The notes beneath the pieces were generated by a model. It did no database searches. It saw only the letters and a program-made list of their open reading frames with translations, and was not told where the DNA came from. From Nocardioides sp. Root240 (GTDB lineage: Bacteria > Actinomycetota > Actinomycetes > Propionibacteriales > Nocardioidaceae): DNA of 64,000 nt. Location: assembly GCF_001428825.1 (NCBI RefSeq), contig NZ_LMIT01000013.1, forward strand, positions 364,917 through 428,916. Reading direction: 5' to 3'. The position numbers and the translations under genes are program-made. Positions within the stretch are counted from its first letter, which is position 1. Each line of letters starts with the position of its first letter. Shown in pieces: positions 1 to 64,000 of the stretch.

Positions 1-276
1 CCGCACCGGCGCCAGCGAGGCGAGGTGGTCGAGCGCGTCGGCGACCTCGTCCCGGTCGACCGTCGCGGCGTCGACCTCGACGTAGCACTGCGCCAGCACC
101 TCGGAGTACGTCGACAGGTCCACCGCCGTCGTGTGCGCGCCCCGCCGGCAGAACTCCTGCGCCACCCGCGTCGTCCCCGTGAAGAGGTCGAGGGCGGTGG
201 TCGCGCCGCTCGCGGCGAACAGCTCACCCAGCACGGGCACGAGCACACGCTTCGAGCCCAGGTACTTGAGTGTCAT
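1..276 (-). CDS. D12-class DNA adenine methylase, N-terminal part only (runs off window edge)
   Basis: The minus-strand frame starting with ATG at 276 stays open to the window edge and gives 92 codons beginning MTLKYLGSKRVLVP. The KYLGSKR-LVP opening and the following DLFTGTTRV segment match the N-terminus and AdoMet-binding motif I of D12-class N6-adenine DNA methyltransferases (MethyltransfD12 family). A GGAGG ribosome-binding site lies 4 bases upstream of the ATG. The catalytic DPPY region would lie outside the window, so activity cannot be judged. It follows ssrA on the same strand, behind a strong hairpin. No restriction endonuclease is visible here, so whether it is an orphan or part of an R-M system is unknown. 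Confidence 0.75.
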   Translation of the reverse strand, partial: MTLKYLGSKRVLVPVLGELFAASGATTALDLFTGTTRVAQEFCRRGAHTTAVDLSTYSEVLAQCYVEVDAATVDRDEVADALDHLASLAPVR

Positions 277-356
277 GTCGCCTCCGTTGCGGTGGCCCCA
301 TCATCCCCGCCGGAGGAGCACGCCCGCGGCGGACACGCTGGCCCGGCGACACAGCA

Positions 357-391
357 GCAGACCCTCCCCGGCGAGGCCGGGGAGGGTCTGC
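357..391 (-). terminator. Strong hairpin downstream of ssrA
   Basis: A perfect 15-16 bp inverted repeat (arms 357-372 and 376-391) encloses a loop of about 3 bases just beyond the 3' end of the tmRNA gene and before the methylase start. It lacks a clear T-tract on the minus strand, as is common for actinobacterial terminators. It is the likely ssrA terminator. Confidence 0.6.
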
Positions 392-439
392 TTCAAGAGG
401 GCTGGAGCCGGTGTCGCCACCGGCCCGGCTGGTTGTGCG

Positions 440-806
440 TGGAGCTGCGGGGAATCGAACCCCGGTCCTCGAGCGTCGAGCCAGGTCTTCTCCGGGTGCA
501 GTCCGTGCTGGCGTTTTCTCGGCCCCGGCGCTCGCACAGACACGTCGCCGACAGGCCCAGTCAGGTTTGAGTCCCGATCAACCGCCCTGACAGCAGCGGA
601 TCAGCAAGTCTCCTGGATGACGTCTGGGTCCGGGACGGAGACGGATGCCCGGTCAGACGCTTCGATCACCGCTCAGGCGGCGAGAGCGAAGGAACTGCGC
701 TTAGCGTTGGCAGTTATTGGTTTCCAGCGATCGTTTACGAGATGACGCTGGCTTCTCGACCCGCTTCCCCTGGAACAAACGTCCCAAGTCGAAACCGATC
801 AGCCCC
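440..806 (-). ncRNA. ssrA: tmRNA (transfer-messenger RNA)
   Basis: The minus strand begins GGGGCTGATCGGTTTCGAC at 806, the classical tmRNA 5' end, and finishes with a T-arm (GGTTCGATTCCCC) and CAGCTCC. The first seven bases pair with the final CAGCTCC to form the acceptor stem, with one G-U pair. The CCA tail does not appear to be encoded. The length of about 367 nt is normal. A tag frame is visible at 673-711. A TAGACT -10-like element at 824-829 lies about 18 bp upstream of the mature 5' end, consistent with a short leader removed by RNase P. tmRNA works with SmpB (2705-3217) to free stalled ribosomes and tag the nascent chain for proteolysis. Confidence 0.95.
673..711 (-). other. tmRNA proteolysis-tag reading frame
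   Basis: Within the tmRNA the minus-strand frame from a GCC resume codon at 711 to TGA at 673 encodes ANAKRSSFALAA. The ALAA end is the universal degradation signal, and the ANxKR start resembles the Streptomyces tag (ANTKRDSSQQAFALAA). The exact resume codon is inferred from that similarity. Confidence 0.8.
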
Positions 807-843
807 TCTTGAGTTGTGTGTCCAGTCTACCGGGCGGGGACCA

Positions 844-875
844 CACCGGCCCACCGGATAACCGATGGGCCGGTG
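844..875 (-). terminator. Hairpin between protease gene and ssrA
   Basis: Inverted repeat arms at 844-857 and 862-875 form a 14-bp stem with one mismatch and a 4-base ATAA/TTAT loop. It lies 32 bases after the stop of the trypsin-like protease gene and before the ssrA promoter region, so it probably ends protease transcription. Confidence 0.6.
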
Positions 876-907
876 CGCAGCTGCTCCTGGACGGTTCAGT
901 CGGCCAG

Positions 908-1750
908 TCAGTCGGTCAGGAAGCCGGCCAGCCAGTCCGCCACGACGGGGATGTCGATGCGCTGGAAGCCCGCGATGTAGCGGCAGTTCTGCGTCAGGCC
1001 GTACGACGTGACGCCCACGACCTTGCCGTCGAGCCACAGCGAGCCGCCCGAGTCGCCGAAGCAGGTGCCGCCGGTGCCGAACGGGTCGTTCTCGTTGCCG
1101 TTGACCTGGATGACCTGGGGGGTGATCTTCTGGCCGGGGACGTCGACGTAGCGACGGATCAGCGGGTAGCTCATCGGCGTCGGCTTCTGCGGGCCGGAGT
1201 CGGCCTGGCGCACCTCGGTCCCGTAGCCGACCGCGCGGAAGATGGTCTTGCGCGGCTGCTTGATGGCGTCCGCTGCGTGCACGCCGGCGAGCGGCGCCGT
1301 GGCGATGCCGGCGACCGGCTCGTCGAGCACGATCACGCCCACGTCGTTCCAGTTGTCCAGGTCGGTGAAGTCGCTGTACTGCGGGTGCGTGTACGCCGTG
1401 CCGGAGAGGTAGCCCGCGGCAGCGAGCTCGTCGGCGGTGTAGCCGGCGGTGACGTCCTGGGCGACGGGCAGCGGGGACGGCGGCGCCTCGGCGATCACGC
1501 TGTCGAAGGTGACCAGTGTCCGGCCGAGCGTGCCGTCGGTGCAGTGGGCGGCCGTGACCAGCACGGTGGGGCTGATCAGCGTCGCCGAGCAGCGGAAGCG
1601 CCCGTCGGCGTCGTAGAAGGCGATCATGGCGACATTCGGGTGGGCGTCGCCGTCCGCTGTTCCGCCGGTGCTGGCGGTCGCGGGCGCAGGAGCGATGAGA
1701 CCGAGACCGGCAAGGATGGCGCCGGCCAGGATCGGGAGACGAGCACGCAT
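908..1750 (-). CDS. Secreted trypsin-like serine protease (S1 family)
   Basis: This 280-aa protein starts at ATG 1750 behind a GAGGAGA ribosome-binding site. Residues 1-27 form a Sec signal peptide ending in ATAS. The catalytic triad is readable: His69 in VTAAHC, Asp136 in WNDVGV and Ser234 in GDSGGS, so an active extracellular S1 protease is expected. Cys54 and Cys70 flank the His loop as in chymotrypsin-fold enzymes. There is no C-terminal binding domain or membrane anchor. The upstream neighbour is a cytosolic amidohydrolase 86 bp away, so it is probably its own transcription unit. Substrate unknown. Confidence 0.9.
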   Translation of the reverse strand: MRARLPILAGAILAGLGLIAPAPATASTGGTADGDAHPNVAMIAFYDADGRFRCSATLISPTVLVTAAHCTDGTLGRTLVTFDSVIAEAPPSPLPVAQDVTAGYTADELAAAGYLSGTAYTHPQYSDFTDLDNWNDVGVIVLDEPVAGIATAPLAGVHAADAIKQPRKTIFRAVGYGTEVRQADSGPQKPTPMSYPLIRRYVDVPGQKITPQVIQVNGNENDPFGTGGTCFGDSGGSLWLDGKVVGVTSYGLTQNCRYIAGFQRIDIPVVADWLAGFLTD

Positions 1751-1836
1751 GGTTCTCCTCAGGAGTGGGACAGGACCGACCACTCCAGCACGCACACCCG
1801 GCGAGGGGAACCCCTCGCATCCAAGAGCTTGCCTTT

Positions 1837-2712
1837 TCAATCCCTTGCCAGAAGTCGTACGGCGTTGTGCCAGCACACGTCCCGGAGCCAGTCGTCCCCG
1901 AGGTCCAGTCGGGCCAGGCCCTCCAGCTGACGCTGGTAGGGGTACGGGATCGTCGGGAAGTCCGACCCGAGCAGCACCTTGGGCTGCAGGTCCTTCAAGC
2001 GCGGCACCAGCGCGGCGGGATAGGCCGCGTCCTGGTCGAAGAAGTCGGTGAACACCATCGTGGTGTCGAGGTGGACGTTGTCGTACCGCTCGGCGAGGAC
2101 GAGGAAGTCCTCGTACTCCGGCGCCCCCATGTGGGCGACGAGCAGGCACAGCCGGGGGTGGCGGCGCAGCAGCCGCGCGACGGAGTCCGGGCCGGTGAAG
2201 GCGTTGCCCACGGGCCCCGATCCGGCGTGCACGGTCACCGGCGTCCCGGCGTCCTCGAGGACGCCCCAGACCGGGTCGAGCACCGGGTCGTCGGCGACGA
2301 ACTCGCCCACCTGCAGGTGGATCTTGAAGATCTGCACCCCGTCGCCGATCAGCTCGGGGACGTAGCCGGCTGCCTCCGGCTCGGGGTAGAAGGTGGCGGA
2401 GCGCACGACCTCGGGCACGGTCTCGGCGAACGTCCGCGACCACTCGTTGAGGTACGACGCCACACCCGGCTTGTGCGCGTACGGATGCGTCGGGAAGCGA
2501 CGCACGCCGAAGTCCCGCAGCTGGGCGACCCGCTCCTCGATGGTGTCGCGGTAGCGGATCGGCCACGGCCGGCCGATCTTCGGACCGGCGGAGTCGAACA
2601 CCGCCCACACGGCGCGCTCGATCGGCGGCGGCAGGAAGTGGACGTGGAGGTCGATCAGCCCGGACAGGCCGAGCTGCTGCCAGAAGGCCCGGACCTCCTG
2701 GCCTTCAGTCAC
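1837..2712 (-). CDS. Amidohydrolase family (amidohydrolase_2-like) TIM-barrel hydrolase
   Basis: The 291-aa protein has the metal-dependent amidohydrolase signatures of the amidohydrolase_2/PF04909 group. DLHVHF near residues 21-26 gives the first metal histidines, HAGSG and HMG follow in mid-protein, and LGSDFP carries the late catalytic Asp. The family contains decarboxylases and hydrolases, and the substrate cannot be read from the sequence. Translation starts at GTG 2712, inside the last codons of smpB (8-bp overlap), so it is translationally coupled to smpB. No signal peptide, hence cytosolic. Confidence 0.8.
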
Positions 2713-3217
2713 GCATGCCCTTGAGCCGGCGGCCGATGGCCTCTTCCTTCTCGCGGTCGGCGGTGCGCTCGGCGATGGCCTGTCGCTTGTCCCAGGACTT
2801 CTTGCCCTTGGCGAGGCCGATCTCGATCTTGGCGCGGCCCTTGACGAAGTAGAGCGCGAGCGGGACGACCGTGTGGCCCTTCTCGCTGACCTTGCGCTCG
2901 ATCTTGTCGATCTCCTCGCGGTGGAGCAGCAGCTTGCGCTTGCGCCGGGCGGCGTGGTTGGTCCATGTGCCCTGGGCGTACTCGGGGATGTGCACGGCGT
3001 GCAGCCAGGCCTCGCCGCGGTCGATGTCGACGAAGCCGTCGACCAGGCTGGCGCGCCCCAGGCGCAGCGACTTCACCTCGGTGCCCTGGAGCACCAGGCC
3101 GGCCTCGAAGGTGTCCTCGATGTGGTAGTCGTGGCGCGCCTTCTTGTTGGACGCGACGAGCTTGCGCCCGCCCTCGTCCCCCTTGCTGCCGGACGCTCCC
3201 GACTTCCCCTTGGCCAT
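2705..3217 (-). CDS. smpB: SsrA-binding protein SmpB
   Basis: SmpB binds the tRNA-like domain of tmRNA and carries it to stalled ribosomes. The 170-aa product has the family core: [19 protein letters not shown], then GTEVKSLR, and the basic C-terminal tail (GKKSWDKR...[16 protein letters not shown]) that occupies the mRNA channel. A basic, Gly/Ser-rich N-terminal extension of about 20 residues is typical for Actinobacteria. ATG at 3217 is preceded by GGAGAA. It lies between the M23 peptidase gene and ssrA on one strand, the usual actinobacterial neighbourhood. Confidence 0.97.
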
Positions 3218-3260
3218 GCGTCCATTCTCCCAGAGCGGCGCAACGGGGTTTGCGGCCGGG

Positions 3261-4559
3261 CTACAGGTACGGCGCCGGGTCGACCGCCTCGCCGTTGCGC
3301 ATCACGATGAAGTGCAGGTGGCAGCCGGTGGACCAGCCGGTGGAACCGGAGTACCCGACGGTCTGGCCACGGCGCACGTGCGCGCCCTCGCCGACGGCGT
3401 AGCTGGTCATGTGGTTGTAGACCAGCACGATCGACGCACCGTTGACCCGGCCGATGGCGAGGTAGAGGCGGTTGCCGTAGATCTCGTCGTAGTAGGTGTC
3501 GATCACCTTGCCGGACTCGCCGGCGACCAGGCGTGCGCCGCAGCCGGTGCCGAAGTCGATGCCGTTGTGCAGGCCCCAGTAGCCGTAGATCGGGTGGATC
3601 CGCCAGCCGTACGGCGACGTGACCGGCCCGGGCCCGGGCTTGGCGAGCAGGCCGCCGGTGTCGCCGTTGTAGCTGCCGCCCTGGCTCTGCGACAGGGCGA
3701 GGATCTTGCGCTTGATCCGGGCCTCGCGGGCCTCGAGCCGGCGCAGTGCGGCGCGGTCGGCGGCGCGGGCACGGACCACGGCGGCGCGGGCGCTCGCGGT
3801 GCTCCGGACCAGCGTGGCGACCTTCGACTCGGCTGCCGCGGCCCGCTGCACGAGCGTGGTGACGGTGGCGACGTGGGCGTCGGCCTCCTGCTTGGCCGAG
3901 GCGACCTCGTCGCGGGCGTTCTTCACCTCGTCCTTGCGCTGCTGCATCCGCTCCTCGGCGGCGATCAGCGCGACGAGCGTGTTGTGCTGCCGGCCGACGA
4001 CCAGGTCGTGGGCGGTACGGCTGACCATCACGTCCTCGAGGTCGCGCCCGTCGGTGTACGCCGCGAGCAGCGACAGCTGCGGGTCCGAACCGGTGGCGAT
4101 CTCGATCAGCGTGTCCCGGCTGACGTCGTGCTGCTCCTGCGCGGCGCGCACCGCCTCGGCCAGCTCGGCCTTGGCGACGGTCAGCCGCTGCTCGGCCGTG
4201 GCGAGCTTCGCCGCGAGCTGGGTGGCCACCTTGCGGGCGTCGGCGAGCTGGCTGCGGACGCCGGCGAGCCGGGTCCGCGCCGTGGTCAGCCGGCCCTGCG
4301 CCGTGCGCAGCTGCCCCGAGATCTTCGCGACCTTGGCGCTGGCCTCGTGGATCTCGCCCTTGACGTTCGAGATCTGACCCTTGACCTGGTCCTGCTTGTG
4401 CTTCAGGTCGTCACGGTCGTCGGCGTGGGCCAGCGGGACGGCGAGGCCGCCGATCGCCACGACGACGGCCACGGCCGTCACCAGCCACTGGGGATGGGCC
4501 CATGCCGGCAGCCGGTCGAGGGTACGGCGGAGCCAGGGGGCGCTGGGGAAGGAGCGCAC
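3261..4559 (-). CDS. Coiled-coil M23 (LytM) peptidoglycan endopeptidase, FtsEX-linked
   Basis: The 432-aa protein begins with an N-terminal membrane segment or signal peptide (about residues 20-45, ending LAHADD). A long charged helical region (about 47-290, EnvC/PcsB-like coiled coil) follows, then a C-terminal LytM domain. Zinc motifs are complete: H..G.D in GLHNGIDFG and HLHF near residue 415. It lies directly after ftsE-ftsX, and EnvC, PcsB and RipC are known to be activated by FtsEX through such coiled coils, so septal cell-wall cleavage is the likely role. The start is GTG 4559 without a clear ribosome-binding site, so the exact N-terminus is uncertain. Confidence 0.9.
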
Positions 4560-4615
4560 GGTAGTACCAATCAGTGTTCGGGGAAGTGAACGTCTTCGAC
4601 GGTAACGGCCGCGGA

Positions 4616-5557
4616 TCAGACTTTGACGTATTTCCGGGTCAGCAGGAGTGTCGGGATCAGCGTGAGCGCCGGACCGAGGATCACGATGCCCGGCGGGAAG
4701 AGCGAGACGAGCGACTCGCCGTACTCCTTCCAGCCGACCCAGCGCAGGAAGCTGATGTGCTCGGCGAGGCCGTTCTCGACACCCCAGTACTGGAAGGCGG
4801 CGAGCGCCCCGGCGGCGAGGCCGACACCCACGATCGCGGTGACCAGCGCCTCGAGCAGGAAGGGCAGCGCGATGTAGAGGGTCGAGGCGCCGACGAGGCG
4901 CATGATGCCGATCTCACGGCGGCGCGCCAGCGCGGCCAGGCGGATCGTGTTGCCGACCTGCAGCAGCGCGGAGAAGAGCAGGAAGCCGGCGCCGATCCAC
5001 GAGCCGTACTTCAGGACCTTCATGATCCCGAAGATCTGGCTCAGCGTCTGGCGCTGGTCGACGATGCCGGAGACGCCGTCGAGGCCCGACAGGGCGCTGA
5101 TGATGCCGTCGGCCTCGTCGGGGGTCTTCAGGGTCACCCAGTACGCCGCCGGCCACTTGTCCAGCGTCAGGACGGGGTTCTCGCCCTCGAAGGCCACGTC
5201 CGGGATGGTCGGGTCCTCCTTGGCCTTGGCGAAGCCCTCCTCCTTCGTCTCGAAGCGGAAGGAGTCGACCTCGTCGCTGGCGTCGATCTCGGACTCGATG
5301 CGCTCGCGCTGCGGGTCGGTGACCTCGCCGCCGGCGCAGTTGGGGCTGGCGGACGGGTCGTCGACGGTGCAGAGGTTGACCCGGATCTGCAGCTGGGTGC
5401 CCAGCTGGTCGGTCGCGATGTCGGCCTCGCGCTGGAGCAGGATGCCGACGCCGGCCAGGCTCAGCGACACGAAGAGCGTGACGATGACGGCCAGGTGCAT
5501 GGACAGGTTGCGCCGCAGGCCGGTGCGGAGCTCGGTGAAGACGTAGCGCAGCTGCAT
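4616..5557 (-). CDS. ftsX: Cell division permease FtsX
   Basis: The 313-aa protein shows the FtsX layout: a cytoplasmic N-terminus (MQLRYVFTELRTGLRRN), TM1 at about residues 18-40 and a large extracellular loop (about 41-170) with one Cys pair (C63, C74). Three more TM segments follow in the FtsX/MacB-type permease domain (about 175-305). Its loop normally engages a periplasmic hydrolase activator, here most likely the M23 protein encoded immediately downstream. ATG 5557 lies 3 bp after the ftsE stop, so translation is coupled. Confidence 0.95.
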   Translation of the reverse strand: MQLRYVFTELRTGLRRNLSMHLAVIVTLFVSLSLAGVGILLQREADIATDQLGTQLQIRVNLCTVDDPSASPNCAGGEVTDPQRERIESEIDASDEVDSFRFETKEEGFAKAKEDPTIPDVAFEGENPVLTLDKWPAAYWVTLKTPDEADGIISALSGLDGVSGIVDQRQTLSQIFGIMKVLKYGSWIGAGFLLFSALLQVGNTIRLAALARRREIGIMRLVGASTLYIALPFLLEALVTAIVGVGLAAGALAAFQYWGVENGLAEHISFLRWVGWKEYGESLVSLFPPGIVILGPALTLIPTLLLTRKYVKV

Positions 5558-5560
5558 CGC

Positions 5561-6286
5561 TCAGCCCTCCTGCTCGTCGGGCTGGCTGTCGAGGTGCTGG
5601 AAGCCGTAGCTGCCGGCGGCCTCGTCACGCACGACCTTGCCGTGCACGAGCTCGATGACCCGCTTGGTGAACTGGTCGACGATGCCGTGGTCGTGGGTGG
5701 CCATGACGACCGTCGTACCGCTGCTGTTGATGTCGCCGAGCAGGTTCATGATGCCGACCGAGGTCTGCGGGTCGAGGTTGCCCGTGGGCTCGTCGGCGAT
5801 GAGGATCATCGGCCGGTTGACGTAGGCGCGCGCCACGGCGACCCGCTGCTGCTCGCCACCCGACAGCTCGTCGGGCATGCGGTCGGCCTTGTCCTTGAGG
5901 CCGACCAGCTCGAGGGTCTCGGGGACGACCTTGCTGATCTCGCGCTGGGACTTGCCGATCACCTGCTGGGCGAAGGCGACGTTCTCCGCGACGGTCTTGT
6001 TGGGGAGCAGGCGGAAGTCCTGGAAGACGGTGCCGATCTGGCGGCGCAGGCGGGGCACCTTCCACCCGGCCATCCGGTTGATCTCCTTGCCGGCGACGTA
6101 GACCCGGCCACCGGTCGGACGCAGCTCACGGAGGACCAGCCGTAGGGCGGTCGACTTCCCGGAGCCGGACTGTCCGACGAGGTAGACGAACTCCCCCTTG
6201 TCGATGTCCAGGGTGACCTGGTCGAGCGCTGGACGGCCCGGACCGGCATAGCGTTTGGTGACCTTCTCGAATCGAATCACTGGCAA
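5561..6286 (-). CDS. ftsE: Cell division ATP-binding protein FtsE
   Basis: This ABC ATPase of 241 aa energises FtsX. Walker A is GQSGSGKS at residues 38-45, the signature is LSGGEQQR, Walker B is LIADEP with the D-loop GNLD, and the switch His is in ATHDHG. The called start is TTG 6286; GTG at 6280 would give [11 protein letters not shown], the commoner FtsE N-terminus, and neither has an obvious Shine-Dalgarno, so a leaderless or weakly initiated start is possible. It is the first gene of the ftsE-ftsX-M23-smpB-amidohydrolase run. The C-terminus after about residue 225 ([11 protein letters not shown]) is acidic. Confidence 0.95.
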
Positions 6287-6359
6287 GACGGTACGCGACG
6301 GACCTGTGCCGCCAGCGGACCCCTGTGGGCGTGTGCGTCACATTCGGCGGCGTCCTCTA

Positions 6360-6998
6360 GTGTGGATCGACGTGTCGACCGTCGTCCGCGCGCTGGGTCT
6401 CGCAGCGCTCCTCACGATCGTGCCGGTGGGCATCGGCGTGACGGTGGCCGGAGACCGCACACCCGACCGCGAGAAGGCCAGCTACGACGCCCTCGACCTC
6501 GCCGACTTCGACACGACGACGGCCGTGGTGCAGCGCGCCCCCTTCTGCGACCTGGTGCCCGACGAGGCCGTCAAGGCGGCGCTCGGCACCGAGGCGAAGG
6601 TCACCGCCTACGGCAACGGCGAGAAGTCCGGAGCGCTGCCCGGGGGCGACGTGGCGCACGAGTACGGCTGCATCTACGCCGGCGAGGACACCGAGGCACG
6701 CGCCTGGGTGTTCGCCCCGCCGGTGGCGGCGGCGCGGGCGAGCGCCCTCGTCGAGGCCGCCACCGCGGGCAAGGGGTGCACCGCCCCGGCCGGCGCTCCC
6801 GCCTACGGCACCCCCTCGACCGCCCTGGTCTGCATCACCGGCGACCAGCGCACGATCTCCTACCGCGGGCTGTTCGGCGACGCCTGGCTGGCGTGCACGC
6901 TGACCGTCGGCGTGGCGGCTGACCAGGCCGACCAGGTCAGCCGTGCGGGGCGCTGGTGCGTCGCGGTCGCCGAGGCGGCCTCCGTCCAGCCCTCCTGA
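6360..6998 (+). CDS. Secreted DUF3558-like protein of unknown function
   Basis: Starting at GTG 6360 (GTG 6372 is also possible) the protein of about 212 aa has one hydrophobic N-terminal segment (RALGLAALLTIVPVGIGVTV). A mostly extracytoplasmic domain follows, with cysteines in FCDLVP, YGCIY, GKGCTAP, VCITG, ACTL and WCVA. The opening FCDLVPDEAVKAALG and the Cys spacing resemble DUF3558 proteins of Actinobacteria, although no lipobox is present. It is divergent from ftsE, with the two starts within about 75 bp. No Shine-Dalgarno is visible, so the start is uncertain. Confidence 0.65.
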   Translation: MWIDVSTVVRALGLAALLTIVPVGIGVTVAGDRTPDREKASYDALDLADFDTTTAVVQRAPFCDLVPDEAVKAALGTEAKVTAYGNGEKSGALPGGDVAHEYGCIYAGEDTEARAWVFAPPVAAARASALVEAATAGKGCTAPAGAPAYGTPSTALVCITGDQRTISYRGLFGDAWLACTLTVGVAADQADQVSRAGRWCVAVAEAASVQPS

Positions 6999-7052
6999 TT
7001 CGGGACCCCGTCCCGGCTCAACCCCGCCACCCGGCACGCCGATGGGACTCCC

Positions 7053-8762
7053 ATGCTGCGTCCCGGACTGCGCACGGCCGTGCTCGCCACCGTCAGCCTC
7101 GTCGTGTCCGTCGGCGGCCTGGCCGTCCCGGCCTCCGCCGACGACCTCGCGCCCGGCACCTCGGGCACCAGCGAGGACACGGTCCGGTTCGTCGCCGACG
7201 ACTGGCCCGCTCCCCCGCCCACGCCGGTCACGCTCAGCCGCGCCACGACGACGGCGCTCGCGACGTACGCCCCGAGCGAGGCGTTCACCCTGCACAGCCG
7301 CCCCGGCGCGCAACGCACCATCTACCTCGACTTCGACGGCGGCTCGCTGCTGTCCACCAACTTCTGGCTGGCCAACGGCCTGAGCACGCTGCTCTTCCCG
7401 GGCTGGTCGACCGACGGCTCCGCCGCCTTCTCCGACGCGGAGCGCTCGGTGGTCATCGAGGTCTGGGCCCGGATGGCGGAGGACTTCGCCCCCTTCGACG
7501 TGGACGTCACCACCGACGAGCCGGCCGCGGGCGGCCTGTTCCGCTCGAGCTCCGGCGACACGTCGTACGGCACGCGGGTCGCCTTCACCTCGGGCGCGGC
7601 GGTGCAGTCGTCCCTGTGCGGCGGCTGCGGCGGCCTCGCCTGGGTCGGCACGTTCGACTCGGTCACCAACGGCGAGGTCCGCAGCCCGGCCTGGGTGTTC
7701 CCGAGCTCGCTCGGCAACAAGGCCAAGAACCTCGCCGAGGCCGGAAGCCACGAGGCCGGCCACACCCTGGGCCTCTCCCACGACGGCAGCACGTCGAGCG
7801 GCTACTACAGCGGCACCTCGCTGTGGGGACCACTGATGGGCAGTCCGTACTCCTCCAGCATCACCCAGTGGTCGAAGGGCGAGTACCCCAACGCCAGCAA
7901 CCACGAGGACGACCTCGCGGTCGTCCGGGCCAACGGCCTGGCACTGCGGCCCGACGAGGCCGGGGACTCCGTCGCCACGGCGCTCCCCTTCTCCCAGCTG
8001 AGGTCGAGCGCCGGCGGACGTGCCGTGATCACCAGCCCCGACGACGAGGACTGGTACAGCCTGACCGACTGCTCGGGCACCGTCACCGTCGGTGCCGTGC
8101 CGACCGACATCGGCCCGAACCTCGACATCGGGCTCGAGGTCCGCGGCCCGACCGGGGCCCTGCTCGAGTCGTCGACGCCCACCACCGTGCGCACCTACAG
8201 CGGCGTCACCGGCCTCGGCGCGAACATCTCACTGCCCCTGAGCGGCGGCCCGTTCCACGTCACCGTGTCGGGCATCGGCTCCGGCACCTCCTGGAGTGGC
8301 AGCGGGTACGGCGACTACGGCAGCCTCGGGACCTACCGGCTCTCCGTCACCGGCTGCACCGGCGCGGACGACCCGCCGCCGACGGACCAGCCGCCGGTCG
8401 TCCCGCCGGTCGTGGTGCCGCCGAGCGGCACGTCGGTCACCCGACCGGGTGCGCCGGGCGCACCCCGGGTCGTCGCCGGTGCGCGGGGCGGGCGTCGTAC
8501 CGTCGTCGTCCGGTGGGCCGCGCCGGCCCGCACCGGCGGGACGCCGGTGACCGGCTACCGCGTGCTGGCCTACCGCGTCGGCCCCAGCGGTCGGTACGTC
8601 GGAGGAACCCTGGCCCCGCGGGCCACGCGCGTCCTGGCGCGCAGCACGCACCGGATCGCACTGGCCCTCCCCCGCGGTCGGTGGGTCCTCAAGGTGCGGG
8701 CCCGCAACCGGCTCGGCTGGAGCGCGGCGAGCCGGGCGTCGCGCCCGGTCGTGCCGCGCTGA
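7053..8762 (+). CDS. Secreted zinc metalloprotease (metzincin-type) with PPC-like and fibronectin III C-terminal domains
   Basis: The 569-aa protein has a signal peptide (residues 1-30, ending PASADD). A protease domain follows in which HEAGHTLGLSH at residues 233-243 is a complete HExxHxxGxxH metzincin zinc site (His233, Glu234, His237, His243). Next comes a beta-sandwich pre-peptidase-C-like region (about 300-440: EDWYSL..., TGAL..). A Pro/Val-rich linker leads to a C-terminal fibronectin type III-like domain (about 465-569, starting RPGAPGAPRVV). It is expected to be extracellular. No propeptide cysteine switch was recognised. It follows the DUF3558-like gene by 54 bp on the same strand. 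Confidence 0.82.
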   Translation: MLRPGLRTAVLATVSLVVSVGGLAVPASADDLAPGTSGTSEDTVRFVADDWPAPPPTPVTLSRATTTALATYAPSEAFTLHSRPGAQRTIYLDFDGGSLLSTNFWLANGLSTLLFPGWSTDGSAAFSDAERSVVIEVWARMAEDFAPFDVDVTTDEPAAGGLFRSSSGDTSYGTRVAFTSGAAVQSSLCGGCGGLAWVGTFDSVTNGEVRSPAWVFPSSLGNKAKNLAEAGSHEAGHTLGLSHDGSTSSGYYSGTSLWGPLMGSPYSSSITQWSKGEYPNASNHEDDLAVVRANGLALRPDEAGDSVATALPFSQLRSSAGGRAVITSPDDEDWYSLTDCSGTVTVGAVPTDIGPNLDIGLEVRGPTGALLESSTPTTVRTYSGVTGLGANISLPLSGGPFHVTVSGIGSGTSWSGSGYGDYGSLGTYRLSVTGCTGADDPPPTDQPPVVPPVVVPPSGTSVTRPGAPGAPRVVAGARGGRRTVVVRWAAPARTGGTPVTGYRVLAYRVGPSGRYVGGTLAPRATRVLARSTHRIALALPRGRWVLKVRARNRLGWSAASRASRPVVPR

Positions 8763-8775
8763 ACACACCGGAGGC

Positions 8776-8804
8776 TTTGCCGATCTAAGTCGATCGAGTT
8801 AAAT
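8776..8804 (+). promoter_or_regulatory. Candidate sigma-70-like promoter for the small downstream gene
   Basis: TTTGCC (8776-8781) and TTAAAT (8799-8804) are spaced 17 bp apart. The -10-like hexamer ends 6 bases before the GTG at 8811, the spacing expected for leaderless transcription. AT-rich bases stand out here against the GC-rich background. Inference only. Confidence 0.35.
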
Positions 8805-8810
8805 GCCTTT

Positions 8811-8981
8811 GTGGCAAGCCAGGACGAGGCCTTCCGTGTCCCCCGCTGGGCATGGCGCAGCCTGGGCGTCACGACCACAGCCGTGCTGCTGCTTGCCGGC
8901 GAGGTGCTGGGTGCGCTGGGCGCCGCGGTCTCGTTCGCCAGCGCCGAGGTGATCTTCGACGCCGCCGAGCTCGAGCGATGA
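8811..8981 (+). CDS. Small single-pass membrane protein, unknown function
   Basis: GTG at 8811 opens a 56-codon frame ending with TGA at 8979-8981. The product (MASQDEAFRVPRWAWRSLG...) has one hydrophobic stretch (about residues 20-46) flanked by a basic N-terminal side and an acidic C-terminus (FDAAELER). Third codon positions are almost all G or C, as in real genes here. It converges on prfB with 10 bp between stop codons. No family is recognised. Confidence 0.5.
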   Translation: MASQDEAFRVPRWAWRSLGVTTTAVLLLAGEVLGALGAAVSFASAEVIFDAAELER

Positions 8982-8991
8982 CCGCCGGGGA

Positions 8992-10110
8992 TCAGTTGTC
9001 GGCGGCGCTGTCGGCGCCCCGGCGCCAGCGGATGCCGGCCTCGAGGAAGCCGTCGATCTCGCCGTCGAACACCGCCTGCGGGTTGCCGGTCTCGTAGCCG
9101 GTGCGCAGGTCCTTGACGATCTGGTAGGGGTTCAGCACGTAGTTGCGCATCTGGTCGCCCCAGCTCGCGGCGACGTCGCCCTTGAGGTCCTTCTTGAGCG
9201 CGGCCTCCTCGGCCTTCTTCTTCGCGAGCAGCTTGGCCTTGAGGACGATCATCGCGGCCGCCTTGTTCTGCAGCTGCGACTTCTCGTTCTGGCAGGTCAC
9301 CACGATGCCGGTCGGGATGTGCGTGAGCCGGACGGCGGAGTCGGTGGTGTTGACCGACTGGCCGCCGGGTCCGCCGGAGCGGTAGACGTCGACCTTCACA
9401 TCGTTCTCGTCGACCTCGATGTCGTCGGTCTCCTCGAGCTGGGGCACGACCTCGACCGCGGCGAACGAGGTCTGGCGCCGGCCCTGGTTGTCGAACGGGC
9501 TGATCCGCACCAGGCGGTGGGTGCCGGCGTCGACGGAGAGGGTGCCGTACGCGTACGGCGCGTGGATCGCGAACTCGGCCGACTTGATGCCGGCCTCCTC
9601 GGCGTAGGAGACGTCGTAGACCTCGACGGGGTACTTGTTGCGCTCGGCCCAGCGGGTGTACATCCGCATCAGCATCTCGGCGAAGTCGGCGGCGTCCACG
9701 CCCCCGGCGCCGGAGCGGATGGTGACGATGGCCTCGCGCTCGTCGTAGTCGCCGGAGAGCAGCGTGCGCACCTCGAGACCCTCGACGGCCTTCTTGATCC
9801 GCGCCAGCTCCCCGTCGGCCTCGGCCAGGACGTCGGCGTCGGCCTCCTCCGCGGCGAGCTCGGCGAGGACCGCGAGGTCGTCGATGCGCTGCTGGAGCCC
9901 CCGGAACCGGTCGACCTGGCCCTGGAGACCGGACAGGCGCCCGGTGACGCGGGTGGCGTTGGCCTGGTCGTCCCACAGGTCCGGCGCCGCGACCTGCTCG
10001 CCGAGGTCGGCGATCTCGCGCTCCATCCTCGGCAGGTCGAGGACCTGCTCGATGGTGTGCATCGTCGCAGTCAGCTGCTTGATCTCGGCGTCGTAATCGG
10101 GTCCAGCCAC
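8992..10110 (-). CDS. prfB: Peptide chain release factor 2
   Basis: RF2 reads UGA and UAA stop codons and triggers peptidyl-tRNA hydrolysis. The 372-aa product has the RF2 tripeptide SPF at residues 204-206 and the catalytic GGQ at 249-251. The best start is GTG 10110 ([13 protein letters not shown]), because residues further upstream in the open frame do not resemble the family. The frame runs uninterrupted through the N-terminal region where many bacteria place a programmed +1 frameshift, so that autoregulation is absent here. In related genomes prfB often directly precedes ftsE; here three plus-strand genes separate them. Confidence 0.96.
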
Positions 10111-10314
10111 AAGGAGCAAGGTTACGCACCCCGGGGCGACGGTGCCCAACCGCTGTCGTTCCAGCGACCCCTTCGCAAAGAAAAGTGAACTTCTTTCAGA
10201 AAACGGTGTGCGCCCCGTCACAAACCTGCTTGAATCCCCGAACTCCCTCCGCCACGCAGGCTCCCGCGCCTGTCCCTCTCGGGTGGCACCCCCCACCTCA
10301 CGGGACGGTGACGC

Positions 10315-13300
10315 ATGCTCCCAGCGCCGATCGACAGCCCTACCCCGCCCGGAAACCGCCATCGCGCGGCGACCGCCTTCAAGCGCCGCATGGCCTGGCT
10401 GAGTGTCCTCGCGACCGTGGTCGCCACGCTCGTCGCGTCCGGGGGCTCCCCCGCACGCGCCGTGCAGGCGACCGGCGACGAGGTGCCCGCCTGGACCACC
10501 GGGTGGTCGTGGACCTACGCGACGGTGTTCAACTACACCGCCGACGGCACGAACGTGACGATCAACGAGAACGTCACCTACACCGTCGCCGGGGTCGAGG
10601 ACTACCAGGGCCAGCCGGCGTACAAGCTGAACCTGACCGGCACGATCACCGGCGGCAACGGTACGGCGGCCGTCGACGGCGTCGGCAACGCCACGTTGTC
10701 GAACTTCTCCGGCACCGTGACCGGCACCCGCTTCATGCGGCGCTCGGACCTCGCGCTGCTGAAGGAGACCCAGGCCCAGGCGCTCGCCGCGAAGGCCCAG
10801 GTCTCGATCATCTCGGCGAACATCACCGCCAACATCAACCTCTCGATGGACCCGCGCCGCGGGTGGCGGCTGATCCAGTTCCCCACCGAGGCCGGCAACT
10901 CATGGATCAACGACACCACCGTCGACTACACCGGTGGGTTCAGCTACGACGCCGGCTCGCTCGGCGGCACCGGCTCCGACTCCTTCGACGGCAACTTCTC
11001 CTTCGCCGGCCCCACGACCGTGGCCAACGAGAGCATCGCCGTCCCGGCGGGCACCGTGAACACGCGCCGCTCGCGTGAGCAGAGCGCGGACGGCAGCACC
11101 CGGGCGACGATGTGGTACTCGCCGATCCACCGCAACGCAGGGCGCCTGCTGCTCGAGATCCCGCTCGACGGCGGCTCGCTCACCCTCGACCAGAAGCTCG
11201 CCTCGGCCAGCACCCCGGCCCCGTCGACCACGCTGACCAGCGGCATCACGCCGTCGCTCACCTGCGCCGGCGGCGACATCACCATCGCCGGCAAGCTCAG
11301 CTCGGGTGCCGCGGGCGTCCCGGTCGCCATCGCGCTCGACAAGTCGCCGGTCACCGCCGGCGCCTCGGCGACGACGTCCACGACCACCACCGCGGGCGGC
11401 AACTACACCGCCACCCTGCAGGCACCCTCCGAGTCCGACGGCTACGGCCGTGACGGCGTCCGCGGCAGCTGGGGCGTCGTCGTCACCGCCGGTGGCGCGG
11501 CCAGCACCGCCACCGTGCTGGTGACCCCGAAGAACTGCTCGGCACTGACCTACACCGGCGACGTCAGCGCCGCCCAGGGCACCAACGCCACCGTGTCGGC
11601 GACGCTCGTCGACAAGGCGGGCGGCAGCGTGGTCGGCAAGACGATCACCTTCGCCCTCTCCGGAGGAGCCACCACGACCGGTACGACGGACGCCAGCGGC
11701 GTCGCGTCGGCGTCCATCGCCGTCGCGGGCCCGCCGCGCAGCGCCACCATCACGGCGTCGTACGCCGGCAGCGCGAGCCTCGAGGCCGCCTCCGCCCAGT
11801 CCGCGTTCACCGTCGGCGCCATCACGACGTCGACCACGGTCAGCGCCGACCCGTCCGTCGTCACCATCGGCGACCCGGTCCGCTTCCACGCCCACGTCAC
11901 CCCGTCGCACGGCGGGAACCCGGGCGGCACCGTGCAGTTCCGCGTCAACGGCTCCGACTTCGGTGCGGCCGTCGCGCTGACCGACGGCGAGGCGACCAGC
12001 GCCGCGCTCTCCACGCTCGGCCTCGGCGACCACACCGTCGTCGCGGTCTACAACGGCACCAGCGACCACGTCGGCAGCACCTCGGCCGCCGTCACCTTCC
12101 GGGTCCGCGAGCCGCTGCGGCCGACCACGACCGCCTCCACCGTCGACCCGTCCAGTGCGGTCTTCGGCCAGCCGGTCACCCTCGGCGCCACGGTCTCCAC
12201 GGCCACCGGCACCCCGACCGGCGACGTGGTCTTCACGGTCGACGGCAACGAGGTCGGTCGGGCGGCGGTCGCGGCCAACGGTGCCGCGAGCACGACCGTC
12301 ACCGACCTGCCGGTCGGCAGCAACCCGGTCGTCGCGACCTACGCCGGCGACGACGTGTTCGGGCCCAGCTCGGCCTCGCCGAGGACGGTGACCGTCAGCA
12401 AGGCCGCGGTCGAGGTCACCCTCACCGCGTCCGACGACACGACCGTGACCGGCGAGGCCGTCGGCCTCACCGCCACCGTCGCGGTCCTCTCCCCCGGTGG
12501 CGGTACGCCGGACGGCACCGTCCAGCTGCTCGTCGACGGCAACGCCACCGGTGCTCCTGTCGCGCTGACCAACGGCTCGGCGAGCTTCGCGCCGCTGACC
12601 TCGCTCACCGCGGGATCGCATACCCTGGCGGCGGCGTACTCGGGCAGCGCCCGGTACCTCACCGACTCCGACCAGGTCCAGCAGCAGGTCACGCAGGCCG
12701 ACACCGCGGTCGCGCTCGTCGCGAACCCGTCGCCGTCGCTGCAGGACCAGGAGGTCCGGTTCACCGCGACCGTCGCGGCGACCAGCCCCGGCTCGGGCTC
12801 CCCGACCGGCACAGTGACCTTCTTCGCCGGCAGCGACTCGATCGGCTCGGCGCCGCTGTCCGGTGGCTCCGCGGTGCTCGAGGTCTCCGACCTGGCGCCC
12901 GGCTCCTACCAGGTCACCGCCCGCTACGCCGGTGACGACGACTACCGGTCGAGCGAGTCCAGCCCGATCAGCCACACGGTCATCGAGGGCTCCGCGGTCG
13001 TCGAGACCACGACCACGCTGACCTCGAGCGCCAACCCGTCGACGTACGGCGAGCTGATCACCTTCCGCGCCCAGGTCGCGGCCGGTGACGGGACCCCCGT
13101 GGGCACCGTCCAGTTCTCGGTCGACGGCCAGGACTTCGGCGACCCGGTCGCCGTCGGCTCCGACGGCGTCGCCGAGAGCGCGACGCTCGCCTCGCCGGAC
13201 CCCGGCGACCACACGGTGATCGCGGCGTTCACCCCGCAGCCGGGCTTCTCCGGCAGCGGCGACATCCTCACCCAGACCGTCCGGGCAGCCGGGGTGGACG

Positions 13301-14184
13301 TCGACCTGACGTCGACCGACGCCGACGCCCAGGTCGGTGACGAGGTGCGGTTCCACGCCGCGGTCTCCTCGCAGGTGACCGGGACGGGCGTCCCCACCGG
13401 GTTCGTCCAGTTCTCGGTCGACGGCCAGCCGGTCGGCGACGCGGTCGAGCTCGTGGACGGCGAGGCGAGCAGCCCCGCGGTCGACGACCTCACGCCGGGC
13501 GCCCACACGGTCACGGCGCTGTACTCCGGCGACGTGCACTTCGCCCCGGCGCTCGCCGAGATCGGCCAGTCGGTGTCGAAGGTCGCCACCACGACCAACC
13601 TGACGCTCTCGTCGGGTGTCACCACCTACGGCGACAACCTGCGGCTGACCGCCCGGGTCCAGCCGGCCACCGGTGACCTCGGTGTCCCGACCGGCACGGT
13701 GACCTTCTACGCCGACGGCCAGGCGATCGGGTCCGTCCCGGTCGCACCGGTCGCCGGTGGCAGCGCCGAGGCCTCGCTCGACACGGCCGCCCTGACCGCT
13801 GGTGCCCACCAGCTGAAGGCTGTCTACAACGGCAGCCCGACCCACAGCGGCAGCACCTCCACGGTCCGCAGCGTGACCGTCGCCAAGCGCGCGACGGCCG
13901 TGAAGGCCGAGGCGGCGGTGGTCTCCCTGACCCCGCTGGGCCTGCCCCTGGGGCAGCTCCGGGTCACGGTCACCGCCGGTGGCAGCCCGCTCGCCGGCGT
14001 ACCGGTCGAGTTCAAGGTCGGCGCCAACGTCGTGTGCGTCGCTCCGACCAACGCGGTGGGCGTCGCGACCTGCAACGCCGCCTCGCAGCTGGTGGCCCTG
14101 GTCCTGAACGCGGGCTACACCGCGAGCTTCCTCGGGGACGCCAACCACCTCTCGTCCACGGCGCGCGGCGCCATCCTCAAGTGA
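10315..14184 (+). CDS. Large secreted Ig-like repeat protein (paralog 1)
   Basis: The 1289-aa protein has a long basic N-terminus and a signal peptide ([24 protein letters not shown], cleaved near ARAV). A unique N-terminal domain rich in Asn, Thr and Gly (about 50-300) follows, then two Big_1-like domains (about 300-500, with TTDASGVA), seven Big_3-type Ig repeats (about 505-1190) and a C-terminal Big_1-like domain with a Cys pair (VCVAP...ATCNA). There is no LPXTG, TM anchor or lipobox, so it is released or non-covalently surface-held; adhesion or extracellular structure is inferred. ATG 10390 is an alternative start. It forms an operon with the paralog starting 26 bp downstream. Confidence 0.85.
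11827..13890 (+). repeat. Seven tandem Ig-like (Big_3-type) repeats in paralog 1
   Basis: The repeat unit of about 95 codons carries the pattern TxTxLxxxxxPxxxGxxVxFxAxV...GTPTGTVQFxVDG...LxxGxHTVxAxYxGD. Seven diverged copies run in tandem. This is a protein-level repeat and the DNA copies are not identical. Confidence 0.8.
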
Positions 14185-14210
14185 GTCCGGCCATGGTGAA
14201 AGGAAATCCC

Positions 14211-17200
14211 GTGCGCAGACTGATCTCCCTCGTCGCTGCGTCGACGCTGGCCCTCGGCACCCCGGTACTGCTGGCCTCGTCGGCAGCAGCCGACATCACA
14301 GCACCCGCGGCGAACGCGGTGCTCCGTGGCAACGCCACCATCTCGGCGGGTGGCGCCTCCGACGGCACCGGCTGCCTCAGCGGCAGCAGCCCGCAGACCA
14401 CGCTGCAGCTGATCAACAGCGGCAACACGGTCGTCTTCGAGAGCGTGCAGGGCGGGACCGGCGCCAAGTCGGCCACCTTCGACACGCACGCCTACGCCAA
14501 CGGCGCCTACACGGCGCGGGCGATCGAGCGGAAGCGCTCCGGCTTCCTCTACTGCACCAACAGCACCAACACGACCAACCGGTCGGTGACGATCGACAAC
14601 ATCACCCAGCTCGCCTACACCGGCGCGACCGAGGGCCCGCAGAACACCTCGGTCACGGCGAAGGCGACGCTCACCGACCCCAACCTGGCGTCCTCCGTGG
14701 TGCCCGGCCAGACGGTGACCTTCTCGCTGTCGGGCGGTACGTCCGTCAACGCCACGACCGACGCCAACGGCGTCGCCACGGCGTCGCTGCCGATCTCCGG
14801 TCCGCCGCGCTCGGCGAGCGTCACCGCGTCCTTCGCGCAGACGTCGTTCTACAAGCCGTCGTCGGCCTCGACGCCCTTCACGGTGCAGAAGAACCCGTCG
14901 ACGACCACGGTCGTGCAGCCGACCCCGGTCGTGCACGGCCAGGCAGCGTCCTTCACCGCGCAGGTGGTCCGGGTCAACGGGACCAGTGATCCGACCGGCA
15001 CCGTCCAGTTCACCATCGACGGCGACGACTTCGGCACCCCCGTCGCGGTGAGCGGCGGTACGGCGACGTCGGGCTCCATCGCGACGCTCAGCACCGGCAA
15101 CCACGCCATCGGCGCCCGGTTCAACGGCGACGGCAACCTGCTCGCCAGCACTGCGACCGACAAGACGTTGGTCGTCGGCAAGGCGCCCACCTCGACGGTG
15201 CTGACCAGCACCGGATCGCCGACCGTCACCGGCCAGGCCGTCACCTTCAGCGCCGAGGTCGACGTCGTCGCCCCCGGCGCCGGCGACCCCGCCGGCGGTG
15301 TCCAGTTCACCATCGACGGCGACCCCTACGGCACCGCGATCCCGCTCGACGGCGACACCGCCGAGCTGACCGTGAGCAACCTGACGCCCGGCAACCACGA
15401 CGTGCAGGCGACGTACAACGGCAACGCGGACTTCGCCTCCAGCAGCTCGGCGACGCTCACCCATGGCGTCAACCGCGCGGACACGAGCCTCGCGCTCAGC
15501 AGCTCGAACGACGACGCCGTCGCGGGCGAGCCGCTCACCTTCACCGCCGAGGTCGACGTGGTCGGTCCCGGCACGGGTCAGCCGACCGGCACCGTCCAGT
15601 TCTTCGCCGACGGTGACCCGATCGGTGCCCCGGTGCCGCTCAACAACGGCACCGCGGTCTCCCCGGCCACCGGCCTCGACGCCGGCGAGCACGTCATCAC
15701 CGCCAACTACGAGGGTGACGACAAGTTCGCGGGCGCCGCGGACAGCCTCGACCAGGAGGTCGCGGCGGCACACACCACCACCGCCGTCACCACCTCGCCG
15801 AACCCCTCGGTCGTCGGCCAGGAGATCACCGTCTCCGCGACCGTCAGCCCGGTCAGCCCTGCCACGGGCACCCCGGAGGGGGCGGTCCAGTTCGAGATCG
15901 ACGGCCAGCCCGGTCCGTTCGCGACGCTGGTCGACGGTGCCGCCGAGATCCAGCTCAGCACGCTGGCCCGCGGTGCGCACACGGTGAGGGCGACGTACCT
16001 CAGCGCCGACCCGAACTTCGTCACCAGCACCTCGCCGGTGGCCAACCACACCGTCAACAAGGCGTCGACCAAGACGGTCGTCTCCAGCTCGGCGCCGGTG
16101 TCGGCCTTCGGCCAGCCGGTGACCTTCACCGCGGCGGTCTCGGTCCTCGCCCCCGGCGCGGGCTCGCCCTCCGGGACGATCACCTTCACCGACGGCAGCA
16201 CCGTCCTCGGCACGGCCGACGTCGACTCCAGCACCGGCGGCGTCGGCTCGATCACCGTGGACGACCTCGGTGTCGGGCAGCACGCGATCGTGGCGACGTA
16301 CGACGGCGACAACAGCTTCAACGGCAGCAACGGCTCGGTCGCGCAGAAGGTCCAGCGGGCCCAGACCTCGACCGTCGTGACGTCGTCGGCGAACCCCTCG
16401 CAGTCGGGCCAGGGCGTGCGCTTCACCGCGCAGGTCAGCCCGGTCGCCCCGGGCGCCGGCAACCCGACCGGCACCGTCCAGTTCACGGTCAACGGCGCCA
16501 ACCTCGGTGGTCCGGTGGCCGTGGCGAACGGCTCGGCCCAGAGCAACGCGTTCAGCTCGCTGTCGCCCGGCACCTACCGGATCTCCGCGGTCTACAGCGG
16601 TGACTCCCGGTTCGTCGCCAGCACGGGCGTGCTCGACCAGGGCAACGGCCAGAACGTCGCCAAGGGTTCGACGAGCACGGCGCTGGAGTCCGACGACGCG
16701 ACCTCCGACCACGGCCAGACGGTGACCTTCACCGCCACGGTCACGGCACTCGCCCCGGCCACGGGCAAGCCCACCGGCACGGTCCAGTTCTGGCGCGGCG
16801 GCACCCTGCTCGGCGCGACCGGCCTGACGCCGGCCTCGGCGGCGGGGACCAGCACGGCGTCGTTCGCGACGGCGGCGCTGGCGCCCGGACAGCACGAGGT
16901 CCGTGCGGTCTACGTCGGCAACTTCAACTTCGAGGGCAGCACCGCCACGACCACGCAGACGGTCGGCTCCGTCGGCACGGTCACCGGCATCGCCTCGGAC
17001 GCGAACCCGATCGTGTACGGCGACACGGTGACCCTCACCGCCACCGTCGCGAACGGTGCCCCCGGTGCGAGCACCCCGACCGGCTCGGTCGTGTTCCGCT
17101 CCGACGGCAACGTCCTCGGCTCGGCCGACCTGTCCACCTCCGGCGGCGCGACCACGGCGTCCCTCGAGGTCGAGGGCCTGACCGGCGGCAACCACGAGGT

Positions 17201-17576
17201 CACCGCGACGTACAGCGGCGACGGCTCGCACGCCACCAGCACGTCCCCGGTGCTGCTGCAGGTGGTGGACCGCGCGACCCCGACGCTGGTGGCGCACGAC
17301 GTGGCGGACATGCCGCAGGACAACTGGTCGCGCGTGGAGGCGAACCTGTACGGCCTGGGCGGCGTGCCGCTCGCCGGTCAGGCGATCACCTTCACCACGG
17401 CCCCGTTCCAGGCCGGTCAGTGCGACCGGGTGACGGACGCGAACGGCTACGCCATGTGTGACGCGCCGATGCGGATCGGTGCGCTCATCCTGCAGGGCTT
17501 CGAGGTGTGGTTCGCCGGCAACCAGAACTACGCCCCGGCCCACGCGTCGATGGTCTGGGAGGACCCGAACGACTGA
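14211..17576 (+). CDS. Large secreted Ig-like repeat protein (paralog 2)
   Basis: GTG 14211 is chosen because AAAGGA sits 6 bases upstream (14199-14204); an in-frame ATG at 14193 is the alternative. The protein of about 1121 aa has a signal peptide (VRRLISLVAAS...ASSAAAD) and a short unique N-domain with two Cys. It then has one Big_1-like domain (about 125-225) closely similar to that of paralog 1 (both contain GPPRSA), eight Big_3-type repeats and a terminal domain with a Cys pair (GQCDRVTDANGYAMCDA). No anchor motif is present. It ends just before a strong terminator at 17596-17641. Function unknown; surface or extracellular adhesion is the usual role of such arrays. Confidence 0.85.
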   Translation: MRRLISLVAASTLALGTPVLLASSAAADITAPAANAVLRGNATISAGGASDGTGCLSGSSPQTTLQLINSGNTVVFESVQGGTGAKSATFDTHAYANGAYTARAIERKRSGFLYCTNSTNTTNRSVTIDNITQLAYTGATEGPQNTSVTAKATLTDPNLASSVVPGQTVTFSLSGGTSVNATTDANGVATASLPISGPPRSASVTASFAQTSFYKPSSASTPFTVQKNPSTTTVVQPTPVVHGQAASFTAQVVRVNGTSDPTGTVQFTIDGDDFGTPVAVSGGTATSGSIATLSTGNHAIGARFNGDGNLLASTATDKTLVVGKAPTSTVLTSTGSPTVTGQAVTFSAEVDVVAPGAGDPAGGVQFTIDGDPYGTAIPLDGDTAELTVSNLTPGNHDVQATYNGNADFASSSSATLTHGVNRADTSLALSSSNDDAVAGEPLTFTAEVDVVGPGTGQPTGTVQFFADGDPIGAPVPLNNGTAVSPATGLDAGEHVITANYEGDDKFAGAADSLDQEVAAAHTTTAVTTSPNPSVVGQEITVSATVSPVSPATGTPEGAVQFEIDGQPGPFATLVDGAAEIQLSTLARGAHTVRATYLSADPNFVTSTSPVANHTVNKASTKTVVSSSAPVSAFGQPVTFTAAVSVLAPGAGSPSGTITFTDGSTVLGTADVDSSTGGVGSITVDDLGVGQHAIVATYDGDNSFNGSNGSVAQKVQRAQTSTVVTSSANPSQSGQGVRFTAQVSPVAPGAGNPTGTVQFTVNGANLGGPVAVANGSAQSNAFSSLSPGTYRISAVYSGDSRFVASTGVLDQGNGQNVAKGSTSTALESDDATSDHGQTVTFTATVTALAPATGKPTGTVQFWRGGTLLGATGLTPASAAGTSTASFATAALAPGQHEVRAVYVGNFNFEGSTATTTQTVGSVGTVTGIASDANPIVYGDTVTLTATVANGAPGASTPTGSVVFRSDGNVLGSADLSTSGGATTASLEVEGLTGGNHEVTATYSGDGSHATSTSPVLLQVVDRATPTLVAHDVADMPQDNWSRVEANLYGLGGVPLAGQAITFTTAPFQAGQCDRVTDANGYAMCDAPMRIGALILQGFEVWFAGNQNYAPAHASMVWEDPND
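14898..17275 (+). repeat. Eight tandem Ig-like (Big_3-type) repeats in paralog 2
   Basis: Eight units of about 95-100 codons each contain variants of PTGTVQFTIDGDxxG and GxHxVxATYxGD. They are aligned head to tail and more regular than the array in paralog 1. Confidence 0.8.
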
Positions 17577-17595
17577 GCCATCCCCCTCCCCCACG

Positions 17596-17641
17596 AGAGC
17601 TGCCCGTGGCGACTTCGGTCGCCTCGGGCAGCTCTTCTTTT
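17596..17641 (+). terminator. Rho-independent terminator after paralog 2
   Basis: AGAGCTGCCCG (17596-17606) pairs with CGGGCAGCTCT (17625-17635). An inner GGCGAC-TTCG-GTCGCC stem-loop makes one long hairpin, and TTCTTTTA follows. This is the clearest canonical terminator in the window, and it separates paralog 2 from paralog 3. Confidence 0.9.
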
Positions 17642-17700
17642 ACTTGCCTGTTCCTGCCAATTCGCCTTCGCCGGGGCGGTTCGGCTGTTTCAATCGACGG

Positions 17701-18993
17701 ATGCTCCTGGTACGTCGCCTGCTCGTCGCCCTGCTCCTGACGGCGCCGCTCGTCGCCACCGGCCCGGTGCCGCTGCCGGCCGCGCGGGCCGACGACGGGC
17801 GGGAGCCGGCCTATCTCGTGCTCTCCCCGCACGAGATCTGGTCGTTCTACGGCGATCCCGTCGACGTGACGGTCTACGGCCTCTCGGAGGCGGGCCCGGT
17901 CCTCAGTCCGGTCACCGTGTTCGCGAGCGGTCGCGCGGTCGGAACTGCTGCGCTCGAGCCCACCGGCAACGCCTGGAGCGAGGCGCACTTCACCTTCCCC
18001 GGGCATCTCGAACCCGGCTCCTACACGCTCTACGCCACGTTCGCTGGAGACGACCGGTTCGCCCCGGCATCGACGCACGAGTACCCCTACGACGTGGTGC
18101 CTGCCGAGACCTCCGTCAGCGTGACCGCGAGTCCGGCCACACCGTGGGCACAGCAGCGCGTCACGGTGACCGCCACGGTCACTCCGTCGACCGACGCCGC
18201 GGAGCTGACGGGGACCGTCACCTTCCGTGACCGCGACGACGTCGTTGCCGTCCGTCCCGTCGGGGAGGACGGCACAGCGAGCGTCACGACCGAGGTGCCG
18301 GCGGGTTCGACCAGGATCGTCGCCAGGTACTCGGGGGACGCCCACTTCGAGTACTCCGAAGGACAGGTCGACCTCTACGGACGCCTCGTCCCGACCACCA
18401 CCTCCGTCACCCACCAGGGCGGCTCGTTGACCTACGGCGACCCTGTACACCTCGACGGCCTGGTGACCTCCACCGTCGCGGACATGGGCGCCCCGACCGG
18501 CGGCGCAGTCACCTTCACCGTCGACGGGCACGCGGTCGGCACCGTTGCTCCCGTTCCCGGCGCCGGCGTGACCTCCCTCGCCGGTCTCGACCTCGACACC
18601 CTCGGCGCCGGGCCGCACCGGGTCGGGGCGTCGTACGGATCCAGTCCGGGGTTCGAACCCAGCACCGCGACGTCCTTCGACCTCGTGGTCGCGAAGCGCG
18701 CGACCACGATGAGCGCCGCGCCCGTGTTCCTCGGCCTGAACCCCTTCGCGATGCCGAACGGCGTGCTCCGCGCGACGGTGCGAGGCGGGGGCACGGTGAC
18801 AGCCGGGCTGCCGGTGACGTTCACGGCCGGCAGGACCGCGCTCTGCACGGCGACCACGGACGCCTCCGGCGTCGCGATCTGCGACGCCCGCACCCAGAAA
18901 CTGGCGCTGACGCTCAACGGCGGGTACGTCGCGACCTTCGCCGGCGACGCCAACAACCTCGGCTCGTCCGCACGCGGCAACCTGGTCGGCTGA
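17701..18993 (+). CDS. Secreted Ig-like domain protein (short paralog 3)
   Basis: The 430-aa protein has a signal peptide (MLLVRRLLVALLLTAPLVA..., cleaved near ARADD), then three Ig-like domains (about 38-130, 132-225, 226-330). Its C-terminal domain is clearly homologous to that of paralog 1: KRAT opening, a Cys pair in [17 protein letters not shown], and an FAGDANNLGSSARG end matching [14 protein letters not shown]. It has fewer repeats than its neighbours and its own transcription unit. It converges on the Tad locus with 2 bp between stops. No membrane anchor is seen. Confidence 0.82.
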   Translation: MLLVRRLLVALLLTAPLVATGPVPLPAARADDGREPAYLVLSPHEIWSFYGDPVDVTVYGLSEAGPVLSPVTVFASGRAVGTAALEPTGNAWSEAHFTFPGHLEPGSYTLYATFAGDDRFAPASTHEYPYDVVPAETSVSVTASPATPWAQQRVTVTATVTPSTDAAELTGTVTFRDRDDVVAVRPVGEDGTASVTTEVPAGSTRIVARYSGDAHFEYSEGQVDLYGRLVPTTTSVTHQGGSLTYGDPVHLDGLVTSTVADMGAPTGGAVTFTVDGHAVGTVAPVPGAGVTSLAGLDLDTLGAGPHRVGASYGSSPGFEPSTATSFDLVVAKRATTMSAAPVFLGLNPFAMPNGVLRATVRGGGTVTAGLPVTFTAGRTALCTATTDASGVAICDARTQKLALTLNGGYVATFAGDANNLGSSARGNLVG

Positions 18994-18995
18994 CC

Positions 18996-19430
18996 TCACT
19001 CCTCCGGATCGACGACCGCGGAGCCGACCGAACGGACCGACGGCCGCTCCGGGCCGCCCGGGAGCGAGAGCGGCAGGTCGACCGGCGCGACCAGCTCGAC
19101 GACCACCCGGTCGCCGTCGACGTGCACGACCGCCCGGAGGCCCGGGTGGTCCTGCTCGGCCCCGGAGTCGCGGAGGTAGGCCCGCACGGCCCGCTCGGCC
19201 TCGCGGTCGCTGATCGCGAGGTCGTCGCGGGCGAGTCCGCCGTCGTACGCGTCCCTGCCCTGCGCACCGAGGTCGGCCCCCTGCAGCGCGGCGCCGTCGG
19301 CCAGCTCGTCGAGTCGCTGGCGGGCGAGGAAGGCGGCGCTCGCGTCGACCACGACGGCGACCAGCAGCAGGATCACCGCCATGAACGCGATGATCAGCGG
19401 CGTCGAGCTGCCGCGCTCGTCACGAATCAT
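18996..19430 (-). CDS. TadE/TadG-like Flp pilus assembly protein (Rv3660c-neighbour type)
   Basis: The 144-aa protein has a short N-terminus (MIRDERGSSTPL) and one TM helix (about residues 10-32). An extracytoplasmic domain follows, with helix-rich ARQRLDELADGAALQGAD, as in TadG-like pseudopilins. The GS(S/A)T motif before the hydrophobic helix is the TadE/G signature. ATG 19430 overlaps the stop of the upstream gene (ATGA), so translation is coupled. It is the last gene of the Tad operon. Confidence 0.75.
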   Translation of the reverse strand: MIRDERGSSTPLIIAFMAVILLLVAVVVDASAAFLARQRLDELADGAALQGADLGAQGRDAYDGGLARDDLAISDREAERAVRAYLRDSGAEQDHPGLRAVVHVDGDRVVVELVAPVDLPLSLPGGPERPSVRSVGSAVVDPEE

Positions 19431-19879
19431 CGGCGGTCGATCTCCTGGTAGCGGCCGATCGGGACGGTGTGCTCGGCGCTGAGCCGGAAGGTCGGCGCCC
19501 CGCTGCCGAGCACGTCGGGCAGCAGCGGCAACCGCACGGCCGACGTGATGCGGACGGTGATCACGGAGGTGCCGCTGTGGCACTGGTGCGGGTACGGCGA
19601 GCAGGTCACCGTGACGCTGAGCGGCACGTCGTGCAGGCCCTGGTCGGCGAGCGTCTGGCGTGCGACCACCAGCGCCCGCCGCTCCCCCACGGCGTCGTCG
19701 GGCGCGAGGGCGTAGGCGCGCGCCGCGGCCCGTGCCGCACCGCTCACGCCGAACGAACCGCGCTGCACCTCGAACACCGACAGCACGATCCACAGCAGCG
19801 GGAGCAGGAGCAGCACGCCCATCCAGATCACCTCGACCAGGCCGCTGCCACGCTCGTCCGCGCGTCGCCGACGGCTCAC
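19427..19879 (-). CDS. TadE-like pseudopilin
   Basis: The 150-aa protein starts RRRRADERGSGLVEVIW and continues into a single hydrophobic helix (about residues 18-40), the TadE-family layout with the conserved Glu at position 5 of the helix as in type IV pilins. The extracytoplasmic part has a Cys pair (CSPYPHQC). It sits in the middle of three overlapping TadE/G-like genes, sharing ATGA junctions on both sides. Confidence 0.75.
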   Translation of the reverse strand: MSRRRRADERGSGLVEVIWMGVLLLLPLLWIVLSVFEVQRGSFGVSGAARAAARAYALAPDDAVGERRALVVARQTLADQGLHDVPLSVTVTCSPYPHQCHSGTSVITVRITSAVRLPLLPDVLGSGAPTFRLSAEHTVPIGRYQEIDRR

Positions 19880-20265
19880 CGCGGGTCCTCCACGACCGCC
19901 CGCCCAAAGACCGTGAACTCGACGGCCGGGCCGCCGAGGCCGAGCGCCGGGACCTTCGCGTGCACGCTGATCTCCACCGCCGGGGCACCGGCGACCGTGA
20001 CCCGGCGTACGTCGACGTCCTCGGCGTACCGGCCGCCCACCGACTCCGCGATCTGCTCACGCGTCCGCGCCACCCCGTCGCCGGGACTGCTGCCCGACGT
20101 CGCTGCCAGCCGGGCGCCCTCGGACGCCGCGGCCGCGAGGGTGGTGCGCACGTGCAGCACCAGCGCGACCTGCAGGATCCCGAGCACGACCGGCAGCAGG
20201 ACCACCGTGACGAGGGTGAAGTCGACGAGGGCCGAGCCGCGCTGGTCGTGGCGGCGCCTGCCCAT
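19876..20265 (-). CDS. tadE: TadE-like pseudopilin
   Basis: The product is 129 aa (MGRRRHDQRGSALVDFTLV...) with ATG at 20265. DQRGSALVDF followed by a long hydrophobic helix is the TadE signature, although the usual Glu is Asp here. The remainder, ARLAATSGSSPGDGVARTREQI, is a typical TadE region. It is the first of three TadE/G-like genes downstream of the small pilin-like gene and overlaps the next start by 4 bp. Confidence 0.8.
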   Translation of the reverse strand: MGRRRHDQRGSALVDFTLVTVVLLPVVLGILQVALVLHVRTTLAAAASEGARLAATSGSSPGDGVARTREQIAESVGGRYAEDVDVRRVTVAGAPAVEISVHAKVPALGLGGPAVEFTVFGRAVVEDPR

Positions 20266-20273
20266 CCCCTCCC

Positions 20274-20459
20274 TCACCTCACCGAGTTGAGCGCCGACTG
20301 AAGGATCGCGAGCAGCTGCGGCCGGGCGAGGCCGAAGATCGCCACGCCGAGGCCGATGGTCATCACGGTCACCAGGACCCAGCCCGGTACGTCGCCGCGC
20401 TGGTCGTGCTGGCCCGGGGCCCGCCATCGTCGGCGGAGCAGGTCGATCGGAGTGCGCAC
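20274..20459 (-). CDS. Small pilin-like membrane protein of the Tad locus
   Basis: The 61-aa protein has a basic N-terminus (RRRWRAPGQHDQRGDVPGW) and one hydrophobic helix (VLVTVMTIGLGVAIFGL), then a short C-terminal helix. Size and position between tadC and tadE genes are those of the Flp major pilin or its actinobacterial equivalent. The classical Flp motif (G-x-x-x-x-E-Y) is absent, so the assignment is positional. Confidence 0.6.
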   Translation of the reverse strand: MRTPIDLLRRRWRAPGQHDQRGDVPGWVLVTVMTIGLGVAIFGLARPQLLAILQSALNSVR

Positions 20460-20486
20460 GGTGTTTCCTTCCCGAGAGGTGCGAGG

Positions 20487-21413
20487 TCAGTAGCTGAGCG
20501 AGAGGCCGATGAATCCGGGCCAGAAGGCGAACATGACGGTGACGGGTAGGACGAGGAAGACGACGGGGACCAGCATCAGGATCTCCTTGCGCGAGGCCTG
20601 CTCGATCAGCGCGCGACGACCCGCCTCGCGGACGTCGGCGGCCTGCGCGTGCAGCACGTCGGCCAGCGGGGTGCCCCGTTCGACCGCCACCGCGATCCCG
20701 TGCGCGAAGCGCGCCACGATCGGCACCCCCGTCGTCGCCGCCAGGTGGTCGAAGGCGTCGGCGACCGGGTCGCCCGTGCGGATCCGGGCGAGCACCTCGG
20801 AGAGGTCGCGCGACAGCTCGCCGCCGCTGCGGCGCACGACCCTCCCGAGCGCCGCCACCGGGGCCTCCCCCGCGGCGACACTGAGCGCGAGGAGCTCGGC
20901 GATCGTCGGGAACTCCGCCACGATCGCGGCCTCCCGCGCGCGGACCTGCGCACTCAGCCGGTTGTCGCGCAGCAGCACGCCGAAGACGAAGGCGACGCCG
21001 CACACCACCAGCAGCGGCAGCGGGTTGCCGGGGCGGCTCCACGTGCGCAGCAGGCCGTAGGCGGCGGCGATCCCGAAGCCCGCGAGCCCCCAGAGGACCT
21101 GCTGCACGCGGAACTCGTGGACCGTCAGGTCGAGCCCGGCCCGCCCGAGGCGGCGGCGCACCGACGGGGTCCCACCGAGCACCCGCTCCACCGCGTCGGC
21201 CGCCCGGCGCAGCGCGGGGCCGAACACCGCCGCGACGACATTGCCCGGCACGACCGCCGCCGGGGCTCGCCGGGCGGGGGTCAGGTCGCGGACGTAGGGC
21301 AGCACGCGCGCCTCGAGTCGGGGGCGCCGGATCGCCGCGACCCGTGCGACGACGAGGGCCACGCCGGCCGTCGTACCGAGTCCGATGAGCCCGCCCCACA
21401 TGGCCGGGCTCAC
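20487..21413 (-). CDS. tadC: Tad/type II secretion inner-membrane protein TadC
   Basis: The protein of about 308 aa has the GspF/T2SSF fold: an N-terminal TM, a central cytoplasmic helical domain (REAAIVAEFPTIAELLALSVAAGE...) and C-terminal TMs (MLVPVVFLVLPVTVMFAFWPG). GTG 21413 overlaps the tadB stop (GTGA), while ATG 21401 is possible. With TadB it forms the platform on which the TadA ATPase acts to assemble Flp pili. Confidence 0.88.
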   Translation of the reverse strand: MSPAMWGGLIGLGTTAGVALVVARVAAIRRPRLEARVLPYVRDLTPARRAPAAVVPGNVVAAVFGPALRRAADAVERVLGGTPSVRRRLGRAGLDLTVHEFRVQQVLWGLAGFGIAAAYGLLRTWSRPGNPLPLLVVCGVAFVFGVLLRDNRLSAQVRAREAAIVAEFPTIAELLALSVAAGEAPVAALGRVVRRSGGELSRDLSEVLARIRTGDPVADAFDHLAATTGVPIVARFAHGIAVAVERGTPLADVLHAQAADVREAGRRALIEQASRKEILMLVPVVFLVLPVTVMFAFWPGFIGLSLSY

Positions 21414-22264
21414 CGGAGTACTCGGTGCTCGACGGGCAGTCGGCCGAGCCGGGTCATCAGCCGGTAGGCCACGACGCAGACGACGGCGCCGAGCGTGAGC
21501 ACCACCGCGCCGGCCGGCGACTGGTAGCGCTCGATCACGGTGCGCTGGGTGGACATGACGAGCAGCACGACCCACGGTGCGGCCACGCCGACGCGCGCGC
21601 CGTTGACCGCCCAGGACTGGCGGGCCTCGAGCTCGGAGCGGGTGCGGAGGTCGTCGCGCAGGTAGCTCGACAGGTTCCTGAGCAACCTCCCGAGCTGACC
21701 ACCGCCGACCTCGCGCGCGATCCGCAGGCCCTCGACGACGCGGTCGCCCACGGGGTCGGCCAGCCGGTCCTTGAGCCGGTCGAGGCAGTCGCCGAACCGC
21801 CCCGAGACCTGGTAGTCGAGCGCGAACGCGTCGAACGCCGGCCGCAACGGCTCCGGGCCGCGCACCGCCAGCGCCGCGACGGCGTCGGGCAACGACATCC
21901 CGGCCCGTACGGCGGAGGCGAGGTCGTCGACGGCCTCGGGCCACACCTCCGCGAGCTCCCGCTGCCGCCGGCGCGCACGACCCTTCACGACGGCGTACGG
22001 CAGGTAGCCCGCGAGGACGCCGAACACCAGCGCGACCGGCACGGCCCGCGTGGTGCCCAGGACCAGCACCGCCGCGGTGAGTCCGGCGCCGAGGCAGAGG
22101 GCGACGAGCGACCTCGGCGAGACATCGCGGAGGCCGGCCTCGGCGAGCAGCTCGCCGGTGCGACCCCTGCGTGGACGGGCCGGTCGCTCCTCGCGCGGCT
22201 GCTGGAAGGCCGACCAGACCAGCAGCAACCCGACCCCGACGCCGAGCCCGACGAGCGCCCCCAT
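21410..22264 (-). CDS. tadB: Tad/type II secretion inner-membrane protein TadB
   Basis: The 284-aa product starts at ATG 22264, two bases before the tadA stop. It has an N-terminal TM (MGALVGLGVGVGLLLVW), a central pair near 65-100 (LVALCLGAGL...), the GspF-like helical domain with WPEAVDDLASAVRAGMSLPDA, and C-terminal TMs (about 225-270). Paired with TadC; both belong to the T2SSF family. Confidence 0.88.
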   Translation of the reverse strand: MGALVGLGVGVGLLLVWSAFQQPREERPARPRRGRTGELLAEAGLRDVSPRSLVALCLGAGLTAAVLVLGTTRAVPVALVFGVLAGYLPYAVVKGRARRRQRELAEVWPEAVDDLASAVRAGMSLPDAVAALAVRGPEPLRPAFDAFALDYQVSGRFGDCLDRLKDRLADPVGDRVVEGLRIAREVGGGQLGRLLRNLSSYLRDDLRTRSELEARQSWAVNGARVGVAAPWVVLLVMSTQRTVIERYQSPAGAVVLTLGAVVCVVAYRLMTRLGRLPVEHRVLR

Positions 22265-22266
22265 GC

Positions 22267-23547
22267 TCAGCCGGCCCCGTTGAGCAGGCGGACGACGTCG
22301 GTGCCGGTGCGGTGGAAGTGCTCGAGCCGCGGCGGCAGCCCGATCCCCCGCTCCAGCCGTCCGTCGCGCCACTCGAACACGGGCTCGGTCTCGATGACGT
22401 CGCCCTCCATCCGCCCCGGCACGGCCACGATCTCGACCACCCGCCGCGCCCCCGAGGGGTCGAGCGCGAGGTGGACGACGAGGTCGACCGACGCCGCCAC
22501 GGTCGGGACGACGAAGCGGGCCGAGATGTTCTCCCCGGCCAGCAGCGGCAGCGTGCAGGCCTTGGTGAGCGCCTCGCGGGCGCTGTTGGCGTGCAAGGTG
22601 CACATCCCCGGGAGCCCGGCGTTGAGGGCCAGCAGGAGGTCGAGGCACTCCTCGGACCGGACCTCACCGACGATGATCCGGCTCGGCCGCATGCGCAGCG
22701 ACTCCTTCACGAGGTCGCGGAGCCGGATCTCACCGGTGCCCTCGAGGCCTTCCTGCCGCGTCTGGAGGGCGACCCAGTCCGGGTGCGCGAACCGGATCTC
22801 GAAGACCTCCTCGGCCGAGATCACCCGCTCCCCACCGGGGATCGCGGCCGCCAGGCAGTTGAGCATGGTCGTCTTGCCGGCCTGGGTCCCTCCGGTCACG
22901 AGGATGTTCAACCCGGCCCGCACGGACGCCTCGAGGAAGTGCGCGGCGGGGGCCGTCAGCGTGCCGAGCTCGACCAGCTCCGAGAGCCGCGTGGCACGGA
23001 CGACGAACTTGCGGATGTTGACCGCCGAGAACCCGCGCGAGATGCCCTGGAGCACGACGTGCAACCGGTGACCCGCCGGCAGCATGGCGTCGACGAACGG
23101 CCGGCTGAGGTCGATCCGCCGCCCGGTGCTCTTCAGCATCCGCTCGACGAGCTCGGTCACCTGGGCCTCGGTCAGCACCAGGTTGGTCAGCTCGTGGCGC
23201 CCCTGCCGTGCGATGAACACCCGGTCCGGGCTGTTGATCCACAGCTCCTCGACGGTCGGGTCGTCGAGGTACGGCTGCAGCGGTCCGAAGCCCGCGACCC
23301 GCGCGACCAGCTCCGCCACCAGTGCGTCGGCGTCGGCGACGGGGGCGACCACGCCGGTGAGGCTGCGCTCGTCGTGGGCGCGGACCAGGCCGGTGGCGAG
23401 GCGTCGTACGGCCGGGACCTCGTGCTGCGGGTCGATGCCGTCACGTCGTACGGCGGCGCGGAGGTCCTCGTCGAGGCGCGCGACCACGTCGTCGGACGCC
23501 GGCGCGGACCCGACGCCGGGCGGCAGGGTCGGCTGCAACAGGGCCAT
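22267..23547 (-). CDS. tadA: Tad/Flp pilus assembly ATPase TadA (CpaF)
   Basis: This secretion ATPase of 426 aa powers Flp pilus biogenesis. Walker A is GGTQAGKTT, the Asp-box region contains RFAHPDWVALQTR, Walker B is RIIVGEVR, and the His-box is MCTLHANS. The start is ATG 23547 behind GGGGGAG. It is the first gene of the operon. The TadZ/Ssd-like gene often found upstream is missing here, and no prepilin peptidase gene is nearby. Confidence 0.93.
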   Translation of the reverse strand: MALLQPTLPPGVGSAPASDDVVARLDEDLRAAVRRDGIDPQHEVPAVRRLATGLVRAHDERSLTGVVAPVADADALVAELVARVAGFGPLQPYLDDPTVEELWINSPDRVFIARQGRHELTNLVLTEAQVTELVERMLKSTGRRIDLSRPFVDAMLPAGHRLHVVLQGISRGFSAVNIRKFVVRATRLSELVELGTLTAPAAHFLEASVRAGLNILVTGGTQAGKTTMLNCLAAAIPGGERVISAEEVFEIRFAHPDWVALQTRQEGLEGTGEIRLRDLVKESLRMRPSRIIVGEVRSEECLDLLLALNAGLPGMCTLHANSAREALTKACTLPLLAGENISARFVVPTVAASVDLVVHLALDPSGARRVVEIVAVPGRMEGDVIETEPVFEWRDGRLERGIGLPPRLEHFHRTGTDVVRLLNGAG

Positions 23548-23735
23548 GGCGACTCCCCCGAGATAGGACTGCTGTGGCTGCGTGAACCGTAAGCCACACC
23601 GCGCGATTGCGGTAGGGGTGGCGCCGGCGCCCTGTGGAGGACCGCCCCCTACGCGAGAACTCTCTGCTGGACGCCCGCCCGGGGTAGGTTCACAGGACCC
23701 GAAGCCCCACCCCCCCAGCAGCGAGCGAGACCACC

Positions 23736-24368
23736 ATGCAGCCGACCGACACCCTGGACGGCATGCTCGCGTTCAACGCCAACTGGACCGGGCGCGACCG
23801 CGAGACCCTGAGCCGCGTGGCGAGCGCCGCCTCGATCACGGACTGGCGCTACTTCAAGAACGGCAACCGTCCGGGCTACTGGGGCAGCAACGCCGCGGGC
23901 GAGCGCCTGGTGTGGGTGATGGCCGGCCGGGTGCGGGTGCACGCCGACCACGCGTCGACGACCGTGCCGCTGCTGGCCGAGTCGGGCCTGGACCCCCAGC
24001 CGACCGCCACCGAGCCGTGGGCGAGCCACGAGGTCCTCCTCAGCAACGCCGGCGGGACGGGCCGGGCCCGGGGCGCCACCACGTCCAACGCCGATGCCGC
24101 CATCGCCGCGGTGCCCGTGCTGCGCGCGGCCGCACTGGCCAACCAGACCCTGACCTACGCCGAGTTCGCCGAGGCGGTCGGCACCGTCCCGCGCAACGCC
24201 GGCGCCGTCCTGAAGATCTTCATGATCAGTGGCGAGGACGCGCGTCGGGCGGCGTTCGTCGTCGACCCCGCCACGGGTGAGCCGAGCCACGGCCACACCA
24301 GTACGGCGCCCGCCGAGGCGCGGGCTGCGGCGCACCGCCTGGCCCGGCTGCTGCACGGCGACGACTGA
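23736..24368 (+). CDS. Conserved-looking protein of unknown function
   Basis: The 210-aa protein is soluble, without signal peptide or TM segments. The N-terminal half has DWRYFKNGNRPGYWGSNAAGERLVWVMAGRVRVHA; the C-terminal half has TYAEFAEAVGTVPRNAGAVLKIF and a basic, Ala-rich helix. Codon use is normal for the window. It is convergent with the AraC-type gene, with 7 bp between stops. No family was recognised from sequence. Confidence 0.65.
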   Translation: MQPTDTLDGMLAFNANWTGRDRETLSRVASAASITDWRYFKNGNRPGYWGSNAAGERLVWVMAGRVRVHADHASTTVPLLAESGLDPQPTATEPWASHEVLLSNAGGTGRARGATTSNADAAIAAVPVLRAAALANQTLTYAEFAEAVGTVPRNAGAVLKIFMISGEDARRAAFVVDPATGEPSHGHTSTAPAEARAAAHRLARLLHGDD

Positions 24369-24375
24369 GGGCTGC

Positions 24376-25359
24376 TCAAACGGCGGGAGCCGGACCGGCA
24401 CCTCGCCGCCAGTGGCTGGGCGCGACCTCGTGCTTGCGCTTGAAGGCCCGGCTGAAGGCCTCCTCCGACTCGTAGCCGACGCGCCGCGCGATCGCGGCGA
24501 CGCCGAGGTCGGACGTGGCCAGCAGGTCCTGGGCGACGTGCATCCGCCAGGCGGTGAGGTAGCGGATGGGCGGGACGCCCAGCACCGCACGGAAGTGCTC
24601 GTCGAGGACCGTCTCGGAGGAGCAGGCCAGCGCGGCCAGCTCAGCGACCGTCCACTTGTGCCCGGGGTCGCGGTGGATGCGGGCCAGGGCAGGCGCCAGG
24701 ACCGGGTCGCGGAGCGCGCGCAGGAAGCCGACGGTCGAGGCGGGCGCCTCGGCGAGGTGCAGCTTGAGCACCTCGGTGAGCAGCTGCTGGACGAGGTGCG
24801 GCGGAGTCGCGCCGTGGTCGGGGGCGTCGAGCGCGGTCTGCGACAGGGCGTAGTCGAGGCTGGCCCGGACCCAGTGCGCGGCCGGGCCGCGGGGACTCAC
24901 GACCAGCACCTTGGGCAGCGCGCGCAGCTCGGGGTCGAAGAGGACCGAGTCCGGGACGAGGTAGCCGCACACGACGTGGGTGAGCGCGCCGCCGCGACCG
25001 TGCTCGATGAAGGGCATCGAGGTCCAGGGCGGCGGCGGGACGAGCGCGAGGGCCTCGACCACCTCGGCGTCCTCGGTGCCGCCCATGACGTGCGGGTCGC
25101 CGTACGGCAGCACGATCACGTCGCCCTCGTCGGCCCAGTGGCGGTCGCCGTCGACCTCGATCCAGCACCGCCCTGCGGCGACGACGTGGAACGGGACGAT
25201 CCGCCGGGCGTGCGGGGCGAGCACGCGGCCCAGGTCGGCGTTGGGCGCGGAGCGGTAGGCCCAGCCCTCGGTGTACTGCGCGTGCAGGAAGATCGCGCCC
25301 TGCAGCCGGAGCTGCGCGAGGGCGTCGTCCAGCCCCGCGGCGGGGTCACGATCATCCAT
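24376..25359 (-). CDS. AraC-family transcriptional regulator with cupin domain
   Basis: The 327-aa protein starting at ATG 25359 has an N-terminal cupin-type ligand domain (about 15-200, PFHVVAAGRCWIEVDG...DEGDVIVLPYGDPHVM). Its C-terminal double helix-turn-helix (about 225-320) carries LACSSETVLDEHFRAVLG and GYESEEAFSRAFKRKHEVAPSHWRRG, the AraC/XylS signature. It is divergent from the DUF4242 gene with 85 bp between starts, so it probably controls that promoter. Ligand unknown. Confidence 0.88.
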   Translation of the reverse strand: MDDRDPAAGLDDALAQLRLQGAIFLHAQYTEGWAYRSAPNADLGRVLAPHARRIVPFHVVAAGRCWIEVDGDRHWADEGDVIVLPYGDPHVMGGTEDAEVVEALALVPPPPWTSMPFIEHGRGGALTHVVCGYLVPDSVLFDPELRALPKVLVVSPRGPAAHWVRASLDYALSQTALDAPDHGATPPHLVQQLLTEVLKLHLAEAPASTVGFLRALRDPVLAPALARIHRDPGHKWTVAELAALACSSETVLDEHFRAVLGVPPIRYLTAWRMHVAQDLLATSDLGVAAIARRVGYESEEAFSRAFKRKHEVAPSHWRRGAGPAPAV

Positions 25360-25444
25360 CGCGGCCCCTCGGTCATGGTCGGTGTGCGACGGGGGCACGA
25401 GGCTGAGTGTGACAGCAAGAGCCACCACCCGACAGGAGAAGACG

Positions 25445-25699
25445 ATGCCCCTCTTCATGGACGTCCACGAGACGATGCCCGACGGCGCCACCGCCGCCGA
25501 CGTGGCCGGCGCCCACGCCGAGGACCTGAAGGTCCAGGCGCAGTACGGCGTCGAGTACAAGAGCTACTGGGTCGACGAGACCAACGGCAAGATCTTCTGC
25601 CTGGTCGAGGCCCCGGACGCCGAGACCGCGGCCCGCGTGCACCGCGAGGCGCACGGCCTCGAGGCCGACCACATCTACCCGGTGGTCGTCGGCTCCTGA
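25445..25699 (+). CDS. DUF4242 (nickel-binding-like) small protein
   Basis: The 84-aa protein has repeated beta-alpha-beta elements (MDVHETMPDGATAADVAGAH; CLVEAPDAETAARVHREAHG; HIYPVV) that match DUF4242, the family of the Streptomyces nickel-binding protein SCO4226. Candidate ligands His8, His67 or His75 and Cys are present. AGGAGA lies 7 bases before ATG 25445. It is divergent from an AraC-type gene. Metal identity is inferred from family knowledge only. Confidence 0.78.
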   Translation: MPLFMDVHETMPDGATAADVAGAHAEDLKVQAQYGVEYKSYWVDETNGKIFCLVEAPDAETAARVHREAHGLEADHIYPVVVGS

Positions 25700-25724
25700 G
25701 CCTCCGGGCTGCGATCATGACGGC

Positions 25725-25922
25725 ATGAGTCCCGCCCGTGACGCCCTCGACCGCTGGATCGCGTCCGGCGGCCAGTGGGACGTCGTGGCGGAGCAGGGCG
25801 ACCGGGTGACGGTCGCCCTGTGCACGTGCGGGGGCGGCGAGGAGATGGACCGCGTCGTGCTGGACCGCGCCGAGCTGCCGATCCTCGACCAAAGGCCTGC
25901 ACCGCCCGGGCGTCCCCTCTAG
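25725..25922 (+). CDS. Small acidic protein of unknown function
   Basis: The 65-aa product (ALDRWIASGGQWDVVAEQGD...) contains CTCGGGEEMDR, a possible metal-binding Cys pair. G/C-rich third positions support coding. It begins 25 bp after the DUF4242 gene and ends 28 bp before the SARP regulator, in the same orientation, so co-transcription is likely. Confidence 0.55.
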   Translation: MSPARDALDRWIASGGQWDVVAEQGDRVTVALCTCGGGEEMDRVVLDRAELPILDQRPAPPGRPL

Positions 25923-25950
25923 CCTTGGCCGGGTGTCCGGAGGCGATCAG

Positions 25951-28779
25951 GTGAGCGAGGTTCCCTTCCGGGTCCTCGGACCGATCGAGGTCCTCGACGC
26001 GACGGGCGCGCCGATCGACGTGGGGTCACCGCGGCACCGCGAGACGCTGGCGGCACTTGCGGTCGACGCCGGACGCGTCGTCTCGACCGACATGCTGCTC
26101 GACCGGGTGTGGGGCGAGACCGGCCGCGGCGGCACGCTGGCCAACCTGCAGGCGGTGATCTCCCGGCTGCGGGCGCGGTTGCGCGACGCCGGCGTGCCGG
26201 CGGAGATCGTGACGGCACCGCCCGGCTACCGGCTCGAGATCCCCGACGGGGCGCTCGACGCCGACCGGCTGACGGCCGGCGTGGAGCGGGCGCGGGAGGC
26301 GCTGGGGGCGGGCGACGAACCGACGGCACGGACGGCACTCGAGCGCGCGCTCGCGTGGTGGCGCGGGGAGCCCTTCGCCGACGTACCGCAGCCGTTCGCA
26401 CGGGCCGAGGCGCTGCGCCTGGAGGGTGTGCGGCTCACCGGGGAGGAGCTCGCGGCCGAGCTCGACCTGCGGGCCGGGCACGCGGCCGGTGCGGTGGCCC
26501 GGCTGCAGGAGCTCGCGGCGCAGCACCCGTTGCGGGAGTCGGTGCGCGGCCAGCTGATGAGAGCGCTCTACCTCGCGGGCCGGCAGGCCGACGCCCTCGA
26601 GGAGTACGGCGCCCTGCGCACCCGCCTCGTCGAGGACCTCGGCGTGGACCCGGGCCCCGCGGTGCAACGGCTGTACCAGCAGATCCTCGAGCAGGACCCC
26701 GCCCTGCGCCCCGCCGCGGCCGCGCCGATGGCAACGCTCACCTCGAAGCCGAAGCCGCCGAGCGGCATCCCGTCCACCCTGCTGCTCGGAGACCTCGTCG
26801 GACGCGACCGCGACGTCGACTACCTCGTCGGCCTGCTCCGCGCACCGACGTCGCGGCTGGTGACGGTCACCGGCGTCGGTGGCTGCGGGAAGACGCGCGT
26901 CGCGCTGGCGGTGGCGAGCGCGGCAGAGGAGCACTTCGCTGACGGCGCCGTGCTCGTGCCGTTGGCACCGCTTCGCGACCAGACCGCCGTGATCCCGGCG
27001 ATCGCGCACGCGGTCGGCGTCGCGGAGGGCGGCGACCCGTTCGCGGCCCTGCTGGACCTGTTGCGGGACCGTGAGCAGCTGCTGCTGCTCGACAACGCCG
27101 AGCACCTGGTCGACGCGTGGCCGGAGGTGGCAACCCTGGCCGCCGCCTGCCCGGGCCTGCGCATCCTCGTCACGAGCCGGACGCCGCTGCGGGTGCGCGG
27201 CGAAGTGCTCTACCCGCTGACCCCGCTCGACCAGCACGCCGCGGCCGAGCTTTTCGTGACCCGCGCCGCCGCGGTCGCCACGGGCCGGGCCTTCGTGCCC
27301 GACGACCCGGACGTCGTCCAGCTCGTCCACCGCCTCGCCGGCATCCCGCTGGCGATCGAGCTCGCCGCGGCACGCGTCCGCCTGCTCGCGCCGGCCGCGA
27401 TGCTCGCGCGGCTCGACGAGGTGATGGCCGCCGAGGGCGCCCGCGACCTGCCTCCGCGCCAGCGCACCATGCGGGCGGCGATCGACTGGAGCTTCGAGCT
27501 CCTGTCCCCCGCCGAGCAGGCAGCGTTCCCCCGGCTCGCCGTGTTCGTCGGCGGGTTCGGGCTCGATGCTGCGGCCGCCGTGCTGGCCGACCTCGACGGC
27601 GGTGGCAACCTGCTCGCCCTCCTGGACGCGCTGGTGGAGCAGTCACTGCTCATCGTGGACCCGCACGGCGCACTCGGACCGCGTTTCCGCCTGCTCGAGC
27701 CGGTCGCGCAGTACGCCCTGACCCGGCTCTCCGCCGACGACGAGCGGGTCGCCAGGGACGCGCACCTGCGCCACTTCACGGGTCTGGCCGCCCACTACGA
27801 GCCGTCGCTCCGCGGCCCCGGCACGGTGGAGACCCTCGCCGGCATCGAGCTGGAGCACGCCAACATGGTGGCCGCGATCGAGTGGTCGCTGGTGTCCGGA
27901 CAGCCCGACCTCGGCGGCTGGCTCGGCTGGCACCTCTGGCTGTTCTGGTGGGTCCGCGGCGCGCTGCGCGAGGGCCGCCGCCTCATGGAGGCCGTGCACG
28001 AGGTCGCGACCGACGACCTGATCCGGGTGCGGGCGGGCGCGGTCGCTGCCGCGCTGGCCTTCGCGCAGGGAGACCTGGCGTTCGCGCGCGAGCAGTGGAC
28101 GACGAGCTCCGACCTCGCGCGCCGGATCGGCGACGTCGACGGCCTGCCCTACGCGTACGGCGGCATCGGCCTGGTCGCGCTTGCCGAGGACGACCTCGAC
28201 TCCGCGGTCGCCGTCTTCGACGAGACCATCGCGCTGACCGAGTCCGCCGGGCTCGAGGGCGAGTGGTTGTGGACCCTGTCCCACGTGTGGCTCGGCACCG
28301 TCGAACTGCTGCGCGGGGAGGCCGACCGTGCGGCCTCGCTGGTCGACGACGCCGTGGCCGCCGGGCGCCGCCGCCACGACCCCCTCGCCGTCTACATCGC
28401 GCTGTTCACCGCCGTCCAGGTCTCCGTGGTCCGCGGCGACTTCCGTCGTGCCCGCGACCAGATCGCCGAAGGCGTGCGGCTCAGCCAGGAGACGCGCGAC
28501 CACGCCAACCTCGCCTACCTGCTGGAGGCGCTGGCCGTGGTCGAGTCCCTCGACCGCGACGGCGACCTCGCGCGGGTCGGGGTGCTGCGCGGTGCGGCAG
28601 CCGAGCTGCGCGCCGGAGCGGGCGGCAACGTCTACGGCTACTACCGCCCGGACGAGGCGCTGATCGAGCAGGCGTCCGCGACCGCGCGGGCGAGCCGTGG
28701 TCCGTCGTACGACGAGGACATGGCCGCCGGTCGTGCCCTCGACGTGGCGGCCATGGAGGCCCTCGCGCTGCGGGACTGA
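25951..28779 (+). CDS. SARP/BTAD-domain transcriptional regulator with NB-ARC ATPase and TPR-like repeats (AfsR-like)
   Basis: GTG 25951 is preferred because GGAGG lies 7 bases upstream; GTG 25933 is an alternative. The 942-aa protein has an OmpR-type winged helix (about 1-90, RHRETLAALAVDAGRVVSTDMLLDRVWG) and a BTAD domain (about 95-240). An NB-ARC STAND ATPase follows with P-loop GVGGCGKTR near residue 310, LLLLDNAEH and GIPLAIELAA, and helical TPR-like repeats run to the end. Such proteins activate secondary-metabolite or stress genes when a signal triggers the ATPase. No biosynthetic cluster is adjacent, so its targets are unknown. Confidence 0.9.
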   Translation: MSEVPFRVLGPIEVLDATGAPIDVGSPRHRETLAALAVDAGRVVSTDMLLDRVWGETGRGGTLANLQAVISRLRARLRDAGVPAEIVTAPPGYRLEIPDGALDADRLTAGVERAREALGAGDEPTARTALERALAWWRGEPFADVPQPFARAEALRLEGVRLTGEELAAELDLRAGHAAGAVARLQELAAQHPLRESVRGQLMRALYLAGRQADALEEYGALRTRLVEDLGVDPGPAVQRLYQQILEQDPALRPAAAAPMATLTSKPKPPSGIPSTLLLGDLVGRDRDVDYLVGLLRAPTSRLVTVTGVGGCGKTRVALAVASAAEEHFADGAVLVPLAPLRDQTAVIPAIAHAVGVAEGGDPFAALLDLLRDREQLLLLDNAEHLVDAWPEVATLAAACPGLRILVTSRTPLRVRGEVLYPLTPLDQHAAAELFVTRAAAVATGRAFVPDDPDVVQLVHRLAGIPLAIELAAARVRLLAPAAMLARLDEVMAAEGARDLPPRQRTMRAAIDWSFELLSPAEQAAFPRLAVFVGGFGLDAAAAVLADLDGGGNLLALLDALVEQSLLIVDPHGALGPRFRLLEPVAQYALTRLSADDERVARDAHLRHFTGLAAHYEPSLRGPGTVETLAGIELEHANMVAAIEWSLVSGQPDLGGWLGWHLWLFWWVRGALREGRRLMEAVHEVATDDLIRVRAGAVAAALAFAQGDLAFAREQWTTSSDLARRIGDVDGLPYAYGGIGLVALAEDDLDSAVAVFDETIALTESAGLEGEWLWTLSHVWLGTVELLRGEADRAASLVDDAVAAGRRRHDPLAVYIALFTAVQVSVVRGDFRRARDQIAEGVRLSQETRDHANLAYLLEALAVVESLDRDGDLARVGVLRGAAAELRAGAGGNVYGYYRPDEALIEQASATARASRGPSYDEDMAAGRALDVAAMEALALRD

Positions 28780-28876
28780 CCCCCGGGCCGGCGCGTCCGC
28801 CGCGCGACCTCGTCCCGACCACCGGTCGCAAGCCGACCGCAAGCGCGCTCCAAGCGCCCCCGGACAGGCTCGGCCC

Positions 28877-29398
28877 ATGAGCACCGAACCCGACCCCTGG
28901 CTGCCCGCCGGCTGGGTCCACCCGACCCGTGTCGCGTTGACCGACGGCCACCACCTACGGCCGATGGGGCCCGCCGACGTCGAGCTGGACCTGCCTGCCG
29001 TGCGCAGCTCCCGCGAGCGCCTCTGGACGATCTACGGCCAGGCCTGGGGCTGGCCACCTGCCCACCTGAGCCGCGACGCGGACATCGACGACCTGGCCCA
29101 CCACGCGGCCGAGACCGAGGCGCACGAGTCGTTCCTCTACGGCCTCTTCGACACCGGGGAGACCGCCCTCCTCGGCTGCGTCTACGTCGACCCGCCGAGC
29201 AAGGTGGGCGCCGACGCCGAGATCTCGTGGTGGGTGGTCGACGCCCTGCTCGGTTCGGACCTCGAGGCCTCGCTGGATGCCTTCGTCCCGCAGTGGATCG
29301 CCGCCGCCTGGCCCCTCACCCGCCCTCGGTACGTCGGCCGCGACCTCACCTGGGCCGACTGGCTCGCCCTGCCCGACCTCGTCGAGGAGACGGCGTGA
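28877..29398 (+). CDS. GNAT-like acetyltransferase family protein
   Basis: The 173-aa protein resembles GNAT proteins: LRPMGPADVELDLPAV at the N-terminus (beta1-alpha1), ALLGCVYVDP in the middle strand and AEISWWV for the beta4-beta5 region. A clear acetyl-CoA pyrophosphate loop (Q/RxxGxG/A) is missing, so enzymatic activity is doubtful. Its last bases overlap the GTG start of the next gene (GTGA), suggesting coupled translation with a secreted protein. Confidence 0.6.
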   Translation: MSTEPDPWLPAGWVHPTRVALTDGHHLRPMGPADVELDLPAVRSSRERLWTIYGQAWGWPPAHLSRDADIDDLAHHAAETEAHESFLYGLFDTGETALLGCVYVDPPSKVGADAEISWWVVDALLGSDLEASLDAFVPQWIAAAWPLTRPRYVGRDLTWADWLALPDLVEETA

Positions 29399-31179
29399 GG
29401 CCGCGCGCCCTGGCCCGGCTGGTGGGCGGCCTCACCGCTGCCGGCCTCGGCCTGTTCCCCCTGACGTTCGCCGCGCCGGCCCACGCCGGCCAGGTCAACG
29501 TCACGATCGGCATCCAGGGCTCGGGATTCGTCCGGGTCGTCGAGGGATCCCTCGAGGACGGCGGCGCCGACACCTGCGACCAGAGCCAGAACCTCGACCA
29601 CCGTGTGGTGCTGACCTGTGCACGGATCCGCAACGAGGAGCCCTTCGAGGCATGGGTGTGGCTTCGCCCCTCCGTGCTCTACTCGCCGCCGTACTGGGAG
29701 TTCACGGAGTGGCAGGGCTGCGACCAGCTCCGTGAGCGCAGCGGTGTCCAGGAGTGCGGCGTCGGCTCCTCCGCGTTCGGCACCAACGGCAAGTTCCCGG
29801 TCGCGGTCTTCCGCGACACGAAGGCGCCCGTCGTCAGCAACGTGCAGGCGATCCAGACCCCGCTCACCCAGGGTGGCTTCCGCTTCAGCTGGAGCCACGA
29901 GGGCGCGACGCGCAACGAGTGCCGGATCGACGGCGCCCCCTGGGCGACCTGTGCCACGCCGACCGACGTGCTCCTCGCCGAGGGCGCCCGCAGCTTCGAG
30001 GTCCGCGCCGAGGACGCGTCCGGCAACCTCAGTGAGGTCCGGCGGATCGAGGTGCGGTCGGTCGACACCGACCTGTACGGCAGGCCCGGCGAGCTGGTGA
30101 ACAGCAGGACCGCTCAGTTCTGGTTCGCCACGCAGGCCGGCAACGCCTACGACTGCGCGCTCGACGGCGTGGAGGTCCCCTGCACCAACGAGGGTCAGGT
30201 CCGCTTCGACAACCTCGGTGACGGCGTGCACGCCTTCTCGGTCGGCGCGCGCTACGGCAGCTGGTACGACCCGACCCCGGCGCGCTGGACGTGGACCATC
30301 GACACCGCCGCTCCGGAGACCACCATCGACGGCGGACCCGCCGAAGGCAGCCATGTCGCCAGCCGCGGAGCGGACTTCTTCCTCACCACGCCGGGCTCCG
30401 CGGTCCGGATCGGCTGCACCCTCGACGCGGCGCCGATCCCCTGCAACCACGCGGCCTTCGTGCTGCGCGACCTCGCGCCCGGTGAGCACGTGCTGACCGC
30501 GGCGGGGACCGACGCGGCCGGCAACACCGACCCGACACCGGCCGTCCGGCGCTGGATCGTCGACGTCGCCGCACCGGACACCACGCTGACGGGCGGCCCT
30601 GCCGACGGGGCGATCGTGACCTCCACCACGGCGTCCGTCACGCTCGGTGCGAGCGAGGCCGGCGCCCGGGTGGCGTGCACCCTCGACGGGAAGGCACGCG
30701 CCTGCGCGCACGGCCTGCTCACGCTCTCCGGCCTGACCCCGGGCACGCACACCCTGTCCGCCACCGCGACCGACCTGGCCGGCAACACCGACCCGACCGC
30801 GGCGACACGCACCTGGACGGTCCCCGTCCCGGCCCGCTCGTTGGTCCGCACGACGGGGTGGTCGCTCACCAGCTCGTCCGCGGCCTATGGCGGCAAGGTG
30901 CTGTCGACCACCCGGCGCAACGCCGTGGCGTCGTACTCGGTGAAGGCGGCGCGGAGACTCGCGCTCGTCGTCGGTGGCGGTCCGACGCACGGCACCGTCC
31001 GCGTCTACGCCGGCAGCCGGGTCCTGAAGACCTTCTCGCTCCGCACCGGCCGCGCCCTCACCCGGCGCGTCGTCCCGATCGCCGGCTTTGCCAGCGCCTG
31101 GAGCGGCAAGGTCCGCGTCGTCGTCGTGACGTCAGGTCGCCCCGTCCGGCTCGAGGGCATCGCCGCCCCGACCCGCTGA
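29395..31179 (+). CDS. Secreted multi-domain protein with Cys-paired Ig-like repeats and a conserved C-terminal domain (paralog A)
   Basis: The start at GTG 29395 overlaps the upstream stop and gives 594 aa with a signal peptide (VRPRALARLVGG...APAHAG). A unique Cys-containing N-domain (about 27-145) is followed by about four Ig-like units, each with a Cys pair such as RVACTLDGKARACAHG, and an AGNTDPT motif at the unit end. A basic C-terminal domain of about 115 aa (TTGWSLTSSSAAYGGKV...PVRLEGIAAPTR) is also found in the next gene. No anchor motif. Extracellular; function unknown. Confidence 0.8.
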   Translation: MRPRALARLVGGLTAAGLGLFPLTFAAPAHAGQVNVTIGIQGSGFVRVVEGSLEDGGADTCDQSQNLDHRVVLTCARIRNEEPFEAWVWLRPSVLYSPPYWEFTEWQGCDQLRERSGVQECGVGSSAFGTNGKFPVAVFRDTKAPVVSNVQAIQTPLTQGGFRFSWSHEGATRNECRIDGAPWATCATPTDVLLAEGARSFEVRAEDASGNLSEVRRIEVRSVDTDLYGRPGELVNSRTAQFWFATQAGNAYDCALDGVEVPCTNEGQVRFDNLGDGVHAFSVGARYGSWYDPTPARWTWTIDTAAPETTIDGGPAEGSHVASRGADFFLTTPGSAVRIGCTLDAAPIPCNHAAFVLRDLAPGEHVLTAAGTDAAGNTDPTPAVRRWIVDVAAPDTTLTGGPADGAIVTSTTASVTLGASEAGARVACTLDGKARACAHGLLTLSGLTPGTHTLSATATDLAGNTDPTAATRTWTVPVPARSLVRTTGWSLTSSSAAYGGKVLSTTRRNAVASYSVKAARRLALVVGGGPTHGTVRVYAGSRVLKTFSLRTGRALTRRVVPIAGFASAWSGKVRVVVVTSGRPVRLEGIAAPTR

Positions 31180-31212
31180 ACCCCGCAGATCCCCCACCTC
31201 GAAAGGAAAGTC

Positions 31213-32538
31213 ATGCGTATCCGCAGGCTCGCCGCACTCTCCGCGGCACTGCTCACCACCGGTCTCCTCGGAGTCGCCCCGACCTTCGCCGGGTCCGCGT
31301 CCGCCGCCGAGAGCGAGTGGCAGGACGGCACGTCGTCGTCCGACACGATCATCAACTGCCCCACCCAGACTCCGGGCATCGGCTTCAGCGCGAACACGGG
31401 CTGGCGCTCGCCGACCGGCGAGGTCCCGAAGATCGGCGAGGAGTTCTGGATCCGCGGCTACATCGGCCTGATCAGCCTGCCCTGCAACGCTGAAGGGGCC
31501 GGCATCACCATCCCGGAGATCATCCTGCCGGCCGGCGTGCAGTTCGTCGACGAGCCGGTGCGGTGGGCGCTCTACACCGCCGGGACACCGGCGAACCTCT
31601 CGACCGGAGGCCTCGAGTACTGGGACGGGGTCAACGGCGGCGCGACGATCACCCAGACCGGTGACAAGCCGTTCACGGTCAAGCGTGGCCAGATCCTCGA
31701 GTTCCAGCTCCGGATCCGCTCCACCCGCGAGCTCAAGGGCCCCGCGACGCAGGCGCCCACCTGCATCGAGCGCCGGGAGGGCACCGCGCCGTGCCCGCGT
31801 TCGCAGTCCGGCGACCACCTGCAGTTCGCCTTCAACGTCGGTGGCCACGGCGGTGACAAGTACTACGTGACGCCGTACGTCCCGCTGTTCGCCGCCCAGG
31901 CGGGCACCGGCGGCGGGGGCGACACCACCGCACCCGTCACCAGCCTCGGCGCAGGCCCTGCCAACGGCGCGATCGTGCCGTCGACCTCGGCGTCCTTCAC
32001 ACTCGGCTCGTCGGAGGCTGGCTCCCGGTTCGCGTGCACACTCGACGGCAGGGCGCGCACCTGCGCCGGCGGTGCACAGACCGTGACCGGTCTCGCCCCG
32101 GGCACGCACACCTTCACCGCGAAGGCGACCGACCAGGCCGGCAACGCCGACGCCTCGCCCGCCGCCCGCACCTGGACGGTCCCCGTGCCGGCCCGTTCAC
32201 TGACCCGGTCGGCCGGCTGGGCCCTGGCCACCTCGTCCAGGTCGTACGGCGGCAAGGTCGCCGCGACCACGCGTCGCAGCGCGTCGCTGTCGTACTCCGT
32301 CCGCAACGCCCGGCGCCTCGCCCTCGTCGCCAGCGGCGGCACGACGCACGGCACCGTCCGGGTCTACGCCGGCAGTCGCCTGGTCAAGACGGTCGCGCTC
32401 AGGACCAGCCGCACGACGACCAAGCGCGTGATCCCCGTCGCGAGCTTCGCCGGCGCGTGGTCCGGCAAGATCAGGATCGTCGTGGTCACCAGCGGCAAGC
32501 CGGTGCGGATCGAGGGACTCGCCGTCCCCACGCGCTGA
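31213..32538 (+). CDS. Secreted protein with one Ig-like unit and the same conserved C-terminal domain (paralog B)
   Basis: The 441-aa protein has an AAAGGAAA-type ribosome-binding site before ATG 31213 and a signal peptide (MRIRRLAALSAALLTTGLLG..., cleaved near ASAAES). A unique beta-rich N-domain (about 30-230) is followed by one Ig-like unit with a Cys pair (RFACTLDGRARTCAGG) and the C-terminal 115-aa domain closely similar to paralog A. It lies 33 bp after paralog A in the same operon. The shared half indicates tandem duplication with an exchanged N-terminal domain. Function unknown. Confidence 0.8.
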   Translation: MRIRRLAALSAALLTTGLLGVAPTFAGSASAAESEWQDGTSSSDTIINCPTQTPGIGFSANTGWRSPTGEVPKIGEEFWIRGYIGLISLPCNAEGAGITIPEIILPAGVQFVDEPVRWALYTAGTPANLSTGGLEYWDGVNGGATITQTGDKPFTVKRGQILEFQLRIRSTRELKGPATQAPTCIERREGTAPCPRSQSGDHLQFAFNVGGHGGDKYYVTPYVPLFAAQAGTGGGGDTTAPVTSLGAGPANGAIVPSTSASFTLGSSEAGSRFACTLDGRARTCAGGAQTVTGLAPGTHTFTAKATDQAGNADASPAARTWTVPVPARSLTRSAGWALATSSRSYGGKVAATTRRSASLSYSVRNARRLALVASGGTTHGTVRVYAGSRLVKTVALRTSRTTTKRVIPVASFAGAWSGKIRIVVVTSGKPVRIEGLAVPTR

Positions 32539-32549
32539 TCAGTGGCTGG

Positions 32550-33167
32550 TCACAGTCGGGCGCGGACCGCGTCCCGCAGTGCCTGCTCGGGATCGATCCC
32601 GGCGACCCGGGCCTCGGCGACCAGGGCGAGCAACCGCTCCCCCAGGTCGCCGGGGTCCGCCGTCGGGGTCGACGGGCGTCCGGCGCGCTCGAGCCGGTCG
32701 AGGACCTTGTCGGCGTACAGCAGGGCGGGCAGGGCCGACGGGACGCCGTCGTCGACCGGGCGGTCGGCCTTCTCGGCGGCCTTCACCTGCTGCCAGAGGT
32801 CGTTGACGGCCTCGGCGTCCAGGCCGTCGGCGGGGACGTCGCCGAAGACGTGCGGGTTGCGGCGCCGCATCTTGGCGGTGACGCCGCGGGCCACGTCGTC
32901 GAGGTCGAAGTCGCCGCGTTCCTCGGCGACGACCGCGTGGAAGACCACCTGCAGCAGCAGGTCACCGAGCTCCTCGGCGAGGTGCGTCCAGTCGCCGGAG
33001 TCCTCGCCCGCGTCGATCGCGTCGACGGTCTCGTAGGTCTCCTCGAGCAGGTAGCGCACCAGCGAGCGGTGGGTCTGCTCTCGCTTCCACGGGCACTCCG
33101 CGCGCAGCCGTCGCATGACGGCGACGAACTCCTCGACGGCGTACCCGTCCCCCGAGGACGCGGGCAT
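32550..33167 (-). CDS. mazG: MazG-family nucleoside triphosphate pyrophosphohydrolase
   Basis: The 205-aa protein contains the MazG helical core: CPWKREQTHRSL, then EETYETVDAID and EELGDLLLQVVFHA, which supply the acidic Mg2+ ligands. These enzymes hydrolyse (d)NTPs or aberrant nucleotides to monophosphates. It is a single MazG domain plus a C-terminal helical tail, shorter than the two-domain E. coli MazG but like mycobacterial versions. The start shares one base with the stop of the upstream lipoprotein gene, so it is coupled. It converges on paralog B. Confidence 0.92.
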   Translation of the reverse strand: MPASSGDGYAVEEFVAVMRRLRAECPWKREQTHRSLVRYLLEETYETVDAIDAGEDSGDWTHLAEELGDLLLQVVFHAVVAEERGDFDLDDVARGVTAKMRRRNPHVFGDVPADGLDAEAVNDLWQQVKAAEKADRPVDDGVPSALPALLYADKVLDRLERAGRPSTPTADPGDLGERLLALVAEARVAGIDPEQALRDAVRARL

Positions 33168-33904
33168 CAGGCGCCCGGCTGGCCCTGGACGGCCGGGCCG
33201 CAGCGCTGCTCGGCGGGCAGCGCGGCGATCCGCGCGTCGGAGGCCTGCTGCTCCTCCATCGACGTGGGGCGGACCGCGATCTGCTCGTCGGTGCGGGCCT
33301 GGCCGCTGACGGCGACGGAGAGGCTGTCACCGAGGAAGTCGCTCGTCTCGGGGCGGTGGGTGCCGAAGACCGGGTTGAGCTCGACGCCCTCCTTGTCGAG
33401 CCACTCGTTGACGGCCTTCAGGCCGGCGGCCTGGGCCGCCTCGGCCGACTCGGCCTTGCCGGTGGTGTCGATCAGCAGCTGGCTGCCGATCTCGGCGAGC
33501 GGCTGCTCGAGGCGCAGCTGGACCCAGGTCAGGAACTCCAGCGAGTCGTAGTTGTCGTCGGTGACGACGTCCTCGCCCCACGCCCGCTCGACGAAGTCGC
33601 GCTCGACGCCGGCCGGCAGGTCCACGCTGTAGGCCGGCGCGATCTCCCCGACCGCGACCGCCTGCGCCCAGTTCCACGCGATCTGGGCGCGGATCGCGGC
33701 CTTGGCGTACGTCGGCGCCCCCTCTTGCGAGGCGGCGTAGGAGCAGTAGTCCTCGAGCGCGGAATCGACCTTGCTCAGCGCGATCGACTGGCCGTCGACC
33801 TCGGCGGCGACACCGGGCTGGGCGGCGTCGTCGGTGATGCCGCAGCCGGCTGCCAGGAGGGCGGTCGCGGCGACGGCGGTGACGAGCGAGGTACGACGGC
33901 GCAC
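33167..33904 (-). CDS. Lipoprotein with SurA-like N-terminal region
   Basis: GTG 33904 has AAGGAG 8 bases upstream, lying in the end of mfd. The 245-aa product has a lipobox (LLAAGCG, Cys21), so it is lipid-anchored. The body (AAEVDGQSIALSKVDSALEDYC...) resembles the SurA/PrsA-type chaperone N-domain (SurA_N_3-like), which often starts with VDG..I....V. No PPIase domain is present. It is co-directional with mfd, 5 bp downstream of it, and with mazG, a common actinobacterial trio. Confidence 0.8.
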   Translation of the reverse strand: MRRRTSLVTAVAATALLAAGCGITDDAAQPGVAAEVDGQSIALSKVDSALEDYCSYAASQEGAPTYAKAAIRAQIAWNWAQAVAVGEIAPAYSVDLPAGVERDFVERAWGEDVVTDDNYDSLEFLTWVQLRLEQPLAEIGSQLLIDTTGKAESAEAAQAAGLKAVNEWLDKEGVELNPVFGTHRPETSDFLGDSLSVAVSGQARTDEQIAVRPTSMEEQQASDARIAALPAEQRCGPAVQGQPGA

Positions 33905-33909
33905 AGCTG

Positions 33910-37437
<3,528 letters not shown>

Positions 37438-37471
37438 GGGAGGCTCATTTCGGTGGAGAACAGCACGAGCG

Positions 37472-37496
37472 CCCCCGGTCGGAAAGGGACCGGGGG
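37472..37496 (-). terminator. Hairpin between serpin gene and mfd
   Basis: A 9-bp perfect stem, CCCCCGGTC (37472-37480) with GACCGGGGG (37488-37496), has a 7-base loop and lies 47 bases after the serpin stop. There is no T-run. It is the likely end of serpin transcription. Confidence 0.55.
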
Positions 37497-37542
37497 TGCA
37501 GGCTCCAGCGTACCGGCGCCCTCCGACAGCGGCCGTGGTCGA

Positions 37543-38871
37543 CTACGCCGTCGGGTCGACCACCCGGCCGACGAAGAGCGGCGTGGCGTGCTCCACGTCG
37601 TGGATGACGTAGAGGAAGGGCCGGTCGACGGTCAGCACCACCGGGACCGGCGCGGAGGTCTCGGCCATCACCACGGCGGTGGCGGCGGCCGCCTCGGTGC
37701 CCTCCTCGTCGACGGCGATGAACGCCTGGTGGAAGACGTCGTCGACGACCAGGTCGAGGTCCTCGTCGGTCATCGGGGTGAAGTCCGCCTCGCCGAACGC
37801 GGCACGCATCCCCAGGCCCTCGAGCGGCTTCTTCAGCGACGCCGCGGTCCGGTGGCTCCAGCGCGGGAGGGTGAGGTCGACGACGGCCGCCTCGCTGCCG
37901 GTGAAGCCGGCGAAGCCCTCGGCGACGGCCTGCGCCTCGACCGCGGTGAAGGCGTCCGCGTCGGGGAGGACGATCGTCATGGCCAGGGTCCGGCCGGCGT
38001 ACGGGACGGTGGCGGACTGCCAGCCGGTGCCACGCGCGACCGTGGCGCCCACGTCGGGGCGGCGCATCAGGTCGGTGTCGACACTCTTGCCGCCGGCGAG
38101 GTGGAAGGCGCCCCTCGCGGTCAGCGTCTTCTCGAAGGGCTGCTCCCACGGCGCCTTCAGGTAGATCGCGTCGACCAGCACCATCCGGGTGCTCGGGTCG
38201 AGCGAGCCCTCCGGCAGCAGGTCCTTGATCCGGTCCTCGGTGCGCTCCTCGACCCAGCCGTTGACCAGGCCGCGCGCCTCCTCGGTGGCACCGACGAAGT
38301 CGACCGCGCGCAGCGCGGCGCCGTACTCCTTGGCGAGCAGGTCGAGGAAGTCGGCGGACCAGCCGACGTCGCGCTGGCCGAACACCTGGTTGGCGGTGGC
38401 GAGGGCGAGGTCGGCCTTCGAGCCGTCGCCCCGCTCCTGCGGCCCGGCCAGCCCGTCGACGTGCGCCGTCAGCGCGTTGGCGCCCTTGTGCCACCGGTCG
38501 CCCAGGTCACCGACGCCGAGGACCTCGCGCATCTCCTTCGCGGTGGCGCCCGCCGCACCGGTGAGGGTCATGCCGAGCGCCACCAGCACGGAGTACGGCG
38601 ACAGGACCACGTTGCCCGGCCCGGTCGCCAGGCTGCCGTACAGCCCACCGGCCAGGCCCTGCAGGCCCGCCACCACGTCCGGCAGCAGGCCGGGGTCGCC
38701 GGCGGCGCGCCTCACGTCCGAGGAGAGCAGCTGGATGCCGCCCTCGTCCGCCGGCAGCAGGACGTCCGGATCCGGGTTGTCGGAGGAGCCGCACGCGGTC
38801 AGCGCGCCGGCACCACCGAGGGCCGCGAGGGCGAGCAAGCCGTAGCGGAAGGTGTCGCGTCGATCGATCAT
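37543..38871 (-). CDS. Lipoprotein serpin (serine protease inhibitor)
   Basis: The 442-aa protein has a lipoprotein signal with LTACGSS (Cys27) and then a full serpin fold. It shows NVVLSPYSVLVALGMTLTGAAG at the breach helix, VLVDAIYLKAPWEQPF, FHQAFIAVDEEGTEAAAATA (strand 5A and hinge of the reactive centre loop) and RPFLYVIHD...PLFVGRV near the end. The small-residue hinge EGTEAAAATA is typical of inhibitory serpins. The P1 residue cannot be fixed, but the loop after the hinge is VVMAETSAPV. Lipid anchoring would place the inhibitor on the outer face of the membrane, perhaps protecting against proteases such as the trypsin-like enzyme in this window. Confidence 0.93.
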   Translation of the reverse strand: MIDRRDTFRYGLLALAALGGAGALTACGSSDNPDPDVLLPADEGGIQLLSSDVRRAAGDPGLLPDVVAGLQGLAGGLYGSLATGPGNVVLSPYSVLVALGMTLTGAAGATAKEMREVLGVGDLGDRWHKGANALTAHVDGLAGPQERGDGSKADLALATANQVFGQRDVGWSADFLDLLAKEYGAALRAVDFVGATEEARGLVNGWVEERTEDRIKDLLPEGSLDPSTRMVLVDAIYLKAPWEQPFEKTLTARGAFHLAGGKSVDTDLMRRPDVGATVARGTGWQSATVPYAGRTLAMTIVLPDADAFTAVEAQAVAEGFAGFTGSEAAVVDLTLPRWSHRTAASLKKPLEGLGMRAAFGEADFTPMTDEDLDLVVDDVFHQAFIAVDEEGTEAAAATAVVMAETSAPVPVVLTVDRPFLYVIHDVEHATPLFVGRVVDPTA

Positions 38872-38917
38872 GGTCCTTCGACGGTAGCGACGCAGGACCG
38901 GTTCCGCCGGGGAACGA

Positions 38918-39367
38918 TCAGGAGGTCGGCGGACCCACGACCAGCGCGAGGCCGGTCAGCGCCGCGACGGCCACCAGGCCCACGGCGAGCCCGCGCAGCG
39001 GGTTGCGGAGCAGCCAGGCCACCACACGGTCGGGCAGCGAGGTGGTCGCGCCCGCGGGCAGCCGCCATGCGTCGCCCAGCCAGCCCTTGCGCACGGCCCA
39101 CCACTCGAGCGGCAGGGTCGCCAGCGGCGGGATCGCCGCGAACAGCGCGAGCAGGCCGCGGCCGGCCGACCAGCGACGGTCCACCCAGACGACGACGGTC
39201 GTGACGACGTAGGCGACGAACACGACGCCGTGCGCCATGCCGAAGATCCGGACACCGGTCTCGTTCTCGGCCGGGCCGTACTTGAGGAACATGCCGAACA
39301 GCAGGCCGGTCCAGGTCACCGCCTCCGCGATCGCGACGGTGCGGAACAGGCGGGTCGGGGTGGTCAC
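38918..39367 (-). CDS. DUF3817 membrane protein
   Basis: The product is 149 aa from GTG 39367, which overlaps the upstream stop (GTGA). TLFRTVAIAEAVTWTGLLFGMFLKYG, then FGMAHGVVFVAYVV with its conserved His, is the DUF3817 signature. About four hydrophobic segments are present, the last near the C-terminus (GLAVGLVAVAALTGLALVV), which extends beyond the usual ~100-aa domain. Co-transcribed with the siderophore-interacting protein gene. Function unknown. Confidence 0.8.
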   Translation of the reverse strand: MTTPTRLFRTVAIAEAVTWTGLLFGMFLKYGPAENETGVRIFGMAHGVVFVAYVVTTVVVWVDRRWSAGRGLLALFAAIPPLATLPLEWWAVRKGWLGDAWRLPAGATTSLPDRVVAWLLRNPLRGLAVGLVAVAALTGLALVVGPPTS

Positions 39368-40152
39368 TTGGTCTCCTCTGCGGCCAGCTCGGCCTTCCAC
39401 TCGCGGAACGCCTCCTCGGTGCGGCCCTGCTTCCAGTACGCCGACACGGACACGTCGTCGCGAGGGACGCCGCGCTCCCCGACCAGGTAGGGACGGATCT
39501 CCTTCATCACCGCCTGGCCCTCGCCGTGCACGAACGCGTGCACGCGGCCCTCGCGCCACGGCAGCGCGCGGACGGCGTCGGGCAGCGACGGGTGCGCGGC
39601 GTCGGAGCGGTGCAGCCAGGTCAACGTGACGCCGGCGGGTGTCGCGACCTCCTGCTCGTGCGCCGGCCCCTCGACCTGCAGCACGGCGTACCCCTCGGCG
39701 TCGGCGGGCAGTGCGGCGAGCGACTGGCGGATCGCGGGGATCGCGGCCTCGTCGCCGGCGAACAGGTGCCAGTCGGCGGCAGGGTCGGGCGCGTAGGCGC
39801 CGCCGGGACCGCGCACGGGGATCGTGTCGCCCGGCAGGGCGGTCGACGCCCAGGGGCCGGCGATGCCCTCGGCGCCGTGGACGACGAAGTCGATGGCGAG
39901 CGTGCCGGCGGCGGCGTCGGGCGCGACCACGGTGTAGGTCCGCAGCGTCGGCCGGCCGCCGCGCTCGAGCTCGGCGGGATCGCCGAAGACGAGCTTCACG
40001 TAGCGGTCGGTGAAGGCGCTGCCCTCGAAGGCCGCGAGGTCACCGGTGAAGTGGATCCGGACCATGCCCGGGCTCAGCTGCTCCTTGCGCGCGACGGTCA
40101 GCAAGGTGATCGGCTTCGCCGGCTTGGCCGGCCGCTCGGGGGTGGTGCTCAC
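39364..40152 (-). CDS. Siderophore-interacting protein (FAD-dependent ferric reductase family)
   Basis: The protein of about 262 aa starts at GTG 40152. The N-terminal FAD-binding barrel has the RTYTVV motif and DFVVHG..GPWA, and the C-terminal SIP domain has LFAGDEAAIPAI and a final YWKQGRTEEAFREWKAE, all diagnostic of the ViuB/SIP family. Such enzymes use NAD(P)H to release iron from ferric siderophores in the cytoplasm. No siderophore biosynthesis gene is nearby. Confidence 0.92.
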   Translation of the reverse strand: MSTTPERPAKPAKPITLLTVARKEQLSPGMVRIHFTGDLAAFEGSAFTDRYVKLVFGDPAELERGGRPTLRTYTVVAPDAAAGTLAIDFVVHGAEGIAGPWASTALPGDTIPVRGPGGAYAPDPAADWHLFAGDEAAIPAIRQSLAALPADAEGYAVLQVEGPAHEQEVATPAGVTLTWLHRSDAAHPSLPDAVRALPWREGRVHAFVHGEGQAVMKEIRPYLVGERGVPRDDVSVSAYWKQGRTEEAFREWKAELAAEETK

Positions 40153-40196
40153 GAGCCCTGACAGTACCCGTGTGACCCAGCGCACCCGCGCCGTGA

Positions 40197-40970
40197 TCAG
40201 GAGCCGAAGCGGCGCTCACGCTGGGCGTAGGCCCGGATCGCGCGGAGGAAGTCGACGCGGCGGAAGTCGGGCCAGTAGGCCTCGCAGAAGTAGAACTCCG
40301 ACTTCGCGCTCTGCCAGAGCAGGAAGCCACCGAGGCGCTGCTCCCCCGACGTACGGATCACGAGGTCCGGGTCGGGCTGGCCCTTGGTGTAGAGGTGCTC
40401 CTCGATGTGCTCGATGTCGATCTGCTGGGCGAGCAGCTCGAGCGGCGTGCCGAGGGCGGCGTGCTCGGAGAGGAGCGAGCGGACGGCGTCGGCGATCTCG
40501 CGACGACCGCCGTAGGCGACCGCGACGTTGACGATCATCCCGTCGACGTCGGCGGTGGCCTCGGCCGCGGCCTTGAGCCGCTTGGCCACCGCGTCGGGCA
40601 GCAGGTCGAGGGCACCCACCGGGTGGAGCCGCCAGCGGCGCTGGTCGGCGAGCGAGTCGACTGCCTCGACGATGATCTCGAGCAGCGGCTCGAGCTCGCG
40701 GGCCGGGCGGTTGAGGTTGTCGGTGGAGAGCAGCCACAGGGTGACCACCTCGATGCCGACCTCGTCGCACCACGTGAGCAGCGGCTCGATGTTGGCGGCG
40801 CCGGCGCGGTGGCCGTGCGCGGTGTCGCGGCCGACCGCCTTGGCCCAGCGGCGGTTGCCGTCGAGCATCACCCCGACGTGCTTCGGGAGGCTGTCGGGCA
40901 TCCGGCGAAGCATGCGCGCCTCGTAAGCGGGGTAGAGCACCCGCCGAACACCCCGCTTCCAGTCCGCCAC
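40197..40970 (-). CDS. Short-chain Z-isoprenyl diphosphate synthase (UppS family, Rv1086-like)
   Basis: The 257-aa protein is a cis-prenyltransferase: MLDGNRRWAK with catalytic Asp37, LWLLSTDNLNRP, YGGRREI, and RTSGEQRLGGFLLWQSA-SEFYF near the C-terminus. The N-terminus (WKRGVRRVLYPAYEARMLRRMPDSLPKHVGV) and overall sequence are closest in memory to mycobacterial Rv1086, a Z,E-farnesyl diphosphate synthase, rather than the long-chain decaprenyl synthase. It would make a precursor for lipid-carrier synthesis. GTG 40970 is the start. Confidence 0.9.
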   Translation of the reverse strand: MADWKRGVRRVLYPAYEARMLRRMPDSLPKHVGVMLDGNRRWAKAVGRDTAHGHRAGAANIEPLLTWCDEVGIEVVTLWLLSTDNLNRPARELEPLLEIIVEAVDSLADQRRWRLHPVGALDLLPDAVAKRLKAAAEATADVDGMIVNVAVAYGGRREIADAVRSLLSEHAALGTPLELLAQQIDIEHIEEHLYTKGQPDPDLVIRTSGEQRLGGFLLWQSAKSEFYFCEAYWPDFRRVDFLRAIRAYAQRERRFGS

Positions 40971-41080
40971 GCTCAGATCGTAGGCCCCTTCCGGGGCAAC
41001 CGGCAGGCTGACACGATGAGACCAGCGGGGAGGGCGGGAAATCGCGCCTCCCCATCCACGACGAGAGAGGTACCACGACG

Positions 41081-42115
41081 ATGACCGCAGCTGCCTGGCA
41101 TCCGGACCCGACCGGACGCCACGAGCTCCGCTACTGGGACGGCAACCAGTGGACCGACCACGTGTCCGACCAGGGGGTGCAGTCGACCTCCCCCCTGAAC
41201 GCCGAGGCCGCCGCGTCCGAGGCCACGTCCGCGGAGAGCACCGACACCTCGTCGTACGACGGGGGGACGAGCGCGCTCGACGCCACCACCTCCGTCGCCC
41301 AGCCGGCCGCCACCGAGCAGGCCTGGTCGCCGCAGCCGACCCAGCAGCCGGCCCAGCAGTCGCAGCCCCCGGCCCAGCCGCCGGCGTACGCCCCCCAGGC
41401 GCAGCAGGGCTACGGCCAGCAGCAGGTCCCCGCCGACGCCTTCGCCGGCATCTCGGGCGAGCTGATCGACGGCCGGTTCACCGAGGTCGACGGCTCCGGC
41501 GCGATCCTGCAGAACAAGAAGCTGCTGCGGGTCCGGATCACCGAGCCGTTCATGGCCAAGCAGGGCGCGATGGTGGCCTACCAGGGCAACGTCAACTTCA
41601 ACTACCAGGGCGGTGGCGCGGCCAAGTTCCTCAAGAAGGCGTTCACCGGCGAGGGCCTCTCGCTGATGCGGGTCGAGGGCCAGGGCGACGTCTTCCTCGC
41701 CGACTCGTCGCACGACGTGCACATCCTGCAGCTCAACAACAGCGGCCTGTCGGTCAACGGCAAGAACGTCCTCGCCTTCTCCGCCGCCCTCGACTGGAAC
41801 ATCGAGCGGGTCAAGGGCGGCAGCATCGCTGCGGGCGGCCTGTTCAACACCACCCTGCGCGGCACCGGCTGGGTGGCCATCACCACGGACGGTCCTCCGG
41901 TCGTGCTCAACCCGGGCGAGGCGGCGACCTTCGCCGACGCCCAGGCGCTCGTCGCCTGGTCGGTGCACCTGCAGACGTCGATCCGCTCGACCTTCACCGC
42001 CGGGTCGCTGATCGGCCGCGGCTCGGGCGAGGCCTTCCAGGTCGCCTTCCAGGGTCAGGGCTTCGTCATCGTGCAGCCCTCCGAGGGTGCCGAGGTGCCG
42101 CCGCACACCCACTGA
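41081..42115 (+). CDS. AIM24-family protein with N-terminal DUF2510 domain
   Basis: The 344-aa protein has an N-terminal DUF2510 module (residues 4-35, AAWHPDPTGRHELRYWDGNQWTDHV). A low-complexity Ser/Thr then Gln/Pro-rich linker (about 36-118) follows, then an AIM24-like beta-sandwich domain (about 120-335) with GAMVAYQGNVNF, VFLADSSHDVHIL and TVGSL-like repeats. DUF2510 occurs in many actinobacterial membrane-associated proteins. GAGAGAGGT lies upstream of ATG. Divergent from the uppS-family gene. Function unknown. Confidence 0.85.
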   Translation: MTAAAWHPDPTGRHELRYWDGNQWTDHVSDQGVQSTSPLNAEAAASEATSAESTDTSSYDGGTSALDATTSVAQPAATEQAWSPQPTQQPAQQSQPPAQPPAYAPQAQQGYGQQQVPADAFAGISGELIDGRFTEVDGSGAILQNKKLLRVRITEPFMAKQGAMVAYQGNVNFNYQGGGAAKFLKKAFTGEGLSLMRVEGQGDVFLADSSHDVHILQLNNSGLSVNGKNVLAFSAALDWNIERVKGGSIAAGGLFNTTLRGTGWVAITTDGPPVVLNPGEAATFADAQALVAWSVHLQTSIRSTFTAGSLIGRGSGEAFQVAFQGQGFVIVQPSEGAEVPPHTH

Positions 42116-42140
42116 CCGACAACCACCGATCGGCCAGTTC

Positions 42141-42183
42141 GCGACGGCCGGATGAGCGTGACATCACGCCGTCCGGCCGTCGC
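42141..42183 (+). terminator. Nested hairpin terminator after the AIM24-like gene
   Basis: GCGACGGCCGGA (42141-42152) pairs with TCCGGCCGTCGC (42172-42183). An inner GCGTGA-CA-TCACGC stem (42156-42169) sits inside. TTGCGTTCTG follows, so the T-tract is weak. It lies 26 bases after the AIM24 stop and before the hemolysin III start. Confidence 0.65.
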
Positions 42184-42215
42184 TTGCGTTCTGCTCGCAC
42201 GGGTACCCTCGAGCC

Positions 42216-42956
42216 ATGAACCAGGCCATCCACCACGCGAACGATCGCGTCCGCGCGCGACTGGACGACCTCGGCGAGCAGATCAGCGAGAAGGTCGCCG
42301 ACATCAAGCCGAAGCTGCGCGGATGGATCCACCTCATCTCGACCCCGCTGGTGCTCGCTGCAGGCATCGTGCTGATCTGCCTGTCCCCGACCGCGACCAC
42401 CAGGATCGGCTCGGCGCTCTACGCCGGCTCGGCGCTCCTGCTGTTCGGCACCTCCGCGCTCTACCACCGCGGCACCTGGTCACCCAAGGTCTGGCAGGTC
42501 CTGAACCGGTTCGACCACTCGAACATCTTCCTGTTCATCGCCGGCTCCTACACGCCGTTCGCGCTGATCCTGCTCGAGGGCCCCTCCCGCGTGATCATGC
42601 TGTCGGTCGCGTGGACCGGCGCCCTGCTCGGCATCGCCTTCAAGCTGTTCTGGCCGACCGCCCCGCGCTGGATGTCGGCGCCGATCTACATCGCGCTCGG
42701 CTGGGCGGCGATCTTCTTCATCCCGGCGTTCTTCGAGGGCGCGACCGCGCTCGGCCTCGGCATCGGGATCGCGATCTTCGTGCTGATCGCCGTCGGCGGC
42801 GCGCTCTACACGGTCGGCGGGCTGGTCTACGGCTTCCAGTGGCCGAACCCGTCGCCGCGCGTCTTCGGCTTCCACGAGATCTTCCACGGCTTCACGATCG
42901 CCGCGTTCGTCGCGCACTACGTCGGCGTCTCGCTGGCGACCTACTCGCTGCGCTGA
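42216..42956 (+). CDS. Hemolysin III / TrhA family membrane protein
   Basis: The 246-aa protein has an N-terminal cytoplasmic helix (1-40) and seven hydrophobic segments. Family motifs are FGTSALYHRGTW (conserved Ser and His), RFDHSNIFLFIAGSYTPF and FHEIFHGFTIAAFVAHY, matching the PAQR/hemolysin III metal-site residues. These proteins act in membrane energetics or lipid homeostasis, and haemolytic activity is not implied. Its 3' end overlaps the methyltransferase gene on the other strand by 16 bp. Confidence 0.93.
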   Translation: MNQAIHHANDRVRARLDDLGEQISEKVADIKPKLRGWIHLISTPLVLAAGIVLICLSPTATTRIGSALYAGSALLLFGTSALYHRGTWSPKVWQVLNRFDHSNIFLFIAGSYTPFALILLEGPSRVIMLSVAWTGALLGIAFKLFWPTAPRWMSAPIYIALGWAAIFFIPAFFEGATALGLGIGIAIFVLIAVGGALYTVGGLVYGFQWPNPSPRVFGFHEIFHGFTIAAFVAHYVGVSLATYSLR

Positions 42957-44137
42957 GCGCCGGCCCGGCGCTCGAGGAGCACCAACACCTCCGCGTGCGG
43001 GGTCTGCGGGAACATGTCGAGCACCCGCCCCCGCACCGGCCGGTACGACGCCAGCCCGGCCAGGTCGCGGGCCAGGGTCTCCGGGTTGCAGCTGGAGTAG
43101 AGCAGGTGCGCGGCGCCCGACTCCTCGAGCCGTTGCACCAGCTCGGCCCCCAGACCCCGCCGCGGCGGGTTGACCACCACGAGGTCGGCGTACCTGATGA
43201 GGGCCTGGTGCTCGGCCGCGGTGGCGTCGCCGACGGTGAACGCGATCTCGCCGGGCAGCCCGGCCTCGTCGCGTGAGCGCTCGGCGCTCCCGATCGCGTC
43301 CGCGCTGATCTCGATGCCGGTCACCGTCCGCCCCGGCGCGGCCAGGTGGAGGGCGAAGCCGCCGACGCCGCAGTACAGGTCGACCACCCGCTCCGCGCCG
43401 AGGTCGGCGGTCCAGGCGACGGCCTCGCGGTAGAGCGCCGCCGCGACCTCGGTGTTGGTCTGGAAGAAGCTGCGCGGGCGCAGGTGCAGGACGATCCCCG
43501 ACTCCCCGCCGAGCCGCATCGGCAGGCTGTCGTGCTCGGTCAGCACCAGCTCGCGCTCCCCCTCGAGCACCGCCCGGTGGTCGGGCTGGACGTTGATCGT
43601 CAGGACCCGCACCGCCGGCAGCTCGGCCTGCAGCCACGGGAGGTGTTTGCGCACCCGCGCCTCGGCGGCAGTCGAGCGCAGCACGAGCCGGACCATCAGC
43701 TCCCCGTCCGGCGACTCGGTCACCAGGACGTGCTTGAGCTCGCCACGCTGGGCGACCGGGGCCGTCCCCGCCACGTCGTACGGCGTCAGCCCGGCCCGGC
43801 GCACGAAGTCCGCCAGCACCGGCAGTGCCGCCACGATCCCCGGCGTGTGCAGGGCACAGTCCCGCAGGTCCACGCCCTTCCCGCTCGGGTCGAGGATGCC
43901 GAGCGTCGGCTCCTGCGCCGTGCCACCGACGACCATCTTGGCCTTGTTGCGAAAGCCCTCCGGCGCACTGGTGACCGGCGGCTCCCAGACCATCCCGGAG
44001 GCGTCGACGAGCGCCCGGGTCGCGGCCTGCTTGGCGGCCAGCTGGTCGTCGTACCGGCGGCCGAGCCAGGTGCACGACCGGCACTCGCCCGCCGTGAAGT
44101 GGGCGCAGTCGAGCACGGCGAGGGACATGGCCTTCAT
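42941..44137 (-). CDS. RlmC/TrmA-family RNA m5U methyltransferase
   Basis: The protein of about 398 aa starts at ATG 44137 (ATG 44128 is also possible). N-terminal Cys residues (DCAHFTAGECRSCTW and a later DCALH) fit the 4Fe-4S cluster of RumA/RumB-type enzymes. RSFFQTN and VVDLYCGVGGFAL (SAM site), VVNPPRRG and the catalytic SSCNPETLARDL complete the uracil-C5 methyltransferase signature. There is no TRAM domain, so it resembles RlmC (23S rRNA m5U747) more than RlmD, but the exact site is uncertain. Confidence 0.9.
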   Translation of the reverse strand: MKAMSLAVLDCAHFTAGECRSCTWLGRRYDDQLAAKQAATRALVDASGMVWEPPVTSAPEGFRNKAKMVVGGTAQEPTLGILDPSGKGVDLRDCALHTPGIVAALPVLADFVRRAGLTPYDVAGTAPVAQRGELKHVLVTESPDGELMVRLVLRSTAAEARVRKHLPWLQAELPAVRVLTINVQPDHRAVLEGERELVLTEHDSLPMRLGGESGIVLHLRPRSFFQTNTEVAAALYREAVAWTADLGAERVVDLYCGVGGFALHLAAPGRTVTGIEISADAIGSAERSRDEAGLPGEIAFTVGDATAAEHQALIRYADLVVVNPPRRGLGAELVQRLEESGAAHLLYSSCNPETLARDLAGLASYRPVRGRVLDMFPQTPHAEVLVLLERRAGAQRSE

Positions 44138-44152
44138 CGTAGGCTGCCGCCC

Positions 44153-44707
44153 GTGGCGTACTCGTTCGAGAAGGTGCAGGCCGACCCGGTCCTGACCACG
44201 GTGCGGCGACTCGAGCAGCGGATCGCCGCTCGGTTCCCCGACCGCGGCCTGCGCCAGGTGGCCGCTGAGCTGGCTCGCCTGGTGGAGCGGGTGCAGACGC
44301 GCACGGACAGCGTGCGTGGCCGTCGTGCCGGCCTGCGGACACTGTCGCGCGGAGCGATGATCGCCGTCGTCCTGGCCACGATCGTGCTGGTGGTGCTCGC
44401 TGTCCGGGCCGCTGCGACCGACGCACCCGACGACCTCGAGTGGGTGCCGCTGGTCGAGAGCGCGGTCAACGACCTGGTGTTCGCGGCGCTGGCGCTGTGG
44501 TTCCTCTGGTCGGTGCCGGAGCGGCTGCAGCGCGACGCACTGCTGAAGCTGCTCCACCGCCTGAGGTCCATGGCCCACATCGTCGACATGCACCAGCTGA
44601 CCAAGGACCCGGAGCGGTTGCGAGCCTCCTTCGACCCGACCGAGGCCAGCGTCGACATGGACCTGACGCCGAACGAGCTGGAGCACTACCTCGACAAGTG
44701 TGCCTAA
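44153..44707 (+). CDS. Two-TM membrane protein of unknown function
   Basis: GTG 44153 gives 184 aa: a soluble helical N-terminus (RRLEQRIAARFPDRGLRQVAAELARLVERVQ), TM1 near residues 64-85 (AMIAVVLATIVLVVLAVRAA), and TM2 near 105-125. The cytoplasmic C-terminal helix contains HRLRSMAHIVDMHQLTKDPERL. Only 15 bp separate it from the divergent methyltransferase start. Similar small proteins with the MAHIVDMHQLTKDP-like segment may form an uncharacterised family, but I do not recognise one. It is the last normal-GC gene before the low-GC segment. Confidence 0.7.
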   Translation: MAYSFEKVQADPVLTTVRRLEQRIAARFPDRGLRQVAAELARLVERVQTRTDSVRGRRAGLRTLSRGAMIAVVLATIVLVVLAVRAAATDAPDDLEWVPLVESAVNDLVFAALALWFLWSVPERLQRDALLKLLHRLRSMAHIVDMHQLTKDPERLRASFDPTEASVDMDLTPNELEHYLDKCA

Positions 44708-44921
44708 AAGGCCTCTGACCTGCGGCTTTACGTAGAAAAGAGTAGGCGAGGCCACCACACGGCCACAAGGGCCGTCGACAACGGACAAGCAGCAACGGAC
44801 GTTCAGTAGGTAAAAACTCGTCTGCCGCGGCCATCGGCGGTGACATGTCGAGGTCTCGGCGCTCATCAGCGGAACTCTTGGCCTGTTCCTGGGCCCGGCG
44901 CCGTCTGCCGAACGCTCGCAG

Positions 44922-44927
44922 TACGGT
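44922..44927 (+). promoter_or_regulatory. Possible -10 element for leaderless SIR2 gene
   Basis: TACGGT (TANNNT form) ends 6 bases before ATG 44934 and no Shine-Dalgarno is visible. This spacing suits leaderless initiation. No convincing -35 was found, so it is a weak call. Confidence 0.3.
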
Positions 44928-44933
44928 CGCGAC

Positions 44934-47900
44934 ATGCGGTTCCAAAGGGTTGAGATCCCCGACGACCTAGTCACCGCCGCCCGTGACGGGCGGATGGTGA
45001 TCTTTGTCGGTGCCGGAGCGTCTCTCGACCCACCGTCTCGACTCCCTGACTTCAGCCAGCTGGTCATCGACATCGGTACGCAGGTGGGGTCGGCGCCCAC
45101 GACGCTCCAACTGGCACGGCCTGATGTCTTCCTAGGCGACCTCACCGACCTCGAGGTCGAGGTCCACTCCCTTGTTGCCAAAGCGATCGATCTACCCGGA
45201 AGCGAGCCGAACCGGCTTCACCACGCCATCATGCGACTGGCCGCCGTACACCAGCCGGTGCGTGTAGTGACAACCAACTACGACCGACATCTCGAGACCG
45301 CCGCCCGAATCGGGTCCCTCGAGGTTGAGATCTTCCGTAGCCCTGCGCTGCCGCTTGGAGACGACTTTGCCGGCATCGTTCATTTGCACGGGGCACTAGA
45401 ACAAAACCCGCAGCACCTGATCCTGACGGACGGGGACTTCGGCCGCGCCTACCTTCGCGAGGCGTGGGCCGCGCGTTTTCTGGAGCGCATGTTCTCCGCC
45501 TTCAGCGTTCTCTTCATCGGATACAGCCACGGCGATGTCGTCATGCAGTACCTAGCCCGGTCCCTCGGACGCGAAGGACGCCGGTACGTGCTGACGAGTG
45601 ACTCGAACAAAGCCGACTGGGCTCGCCTAGGACTCACGGCAATCAGCTATCCAGTCGCTGACAAATCCCATGTCGCGCTCGTAGAGGCGCTCGAGCGGTG
45701 GGCAGAGTTGTCAGCTTGGGGCCGACTCGATCATCGAAGGCGGATCACAGAACTCGTCGGACTTGAGCCGTCAAGTCTCCCCGAGGAGACTTCCTACCTC
45801 AAACAGGTGCTGGCTGACCCGGAACGCGTGCGCTTCTTCACGGAAGCCGCATCGTCACCATCTTGGCTGCAATGGACGGCAACACGTCCCGAGTTCGAAC
45901 ACCTTTTCACTGCGCCACCCAAAACGGACAGTGCCGGGCAAGCGATCGCCCGCAGCCTAACGCGGTGGTTCATCGACAACTTCGCGTGCGTCGAGGAGCA
46001 CTCGCCAGCTGCGCTACGGCTGGTCAGGGACCGTCCTTGGACACTTGAACTGTGGGAAACGTTGGTGCATCGGCTCTTCGCCCAACCGACACCGATCGCT
46101 GACTGGCAGGTGCCATGGTTGCTCTCTGCTCTTCACCGCTCCCCTCAGGGCAGGCACGATCTTCTCGACATGATGCTGGCCGAGAAGGAATGGCAGAGCC
46201 GGCCGCTCTTGGCGCTCACGCTACTCGAGCATCGCACCGAAGCAATCATGCGATCTGGACTCGACTTCGGCGCGAATGACGACGCCCCTCGCTTCGAGGT
46301 AACCCTCACCGGCGATGAGCACTGGCTCAGCGAAGCGTGGAAAAAGGTGTTCACACCGATGCTGGCTGACCACGCGCGAGAGCTTTTCGATCTAGTAGTC
46401 CGGCAGATCCGCGCGAGTTATCGTCTAAACGACTTGCTGCAATCCGGCTTCGACCCGATGGGGTTCGGGCGCTCCGCCATCGAGGCGCACCCTCAGGATG
46501 ACTTCCGAGAGCCACACGACATGTTGATCGATGCCGCTCGCGACTGTCTCGAACGCATCCTTGACATCTGTCCTGGCCAGGCTTCGCGAGACCTTGATCT
46601 GCTGATTGGCGCCCCCGAAACGATTCTCCGCCGACTTGCCGTGCACGGCTGGCGGGTGAAGTCCGATACCAGTGCCGATGCCAAAGTTGGATGGGTCCTT
46701 AGCCAAGGGCTGCTGTACGACGTCAGCCTTCAACACGAGGTCTACCTGCTATTAAAGGACGTACTGCCCGATACCAGTTCCGACGTGCGCGTCAAACTGC
46801 TCGCCGCTGCCGACGCTGGCCCTACGCCTACGGCGGGCGATTCGTCGTCATACCCGCGCTACAACCTGATCGTCTGGTTGCACAAGACCTTGCCGGACGA
46901 TCCCCTCATCACGTCAGCGTTCGAGTCCGTTCAGGAAGAGCATCCGGACTACGCCCCTCGGGAGCATCCCGATCTCAACATGGTCATGACTTCAGGATTC
47001 GTCGAGGACGCTGAACCATTCTCCCAAGAGGAACTACATGCTCTGATTGCCGACGAACCCGGCACCGCGCTGGCACGACTCCGCGAGTTCTCCGAAGCCG
47101 ACGAGTTCAAGCTGACCGGTCCCACATGGACGGGCGCCCTAGCCGCCCTGCGAAGCTGCGTCACGCAGTACCCGCTCGACGGCATGCTGCTCGCCCCACA
47201 TCTCCAGCCCAACGATGACGACATCCGCGGGGCCCTGATTCGAGGCTGGAGTGCCGCAGACCTATCAGCTCACGCTGACGGCACTCTCCCTGATCAGGTC
47301 ATCTCGGTCATTGGCTCGTGGGAACTCGCCCCGGTCAGAAGCCCGGCGGCCAACCTTCTAGCGAGCGGCGGTCGAGCGGACCACCCAACCCGATGGCACG
47401 ACTTCGCCAGTGCCCGCGACCTGGCTCGGCGGCTTTGGCCCGAAGACGATCTTGCGGGGAACGTGACCGGAGGAGGCACGTACCTAGAAGCCATCAATCA
47501 CCCGGCTGGCGATCTCGCGGAGTTCTGGAGCAAGGTCACAGCGGCTCAGTGGGCCAGCCAAGGTGATATGTGGGCCGGTCTACCGCCGCTGATCACTGCC
47601 GAACTGGATCGCATGATCAGTCAGACCGGGCGTAACGGTCTCTTGGCACGCTGCGTGTTAATAACCAAACTTCGCCTGTATTTCGGCGCTGCTCCGGAGT
47701 GGGCAGCGGCTGAACTGCTGCCACTACTGGCGTGGGAGGCCGAAGACACGGGCCAGGTCGCGACCATGTGGCGCACTTTCCTCGATCACGGTCAGTACGA
47801 CGCCGCACTTCTTCGAGCCGGTCTCCTCGAGTCGATGCTCGCGACCTTGGACCATGACGCTGACGTTGACGACGAGCGCTCTATGAAGTCGTTGGGGCGA

Positions 47901-48452
47901 CAACTAGCTACAGTTGCCGTCCGTTTCGACGATCCGCCCACTCCATGGTTGTCCCAGCTGGCCACCAAAGCGTCATCGAAGGTCCGACTGGCTTGGACAC
48001 GATCGGTGGGTCGACACCTACGCGACATGAACGCCGAGGAAGCCCATGCTCAGTGGGCCAGGTGGATCGGCGCCTATTGGCATGACCGCGTGGCATCCGT
48101 CCCGCGACCGTTCGGCTACGACGAGGCCTCCGCTATTGCGGGGTGGGTACTGCATCTGCCTTTGGTTCGAGATGAAGCCGTCGGCCTAGTAGAGGCTGTT
48201 CCATCAGGCTTGGAGCGCGATGACCGAATCCTCGCCGTGATGACAGAGCTCGATCTCACCGCAGAAGCCCCGCTCTGGGCCCGCTATCTAACGCATCTGC
48301 TGCACGGGACTCCCGTCGACGAGCCTTGGGCGATCTGTCACTACTTGGCCGAGATCGTTCCGGCGCTGCGAAACGGCAGCTCCGACCTCTTGGTTGCGCC
48401 CGTGATTGACCAGGCTCTCCGCTTTGGATGCTCATCGGCCCACAACTGGTAG
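44934..48452 (+). CDS. DSR2-like SIR2-domain anti-phage protein (predicted NADase)
   Basis: The 1172-aa protein has an N-terminal SIR2-like domain (about 1-260). It shows FVGAGAS at 24-30 (NAD-binding GAGAS), TTNYD at 113-117 with predicted catalytic Asn115, HLHG with His152, and FIGYSHGD at 194-201. The remaining ~900 residues are helical and repeat-like, as in the DUF4020-bearing DSR2 proteins that deplete NAD+ after sensing phage. Metabolic sirtuins are about 250 aa and carry a Cys4 zinc site that is absent here. GC is visibly lower than in neighbours, suggesting transfer. It is followed 359 bp later by a nuclease-like gene in the same orientation. Which trigger it senses is unknown. Confidence 0.82.
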   Translation: MRFQRVEIPDDLVTAARDGRMVIFVGAGASLDPPSRLPDFSQLVIDIGTQVGSAPTTLQLARPDVFLGDLTDLEVEVHSLVAKAIDLPGSEPNRLHHAIMRLAAVHQPVRVVTTNYDRHLETAARIGSLEVEIFRSPALPLGDDFAGIVHLHGALEQNPQHLILTDGDFGRAYLREAWAARFLERMFSAFSVLFIGYSHGDVVMQYLARSLGREGRRYVLTSDSNKADWARLGLTAISYPVADKSHVALVEALERWAELSAWGRLDHRRRITELVGLEPSSLPEETSYLKQVLADPERVRFFTEAASSPSWLQWTATRPEFEHLFTAPPKTDSAGQAIARSLTRWFIDNFACVEEHSPAALRLVRDRPWTLELWETLVHRLFAQPTPIADWQVPWLLSALHRSPQGRHDLLDMMLAEKEWQSRPLLALTLLEHRTEAIMRSGLDFGANDDAPRFEVTLTGDEHWLSEAWKKVFTPMLADHARELFDLVVRQIRASYRLNDLLQSGFDPMGFGRSAIEAHPQDDFREPHDMLIDAARDCLERILDICPGQASRDLDLLIGAPETILRRLAVHGWRVKSDTSADAKVGWVLSQGLLYDVSLQHEVYLLLKDVLPDTSSDVRVKLLAAADAGPTPTAGDSSSYPRYNLIVWLHKTLPDDPLITSAFESVQEEHPDYAPREHPDLNMVMTSGFVEDAEPFSQEELHALIADEPGTALARLREFSEADEFKLTGPTWTGALAALRSCVTQYPLDGMLLAPHLQPNDDDIRGALIRGWSAADLSAHADGTLPDQVISVIGSWELAPVRSPAANLLASGGRADHPTRWHDFASARDLARRLWPEDDLAGNVTGGGTYLEAINHPAGDLAEFWSKVTAAQWASQGDMWAGLPPLITAELDRMISQTGRNGLLARCVLITKLRLYFGAAPEWAAAELLPLLAWEAEDTGQVATMWRTFLDHGQYDAALLRAGLLESMLATLDHDADVDDERSMKSLGRQLATVAVRFDDPPTPWLSQLATKASSKVRLAWTRSVGRHLRDMNAEEAHAQWARWIGAYWHDRVASVPRPFGYDEASAIAGWVLHLPLVRDEAVGLVEAVPSGLERDDRILAVMTELDLTAEAPLWARYLTHLLHGTPVDEPWAICHYLAEIVPALRNGSSDLLVAPVIDQALRFGCSSAHNW

Positions 48453-48811
48453 GAGGCCTTGATGTCGGGGAAGGTCTGCGTCAGAAACGAACGCTCTACT
48501 CTAGGACTTGGATACCTCAGGAGGGTGCCGTGGCCTGGTCTCTAATGCCGCTCGATCGCGCCCGAGGATAGCCTTACCGCCCCCGCGACAGTCGGCTTTC
48601 GTCGTTCGAGAAAGATTGAGACGGCTCCGTTGTGGTCGTGCGTCTATTCAGTTGAAGACGCTCGCAGCCCGTCAGAAACAGGATGAGGGCCGGCATAGCA
48701 AGCGACTCGCTCGCGACTTCACCGGCGTGTGTGCGGGAGTCTGGGCAGAAGCGAGCAGGTCGAGCTCGAGAACGTCATGCTTCTGTCGGAGCCCCGGATC
48801 ACAATCCACCC
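48453..48811 (+). other. 359-bp intergenic stretch between the SIR2 and nuclease-like genes
   Basis: No convincing gene, RNA or palindrome was found here. Short frames crossing it have atypical codon use and no recognisable protein. It is long for this gene-dense window, so it could carry the promoter of the downstream gene or the remains of a deleted gene. Confidence 0.5.
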
Positions 48812-50962
48812 ATGTCCCCGCCCCGACGTGCCCGTCCCGGTCAACGGCGCCTCCGGCCCGACAATCCGCCGTCGTACCTCGACAACAGGTGGCAGTACGA
48901 GCTCGAGCGGTACGTCGCCGGAGAGTTCTCGCCCCGCTCGTGGTTCGAGTGGCTGACCTCGTTCCGGCGAGCGGCCGAGGAGGCCGCCGCTGATCTCCCG
49001 CATGCGTGTGCAGAACTGCGTTCTCTGCTGGACTCCGTCGACCCGATTGCCATGTACGGAGCGATGGACGTCTATGACGCCATGCGACGGTCGCACATGC
49101 CAGGACCGGCGAACTTCGGCAGTGACGCGATGGTCGAGCTGATGGCTGGATTCGTCGTGAGTTCCGACGAGATCTCGATGCTCCCCCGGATCGATGAGCG
49201 ATTCGATCCCTGGCTGGTCCAGGAGTGCGACGCGCTGCTCCAGCGGATTGCGAACCTGCGTTACCTGGCTAGCACGGCGAAGTACGTCGAGTCCGATCCG
49301 AAGGGCGGCGCGGGTCTCCGCCGGATGATCGAGCTGGAACACAACTTCGACCGCATGGCGGGCTTCGATCCTCATGTCAGGCGCGTCGCGGTTGAAGTCC
49401 TCGGTCGAGTGGATGACCGCGCCAAGGTCGAACTGGGGTTTAAGTTGACGGAGTCGCTCCGCTTCGCGCACCTCTACAACCAGGTGCGTATCCGGCACGC
49501 ACGTCGTACGGACGCCTATCTGGCGGAGGCATATCCCTCCCCGGCCGCCGACGAACCGCCTGCCGTCCAGGAGTCGTGGATGGTGGGTCACTTCGTCCTC
49601 TGGGCGCTGAACGCGAACGCACCCCTGGAAGGTGGCGTTGTGGATGAAGCACTGGCAGAGAACCTCGGACTCGACCCCGACGCTTTCCAATCGGTGATCG
49701 CATCGCTCAGCACCCGGGTCGGGACGGTGGAGCCGGATCAGATCCACACCGACAACCCGGTTCGGGTCCGACCGATCGTAAAGCTGAGTAGTGGCGAGTG
49801 GATGTGGCCTCGCCCGGTCGACTTCGTGCACGTTGCACTTGAATGGGCTCACGGTGCCGTCACGCCGCATCCTCGGCTCGTCTCAGCACTCGACAAGGCG
49901 CGTCAGCGAACCGCTGAGGACCTGACCGAGGAACTGCTTCGCGAGGTCTTCGGGGAACGCGTGTACCGATCGGTCACCTACCCGGTCGAGCAGTCCGACG
50001 CCGAGGTCGACGTTCTGGTTCGACTCCCTGGAGCACTCCTGGTTGTCGAGTGCAAGGGCGGTCGAATCAGCCGGGAAGGGCGCCGCGGCGCACCGCACCG
50101 TGTCGACCGCCACATCAAGGACATCGTGGAGCGGGCCAACGATCAGAACGGCCGAACGATCAGGGCAATCCGCGACGGCGCTCCATTCGTCGACGCCCGC
50201 GGGCGGTCGCTCGACCTCGACGCGAATAGCGTGATCCTGCCGATCACCGTCACTCTCGATCGTGTCGATCCCTTTGGCGCCTACCTCGGCTTTGCGGATG
50301 CCGAATCCGGTGTCGAGCGATCGTGGATCATCAGCCTGGCCGACCTGATCATGCTCGCCGAGTTGCTCCCGTCCCCGAGCGACTTCGTCGCCTACGTCGC
50401 GAAACGCCGCCAGATGCTGCGCGACGAAGTGTTGGTGTACGTCGAAGCGGATGCGCTCGGCGCGTGGTTCGAAGACAGGTTGTCCTCCATCGCAGCAGTC
50501 AGTGATCCCCACAACGATCGAGTGACCCGCTTGTTGAGGGAGACCTCCGAATGGATGAACGACTACTACGCCATCGAGGCACTGAGGCGTTCGGATGCGC
50601 CACAGGACGAGGTCGACGACTATCTACGCGACCACCCGATGGGCGGACAGAAGCCAGCCACTCGGCTTCCATCCGCCGTAATCCGGTCCCTCGATGGGCT
50701 TCTTCAACAAGAAGACCCCACGTGGCTTGCGGCCACCTGTGCAGCACTCGAGGTCCGGCCAAGCGCGTGGAAGCCGGTACGGCGACTGCTTGACGCAGTC
50801 GATGGCGGACCACCGACCGGGCGCCGGAAGTCGCGTCAGATGCGGCGCGCCGCGAGCGGCTATGAAGTCGACGGCCGGGTCACCCTGACGATCGATGTCG
50901 CAAGCACAGGCGAACTGTCATTGCAGGTGGCGCCGACACGTCAGGGTCTCAACGTCCGTTAG
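48812..50962 (+). CDS. PD-(D/E)xK nuclease-like protein, possible defence effector
   Basis: ATG 48812 is preferred; the open frame extends upstream to 48683 but the extension is not protein-like, and no strong ribosome-binding site was found. The 716-aa protein has a helical N-terminal half of unknown family (about 1-350). A nuclease-like core at about 365-420 carries TEELLREVFGERVYRSV, then E398-V-D400, and the strand LLVVECKGG with E413 and K415. That D-x12-E-x-K arrangement is the PD-(D/E)xK active site seen in Mrr- and NERD-like nucleases. A further ~290 residues lack known motifs. It lies in the same lower-GC segment as the SIR2 gene. It overlaps the paaG-like stop by 4 bp (convergent). 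The partner role is inferred. Confidence 0.7.
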   Translation: MSPPRRARPGQRRLRPDNPPSYLDNRWQYELERYVAGEFSPRSWFEWLTSFRRAAEEAAADLPHACAELRSLLDSVDPIAMYGAMDVYDAMRRSHMPGPANFGSDAMVELMAGFVVSSDEISMLPRIDERFDPWLVQECDALLQRIANLRYLASTAKYVESDPKGGAGLRRMIELEHNFDRMAGFDPHVRRVAVEVLGRVDDRAKVELGFKLTESLRFAHLYNQVRIRHARRTDAYLAEAYPSPAADEPPAVQESWMVGHFVLWALNANAPLEGGVVDEALAENLGLDPDAFQSVIASLSTRVGTVEPDQIHTDNPVRVRPIVKLSSGEWMWPRPVDFVHVALEWAHGAVTPHPRLVSALDKARQRTAEDLTEELLREVFGERVYRSVTYPVEQSDAEVDVLVRLPGALLVVECKGGRISREGRRGAPHRVDRHIKDIVERANDQNGRTIRAIRDGAPFVDARGRSLDLDANSVILPITVTLDRVDPFGAYLGFADAESGVERSWIISLADLIMLAELLPSPSDFVAYVAKRRQMLRDEVLVYVEADALGAWFEDRLSSIAAVSDPHNDRVTRLLRETSEWMNDYYAIEALRRSDAPQDEVDDYLRDHPMGGQKPATRLPSAVIRSLDGLLQQEDPTWLAATCAALEVRPSAWKPVRRLLDAVDGGPPTGRRKSRQMRRAASGYEVDGRVTLTIDVASTGELSLQVAPTRQGLNVR

Positions 50963-51738
50963 CGGCCGGTGAAGGTCGGCTTCTCGCGGCCTAGGAAGGC
51001 CGAGACCGCTCCCCCGTGATCAGCCGTTTCCCCGCAGCGCGTCTGCGCGCCAGCCTCGGCCTCGAGCGCGGCATCGAGCCCGAGGCCGGAGCCCTCGACG
51101 ATCAGTCGCTTGCTCTCCGCGAAGGCGACCGTGGGACCTTGGGCGAGTTGGCGGGCCAGTGCGACGGCGCGCTCGAGCACCTGGTCGGTGTCGACGGTCT
51201 CGCCTGTGATGCCCCAGGCGATGCCGTCCTCGGCGGTGAACATCTGGCCGAACAGCATGAGCTCCTTGGCTCGGGCGTCACCGACGGCTCGGGGAAGGGT
51301 GAAGGACAGGCCGGAGTCGAAGGTGAGACCGATGCCGGTGAAGGCCGTGCCGAGCTTGGCGCCGGCAGCGAATACGCGGTAGTCACAGGCCAGTGCAAAG
51401 CCGAGACCCGCGCCCACACAGGCACCCCCGACGGCGGCGATGACGGGCTTCGGCATCGTCAGGAGTGAACGGACGATCGGCGAGTAGTGCTCGCGGACGG
51501 TCGCGAAGGCCGCCTCGGCTCCGTCGGCGAGACCGGCGCTGTGCTCGGCGAGGTCCTGGCCGACACAGAAGGCCTTGCCCCCTCCGGTCAGTACGACGGC
51601 GCGGATCGCCGGGTCCTTGGCGACGTCCTCGAGAGCGTCGCGCAGCGCGACCTTGGAGTCGAGGGAGAGCGCGGGGGCGCTCATTGTGATGGTCGCGACC
51701 GCAGCGGTGCGGTCGACGAGGACGGACTGCGTTGTCAT
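50959..51738 (-). CDS. paaG: PaaG-like enoyl-CoA isomerase/hydratase
   Basis: This crotonase-fold protein of 259 aa has GGGKAFCVGQDL (oxyanion hole), CVGAGLGFALACDYR, and GLTFDSGLSFTLPRAVG. The Asp in the FDSG segment matches the isomerase Asp of PaaG (1,2-epoxyphenylacetyl-CoA isomerase, which makes oxepin-CoA). It is the last gene of the paa minus-strand operon and overlaps paaI by 4 bp (ATGA). Its 3' end overlaps the low-GC nuclease-like gene by 4 bp, marking the composition boundary. Confidence 0.88.
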   Translation of the reverse strand: MTTQSVLVDRTAAVATITMSAPALSLDSKVALRDALEDVAKDPAIRAVVLTGGGKAFCVGQDLAEHSAGLADGAEAAFATVREHYSPIVRSLLTMPKPVIAAVGGACVGAGLGFALACDYRVFAAGAKLGTAFTGIGLTFDSGLSFTLPRAVGDARAKELMLFGQMFTAEDGIAWGITGETVDTDQVLERAVALARQLAQGPTVAFAESKRLIVEGSGLGLDAALEAEAGAQTRCGETADHGGAVSAFLGREKPTFTGR

Positions 51739-52178
51739 CGTGCCTCCTCAAGGATGGGCCGCCCGAGCGACCGGCTGCGACCGCGGAACTCCGCGATCCT
51801 GGTGTCACCGCACCGGACGGTGACGTCGTAGATGCCCGACCGACCGCGCAGCGCGACTTCGCGGGCCTCCGCGACGAGGACGTCGCCGAGCTCGGCCGGC
51901 TCCAGGAACGTGATGTCGAAGCCGGAGGCCACGGTGACCGTGCCGTGGCTGTTGCAGGCGAAGGCGAACGCGCTGTCGGCCAACGTCGAGATGAAGCCAC
52001 CGTGGCACGTGCCGTGACCGTTGACCATCTCCCGGCAGACCGTCATCGAGACGCGTGCGGTGCCCGGGGCGACGGCGTCGAGCTTCATGCCCAGCACCTG
52101 GCTGGCGTGGTCGTCGGCCCACATACGCTCGGCACAGGCCTGGGCCAGTCGCTCGGCTTCCGCGGCCGCTCTCACCAT
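51735..52178 (-). CDS. paaI: PaaI-type hotdog thioesterase
   Basis: The 147-aa protein has the hotdog motif NGHGTCHGGFISTLADSAFAFACN with the catalytic-region Asp/Ser of PaaI, then SGFDITFLEPAELGDVLVAEA. PaaI hydrolyses hydroxyphenylacetyl-CoA or other dead-end CoA esters to free CoA. It overlaps the 3-hydroxyacyl-CoA dehydrogenase gene by 7 bp and paaG by 4 bp, so it is part of the same translation-coupled operon. Confidence 0.92.
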   Translation of the reverse strand: MVRAAAEAERLAQACAERMWADDHASQVLGMKLDAVAPGTARVSMTVCREMVNGHGTCHGGFISTLADSAFAFACNSHGTVTVASGFDITFLEPAELGDVLVAEAREVALRGRSGIYDVTVRCGDTRIAEFRGRSRSLGRPILEEAR

Positions 52179-53017
52179 GAGTAGAAGCCCTGGCCCGTCT
52201 TGCGGCCCAGCTCACCTGCGGCGACCTTGTCCCGCAGCACCTGCGGCGGCGCGAAGCGGGGGCCGAGCTCCCGCTCGAGGTGCTCGGCGATGTTGAGCCG
52301 GACGTCGAGCCCGACGATGTCGGTGGTCTTCAGCGGGCCGACCGGATGGCGGTAACCAAGGGTCATCGCGGTGTCGATGTCCGCCGCGGTGGCTACGCCC
52401 TCGGCCAGCATCCGCATGGCCTCGAGGGCGATCGCCACCCCGAGACGGCTGCTGGCGAATCCCGGGGAGTCCTTGACCGTGATGGCGGTCTTGCCCAGAC
52501 CCGACACCCAGCTCTGCGCGTCCTTGACGAGGACGGGATCCGTCCGGTTGCCGACGACGACCTCGACCAAGTCGCTGATGGGCACCGGGTTGAAGAAGTG
52601 CAGGCCGATCAGGAGAGCCGGATCGGGAAGCTCGGTCGCCAGCTCATCGATCGACAGCGAGCTGGTGTTGCTGCCAATGACCGCGTCCGGCGCAGCTTCT
52701 GCGATCCGGGCCAGGACCGCGCGCTTCAGGTCAATCAGCTCCGGCACCGCCTCGACCACGAGAGGGCAGGCGGCGAGTGCACCGGCGTCGGTGACCACCT
52801 CCACCGATCCAGTGATGTCAGCGCCCTTCTCCACGGCCTTGGCGATGCTCGCCTTGATCCGGCCGCGAGCAGCGGACGCGGACTCGTCGTCGCTCTCGAT
52901 GACGATGACCTCCGCGCCGACTGCAGCGAAGGCGTGCGCGATCCCGCCTCCCATGCGGCCGCCGCCGTACACGCCGACGGTTGCGGGGACCCAGCCCCGG
53001 GCGTTCTCGGAGGTCAT
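52172..53017 (-). CDS. paaH: 3-hydroxyacyl-CoA dehydrogenase (PaaH/FadB2-like)
   Basis: The 281-aa NAD-dependent enzyme has a GxGxxG dinucleotide fold (VGVYGGGRMGGGIAHAF), SNTSSLSI, and GLHFFNPVPISDLVEVV with the catalytic His, then GFASSRLGVAIALEA in the dimerisation domain. It ends GRKTGQGFYSW as usual for the family. In the phenylacetate route it oxidises 3-hydroxyadipyl-CoA to 3-oxoadipyl-CoA. It overlaps paaI by 7 bp and the paaF-like gene by 4 bp. Confidence 0.93.
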   Translation of the reverse strand: MTSENARGWVPATVGVYGGGRMGGGIAHAFAAVGAEVIVIESDDESASAARGRIKASIAKAVEKGADITGSVEVVTDAGALAACPLVVEAVPELIDLKRAVLARIAEAAPDAVIGSNTSSLSIDELATELPDPALLIGLHFFNPVPISDLVEVVVGNRTDPVLVKDAQSWVSGLGKTAITVKDSPGFASSRLGVAIALEAMRMLAEGVATAADIDTAMTLGYRHPVGPLKTTDIVGLDVRLNIAEHLERELGPRFAPPQVLRDKVAAGELGRKTGQGFYSW

Positions 53018-53765
53018 CGCTTCTCCTTGGACTTGTCGCTTCGGCGGTCGAGGAAGTTGGTCATCCGGTCGTACTTGTCCTGCGTCTCGAAGAGGACCGC
53101 CTGGGCGATGTCGTCGATCAGCGGGTGGGCTTCACGAGGGCTGTGGAACACCGACTTCGTCAGCCGTACGGCGAGTGGAGCCTGCGCTGCGATCTTGTCG
53201 GCGAGCCGGTGACCGGCCGCCTCGAGCTCGTCCGGCTCGACGACATCGTTGAGCAAGCGGACGTGGTGGGCCTCGTCAGCGGAGAGGACCTTGCCGGCGA
53301 GGAGAACCTCCTTGGCGAGCGGCTCACCGACCAGCTCGCGCAGGCGCCAGGACCCTCCCGCGGCGGCGAGGATGCCGAGGCCGGGCTCGGGATTGCCGAT
53401 CCTGGTGCTGGGCGTACCGATCCGGAAGTCGCATGCGTAGGCGAGTTCCGCGCCTCCGCCGAGCGCGAAGCCGTCGATCAGGGCGATGACGGGCATCGGC
53501 AGCTTGTGGATGCGGTCGAAGATGCCGGAGTTGATGCCGGCCAGTGCGTCGGCACGTCGGCGTTCCCGGAGCTGGGCGATGTCGGCACCAGCAGCAAAGA
53601 TGCCGCCCGAGCCGACGATCATCGCGATGCGCGGCTTGCTCTCCAGGCCGCTGCAGGCCTCGTGCAACGCATCGACGGTGGCCAGATCGATCGCGTTCCT
53701 GACCTCCGGACGGTTGAGCCGGAGGACGACACGGTCGCCGTACTCCTCGATCTGCAGCGGGGAGG

Positions 53766-53769
<4 letters not shown>
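53014..53769 (-). CDS. paaF: Enoyl-CoA hydratase (PaaF-like)
   Basis: The 251-aa crotonase-fold protein starts at ATG 53769, overlapping the thiolase stop (ATGA). It has LNRPEVRNAID, SGGIFAAGADIAQL, DGFALGGGAELAYACDFR and NPEPGLGILAAAGGSWRL, where the catalytic Glu residues of hydratases are present (PEPGLG instead of the more usual PE.GIG). It would hydrate 2,3-didehydroadipyl-CoA. PaaF assignment rests on context; other enoyl-CoA hydratases look the same. Confidence 0.88.
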
Positions 53770-54932
<1,163 letters not shown>

Positions 54933-54955
54933 GGGATCTCCTTGGTCCGGCGCCG

Positions 54956-56053
54956 TCAGGCGTCGAAGTCGACGGTGACGTCGTCGCTCACAGGGAACGT
55001 CTGGCAGGTCAGGATGAAGTTCTGCGCTACCTCGTTGGGCTCGAGCGCGTAGTTGCGCACCATGTCGACCTCGCCGTCGCAGACCTTGGCGCGACATGTG
55101 CCGCAGACCCCGCCCTTGCAGGCGAAGGGAAGGTCGCTGCGCGTTTCCTGGGCCGAGTCGAGGATCGTCTTGTCGCGCGGCATGGCGGTCGTGGTCGATC
55201 GACCGTCCAGGACGACCGTCACCTCGGAGGTGACGCCGTCGATGACGCGGTCCGCGTGGCGCAGCTCCGGCGGCGGCTCGTCGACGTAGAACAGCTCGAA
55301 GTGCACCCGTTCGGCGGGCACGCCGAGCTCAGCGAGGACCTCGCGAGCCTCGTTGAGCATGCCGAACGGACCGCAGAGCCAGACGTGGTCCATGTCCGTG
55401 GCCGGCACCAGCAGGGACAGCAGCTCACTGAGCCGGTCACGATCGAGGCGTCCGGTGAACAGCTCGACGTCGCGGGGCTCCCGCGAGAGCACGTGGACGA
55501 GGTCGAGCTGGTGGTGGTGGGCGTCCTTGAGGTCCGCGAGCTCCTCGGCGAACATCACCGAGTTCGTCGTGCGGTTGCCGTACAGGAGGGTCACATGTGC
55601 GTCGGGGTGGCTGAGCACCGTCGAAGCGATCGAGAGCATCGGCGTGATGCCCGAGCCCGCGGCGATGCAGAGGTGCCGGCCGCCCTCGGCCGCGTCGGCA
55701 CGAAAGCTGCCCGTGGGTGGCTGCACCTCGATCCGGTCTCCCGGACGGACGTCGCGGACGAGCCAGCTCGAGAAGAGGCCCTCCGGGATCTCGCGAACGC
55801 CGATGCGCGGCGCACCGCCGGCGCGCGAGCAGATCGAGTACGAGCGCCGGTGCTCGACACCGTCCACCACACGTCGCAGCGTCAGCGACTGCCCCGCGGC
55901 GAAGTCGAAGAGATCTGCGACCTCCGTCGGCACGTCGAAGGTGACAGCGACGGCGTCATCGGTCAGCTGCTCGATGTGGGTGACGGTGAGCGTGTGGAAG
56001 GCCGTCCGGGCGGCGGGGTCCTCGGTGAGGGTGCCCGTCATCGTCTGGGTCAC
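54956..56053 (-). CDS. paaE: Phenylacetyl-CoA epoxidase reductase subunit PaaE
   Basis: The 365-aa flavoprotein has an N-terminal FAD domain (RRSYSICS motif) and an NAD domain (AAGSGITPMLSI...TLLYGNRT). Its C-terminal plant-type 2Fe-2S ferredoxin has cysteines at about C312, C317, C320 and C350 (CKGGVCGTC...C). It transfers NADPH electrons to the PaaAC epoxidase core. It lies 1 bp downstream of paaD. Confidence 0.96.
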   Translation of the reverse strand: MTQTMTGTLTEDPAARTAFHTLTVTHIEQLTDDAVAVTFDVPTEVADLFDFAAGQSLTLRRVVDGVEHRRSYSICSRAGGAPRIGVREIPEGLFSSWLVRDVRPGDRIEVQPPTGSFRADAAEGGRHLCIAAGSGITPMLSIASTVLSHPDAHVTLLYGNRTTNSVMFAEELADLKDAHHHQLDLVHVLSREPRDVELFTGRLDRDRLSELLSLLVPATDMDHVWLCGPFGMLNEAREVLAELGVPAERVHFELFYVDEPPPELRHADRVIDGVTSEVTVVLDGRSTTTAMPRDKTILDSAQETRSDLPFACKGGVCGTCRAKVCDGEVDMVRNYALEPNEVAQNFILTCQTFPVSDDVTVDFDA

Positions 56054-56054
56054 G

Positions 56055-56579
56055 TCAGATCTCCTTCACGTGGTCGAACGGCTCGAGGCAGTCCAGGCAG
56101 CGGTAGAGCGCCTTGCAGGCGGTCGAGCCGAACTCCGAGGTCACCTCGACAGCAGCCGAGGCGCACTGGGGGCAGCAGATGTCGCGCCGCATCGGCGTGA
56201 GCGTCAGCGCGACCGGACCCGTACGGCGCGGCGCCGCACCCGGTGGGGAGATTCCGGCAGCCGCGAGGGCATCCCGGCCGGTGGCCGTGATCCAGTCGGT
56301 CGTCCAGGCTGGGTCGAGCTCGACCCGGACGCGGGCGTCGTCGAAGCCTGCCTCCTGGAGCGTGCGCTGCAGGTCGTCGCGCATCGTCGCCATGGCCGGA
56401 CACCCGGAGTAGGTCGGGGTGATCGCAGCGACGACCGCGCCGTCCTCGGCGATCTCCACCCCGCGGAGCACACCGAGGTCGAGCAGGGTCAGCATCGGCA
56501 GCTCAGGGTCGACGACCGACTCCGCAGCCGCGCGAGCCCTGGCGAGGACGTCCTCGCGCCTCAGCATCGCGATCACCAC
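56055..56579 (-). CDS. paaD: Fe-S maturation protein PaaD
   Basis: The 174-aa protein has an N-terminal MIP18/SufT-type domain (about 1-105, VVDPELPMLTLLDLGVLRG and PTYSGCPAM). A C-terminal metal-binding region has CCPQCAS and CKALYRCLDC, as in PaaD proteins. PaaD is required for assembly of the PaaABCE complex, probably of its Fe-S site. It overlaps the paaC stop by 7 bp. Confidence 0.95.
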   Translation of the reverse strand: MVIAMLRREDVLARARAAAESVVDPELPMLTLLDLGVLRGVEIAEDGAVVAAITPTYSGCPAMATMRDDLQRTLQEAGFDDARVRVELDPAWTTDWITATGRDALAAAGISPPGAAPRRTGPVALTLTPMRRDICCPQCASAAVEVTSEFGSTACKALYRCLDCLEPFDHVKEI

Positions 56580-57508
56580 CGGCCCCGGGGGTGGGCGCGA
56601 GCGACGACCTGCATCTCGGCGAGGATCTTGCTCATCGCCTCGGTGTGGTGCCCGTCGCGGCCCTTCTTGCCCTGGATTCCGGCCAGCGCTCCCCGGTCGG
56701 GCCGGTCCACGCCACTGGCTGCGAAGACCTGCTCGAGCACCACGTCGACCTCGGCCGCCACCTGCGCGGGGTCGACCCCGACGCCGGCTGCTGCGGCCTC
56801 ACGCTCGGCGGAGTGCGTCTCGAACAGCTCGGGCCACAGCGGCCACAGCTGCTCGAGTCCGGCAACGAGTCGGCGGCGGGACTCCTCCGTACCGCGGGCA
56901 AGCGTGAGGAACCAACGGGCAGAGAAGTCTCGGTGGTAGGCCATTTCCTTGACGCCCTTGGCCGCGACGGCGGCGAGGACCGCGTCGCGGCTGCTCGAGA
57001 GCTGCTCGAAGACCGCGAGGCGCCAGCTGGAGAACAGCAGCACCCGGACGACGGTCTCGGCGAAGTCGCCGTTGGCGACCTCGGCGAGCCGGACGTTGCG
57101 GAACTGGAGGTCGTCGCGGAAGAAGGCGAGGCGGTCCTCGTCGGGCACCGGCGAGTCCTCGGGCAGGGCCGGGACGATCGAGGGGTCGGCCGCCGCCGCC
57201 CGGGCGAGCAGCAGGCGCGACTGACCGAGGAGGTCGAGCGCGATGTTGGCGAGCGCGATGTCCTCCTCCAGGTCAGGCGCGCGGCTGCACCACTCGGACA
57301 GGCGCTGCGACAGGACCAGGGCATCGTCGCCGAGCATCAGGCAGTACGTCGCGAGCGTGCTCGCGTCGACGCCGTCCGGCACCGTGGTGTCGACGCCCGC
57401 GAGCGGGTCCTCGAAGTCGGTCCCGAACGCCCAGTGGGCGTCGTTGACGAGGAGGCCCGCGTAGGCGCTCTCGTGGTCGTCCGGATCGTGAGTGTGCACT
57501 TCGGCCAT
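56573..57508 (-). CDS. paaC: Phenylacetyl-CoA epoxidase structural subunit PaaC
   Basis: The 311-aa ferritin-like helical protein has the PaaC features ATYCLMLGDDALVLSQRLSEW, DIALANIALDLLGQSRLLL, FLRD-like FFRDDLQFRNV and KEMAYHRDFSARWFLTLA, plus a conserved end region LAEMQVVARAHPRGRW. PaaC pairs with PaaA and stabilises the catalytic subunit but lacks a working diiron site. There is a 16-bp gap to paaB. Confidence 0.95.
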   Translation of the reverse strand: MAEVHTHDPDDHESAYAGLLVNDAHWAFGTDFEDPLAGVDTTVPDGVDASTLATYCLMLGDDALVLSQRLSEWCSRAPDLEEDIALANIALDLLGQSRLLLARAAAADPSIVPALPEDSPVPDEDRLAFFRDDLQFRNVRLAEVANGDFAETVVRVLLFSSWRLAVFEQLSSSRDAVLAAVAAKGVKEMAYHRDFSARWFLTLARGTEESRRRLVAGLEQLWPLWPELFETHSAEREAAAAGVGVDPAQVAAEVDVVLEQVFAASGVDRPDRGALAGIQGKKGRDGHHTEAMSKILAEMQVVARAHPRGRW

Positions 57509-57524
57509 CGCTGTTCTCCTCCCC

Positions 57525-57821
57525 TCACATGTGGGGAACGTTGTCGGGGATGTCGTAGAAGGTCGGGTGGCGGTAGACCTTGTCGCCGCTCGGCGCGAAC
57601 AGCGGGTCCTTCTCGTCCGGGCTCGACGCGGAGATGTCGGTGGACCGGACCACCCAGATGCTCACGCCCTCGTTGCGACGCGTGTAGACGTCGCGGGCGT
57701 GGCGCAGCGCCAAGTGGTCGTCGGAGGCGTGCAGTGAACCGACGTGGACGTGGTTCAGACCGCGCTTGCCGCGCACGAAGACCTCGTAGAGGGGCCACTC
57801 GGCCCGGATCGTGTCGCTCAT
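57525..57821 (-). CDS. paaB: Phenylacetyl-CoA epoxidase subunit PaaB
   Basis: The 98-aa protein has [24 protein letters not shown] and [18 protein letters not shown], which identify PaaB, the small subunit that organises the PaaAC heterotetramers. ATG 57821 overlaps the paaA stop (ATGA), so the two are coupled. Confidence 0.96.
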
Positions 57822-58786
57822 GCCGACTTCTCCTCTCCGGCAGCGGTCGCGAACGCGGTCGCTGCCTCTCGGACCCAGGCACCTTCGTCCCAGGCCTGCT
57901 TGCGGTGGGCGATGCGCTGCGCGTTGCACGGGCCGTTGCCCTTCACGACTGCCCAGAACTCGTCCCAGTCCGGCTGCCCGAAGTCGTGCTGACCACGCTC
58001 CTCGTTCCAGACAAGGTCCGGGTCGGGCAGGGTCACGCCCAGCGCCTTGGCCTGCGGGACGGACATGTCGACGAAGCGCTGGCGCAGCTCATCGTTCGTG
58101 TGGGTCTTGATGCCCCACGCCATCGACTGCTCGGTGTTGGAGGAGTCCTCGTCGGGCGGGCCGAACATCATCAGCGCAGGCCACCAGAACCGGTTGACCG
58201 ACTCCTGCACCATGGCGCGCTGCTCGTCGGTCCCGCGCATCATCGTCATCAGCAGCTCGTAGCCCTGCCGCTGGTGGAAGGACTCCTCCTTGCAGATCCG
58301 GATCATCGCCCGGCCGTACGGCCCGAACGAGGTCCGGCACAGCGGGACCTGGTTGCAGATCGCGGCCCCGTCGACCAGCCACCCGATGGTCCCGACGTCC
58401 GTGTACGACAACGTCGGGTAGTTGAAGATCGAGGAGTACTTCTGCTTGCCGGAGATGAGCATCTCGGTGAGCTCGTCACGGCTGACACCGAGCGTCTCGG
58501 TGGCGGAGTAGAGGTACAGGCCGTGACCGGCCTCGTCCTGCACCTTGGCGAGCAGGATCGCCTTGCGACGCAGCGACGGCGCCCGACCGATCCAGTTGCC
58601 CTCGGGCTGCATGCCGATGATCTCGGAGTGAGCGTGCTGGGCGATCTGGCGCACGAGCGTCTTGCGGTAGCCGTCGGGCATCCAGTCGCGGGGCTCGATC
58701 CGGTCGGCGTGCTCGATGGTGGCCGTGAAGTGGCCCTCCAGTTCGGGCAGGCCGGGGACCTCGGGTTCAGCAACTGCCGATGACAT
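57818..58786 (-). CDS. paaA: Phenylacetyl-CoA epoxidase catalytic subunit PaaA
   Basis: This diiron oxygenase of 322 aa uses O2 and electrons from PaaE to convert phenylacetyl-CoA to the 1,2-epoxide. Diiron ligand segments are visible: [21 protein letters not shown] (ExxH) and [10 protein letters not shown] (ExxH). [20 protein letters not shown] and [20 protein letters not shown] are typical PaaA. GGAGG lies 5 bases before ATG 58786. It is the first gene of the minus-strand operon, starting beside the operator pair. Confidence 0.97.
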
Positions 58787-58812
58787 GGCGCCTCCAGAGT
58801 CGGGGTCGACAA

Positions 58813-58826
58813 ACCGAATATTCGGT
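58813..58826. promoter_or_regulatory. Palindromic operator 1 in the paaA-paaZ intergenic region (predicted TetR site)
   Basis: ACCGAATATTCGGT is a perfect 14-bp palindrome 27 bp upstream of the paaA start. A second copy lies 46 bp away, centre to centre, and a TetR gene ends the paaZ arm of the cluster, so it is probably the regulator's binding site. Repression with release by phenylacetyl-CoA is inferred from other Paa regulators. Confidence 0.7.
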
Positions 58827-58858
58827 CGGTACTGTACACCTCATCATCCGAATGACCA

Positions 58859-58872
58859 ACCGAATGTTCGGT
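58859..58872. promoter_or_regulatory. Palindromic operator 2 in the paaA-paaZ intergenic region (predicted TetR site)
   Basis: ACCGAATGTTCGGT matches site 1 in 13 of 14 positions and is a palindrome except for the central base pair. It lies 49 bp before the paaZ start. A third half-site-like CCGAATGACC occurs between the two. Confidence 0.7.
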
Positions 58873-58920
58873 CGCTATCGACGAAAGGTCGGTGACCGGG
58901 CGAGTCGAAGGGAGACTCAC

Positions 58921-60966
58921 GTGAGCGCACTGCTCGAGAGCTACGTGGCGGGCAGTTGGTACGCCGCGCCCGACGAGGGCGAGGCCGTCCTCGATGCCAT
59001 CACCGGCGAGGAGGTTGCGCGCGTCTCGGCCCGGGGCCTCGACTACGCCGCGATGGTGGCCCACGGCCGGGACGTCGGCGGCCCGGCGCTACGCGCGCTC
59101 ACCTTCCACGAGCGGGCCGGTCTGATCAAGGCCCTGGCCAAGCACCTCGGCCAGTTCAAGGACGAGTTCTACGCGCTGTCCGCCCGCACGGGCGCGACCC
59201 AGCGCGACTCGATGGTGGACATCGACGGCGGCATCGGGACCTTGTTCTCCTACGCGAGCAAGGGCTCCCGCGAGCTGCCGAACGACACCGTCGTCCTCGA
59301 CGGTTCCCTCGAGCGGCTGAGCAAGGGCGGCACCTTCGTCGGGCAGCACATCTACACCTCACGCACGGGCGTCGCGGTGCAGATCAACGCGTTCAACTTC
59401 CCCGTGTGGGGCATGCTCGAGAAGCTCGCTCCGGCGTTCCTCGCCGGCGCTCCGAGCATCGTGAAGCCGGCCAGCCAGACGGCCTACCTCACGGAGGCCG
59501 TGGTCCGCCGGATCGTGGAGTCCGGCATCCTCCCCGAGGGATCGATCCAGCTGATCAGCGGCAGCGCCGGCACGCTCCTCGATGAGCTCAGCGAGCAGGA
59601 CTCCGTCGCGTTCACCGGCTCCGCCCACACTGCCGAGATCCTGCGCAACCACCCGTCGGTACTGCGCCGCGGCGTGCACCTGGGCGTCGAGGCAGACTCC
59701 CTGAACTGCTCGATCCTCGGTCTCGACGTCACGACGGACGCGCCGGAGTTCGACCTCTTCGTCAAGGGCGTCGTCGCAGAGATGACCGTCAAGGCCGGCC
59801 AGAAGTGCACGGCGATCCGCCGGGCGATCGTCCCCGAGAGCCTCGCCGACGCCGTCATCGAGGCCATCAGCGCGCGGCTGTCCAAGGTCGTCGTCGGCAA
59901 CCCGGCCGAGGAGACAGTCCGCATGGGCGCCCTGGCGAGCCTGGGCCAGCGCGACGAGGTCCGCAAGGCGATCGAGGCACTGCGCTCCAGCGCCGACATC
60001 GTCTTCGGCGACCCCGACAAGGTCGAGGTGGTCGGTGCAGACGCCGAGTCCGGCGCCTTCCTCTCCCCCGTGCTGCTGCGCGCCCGTCCCGACGCGACCG
60101 AGCCCCACGACGTCGAGCCGTTCGGCCCGGTGAGCACAGTCCTCACCTACAGCACGACCGCCGAGGCCGTCGAGCTCGCCGCACGCGGCAAGGGCAGCCT
60201 GGCCGCGTCGCTCGTCACCCACGACCCGGAGATCGCTCGTGCGGTGACCCTCGGCCTCGCCCCGTGGCACGGTCGTGTGCTGGTCCTCGACCGCGACGAC
60301 GCCGCGGAGTCGACCGGTCACGGCAGCCCGCTCCCCGTGCTGGTTCACGGCGGTCCGGGCCGCGCCGGTGGCGGCGAGGAGCTCGGCGGCATCCGCGGCG
60401 TCCTGCACCACATGCAGCGCACGGCCATCCAGGCCTCGCCGGACATGCTCACGGCGATCACCGGCCGATGGACTGCGGGCGCTCAGCGGATCGACGACGC
60501 GGTGCACCCGTTCCGCAAGAGCCTCGCGGAGCTGCGGATCGGCGACAGCGTCGTGTCCGATCGCCGTACGGTGAGCCTCGCTGACATCGACCACTTTGCG
60601 GAGTTCACGGGCGACACGTTCTACGCCCACACCGACCCCGAGGCCGCGGCCGCGAGCCCGCTGTTCGGCGGCATCGTCGCCCACGGCTACCTCGTCGTGT
60701 CGCTCGCCGCGGGCCTGTTCGTCGAGCCGAACCCGGGCCCGGTCCTGGCCAACTTCGGTGTCGACAACCTGCGCTTCCTCACCCCGGTGAAGGCGGAGGA
60801 CTCCATCCAGGTGACGCTCACCGTCAAGCAGGTCACCCCGCGCACCTCGGCCGACTACGGCGAGGTCCGCTGGGACGCCGTCGTGACCAACCAGGACGAC
60901 GCGCCGGTCGCGACCTACGACGTGCTCACCCTGGTCGCCAAGACCTGGCCTGCCACCACCAACTGA
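58921..60966 (+). CDS. paaZ: Bifunctional oxepin-CoA hydrolase / aldehyde dehydrogenase PaaZ
   Basis: GTG 58921 is chosen because AGGGAGA lies just upstream and the family N-terminus (SALLESYVAGSWY) begins there. The product is 681 aa. Residues 1-520 form an aldehyde dehydrogenase with NAFNFPVWG, GSA-type cofactor loops and catalytic Cys in AGQKCTAIRR. Residues about 540-681 form a MaoC-type (R)-hydratase domain (DIDHFAEFTGDTFYAHTD, FGGIVAHGYLVVS). It opens oxepin-CoA and oxidises the resulting aldehyde to 3-oxo-5,6-dehydrosuberyl-CoA. It is transcribed divergently from paaA. Confidence 0.96.
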   Translation: MSALLESYVAGSWYAAPDEGEAVLDAITGEEVARVSARGLDYAAMVAHGRDVGGPALRALTFHERAGLIKALAKHLGQFKDEFYALSARTGATQRDSMVDIDGGIGTLFSYASKGSRELPNDTVVLDGSLERLSKGGTFVGQHIYTSRTGVAVQINAFNFPVWGMLEKLAPAFLAGAPSIVKPASQTAYLTEAVVRRIVESGILPEGSIQLISGSAGTLLDELSEQDSVAFTGSAHTAEILRNHPSVLRRGVHLGVEADSLNCSILGLDVTTDAPEFDLFVKGVVAEMTVKAGQKCTAIRRAIVPESLADAVIEAISARLSKVVVGNPAEETVRMGALASLGQRDEVRKAIEALRSSADIVFGDPDKVEVVGADAESGAFLSPVLLRARPDATEPHDVEPFGPVSTVLTYSTTAEAVELAARGKGSLAASLVTHDPEIARAVTLGLAPWHGRVLVLDRDDAAESTGHGSPLPVLVHGGPGRAGGGEELGGIRGVLHHMQRTAIQASPDMLTAITGRWTAGAQRIDDAVHPFRKSLAELRIGDSVVSDRRTVSLADIDHFAEFTGDTFYAHTDPEAAAASPLFGGIVAHGYLVVSLAAGLFVEPNPGPVLANFGVDNLRFLTPVKAEDSIQVTLTVKQVTPRTSADYGEVRWDAVVTNQDDAPVATYDVLTLVAKTWPATTN

Positions 60967-60981
60967 AGGGAACCACCACCG

Positions 60982-61281
60982 ATGTACCGACTGACGGTCC
61001 AGTACGAGACCCCCGCCGACCCTGCTGCCTTCGACGAGCAGTACTTCGGCCAGCACGTGCCGCTGTGCGCCGGCATCCCGGGCCTGCAGGCGACGACGTT
61101 CTCCAAGCCGAAGGTCGCTGGTCCCGGCACGGCGCCGTACCTGGTCGCTGAGCTCGACTTCGAGGACGAGGCTGCCTTCAAGGCGGCGATGGGCTCCCCC
61201 GAGATGGGCGCCGTCGCCAAGGACGCCGACACCCTGCCCGCGGGACGTGTCATGTTCATCGGCGAGCTCAGCGACAGTTGA
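60982..61281 (+). CDS. EthD-family small protein in the paa cluster
   Basis: The 99-aa ferredoxin-fold protein has YRLTVQYETPADPAAFDEQYF--HVPL--IPGL in the EthD pattern, and ends with DFEDEAAFKAAMGSPEMGAV. AGGGAAC lies before ATG 60982, 15 bp after paaZ, so it is co-transcribed. EthD proteins are accessory to oxidative pathways, often with unclear roles; its link to phenylacetate metabolism is inferred from position. Confidence 0.85.
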   Translation: MYRLTVQYETPADPAAFDEQYFGQHVPLCAGIPGLQATTFSKPKVAGPGTAPYLVAELDFEDEAAFKAAMGSPEMGAVAKDADTLPAGRVMFIGELSDS

Positions 61282-61289
61282 CACCGACT

Positions 61290-61329
61290 CCCCGGCCGGG
61301 CGCCGACCTGCCACGGCGCCCGGCCGGGG
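61290..61329 (+). terminator. Strong hairpin after the EthD-like gene
   Basis: CCCCGGCCGGGCGCC (61290-61304) pairs perfectly with GGCGCCCGGCCGGGG (61315-61329) around a 10-base loop. There is no T-run. It separates paaZ-ethD from the TetR gene, so the regulator may have its own promoter or be reached by readthrough. Confidence 0.75.
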
Positions 61330-61371
61330 CTCCAACCCGCTCCCCCGCAGCAGACGTGGGACGATGAAGGA

Positions 61372-61992
61372 ATGAGTGAGCGCGTGGCGAAGAGCGGGCG
61401 GACCCTGCCCTCCGGCGAGGCACGACCGATCTACAACCTCGACCTGCTCCTCGACGTGGCCGTCCGCGTCTTCACCGAGCGCGGCTACGACGGCACCAGC
61501 TTCGCGCACCTCTCCGAGGCCTCAGGCCTGTCGAAGTCGTCGATCTTCCACCACATCGACAGCAAGGAGCAGTTGCTCCGCCTCGGCCTGGACCGCGCCC
61601 TGGACCCGCTCATGGCCAGCACCGAGGACGACGCGGCGCTGACCGGTCCCGCGATCGACCGGCTCACCTACCTGGTCCGCCGCAACCTCGAGATCATGGC
61701 CGAGCGCCTGCCGTACGTGAAGCTCCTGCTCAACGTCCACGGCAACACCGACACCGAGCGTTGGGCGCTCGAACAGCGACGCGCGTACGACAAGTTCGTC
61801 GCCGGCGTCGTCGAGGACGCCATCGCTGAGGGCACCGTGCGTGCGGACATCGATGCCCGCACCACCGCGCGCCTGCTGTTCGGCATGAGCAACTCGGTCC
61901 GCGAGTGGTACCGCCCCGAACGGCACACCAAGCCGGCCGAACTGGCCGACCAGGTCTGCTCGATCGTGCTCGACGGCATCCGGGTGCGCTGA
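61372..61992 (+). CDS. TetR-family regulator of the paa cluster (predicted)
   Basis: The 206-aa protein has an N-terminal TetR HTH (about 25-70: LLLDVAVRVFTERGYDGTSFAHLSEASGLSKSSIFHHIDSKEQLL, read as two parts). A helical ligand domain follows (AERLPYVKLLLNV--RWALEQRRAYDKFV...LLFGMSNSVREWYRP). PaaR-like TetR repressors control paa genes in other Actinobacteria, and two palindromes lie in the divergent paaA-paaZ promoter. No copy of the palindrome was found upstream of its own start. The start could be ATG 61372 or a GTG shortly downstream. Confidence 0.88.
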   Translation: MSERVAKSGRTLPSGEARPIYNLDLLLDVAVRVFTERGYDGTSFAHLSEASGLSKSSIFHHIDSKEQLLRLGLDRALDPLMASTEDDAALTGPAIDRLTYLVRRNLEIMAERLPYVKLLLNVHGNTDTERWALEQRRAYDKFVAGVVEDAIAEGTVRADIDARTTARLLFGMSNSVREWYRPERHTKPAELADQVCSIVLDGIRVR

Positions 61993-62210
61993 CCCGTTTC
62001 ACGGCAAGGGACCGGCCGAGCGGCCAATCCGCTGGTCCACTCAAGCGTGTCGTAGAGACGCCAGCCGCACGACAACTCATGGTCAACCGGACAACGAACG
62101 TCATTAGGGTCGCTTTCGCAACCGGCTTTCAGGGCAACTGTTCGTTCGGGACACGCGTTCAACCGGAGTTGCGGCATTGTGCCCCGATGCGTGAGGCGCG
62201 ACCAACCCGA

Positions 62211-64000
62211 CTAGTCCTGGACGAGATCTGGCATGAGGATGCGCTCGTAGCCCAGCAGGTTCGAGATCCCGGACTCAGGCTCCGAAACACCGACGCTGAT
62301 CGGAACGGCCCCGGTCGGCAGATCGAACCATCTACGGAAAGCGTCGGCATCCATCCACGAGATTGCGGCGTCTTGACTGCTCTTGGCCGAGTCCGATTCT
62401 AGGGAGACACGCACAACCCCAGCGCCGCCACTCTCAGCGGCAAGGCGCAGTTCGTACATGGTCCACTCAACGCCAATCGGCCGGTCCCGCTCACGCTCGA
62501 ATCGCAAGTAGACGTCTTGTCCGAGGGCTCGTCCCGGAATGGTCGGGAGCAGGCCAGACGCGATGAACGCAGTCGCGTCGTCATAGGCCCTCTGGTGGGA
62601 TTCATTCAACTGCGTCGCCAAGTCCTCGAAGTTCGCAGGAGCCACGTATTGGCAGCGCCAGGTCTGGGCGCGGTTGAACGCTGTGAACCGCCGCTTGGTG
62701 AGCATCAGGATGTCCAGCACCGGATTCTTCGGCGCCGAGGTTCGGGCGTTGATTGCTGTCAGCCTCTCGCCTGTGGCGAGATCGATTGCTCGCAGCAACT
62801 CTCGCCGGTGCGGCAAATCAGCGATGGCCCCCGTCCAATCGACCTCTACAACGCTTGGCTCACGTCCTCGCACCTCGCCGACGATCACCCAACCATCAGC
62901 AGCGGCGAAGGCGTAGCCCCATGCCTCGTCGACATCGAGCGCGTCCCGCTCAAGCGGAGAAGCAAGTTCGCGGACCACGCTCCATGCCGACAGGCTCAGT
63001 TGTAGTTCTTCCGTGTAGTTCGCGACAGGGGCCAACAGAGACTGGGCAGCTCCAGAAACTCCGGTATGGAAGCTGGTTCCAAGAACGAGTTCAGCCGCAT
63101 TACTGAATCGCTTCGACGGCAAGGGCGCCCTGGCGGGCCAATCATCCACTCGTCCGACGCTGAGCCGCTCGCCAAACGCGAATGTGTCAGCGGCCATCCC
63201 CGCTAAGGCACCACGAGCGAGGTCCCGCTGCTCGGGAGTGGCGAAGTTGACGGCAAGGTAAAGGCCGATGTCGTCAATCCGAGGTCGCAGAAGGAGGCCC
63301 GGTCGTTCTCGGTGGAGGCCAGCGAGCACGCGCCCCTCGTCATCCATCTCCCGATCGAACTCGAACTCTTTGAGGACCGTGGAGAGGTTTGTGATGGTGG
63401 GTCGGCCGACTCCGTAGTGCGCCGACTCGAACGGGCCTGCCGTAGAGAGAAGGTGGCCCTTGATGACAGCCGATGCGATTGACCTAACCGGAACGCGCTC
63501 GAGCCGAGCAGAGATGCGACCAATGACCGCGGCATGCGCTGCCGGCGATGGCCACCAGGGGACAATGATCGTCGCGTCCTTGTTCGATTCCGACACCGCG
63601 AATCCTCGTTCCTCGAGCTCTTCAACAGAGTCGTTGGAAACCGATTCAGCCAGCGGAAACCGAGTTCGCGCATAGCCCACTGCGTAGGACGCATCCAGTG
63701 CGCCTTGATTGTCGCCGTCAGTCAGCTCAATGAGCGCACCTAAGACGGCGAGCGCACCGTCCGACAACGTGAGCGAGTCAGCCAAACCCGCGTGTAGGAG
63801 GAGTTGGTCTCCCGCCAGGGGCGCCACCGTGACCAGATCCATTCCGTTCTGGACCGATAGCGCTCCGTTCCTGGCGACGTTGGAAACGATCGCTTCAACT
63901 GCGATCCCCGCCGCGCGTTGACGTTGCGACTCGGACAAGGTGGCCGCCCAGATCGCCCTCCGGCCAAGTTCATGAAACCAAGGTCTGCCGCGAACGGAGA
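62211..64000 (-). CDS. Large protein of unknown function, 5' end probably outside the window
   Basis: Stop at 62211. A TTG at 63938 would give 575 aa, but the same frame stays open and protein-like to the window edge (about 20 further residues, GRPWFHELGRRAIWAATLSE), so the true start may lie beyond. No TM segments or signal peptide. The N-terminal part (about 1-200) is helical. A middle region has FSNAAELVLGTSFHTG and a C-terminal part has YVAPANFEDLATQLNESHQRAYDD and VEWTMYELRL. GC is visibly lower than in the paa cluster. No family was recognised; it could belong to an accessory or defence region continuing past the window. Confidence 0.6.
   Translation of the reverse strand, partial: SVRGRPWFHELGRRAIWAATLSESQRQRAAGIAVEAIVSNVARNGALSVQNGMDLVTVAPLAGDQLLLHAGLADSLTLSDGALAVLGALIELTDGDNQGALDASYAVGYARTRFPLAESVSNDSVEELEERGFAVSESNKDATIIVPWWPSPAAHAAVIGRISARLERVPVRSIASAVIKGHLLSTAGPFESAHYGVGRPTITNLSTVLKEFEFDREMDDEGRVLAGLHRERPGLLLRPRIDDIGLYLAVNFATPEQRDLARGALAGMAADTFAFGERLSVGRVDDWPARAPLPSKRFSNAAELVLGTSFHTGVSGAAQSLLAPVANYTEELQLSLSAWSVVRELASPLERDALDVDEAWGYAFAAADGWVIVGEVRGREPSVVEVDWTGAIADLPHRRELLRAIDLATGERLTAINARTSAPKNPVLDILMLTKRRFTAFNRAQTWRCQYVAPANFEDLATQLNESHQRAYDDATAFIASGLLPTIPGRALGQDVYLRFERERDRPIGVEWTMYELRLAAESGGAGVVRVSLESDSAKSSQDAAISWMDADAFRRWFDLPTGAVPISVGVSEPESGISNLLGYERILMPDLVQD

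Follow-up and report, generated by a model that had tools for sequence, protein, structure and literature searches.

Could a large, GC-poor gene that adjoins a phenylacetate gene cluster in Nocardioides encode a defense sirtuin, and to which of the characterized families would such a protein be closest? The gene lies at positions 44934–48452 (+) of the window, by which we mean the whole 64,000-nucleotide stretch of Nocardioides sp. Root240 DNA that was analyzed. It starts with ATG and encodes a SIR2 plus α-solenoid (DUF4020) protein of 1172 amino acids that falls into a sister family of Dsr1.

The SIR2 domain and the predicted α-solenoid

We observed a complete SIR2 NAD site in the N-terminal part of the protein. 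The SIR2 NADase domain, with its Rossmann core, covers approximately residues 6–262 (44949–45719, +), as indicated by Pfam SIR2_2 (2e-19), the AF2 model and the PDB fold match. It contains the NAD-binding loop GAGAS (residues 26–30; codons 45009–45023, +), the predicted catalytic Asn115 in TTNYD (45276–45278, +), the predicted catalytic His152 in HLHG (45387–45389, +) and the segment G196–D201. The initial annotation had placed this open reading frame and its motifs exactly (FVGAGAS at F24–S30, TTNYD with N115, HLHG with H152 and GYSHGD at 196–201). The start codon at 44934 is supported by the alignment of M1 with the starts of the relatives, and full-length conservation across dozens of relatives excludes a chance reading frame. 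Furthermore, the protein did not match Pfam SIR2 (PF02146), and it has no four-cysteine zinc module of the kind found in classical deacylases, as its first cysteine is residue 352. On both counts, the protein differs from a canonical sirtuin deacylase.

The active site is invariant among the relatives. Among the aligned relatives that have no gap at the position, Asn115 is kept in 78 of 78 and His152 in 79 of 79, and G26 and S30 are kept in every aligned row having those positions. Asn115 and His152 also line up with the two residues, Asn and His, replaced by Ala in chain 9v12, a solved SIR2 NADase. On the other hand, the mean column entropy is 2.49 bits in residues 271–1172, compared with 1.81 bits in residues 1–270.

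The AF2 model (mean pLDDT 92.2) consists of a Rossmann-type SIR2 domain followed by almost nothing but helices to the end. The approximately 900 helical residues that had been read from the sequence are thus present in the model, which is almost wholly helical past about residue 270, and so is the two-part design, a SIR2 domain and then a long helical half, for which the protein had been likened to DSR2. The C-terminal α-solenoid (residues 271–1172; 45744–48449, +), defined from the AF2 model, is presumably the sensor. Within it, residues 1002–1092 (47937–48209, +) match DUF4020 (PF13212) with a Pfam score of 32.3 bits against a cut-off of 22.7.

In the PDB fold search, the top matches were DSR2, KomC and ThsA, with DSR2 in the lead (E 2.7e-9). 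The SIR2 domain alone matched the DSR2 and KomC chains with TMt values of 0.65–0.75. The comparison of an AlphaFold model with known folds that had been proposed as a check on the SIR2 assignment returned a sirtuin fold. The full-length TM to DSR2 is only 0.21–0.26, which means that the superhelices differ or flex. A text search of the literature found no solved DSR1 structure, and this may be why DSR2 leads the fold search.

Relationship to Dsr1, DSR2 and other SIR2 effectors

Which of the known families, then, is the nearest? The PADLOC Dsr1 model matched the window protein at 1.8e-49, compared with 0.06 for the Dsr2 model, and the Dsr1-model matches form three collinear stretches. Similarly, the NCBIfam Dsr1 model (NF041818) gave 207.8 bits, below its equivalog cut-off of 1400. 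Six other members of the clade scored 198–315 bits and the true E. coli Dsr1 1674, so that the tested clade members fall far below the cut-off and would not be named Dsr1 by NCBI's model. HMM–HMM comparison of the close clade with four Dsr1 proteins aligned 1070 columns (E 5.6e-47), and the C-terminal halves alone aligned with Dsr1 over 822 columns (E 5.7e-45) at 15% identity. These results indicate that the sensor half shares ancestry with its counterpart in Dsr1 and has diverged strongly from it; together with the higher column entropy of this half, they agree with the diverged C-terminal sensor that the initial annotation had expected.

Compared with the members of DSR1 (NF041818) from E. 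coli, Pantoea, Nitrosococcus and Shewanella, the window protein is collinear over its full length, has the same SIR2 motifs with the Dsr1-type catalytic Asn and His intact (N115 and H152), is encoded by a single gene and, like DSR1, belongs to a group often found on plasmids or prophage-like contigs. It differs in its identity to DSR1, which is 20% overall and 16% after residue 270, in its length (1172 versus about 1265 amino acids) and in the presence of DUF4020. The latter was matched by Pfam in the window protein and three other scanned clade members, L101 falling below the curated cut-off, but was unmatched in five further scanned proteins, three of Dsr1 and two other SIR2 proteins. No mention of DUF4020 was found in the literature searched.

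The window protein had first been described as DSR2-like, a name that was not borne out, because the match to Dsr1 spans the entire protein and that to DSR2 the SIR2 domain only. The NCBIfam Dsr2 model (NF041819) gave 9.9 bits, below its cut-off, on residues 87–171 only; both Dsr2 models, from PADLOC and NCBIfam, gave 9–10 bits on the SIR2 domain only. The match of the family profile to solved DSR2 chains was confined to residues 6–125, and the C-terminal half had no detectable sequence match to DSR2. Membership in DSR2 was rejected on these model scores and the limited profile match. What is shared with the Bacillus subtilis DSR2 (8wyb, 8z18) is the SIR2 domain plus long α-solenoid and the SIR2 fold (TMt ~0.65–0.71), but not detectable sequence homology past the SIR2 domain. 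KomC, ThsA and other SIR2 NADase effectors have the catalytic Asn and His and the SIR2 fold in common with the window protein, but the latter lacks a SLOG domain or a recurrent partner, and its sensor half is a long α-solenoid. It is not a Thoeris ThsA either, as the α-solenoid stands in place of the C-terminal SLOG and no ThsB-like partner family recurs.

In a tree of 78 proteins, the window protein fell into a clade of 72 rows that is split from Dsr1 with full support, and the Dsr1 rows formed their own fully supported clade with the window protein outside; the tree is rooted at the midpoint only, and long branches meet where Dsr1 and the sister clade join. The window protein matches the plan of the clade, SIR2_2 plus a C-terminal DUF4020 in about 1170 amino acids. 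Its nearest relatives in the tree are two Nocardioides proteins and one from an Intrasporangium that falls among them, and a sequence from Mycobacterium clusters with those of Janibacter and Phycicoccus. This mixing of host families points to horizontal spread. Judged by its sequence, the window protein belongs to a sister branch of DSR1, broad and for the most part unstudied, and not to DSR2.

How widespread is this branch? A single-sequence scan of genome contigs returned no relatives, and a profile scan then confirmed at least 117 in GTDB genomes, mainly in Actinobacteria, with others in Chloroflexota, Gemmatimonadota, Planctomycetota, Latescibacterota, Thermodesulfobacteriota, Pseudomonadota and Bacillota. 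Its occurrence is sporadic: 5 of 395 sampled genomes of the class, the window's own included, carry the gene, and it is missing from most genomes of the same genus. Phage records gave no match to the window protein. IMG/VR gave one near-full-length clade member and otherwise mostly Dsr1-type partial matches. The near-full-length match (L159, 5001–8261) is on a predicted viral contig of 52.8 kb, and the gene may thus travel on a phage or prophage. The genome of the window encodes another SIR2_2 protein in an open frame of 679 codons (L188; G000 contig C1, 144755–145189).

The acquired segment and its genomic surroundings

The composition of the gene points to foreign DNA. Its GC content is 0.620, compared with 0.716 for the window when the two inserted genes are left out, and its GC3 is 0.70, compared with 0.85–0.97 in neighboring genes. 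Only 5 of 605 same-length sliding windows are equally low in GC, and all five overlap the sirtuin gene. The hand counts on which a foreign composition had originally been proposed, 37 of 60 at 45181–45240 and 48 of 60 at 59041–59100 (in paaZ), are exact. A second GC-poor stretch (0.62) lies at 62211–63998 (−) of the window, with an open reading frame of 575–595 amino acids that matched nothing in Pfam or PADLOC.

The left edge of the acquired DNA lies at 44695/44696, within the 3′ portion of the gene for a conserved membrane protein. Four sibling genomes align with the window (79–81%) up to 44695 and no further, so 238 bases of non-collinear DNA precede the sirtuin gene. To the left of this edge are a methyltransferase-like gene of the tRNA/rRNA uracil type and the membrane-protein gene (44201–44707, +, with its start upstream of 44201; weak Hpt match), whose product has ~242 amino acids in the siblings. 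In the window, its frame breaks off after ...LEHYLD and closes with KCA and a stop codon, whereas the siblings run on for ~55–65 residues. To the right, the non-collinear segment extends via a NERD-type gene into the phenylacetate cluster, which is not adjacent to the methyltransferase gene in the sibling genomes.

The NERD-domain protein (48812–50962, +) has a PD-(D/E)XK-like motif (SDAEVDVLV...LLVVECKGG). A search of 296 other genomes of the class did not find it, not even in G078, where the SIR2 protein has a relative. On this absence, and because no neighbor recurs in the SIR2 clade, we consider it unlikely that the sirtuin and the NERD protein downstream form a two-gene system. A sibling genome (L035, 6243–7994) has a homologue with 29% identity in its paaG flank, and the NERD protein is possibly a stand-alone defense nuclease.

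Between the sirtuin and NERD genes, we found a paaG remnant (48573–48644, −), the degraded last 23 codons of an enoyl-CoA hydratase gene. Its sequence, THDHNGAVSIFLERRKPTVAGAV followed by a stop codon and with another in front, is oriented like the intact paaG ending at 50959. It matched the paaG ends of other Nocardioides in tblastn (E 6e-6 to 1e-4); aligned as DNA, it was not significant against shuffled sequences, although the protein-level match was significant. The remnant may be a displaced paaG end left by the insertion of the NERD segment.

Could the paaG flank be a site where defense genes accumulate? The two nearest relatives of the phenylacetate cluster, both from sibling species, carry such genes just past the paaG stop: one (G535) has a CBASS-type CD-NTase cyclase, Schlafen AlbA_2 and DUF4379 genes, and the other (G585) has Wadjet JetC, a Lamassu LmuB-like ATPase and another SIR2_2 protein. 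In the flanks of the more distant cluster relatives (G528, G554 and G561), no defense genes were recognized. The paaG 3′ flank thus varies among related genomes, with defense-type genes in three of the six compared (the window, G535 and G585), and to the right of the NERD gene (50959) it is a candidate defense hotspot. A different SIR2_2 protein (L036, 5350–7044, −; 564 amino acids; Pfam 6.6e-10), with weak PADLOC matches, adjoins an LmuB-like ATPase.

Similar proteins had been expected in defense islands, and several relatives do adjoin defense genes, a result that is qualitative because the PADLOC-scanned loci were partly hand-picked after a first look. The neighbors are Hachiman HamA/HamB (L010), ABC-3C and PDC-M68B together with HipA and Fic (L011), Gabija GajA/GajB (L087), a type I restriction-modification system and PDC-S11 (L080), and Dpd/DISARM-like genes, namely DpdE/DrmD-like and DrmMI-like (L094); a weak Mrr_cat match lies near one relative (L009), and Shedu adjoins a more distant SIR2 relative (L077). 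Four close relatives (L101, L084, L081 and L085) had no obvious defense neighbors. Across 81 loci, no neighbor family recurs in more than 9, and the system therefore appears to be single-gene. The recurring neighbors, as judged by eye, resemble integrases, relaxases, ABC-type ATPases, helicases and transposases.

Proposed mechanism and alternative explanations

The window protein is very probably a defense NADase, as predicted. We favor, with a probability of about 0.83, a DSR1-superfamily NADase that acts against phages as a single protein and in which sensing of a phage by the solenoid leads to NAD+ depletion. The long HEAT-like α-solenoid would keep the enzyme silent and act as the sensor; it would bind a product of the phage, most probably a protein like the trigger of DSR2, upon which the NAD pocket would open and the N-terminal SIR2 domain (N115/H152) would hydrolyze NAD+, so that NAD+ would be depleted and phage multiplication would stop. 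The SIR2 NADase of DSR2 is set free when the C-terminal domain recognizes a phage protein, and the protein must assemble to be active (PMC10973363). By analogy, NAD+ depletion is the expected output of the window protein. We infer the NADase activity, the phage as the trigger, the protein nature of this trigger, and cell death versus recovery as the outcome. According to a review, DSR1 inhibits phage without cell death (PMC10952713); as DSR1 is the nearest tested relative, the abortive infection named in the initial annotation is only one possible outcome for the window protein. What speaks against an anti-phage NADase of the DSR1 superfamily is that the NF041818 cut-off was missed by a wide margin, that several close relatives have no obvious defense neighbors, and that the immediate neighbors, the NERD protein and paaG, are not known defense systems.

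What else could the protein be? Other SIR2 systems respond to plasmids, several relatives adjoin relaxase or integrase genes, and Wadjet, an anti-plasmid system, stands in the paaG flank of G585; nevertheless, defense against plasmids or other mobile elements, instead of or besides phages, is unlikely, as the nearest tested families, DSR1 and DSR2, act on phages (PMC10973363, PMC10952713). Less likely still is a true DSR2 relative that is triggered by phage tail-tube protein and acts by abortive infection. The lead of the DSR2 chains among the full-length fold matches and the shared SIR2 plus α-solenoid plan would fit it, but the Dsr2 models and the profile reach only into the SIR2 domain, the full-length TM is low, and HMM–HMM comparison and the Dsr1 models give kinship with Dsr1 over the full length. 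We regard as highly improbable a cellular NAD-dependent deacylase or metabolic regulator that lies in acquired DNA by chance; the SIR2 fold and the adjoining phenylacetate cluster would suit such an enzyme, whereas the missing zinc module, the unmatched PF02146 and the absence of the gene from most same-genus genomes do not.

Returning to the anti-phage NADase of the DSR1 superfamily, what does it mean for the family? That the window protein is a defense sirtuin is well supported, and it represents a widespread variant of the known DSR1 type. We give even odds to a further reading, in which the clade, common in Actinobacteria and present in several phyla, is a distinct, experimentally unexplored class of defense sirtuins with a solenoid that recognizes phage products outside the range of DSR1 and DSR2. 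With its uniform length, invariant active site and fast-changing solenoid, the clade offers a test bed for how solenoid sensors choose their phage triggers, and it could reveal whether SIR2 NADases protect Actinobacteria, including the mycobacteria, where relatives occur.
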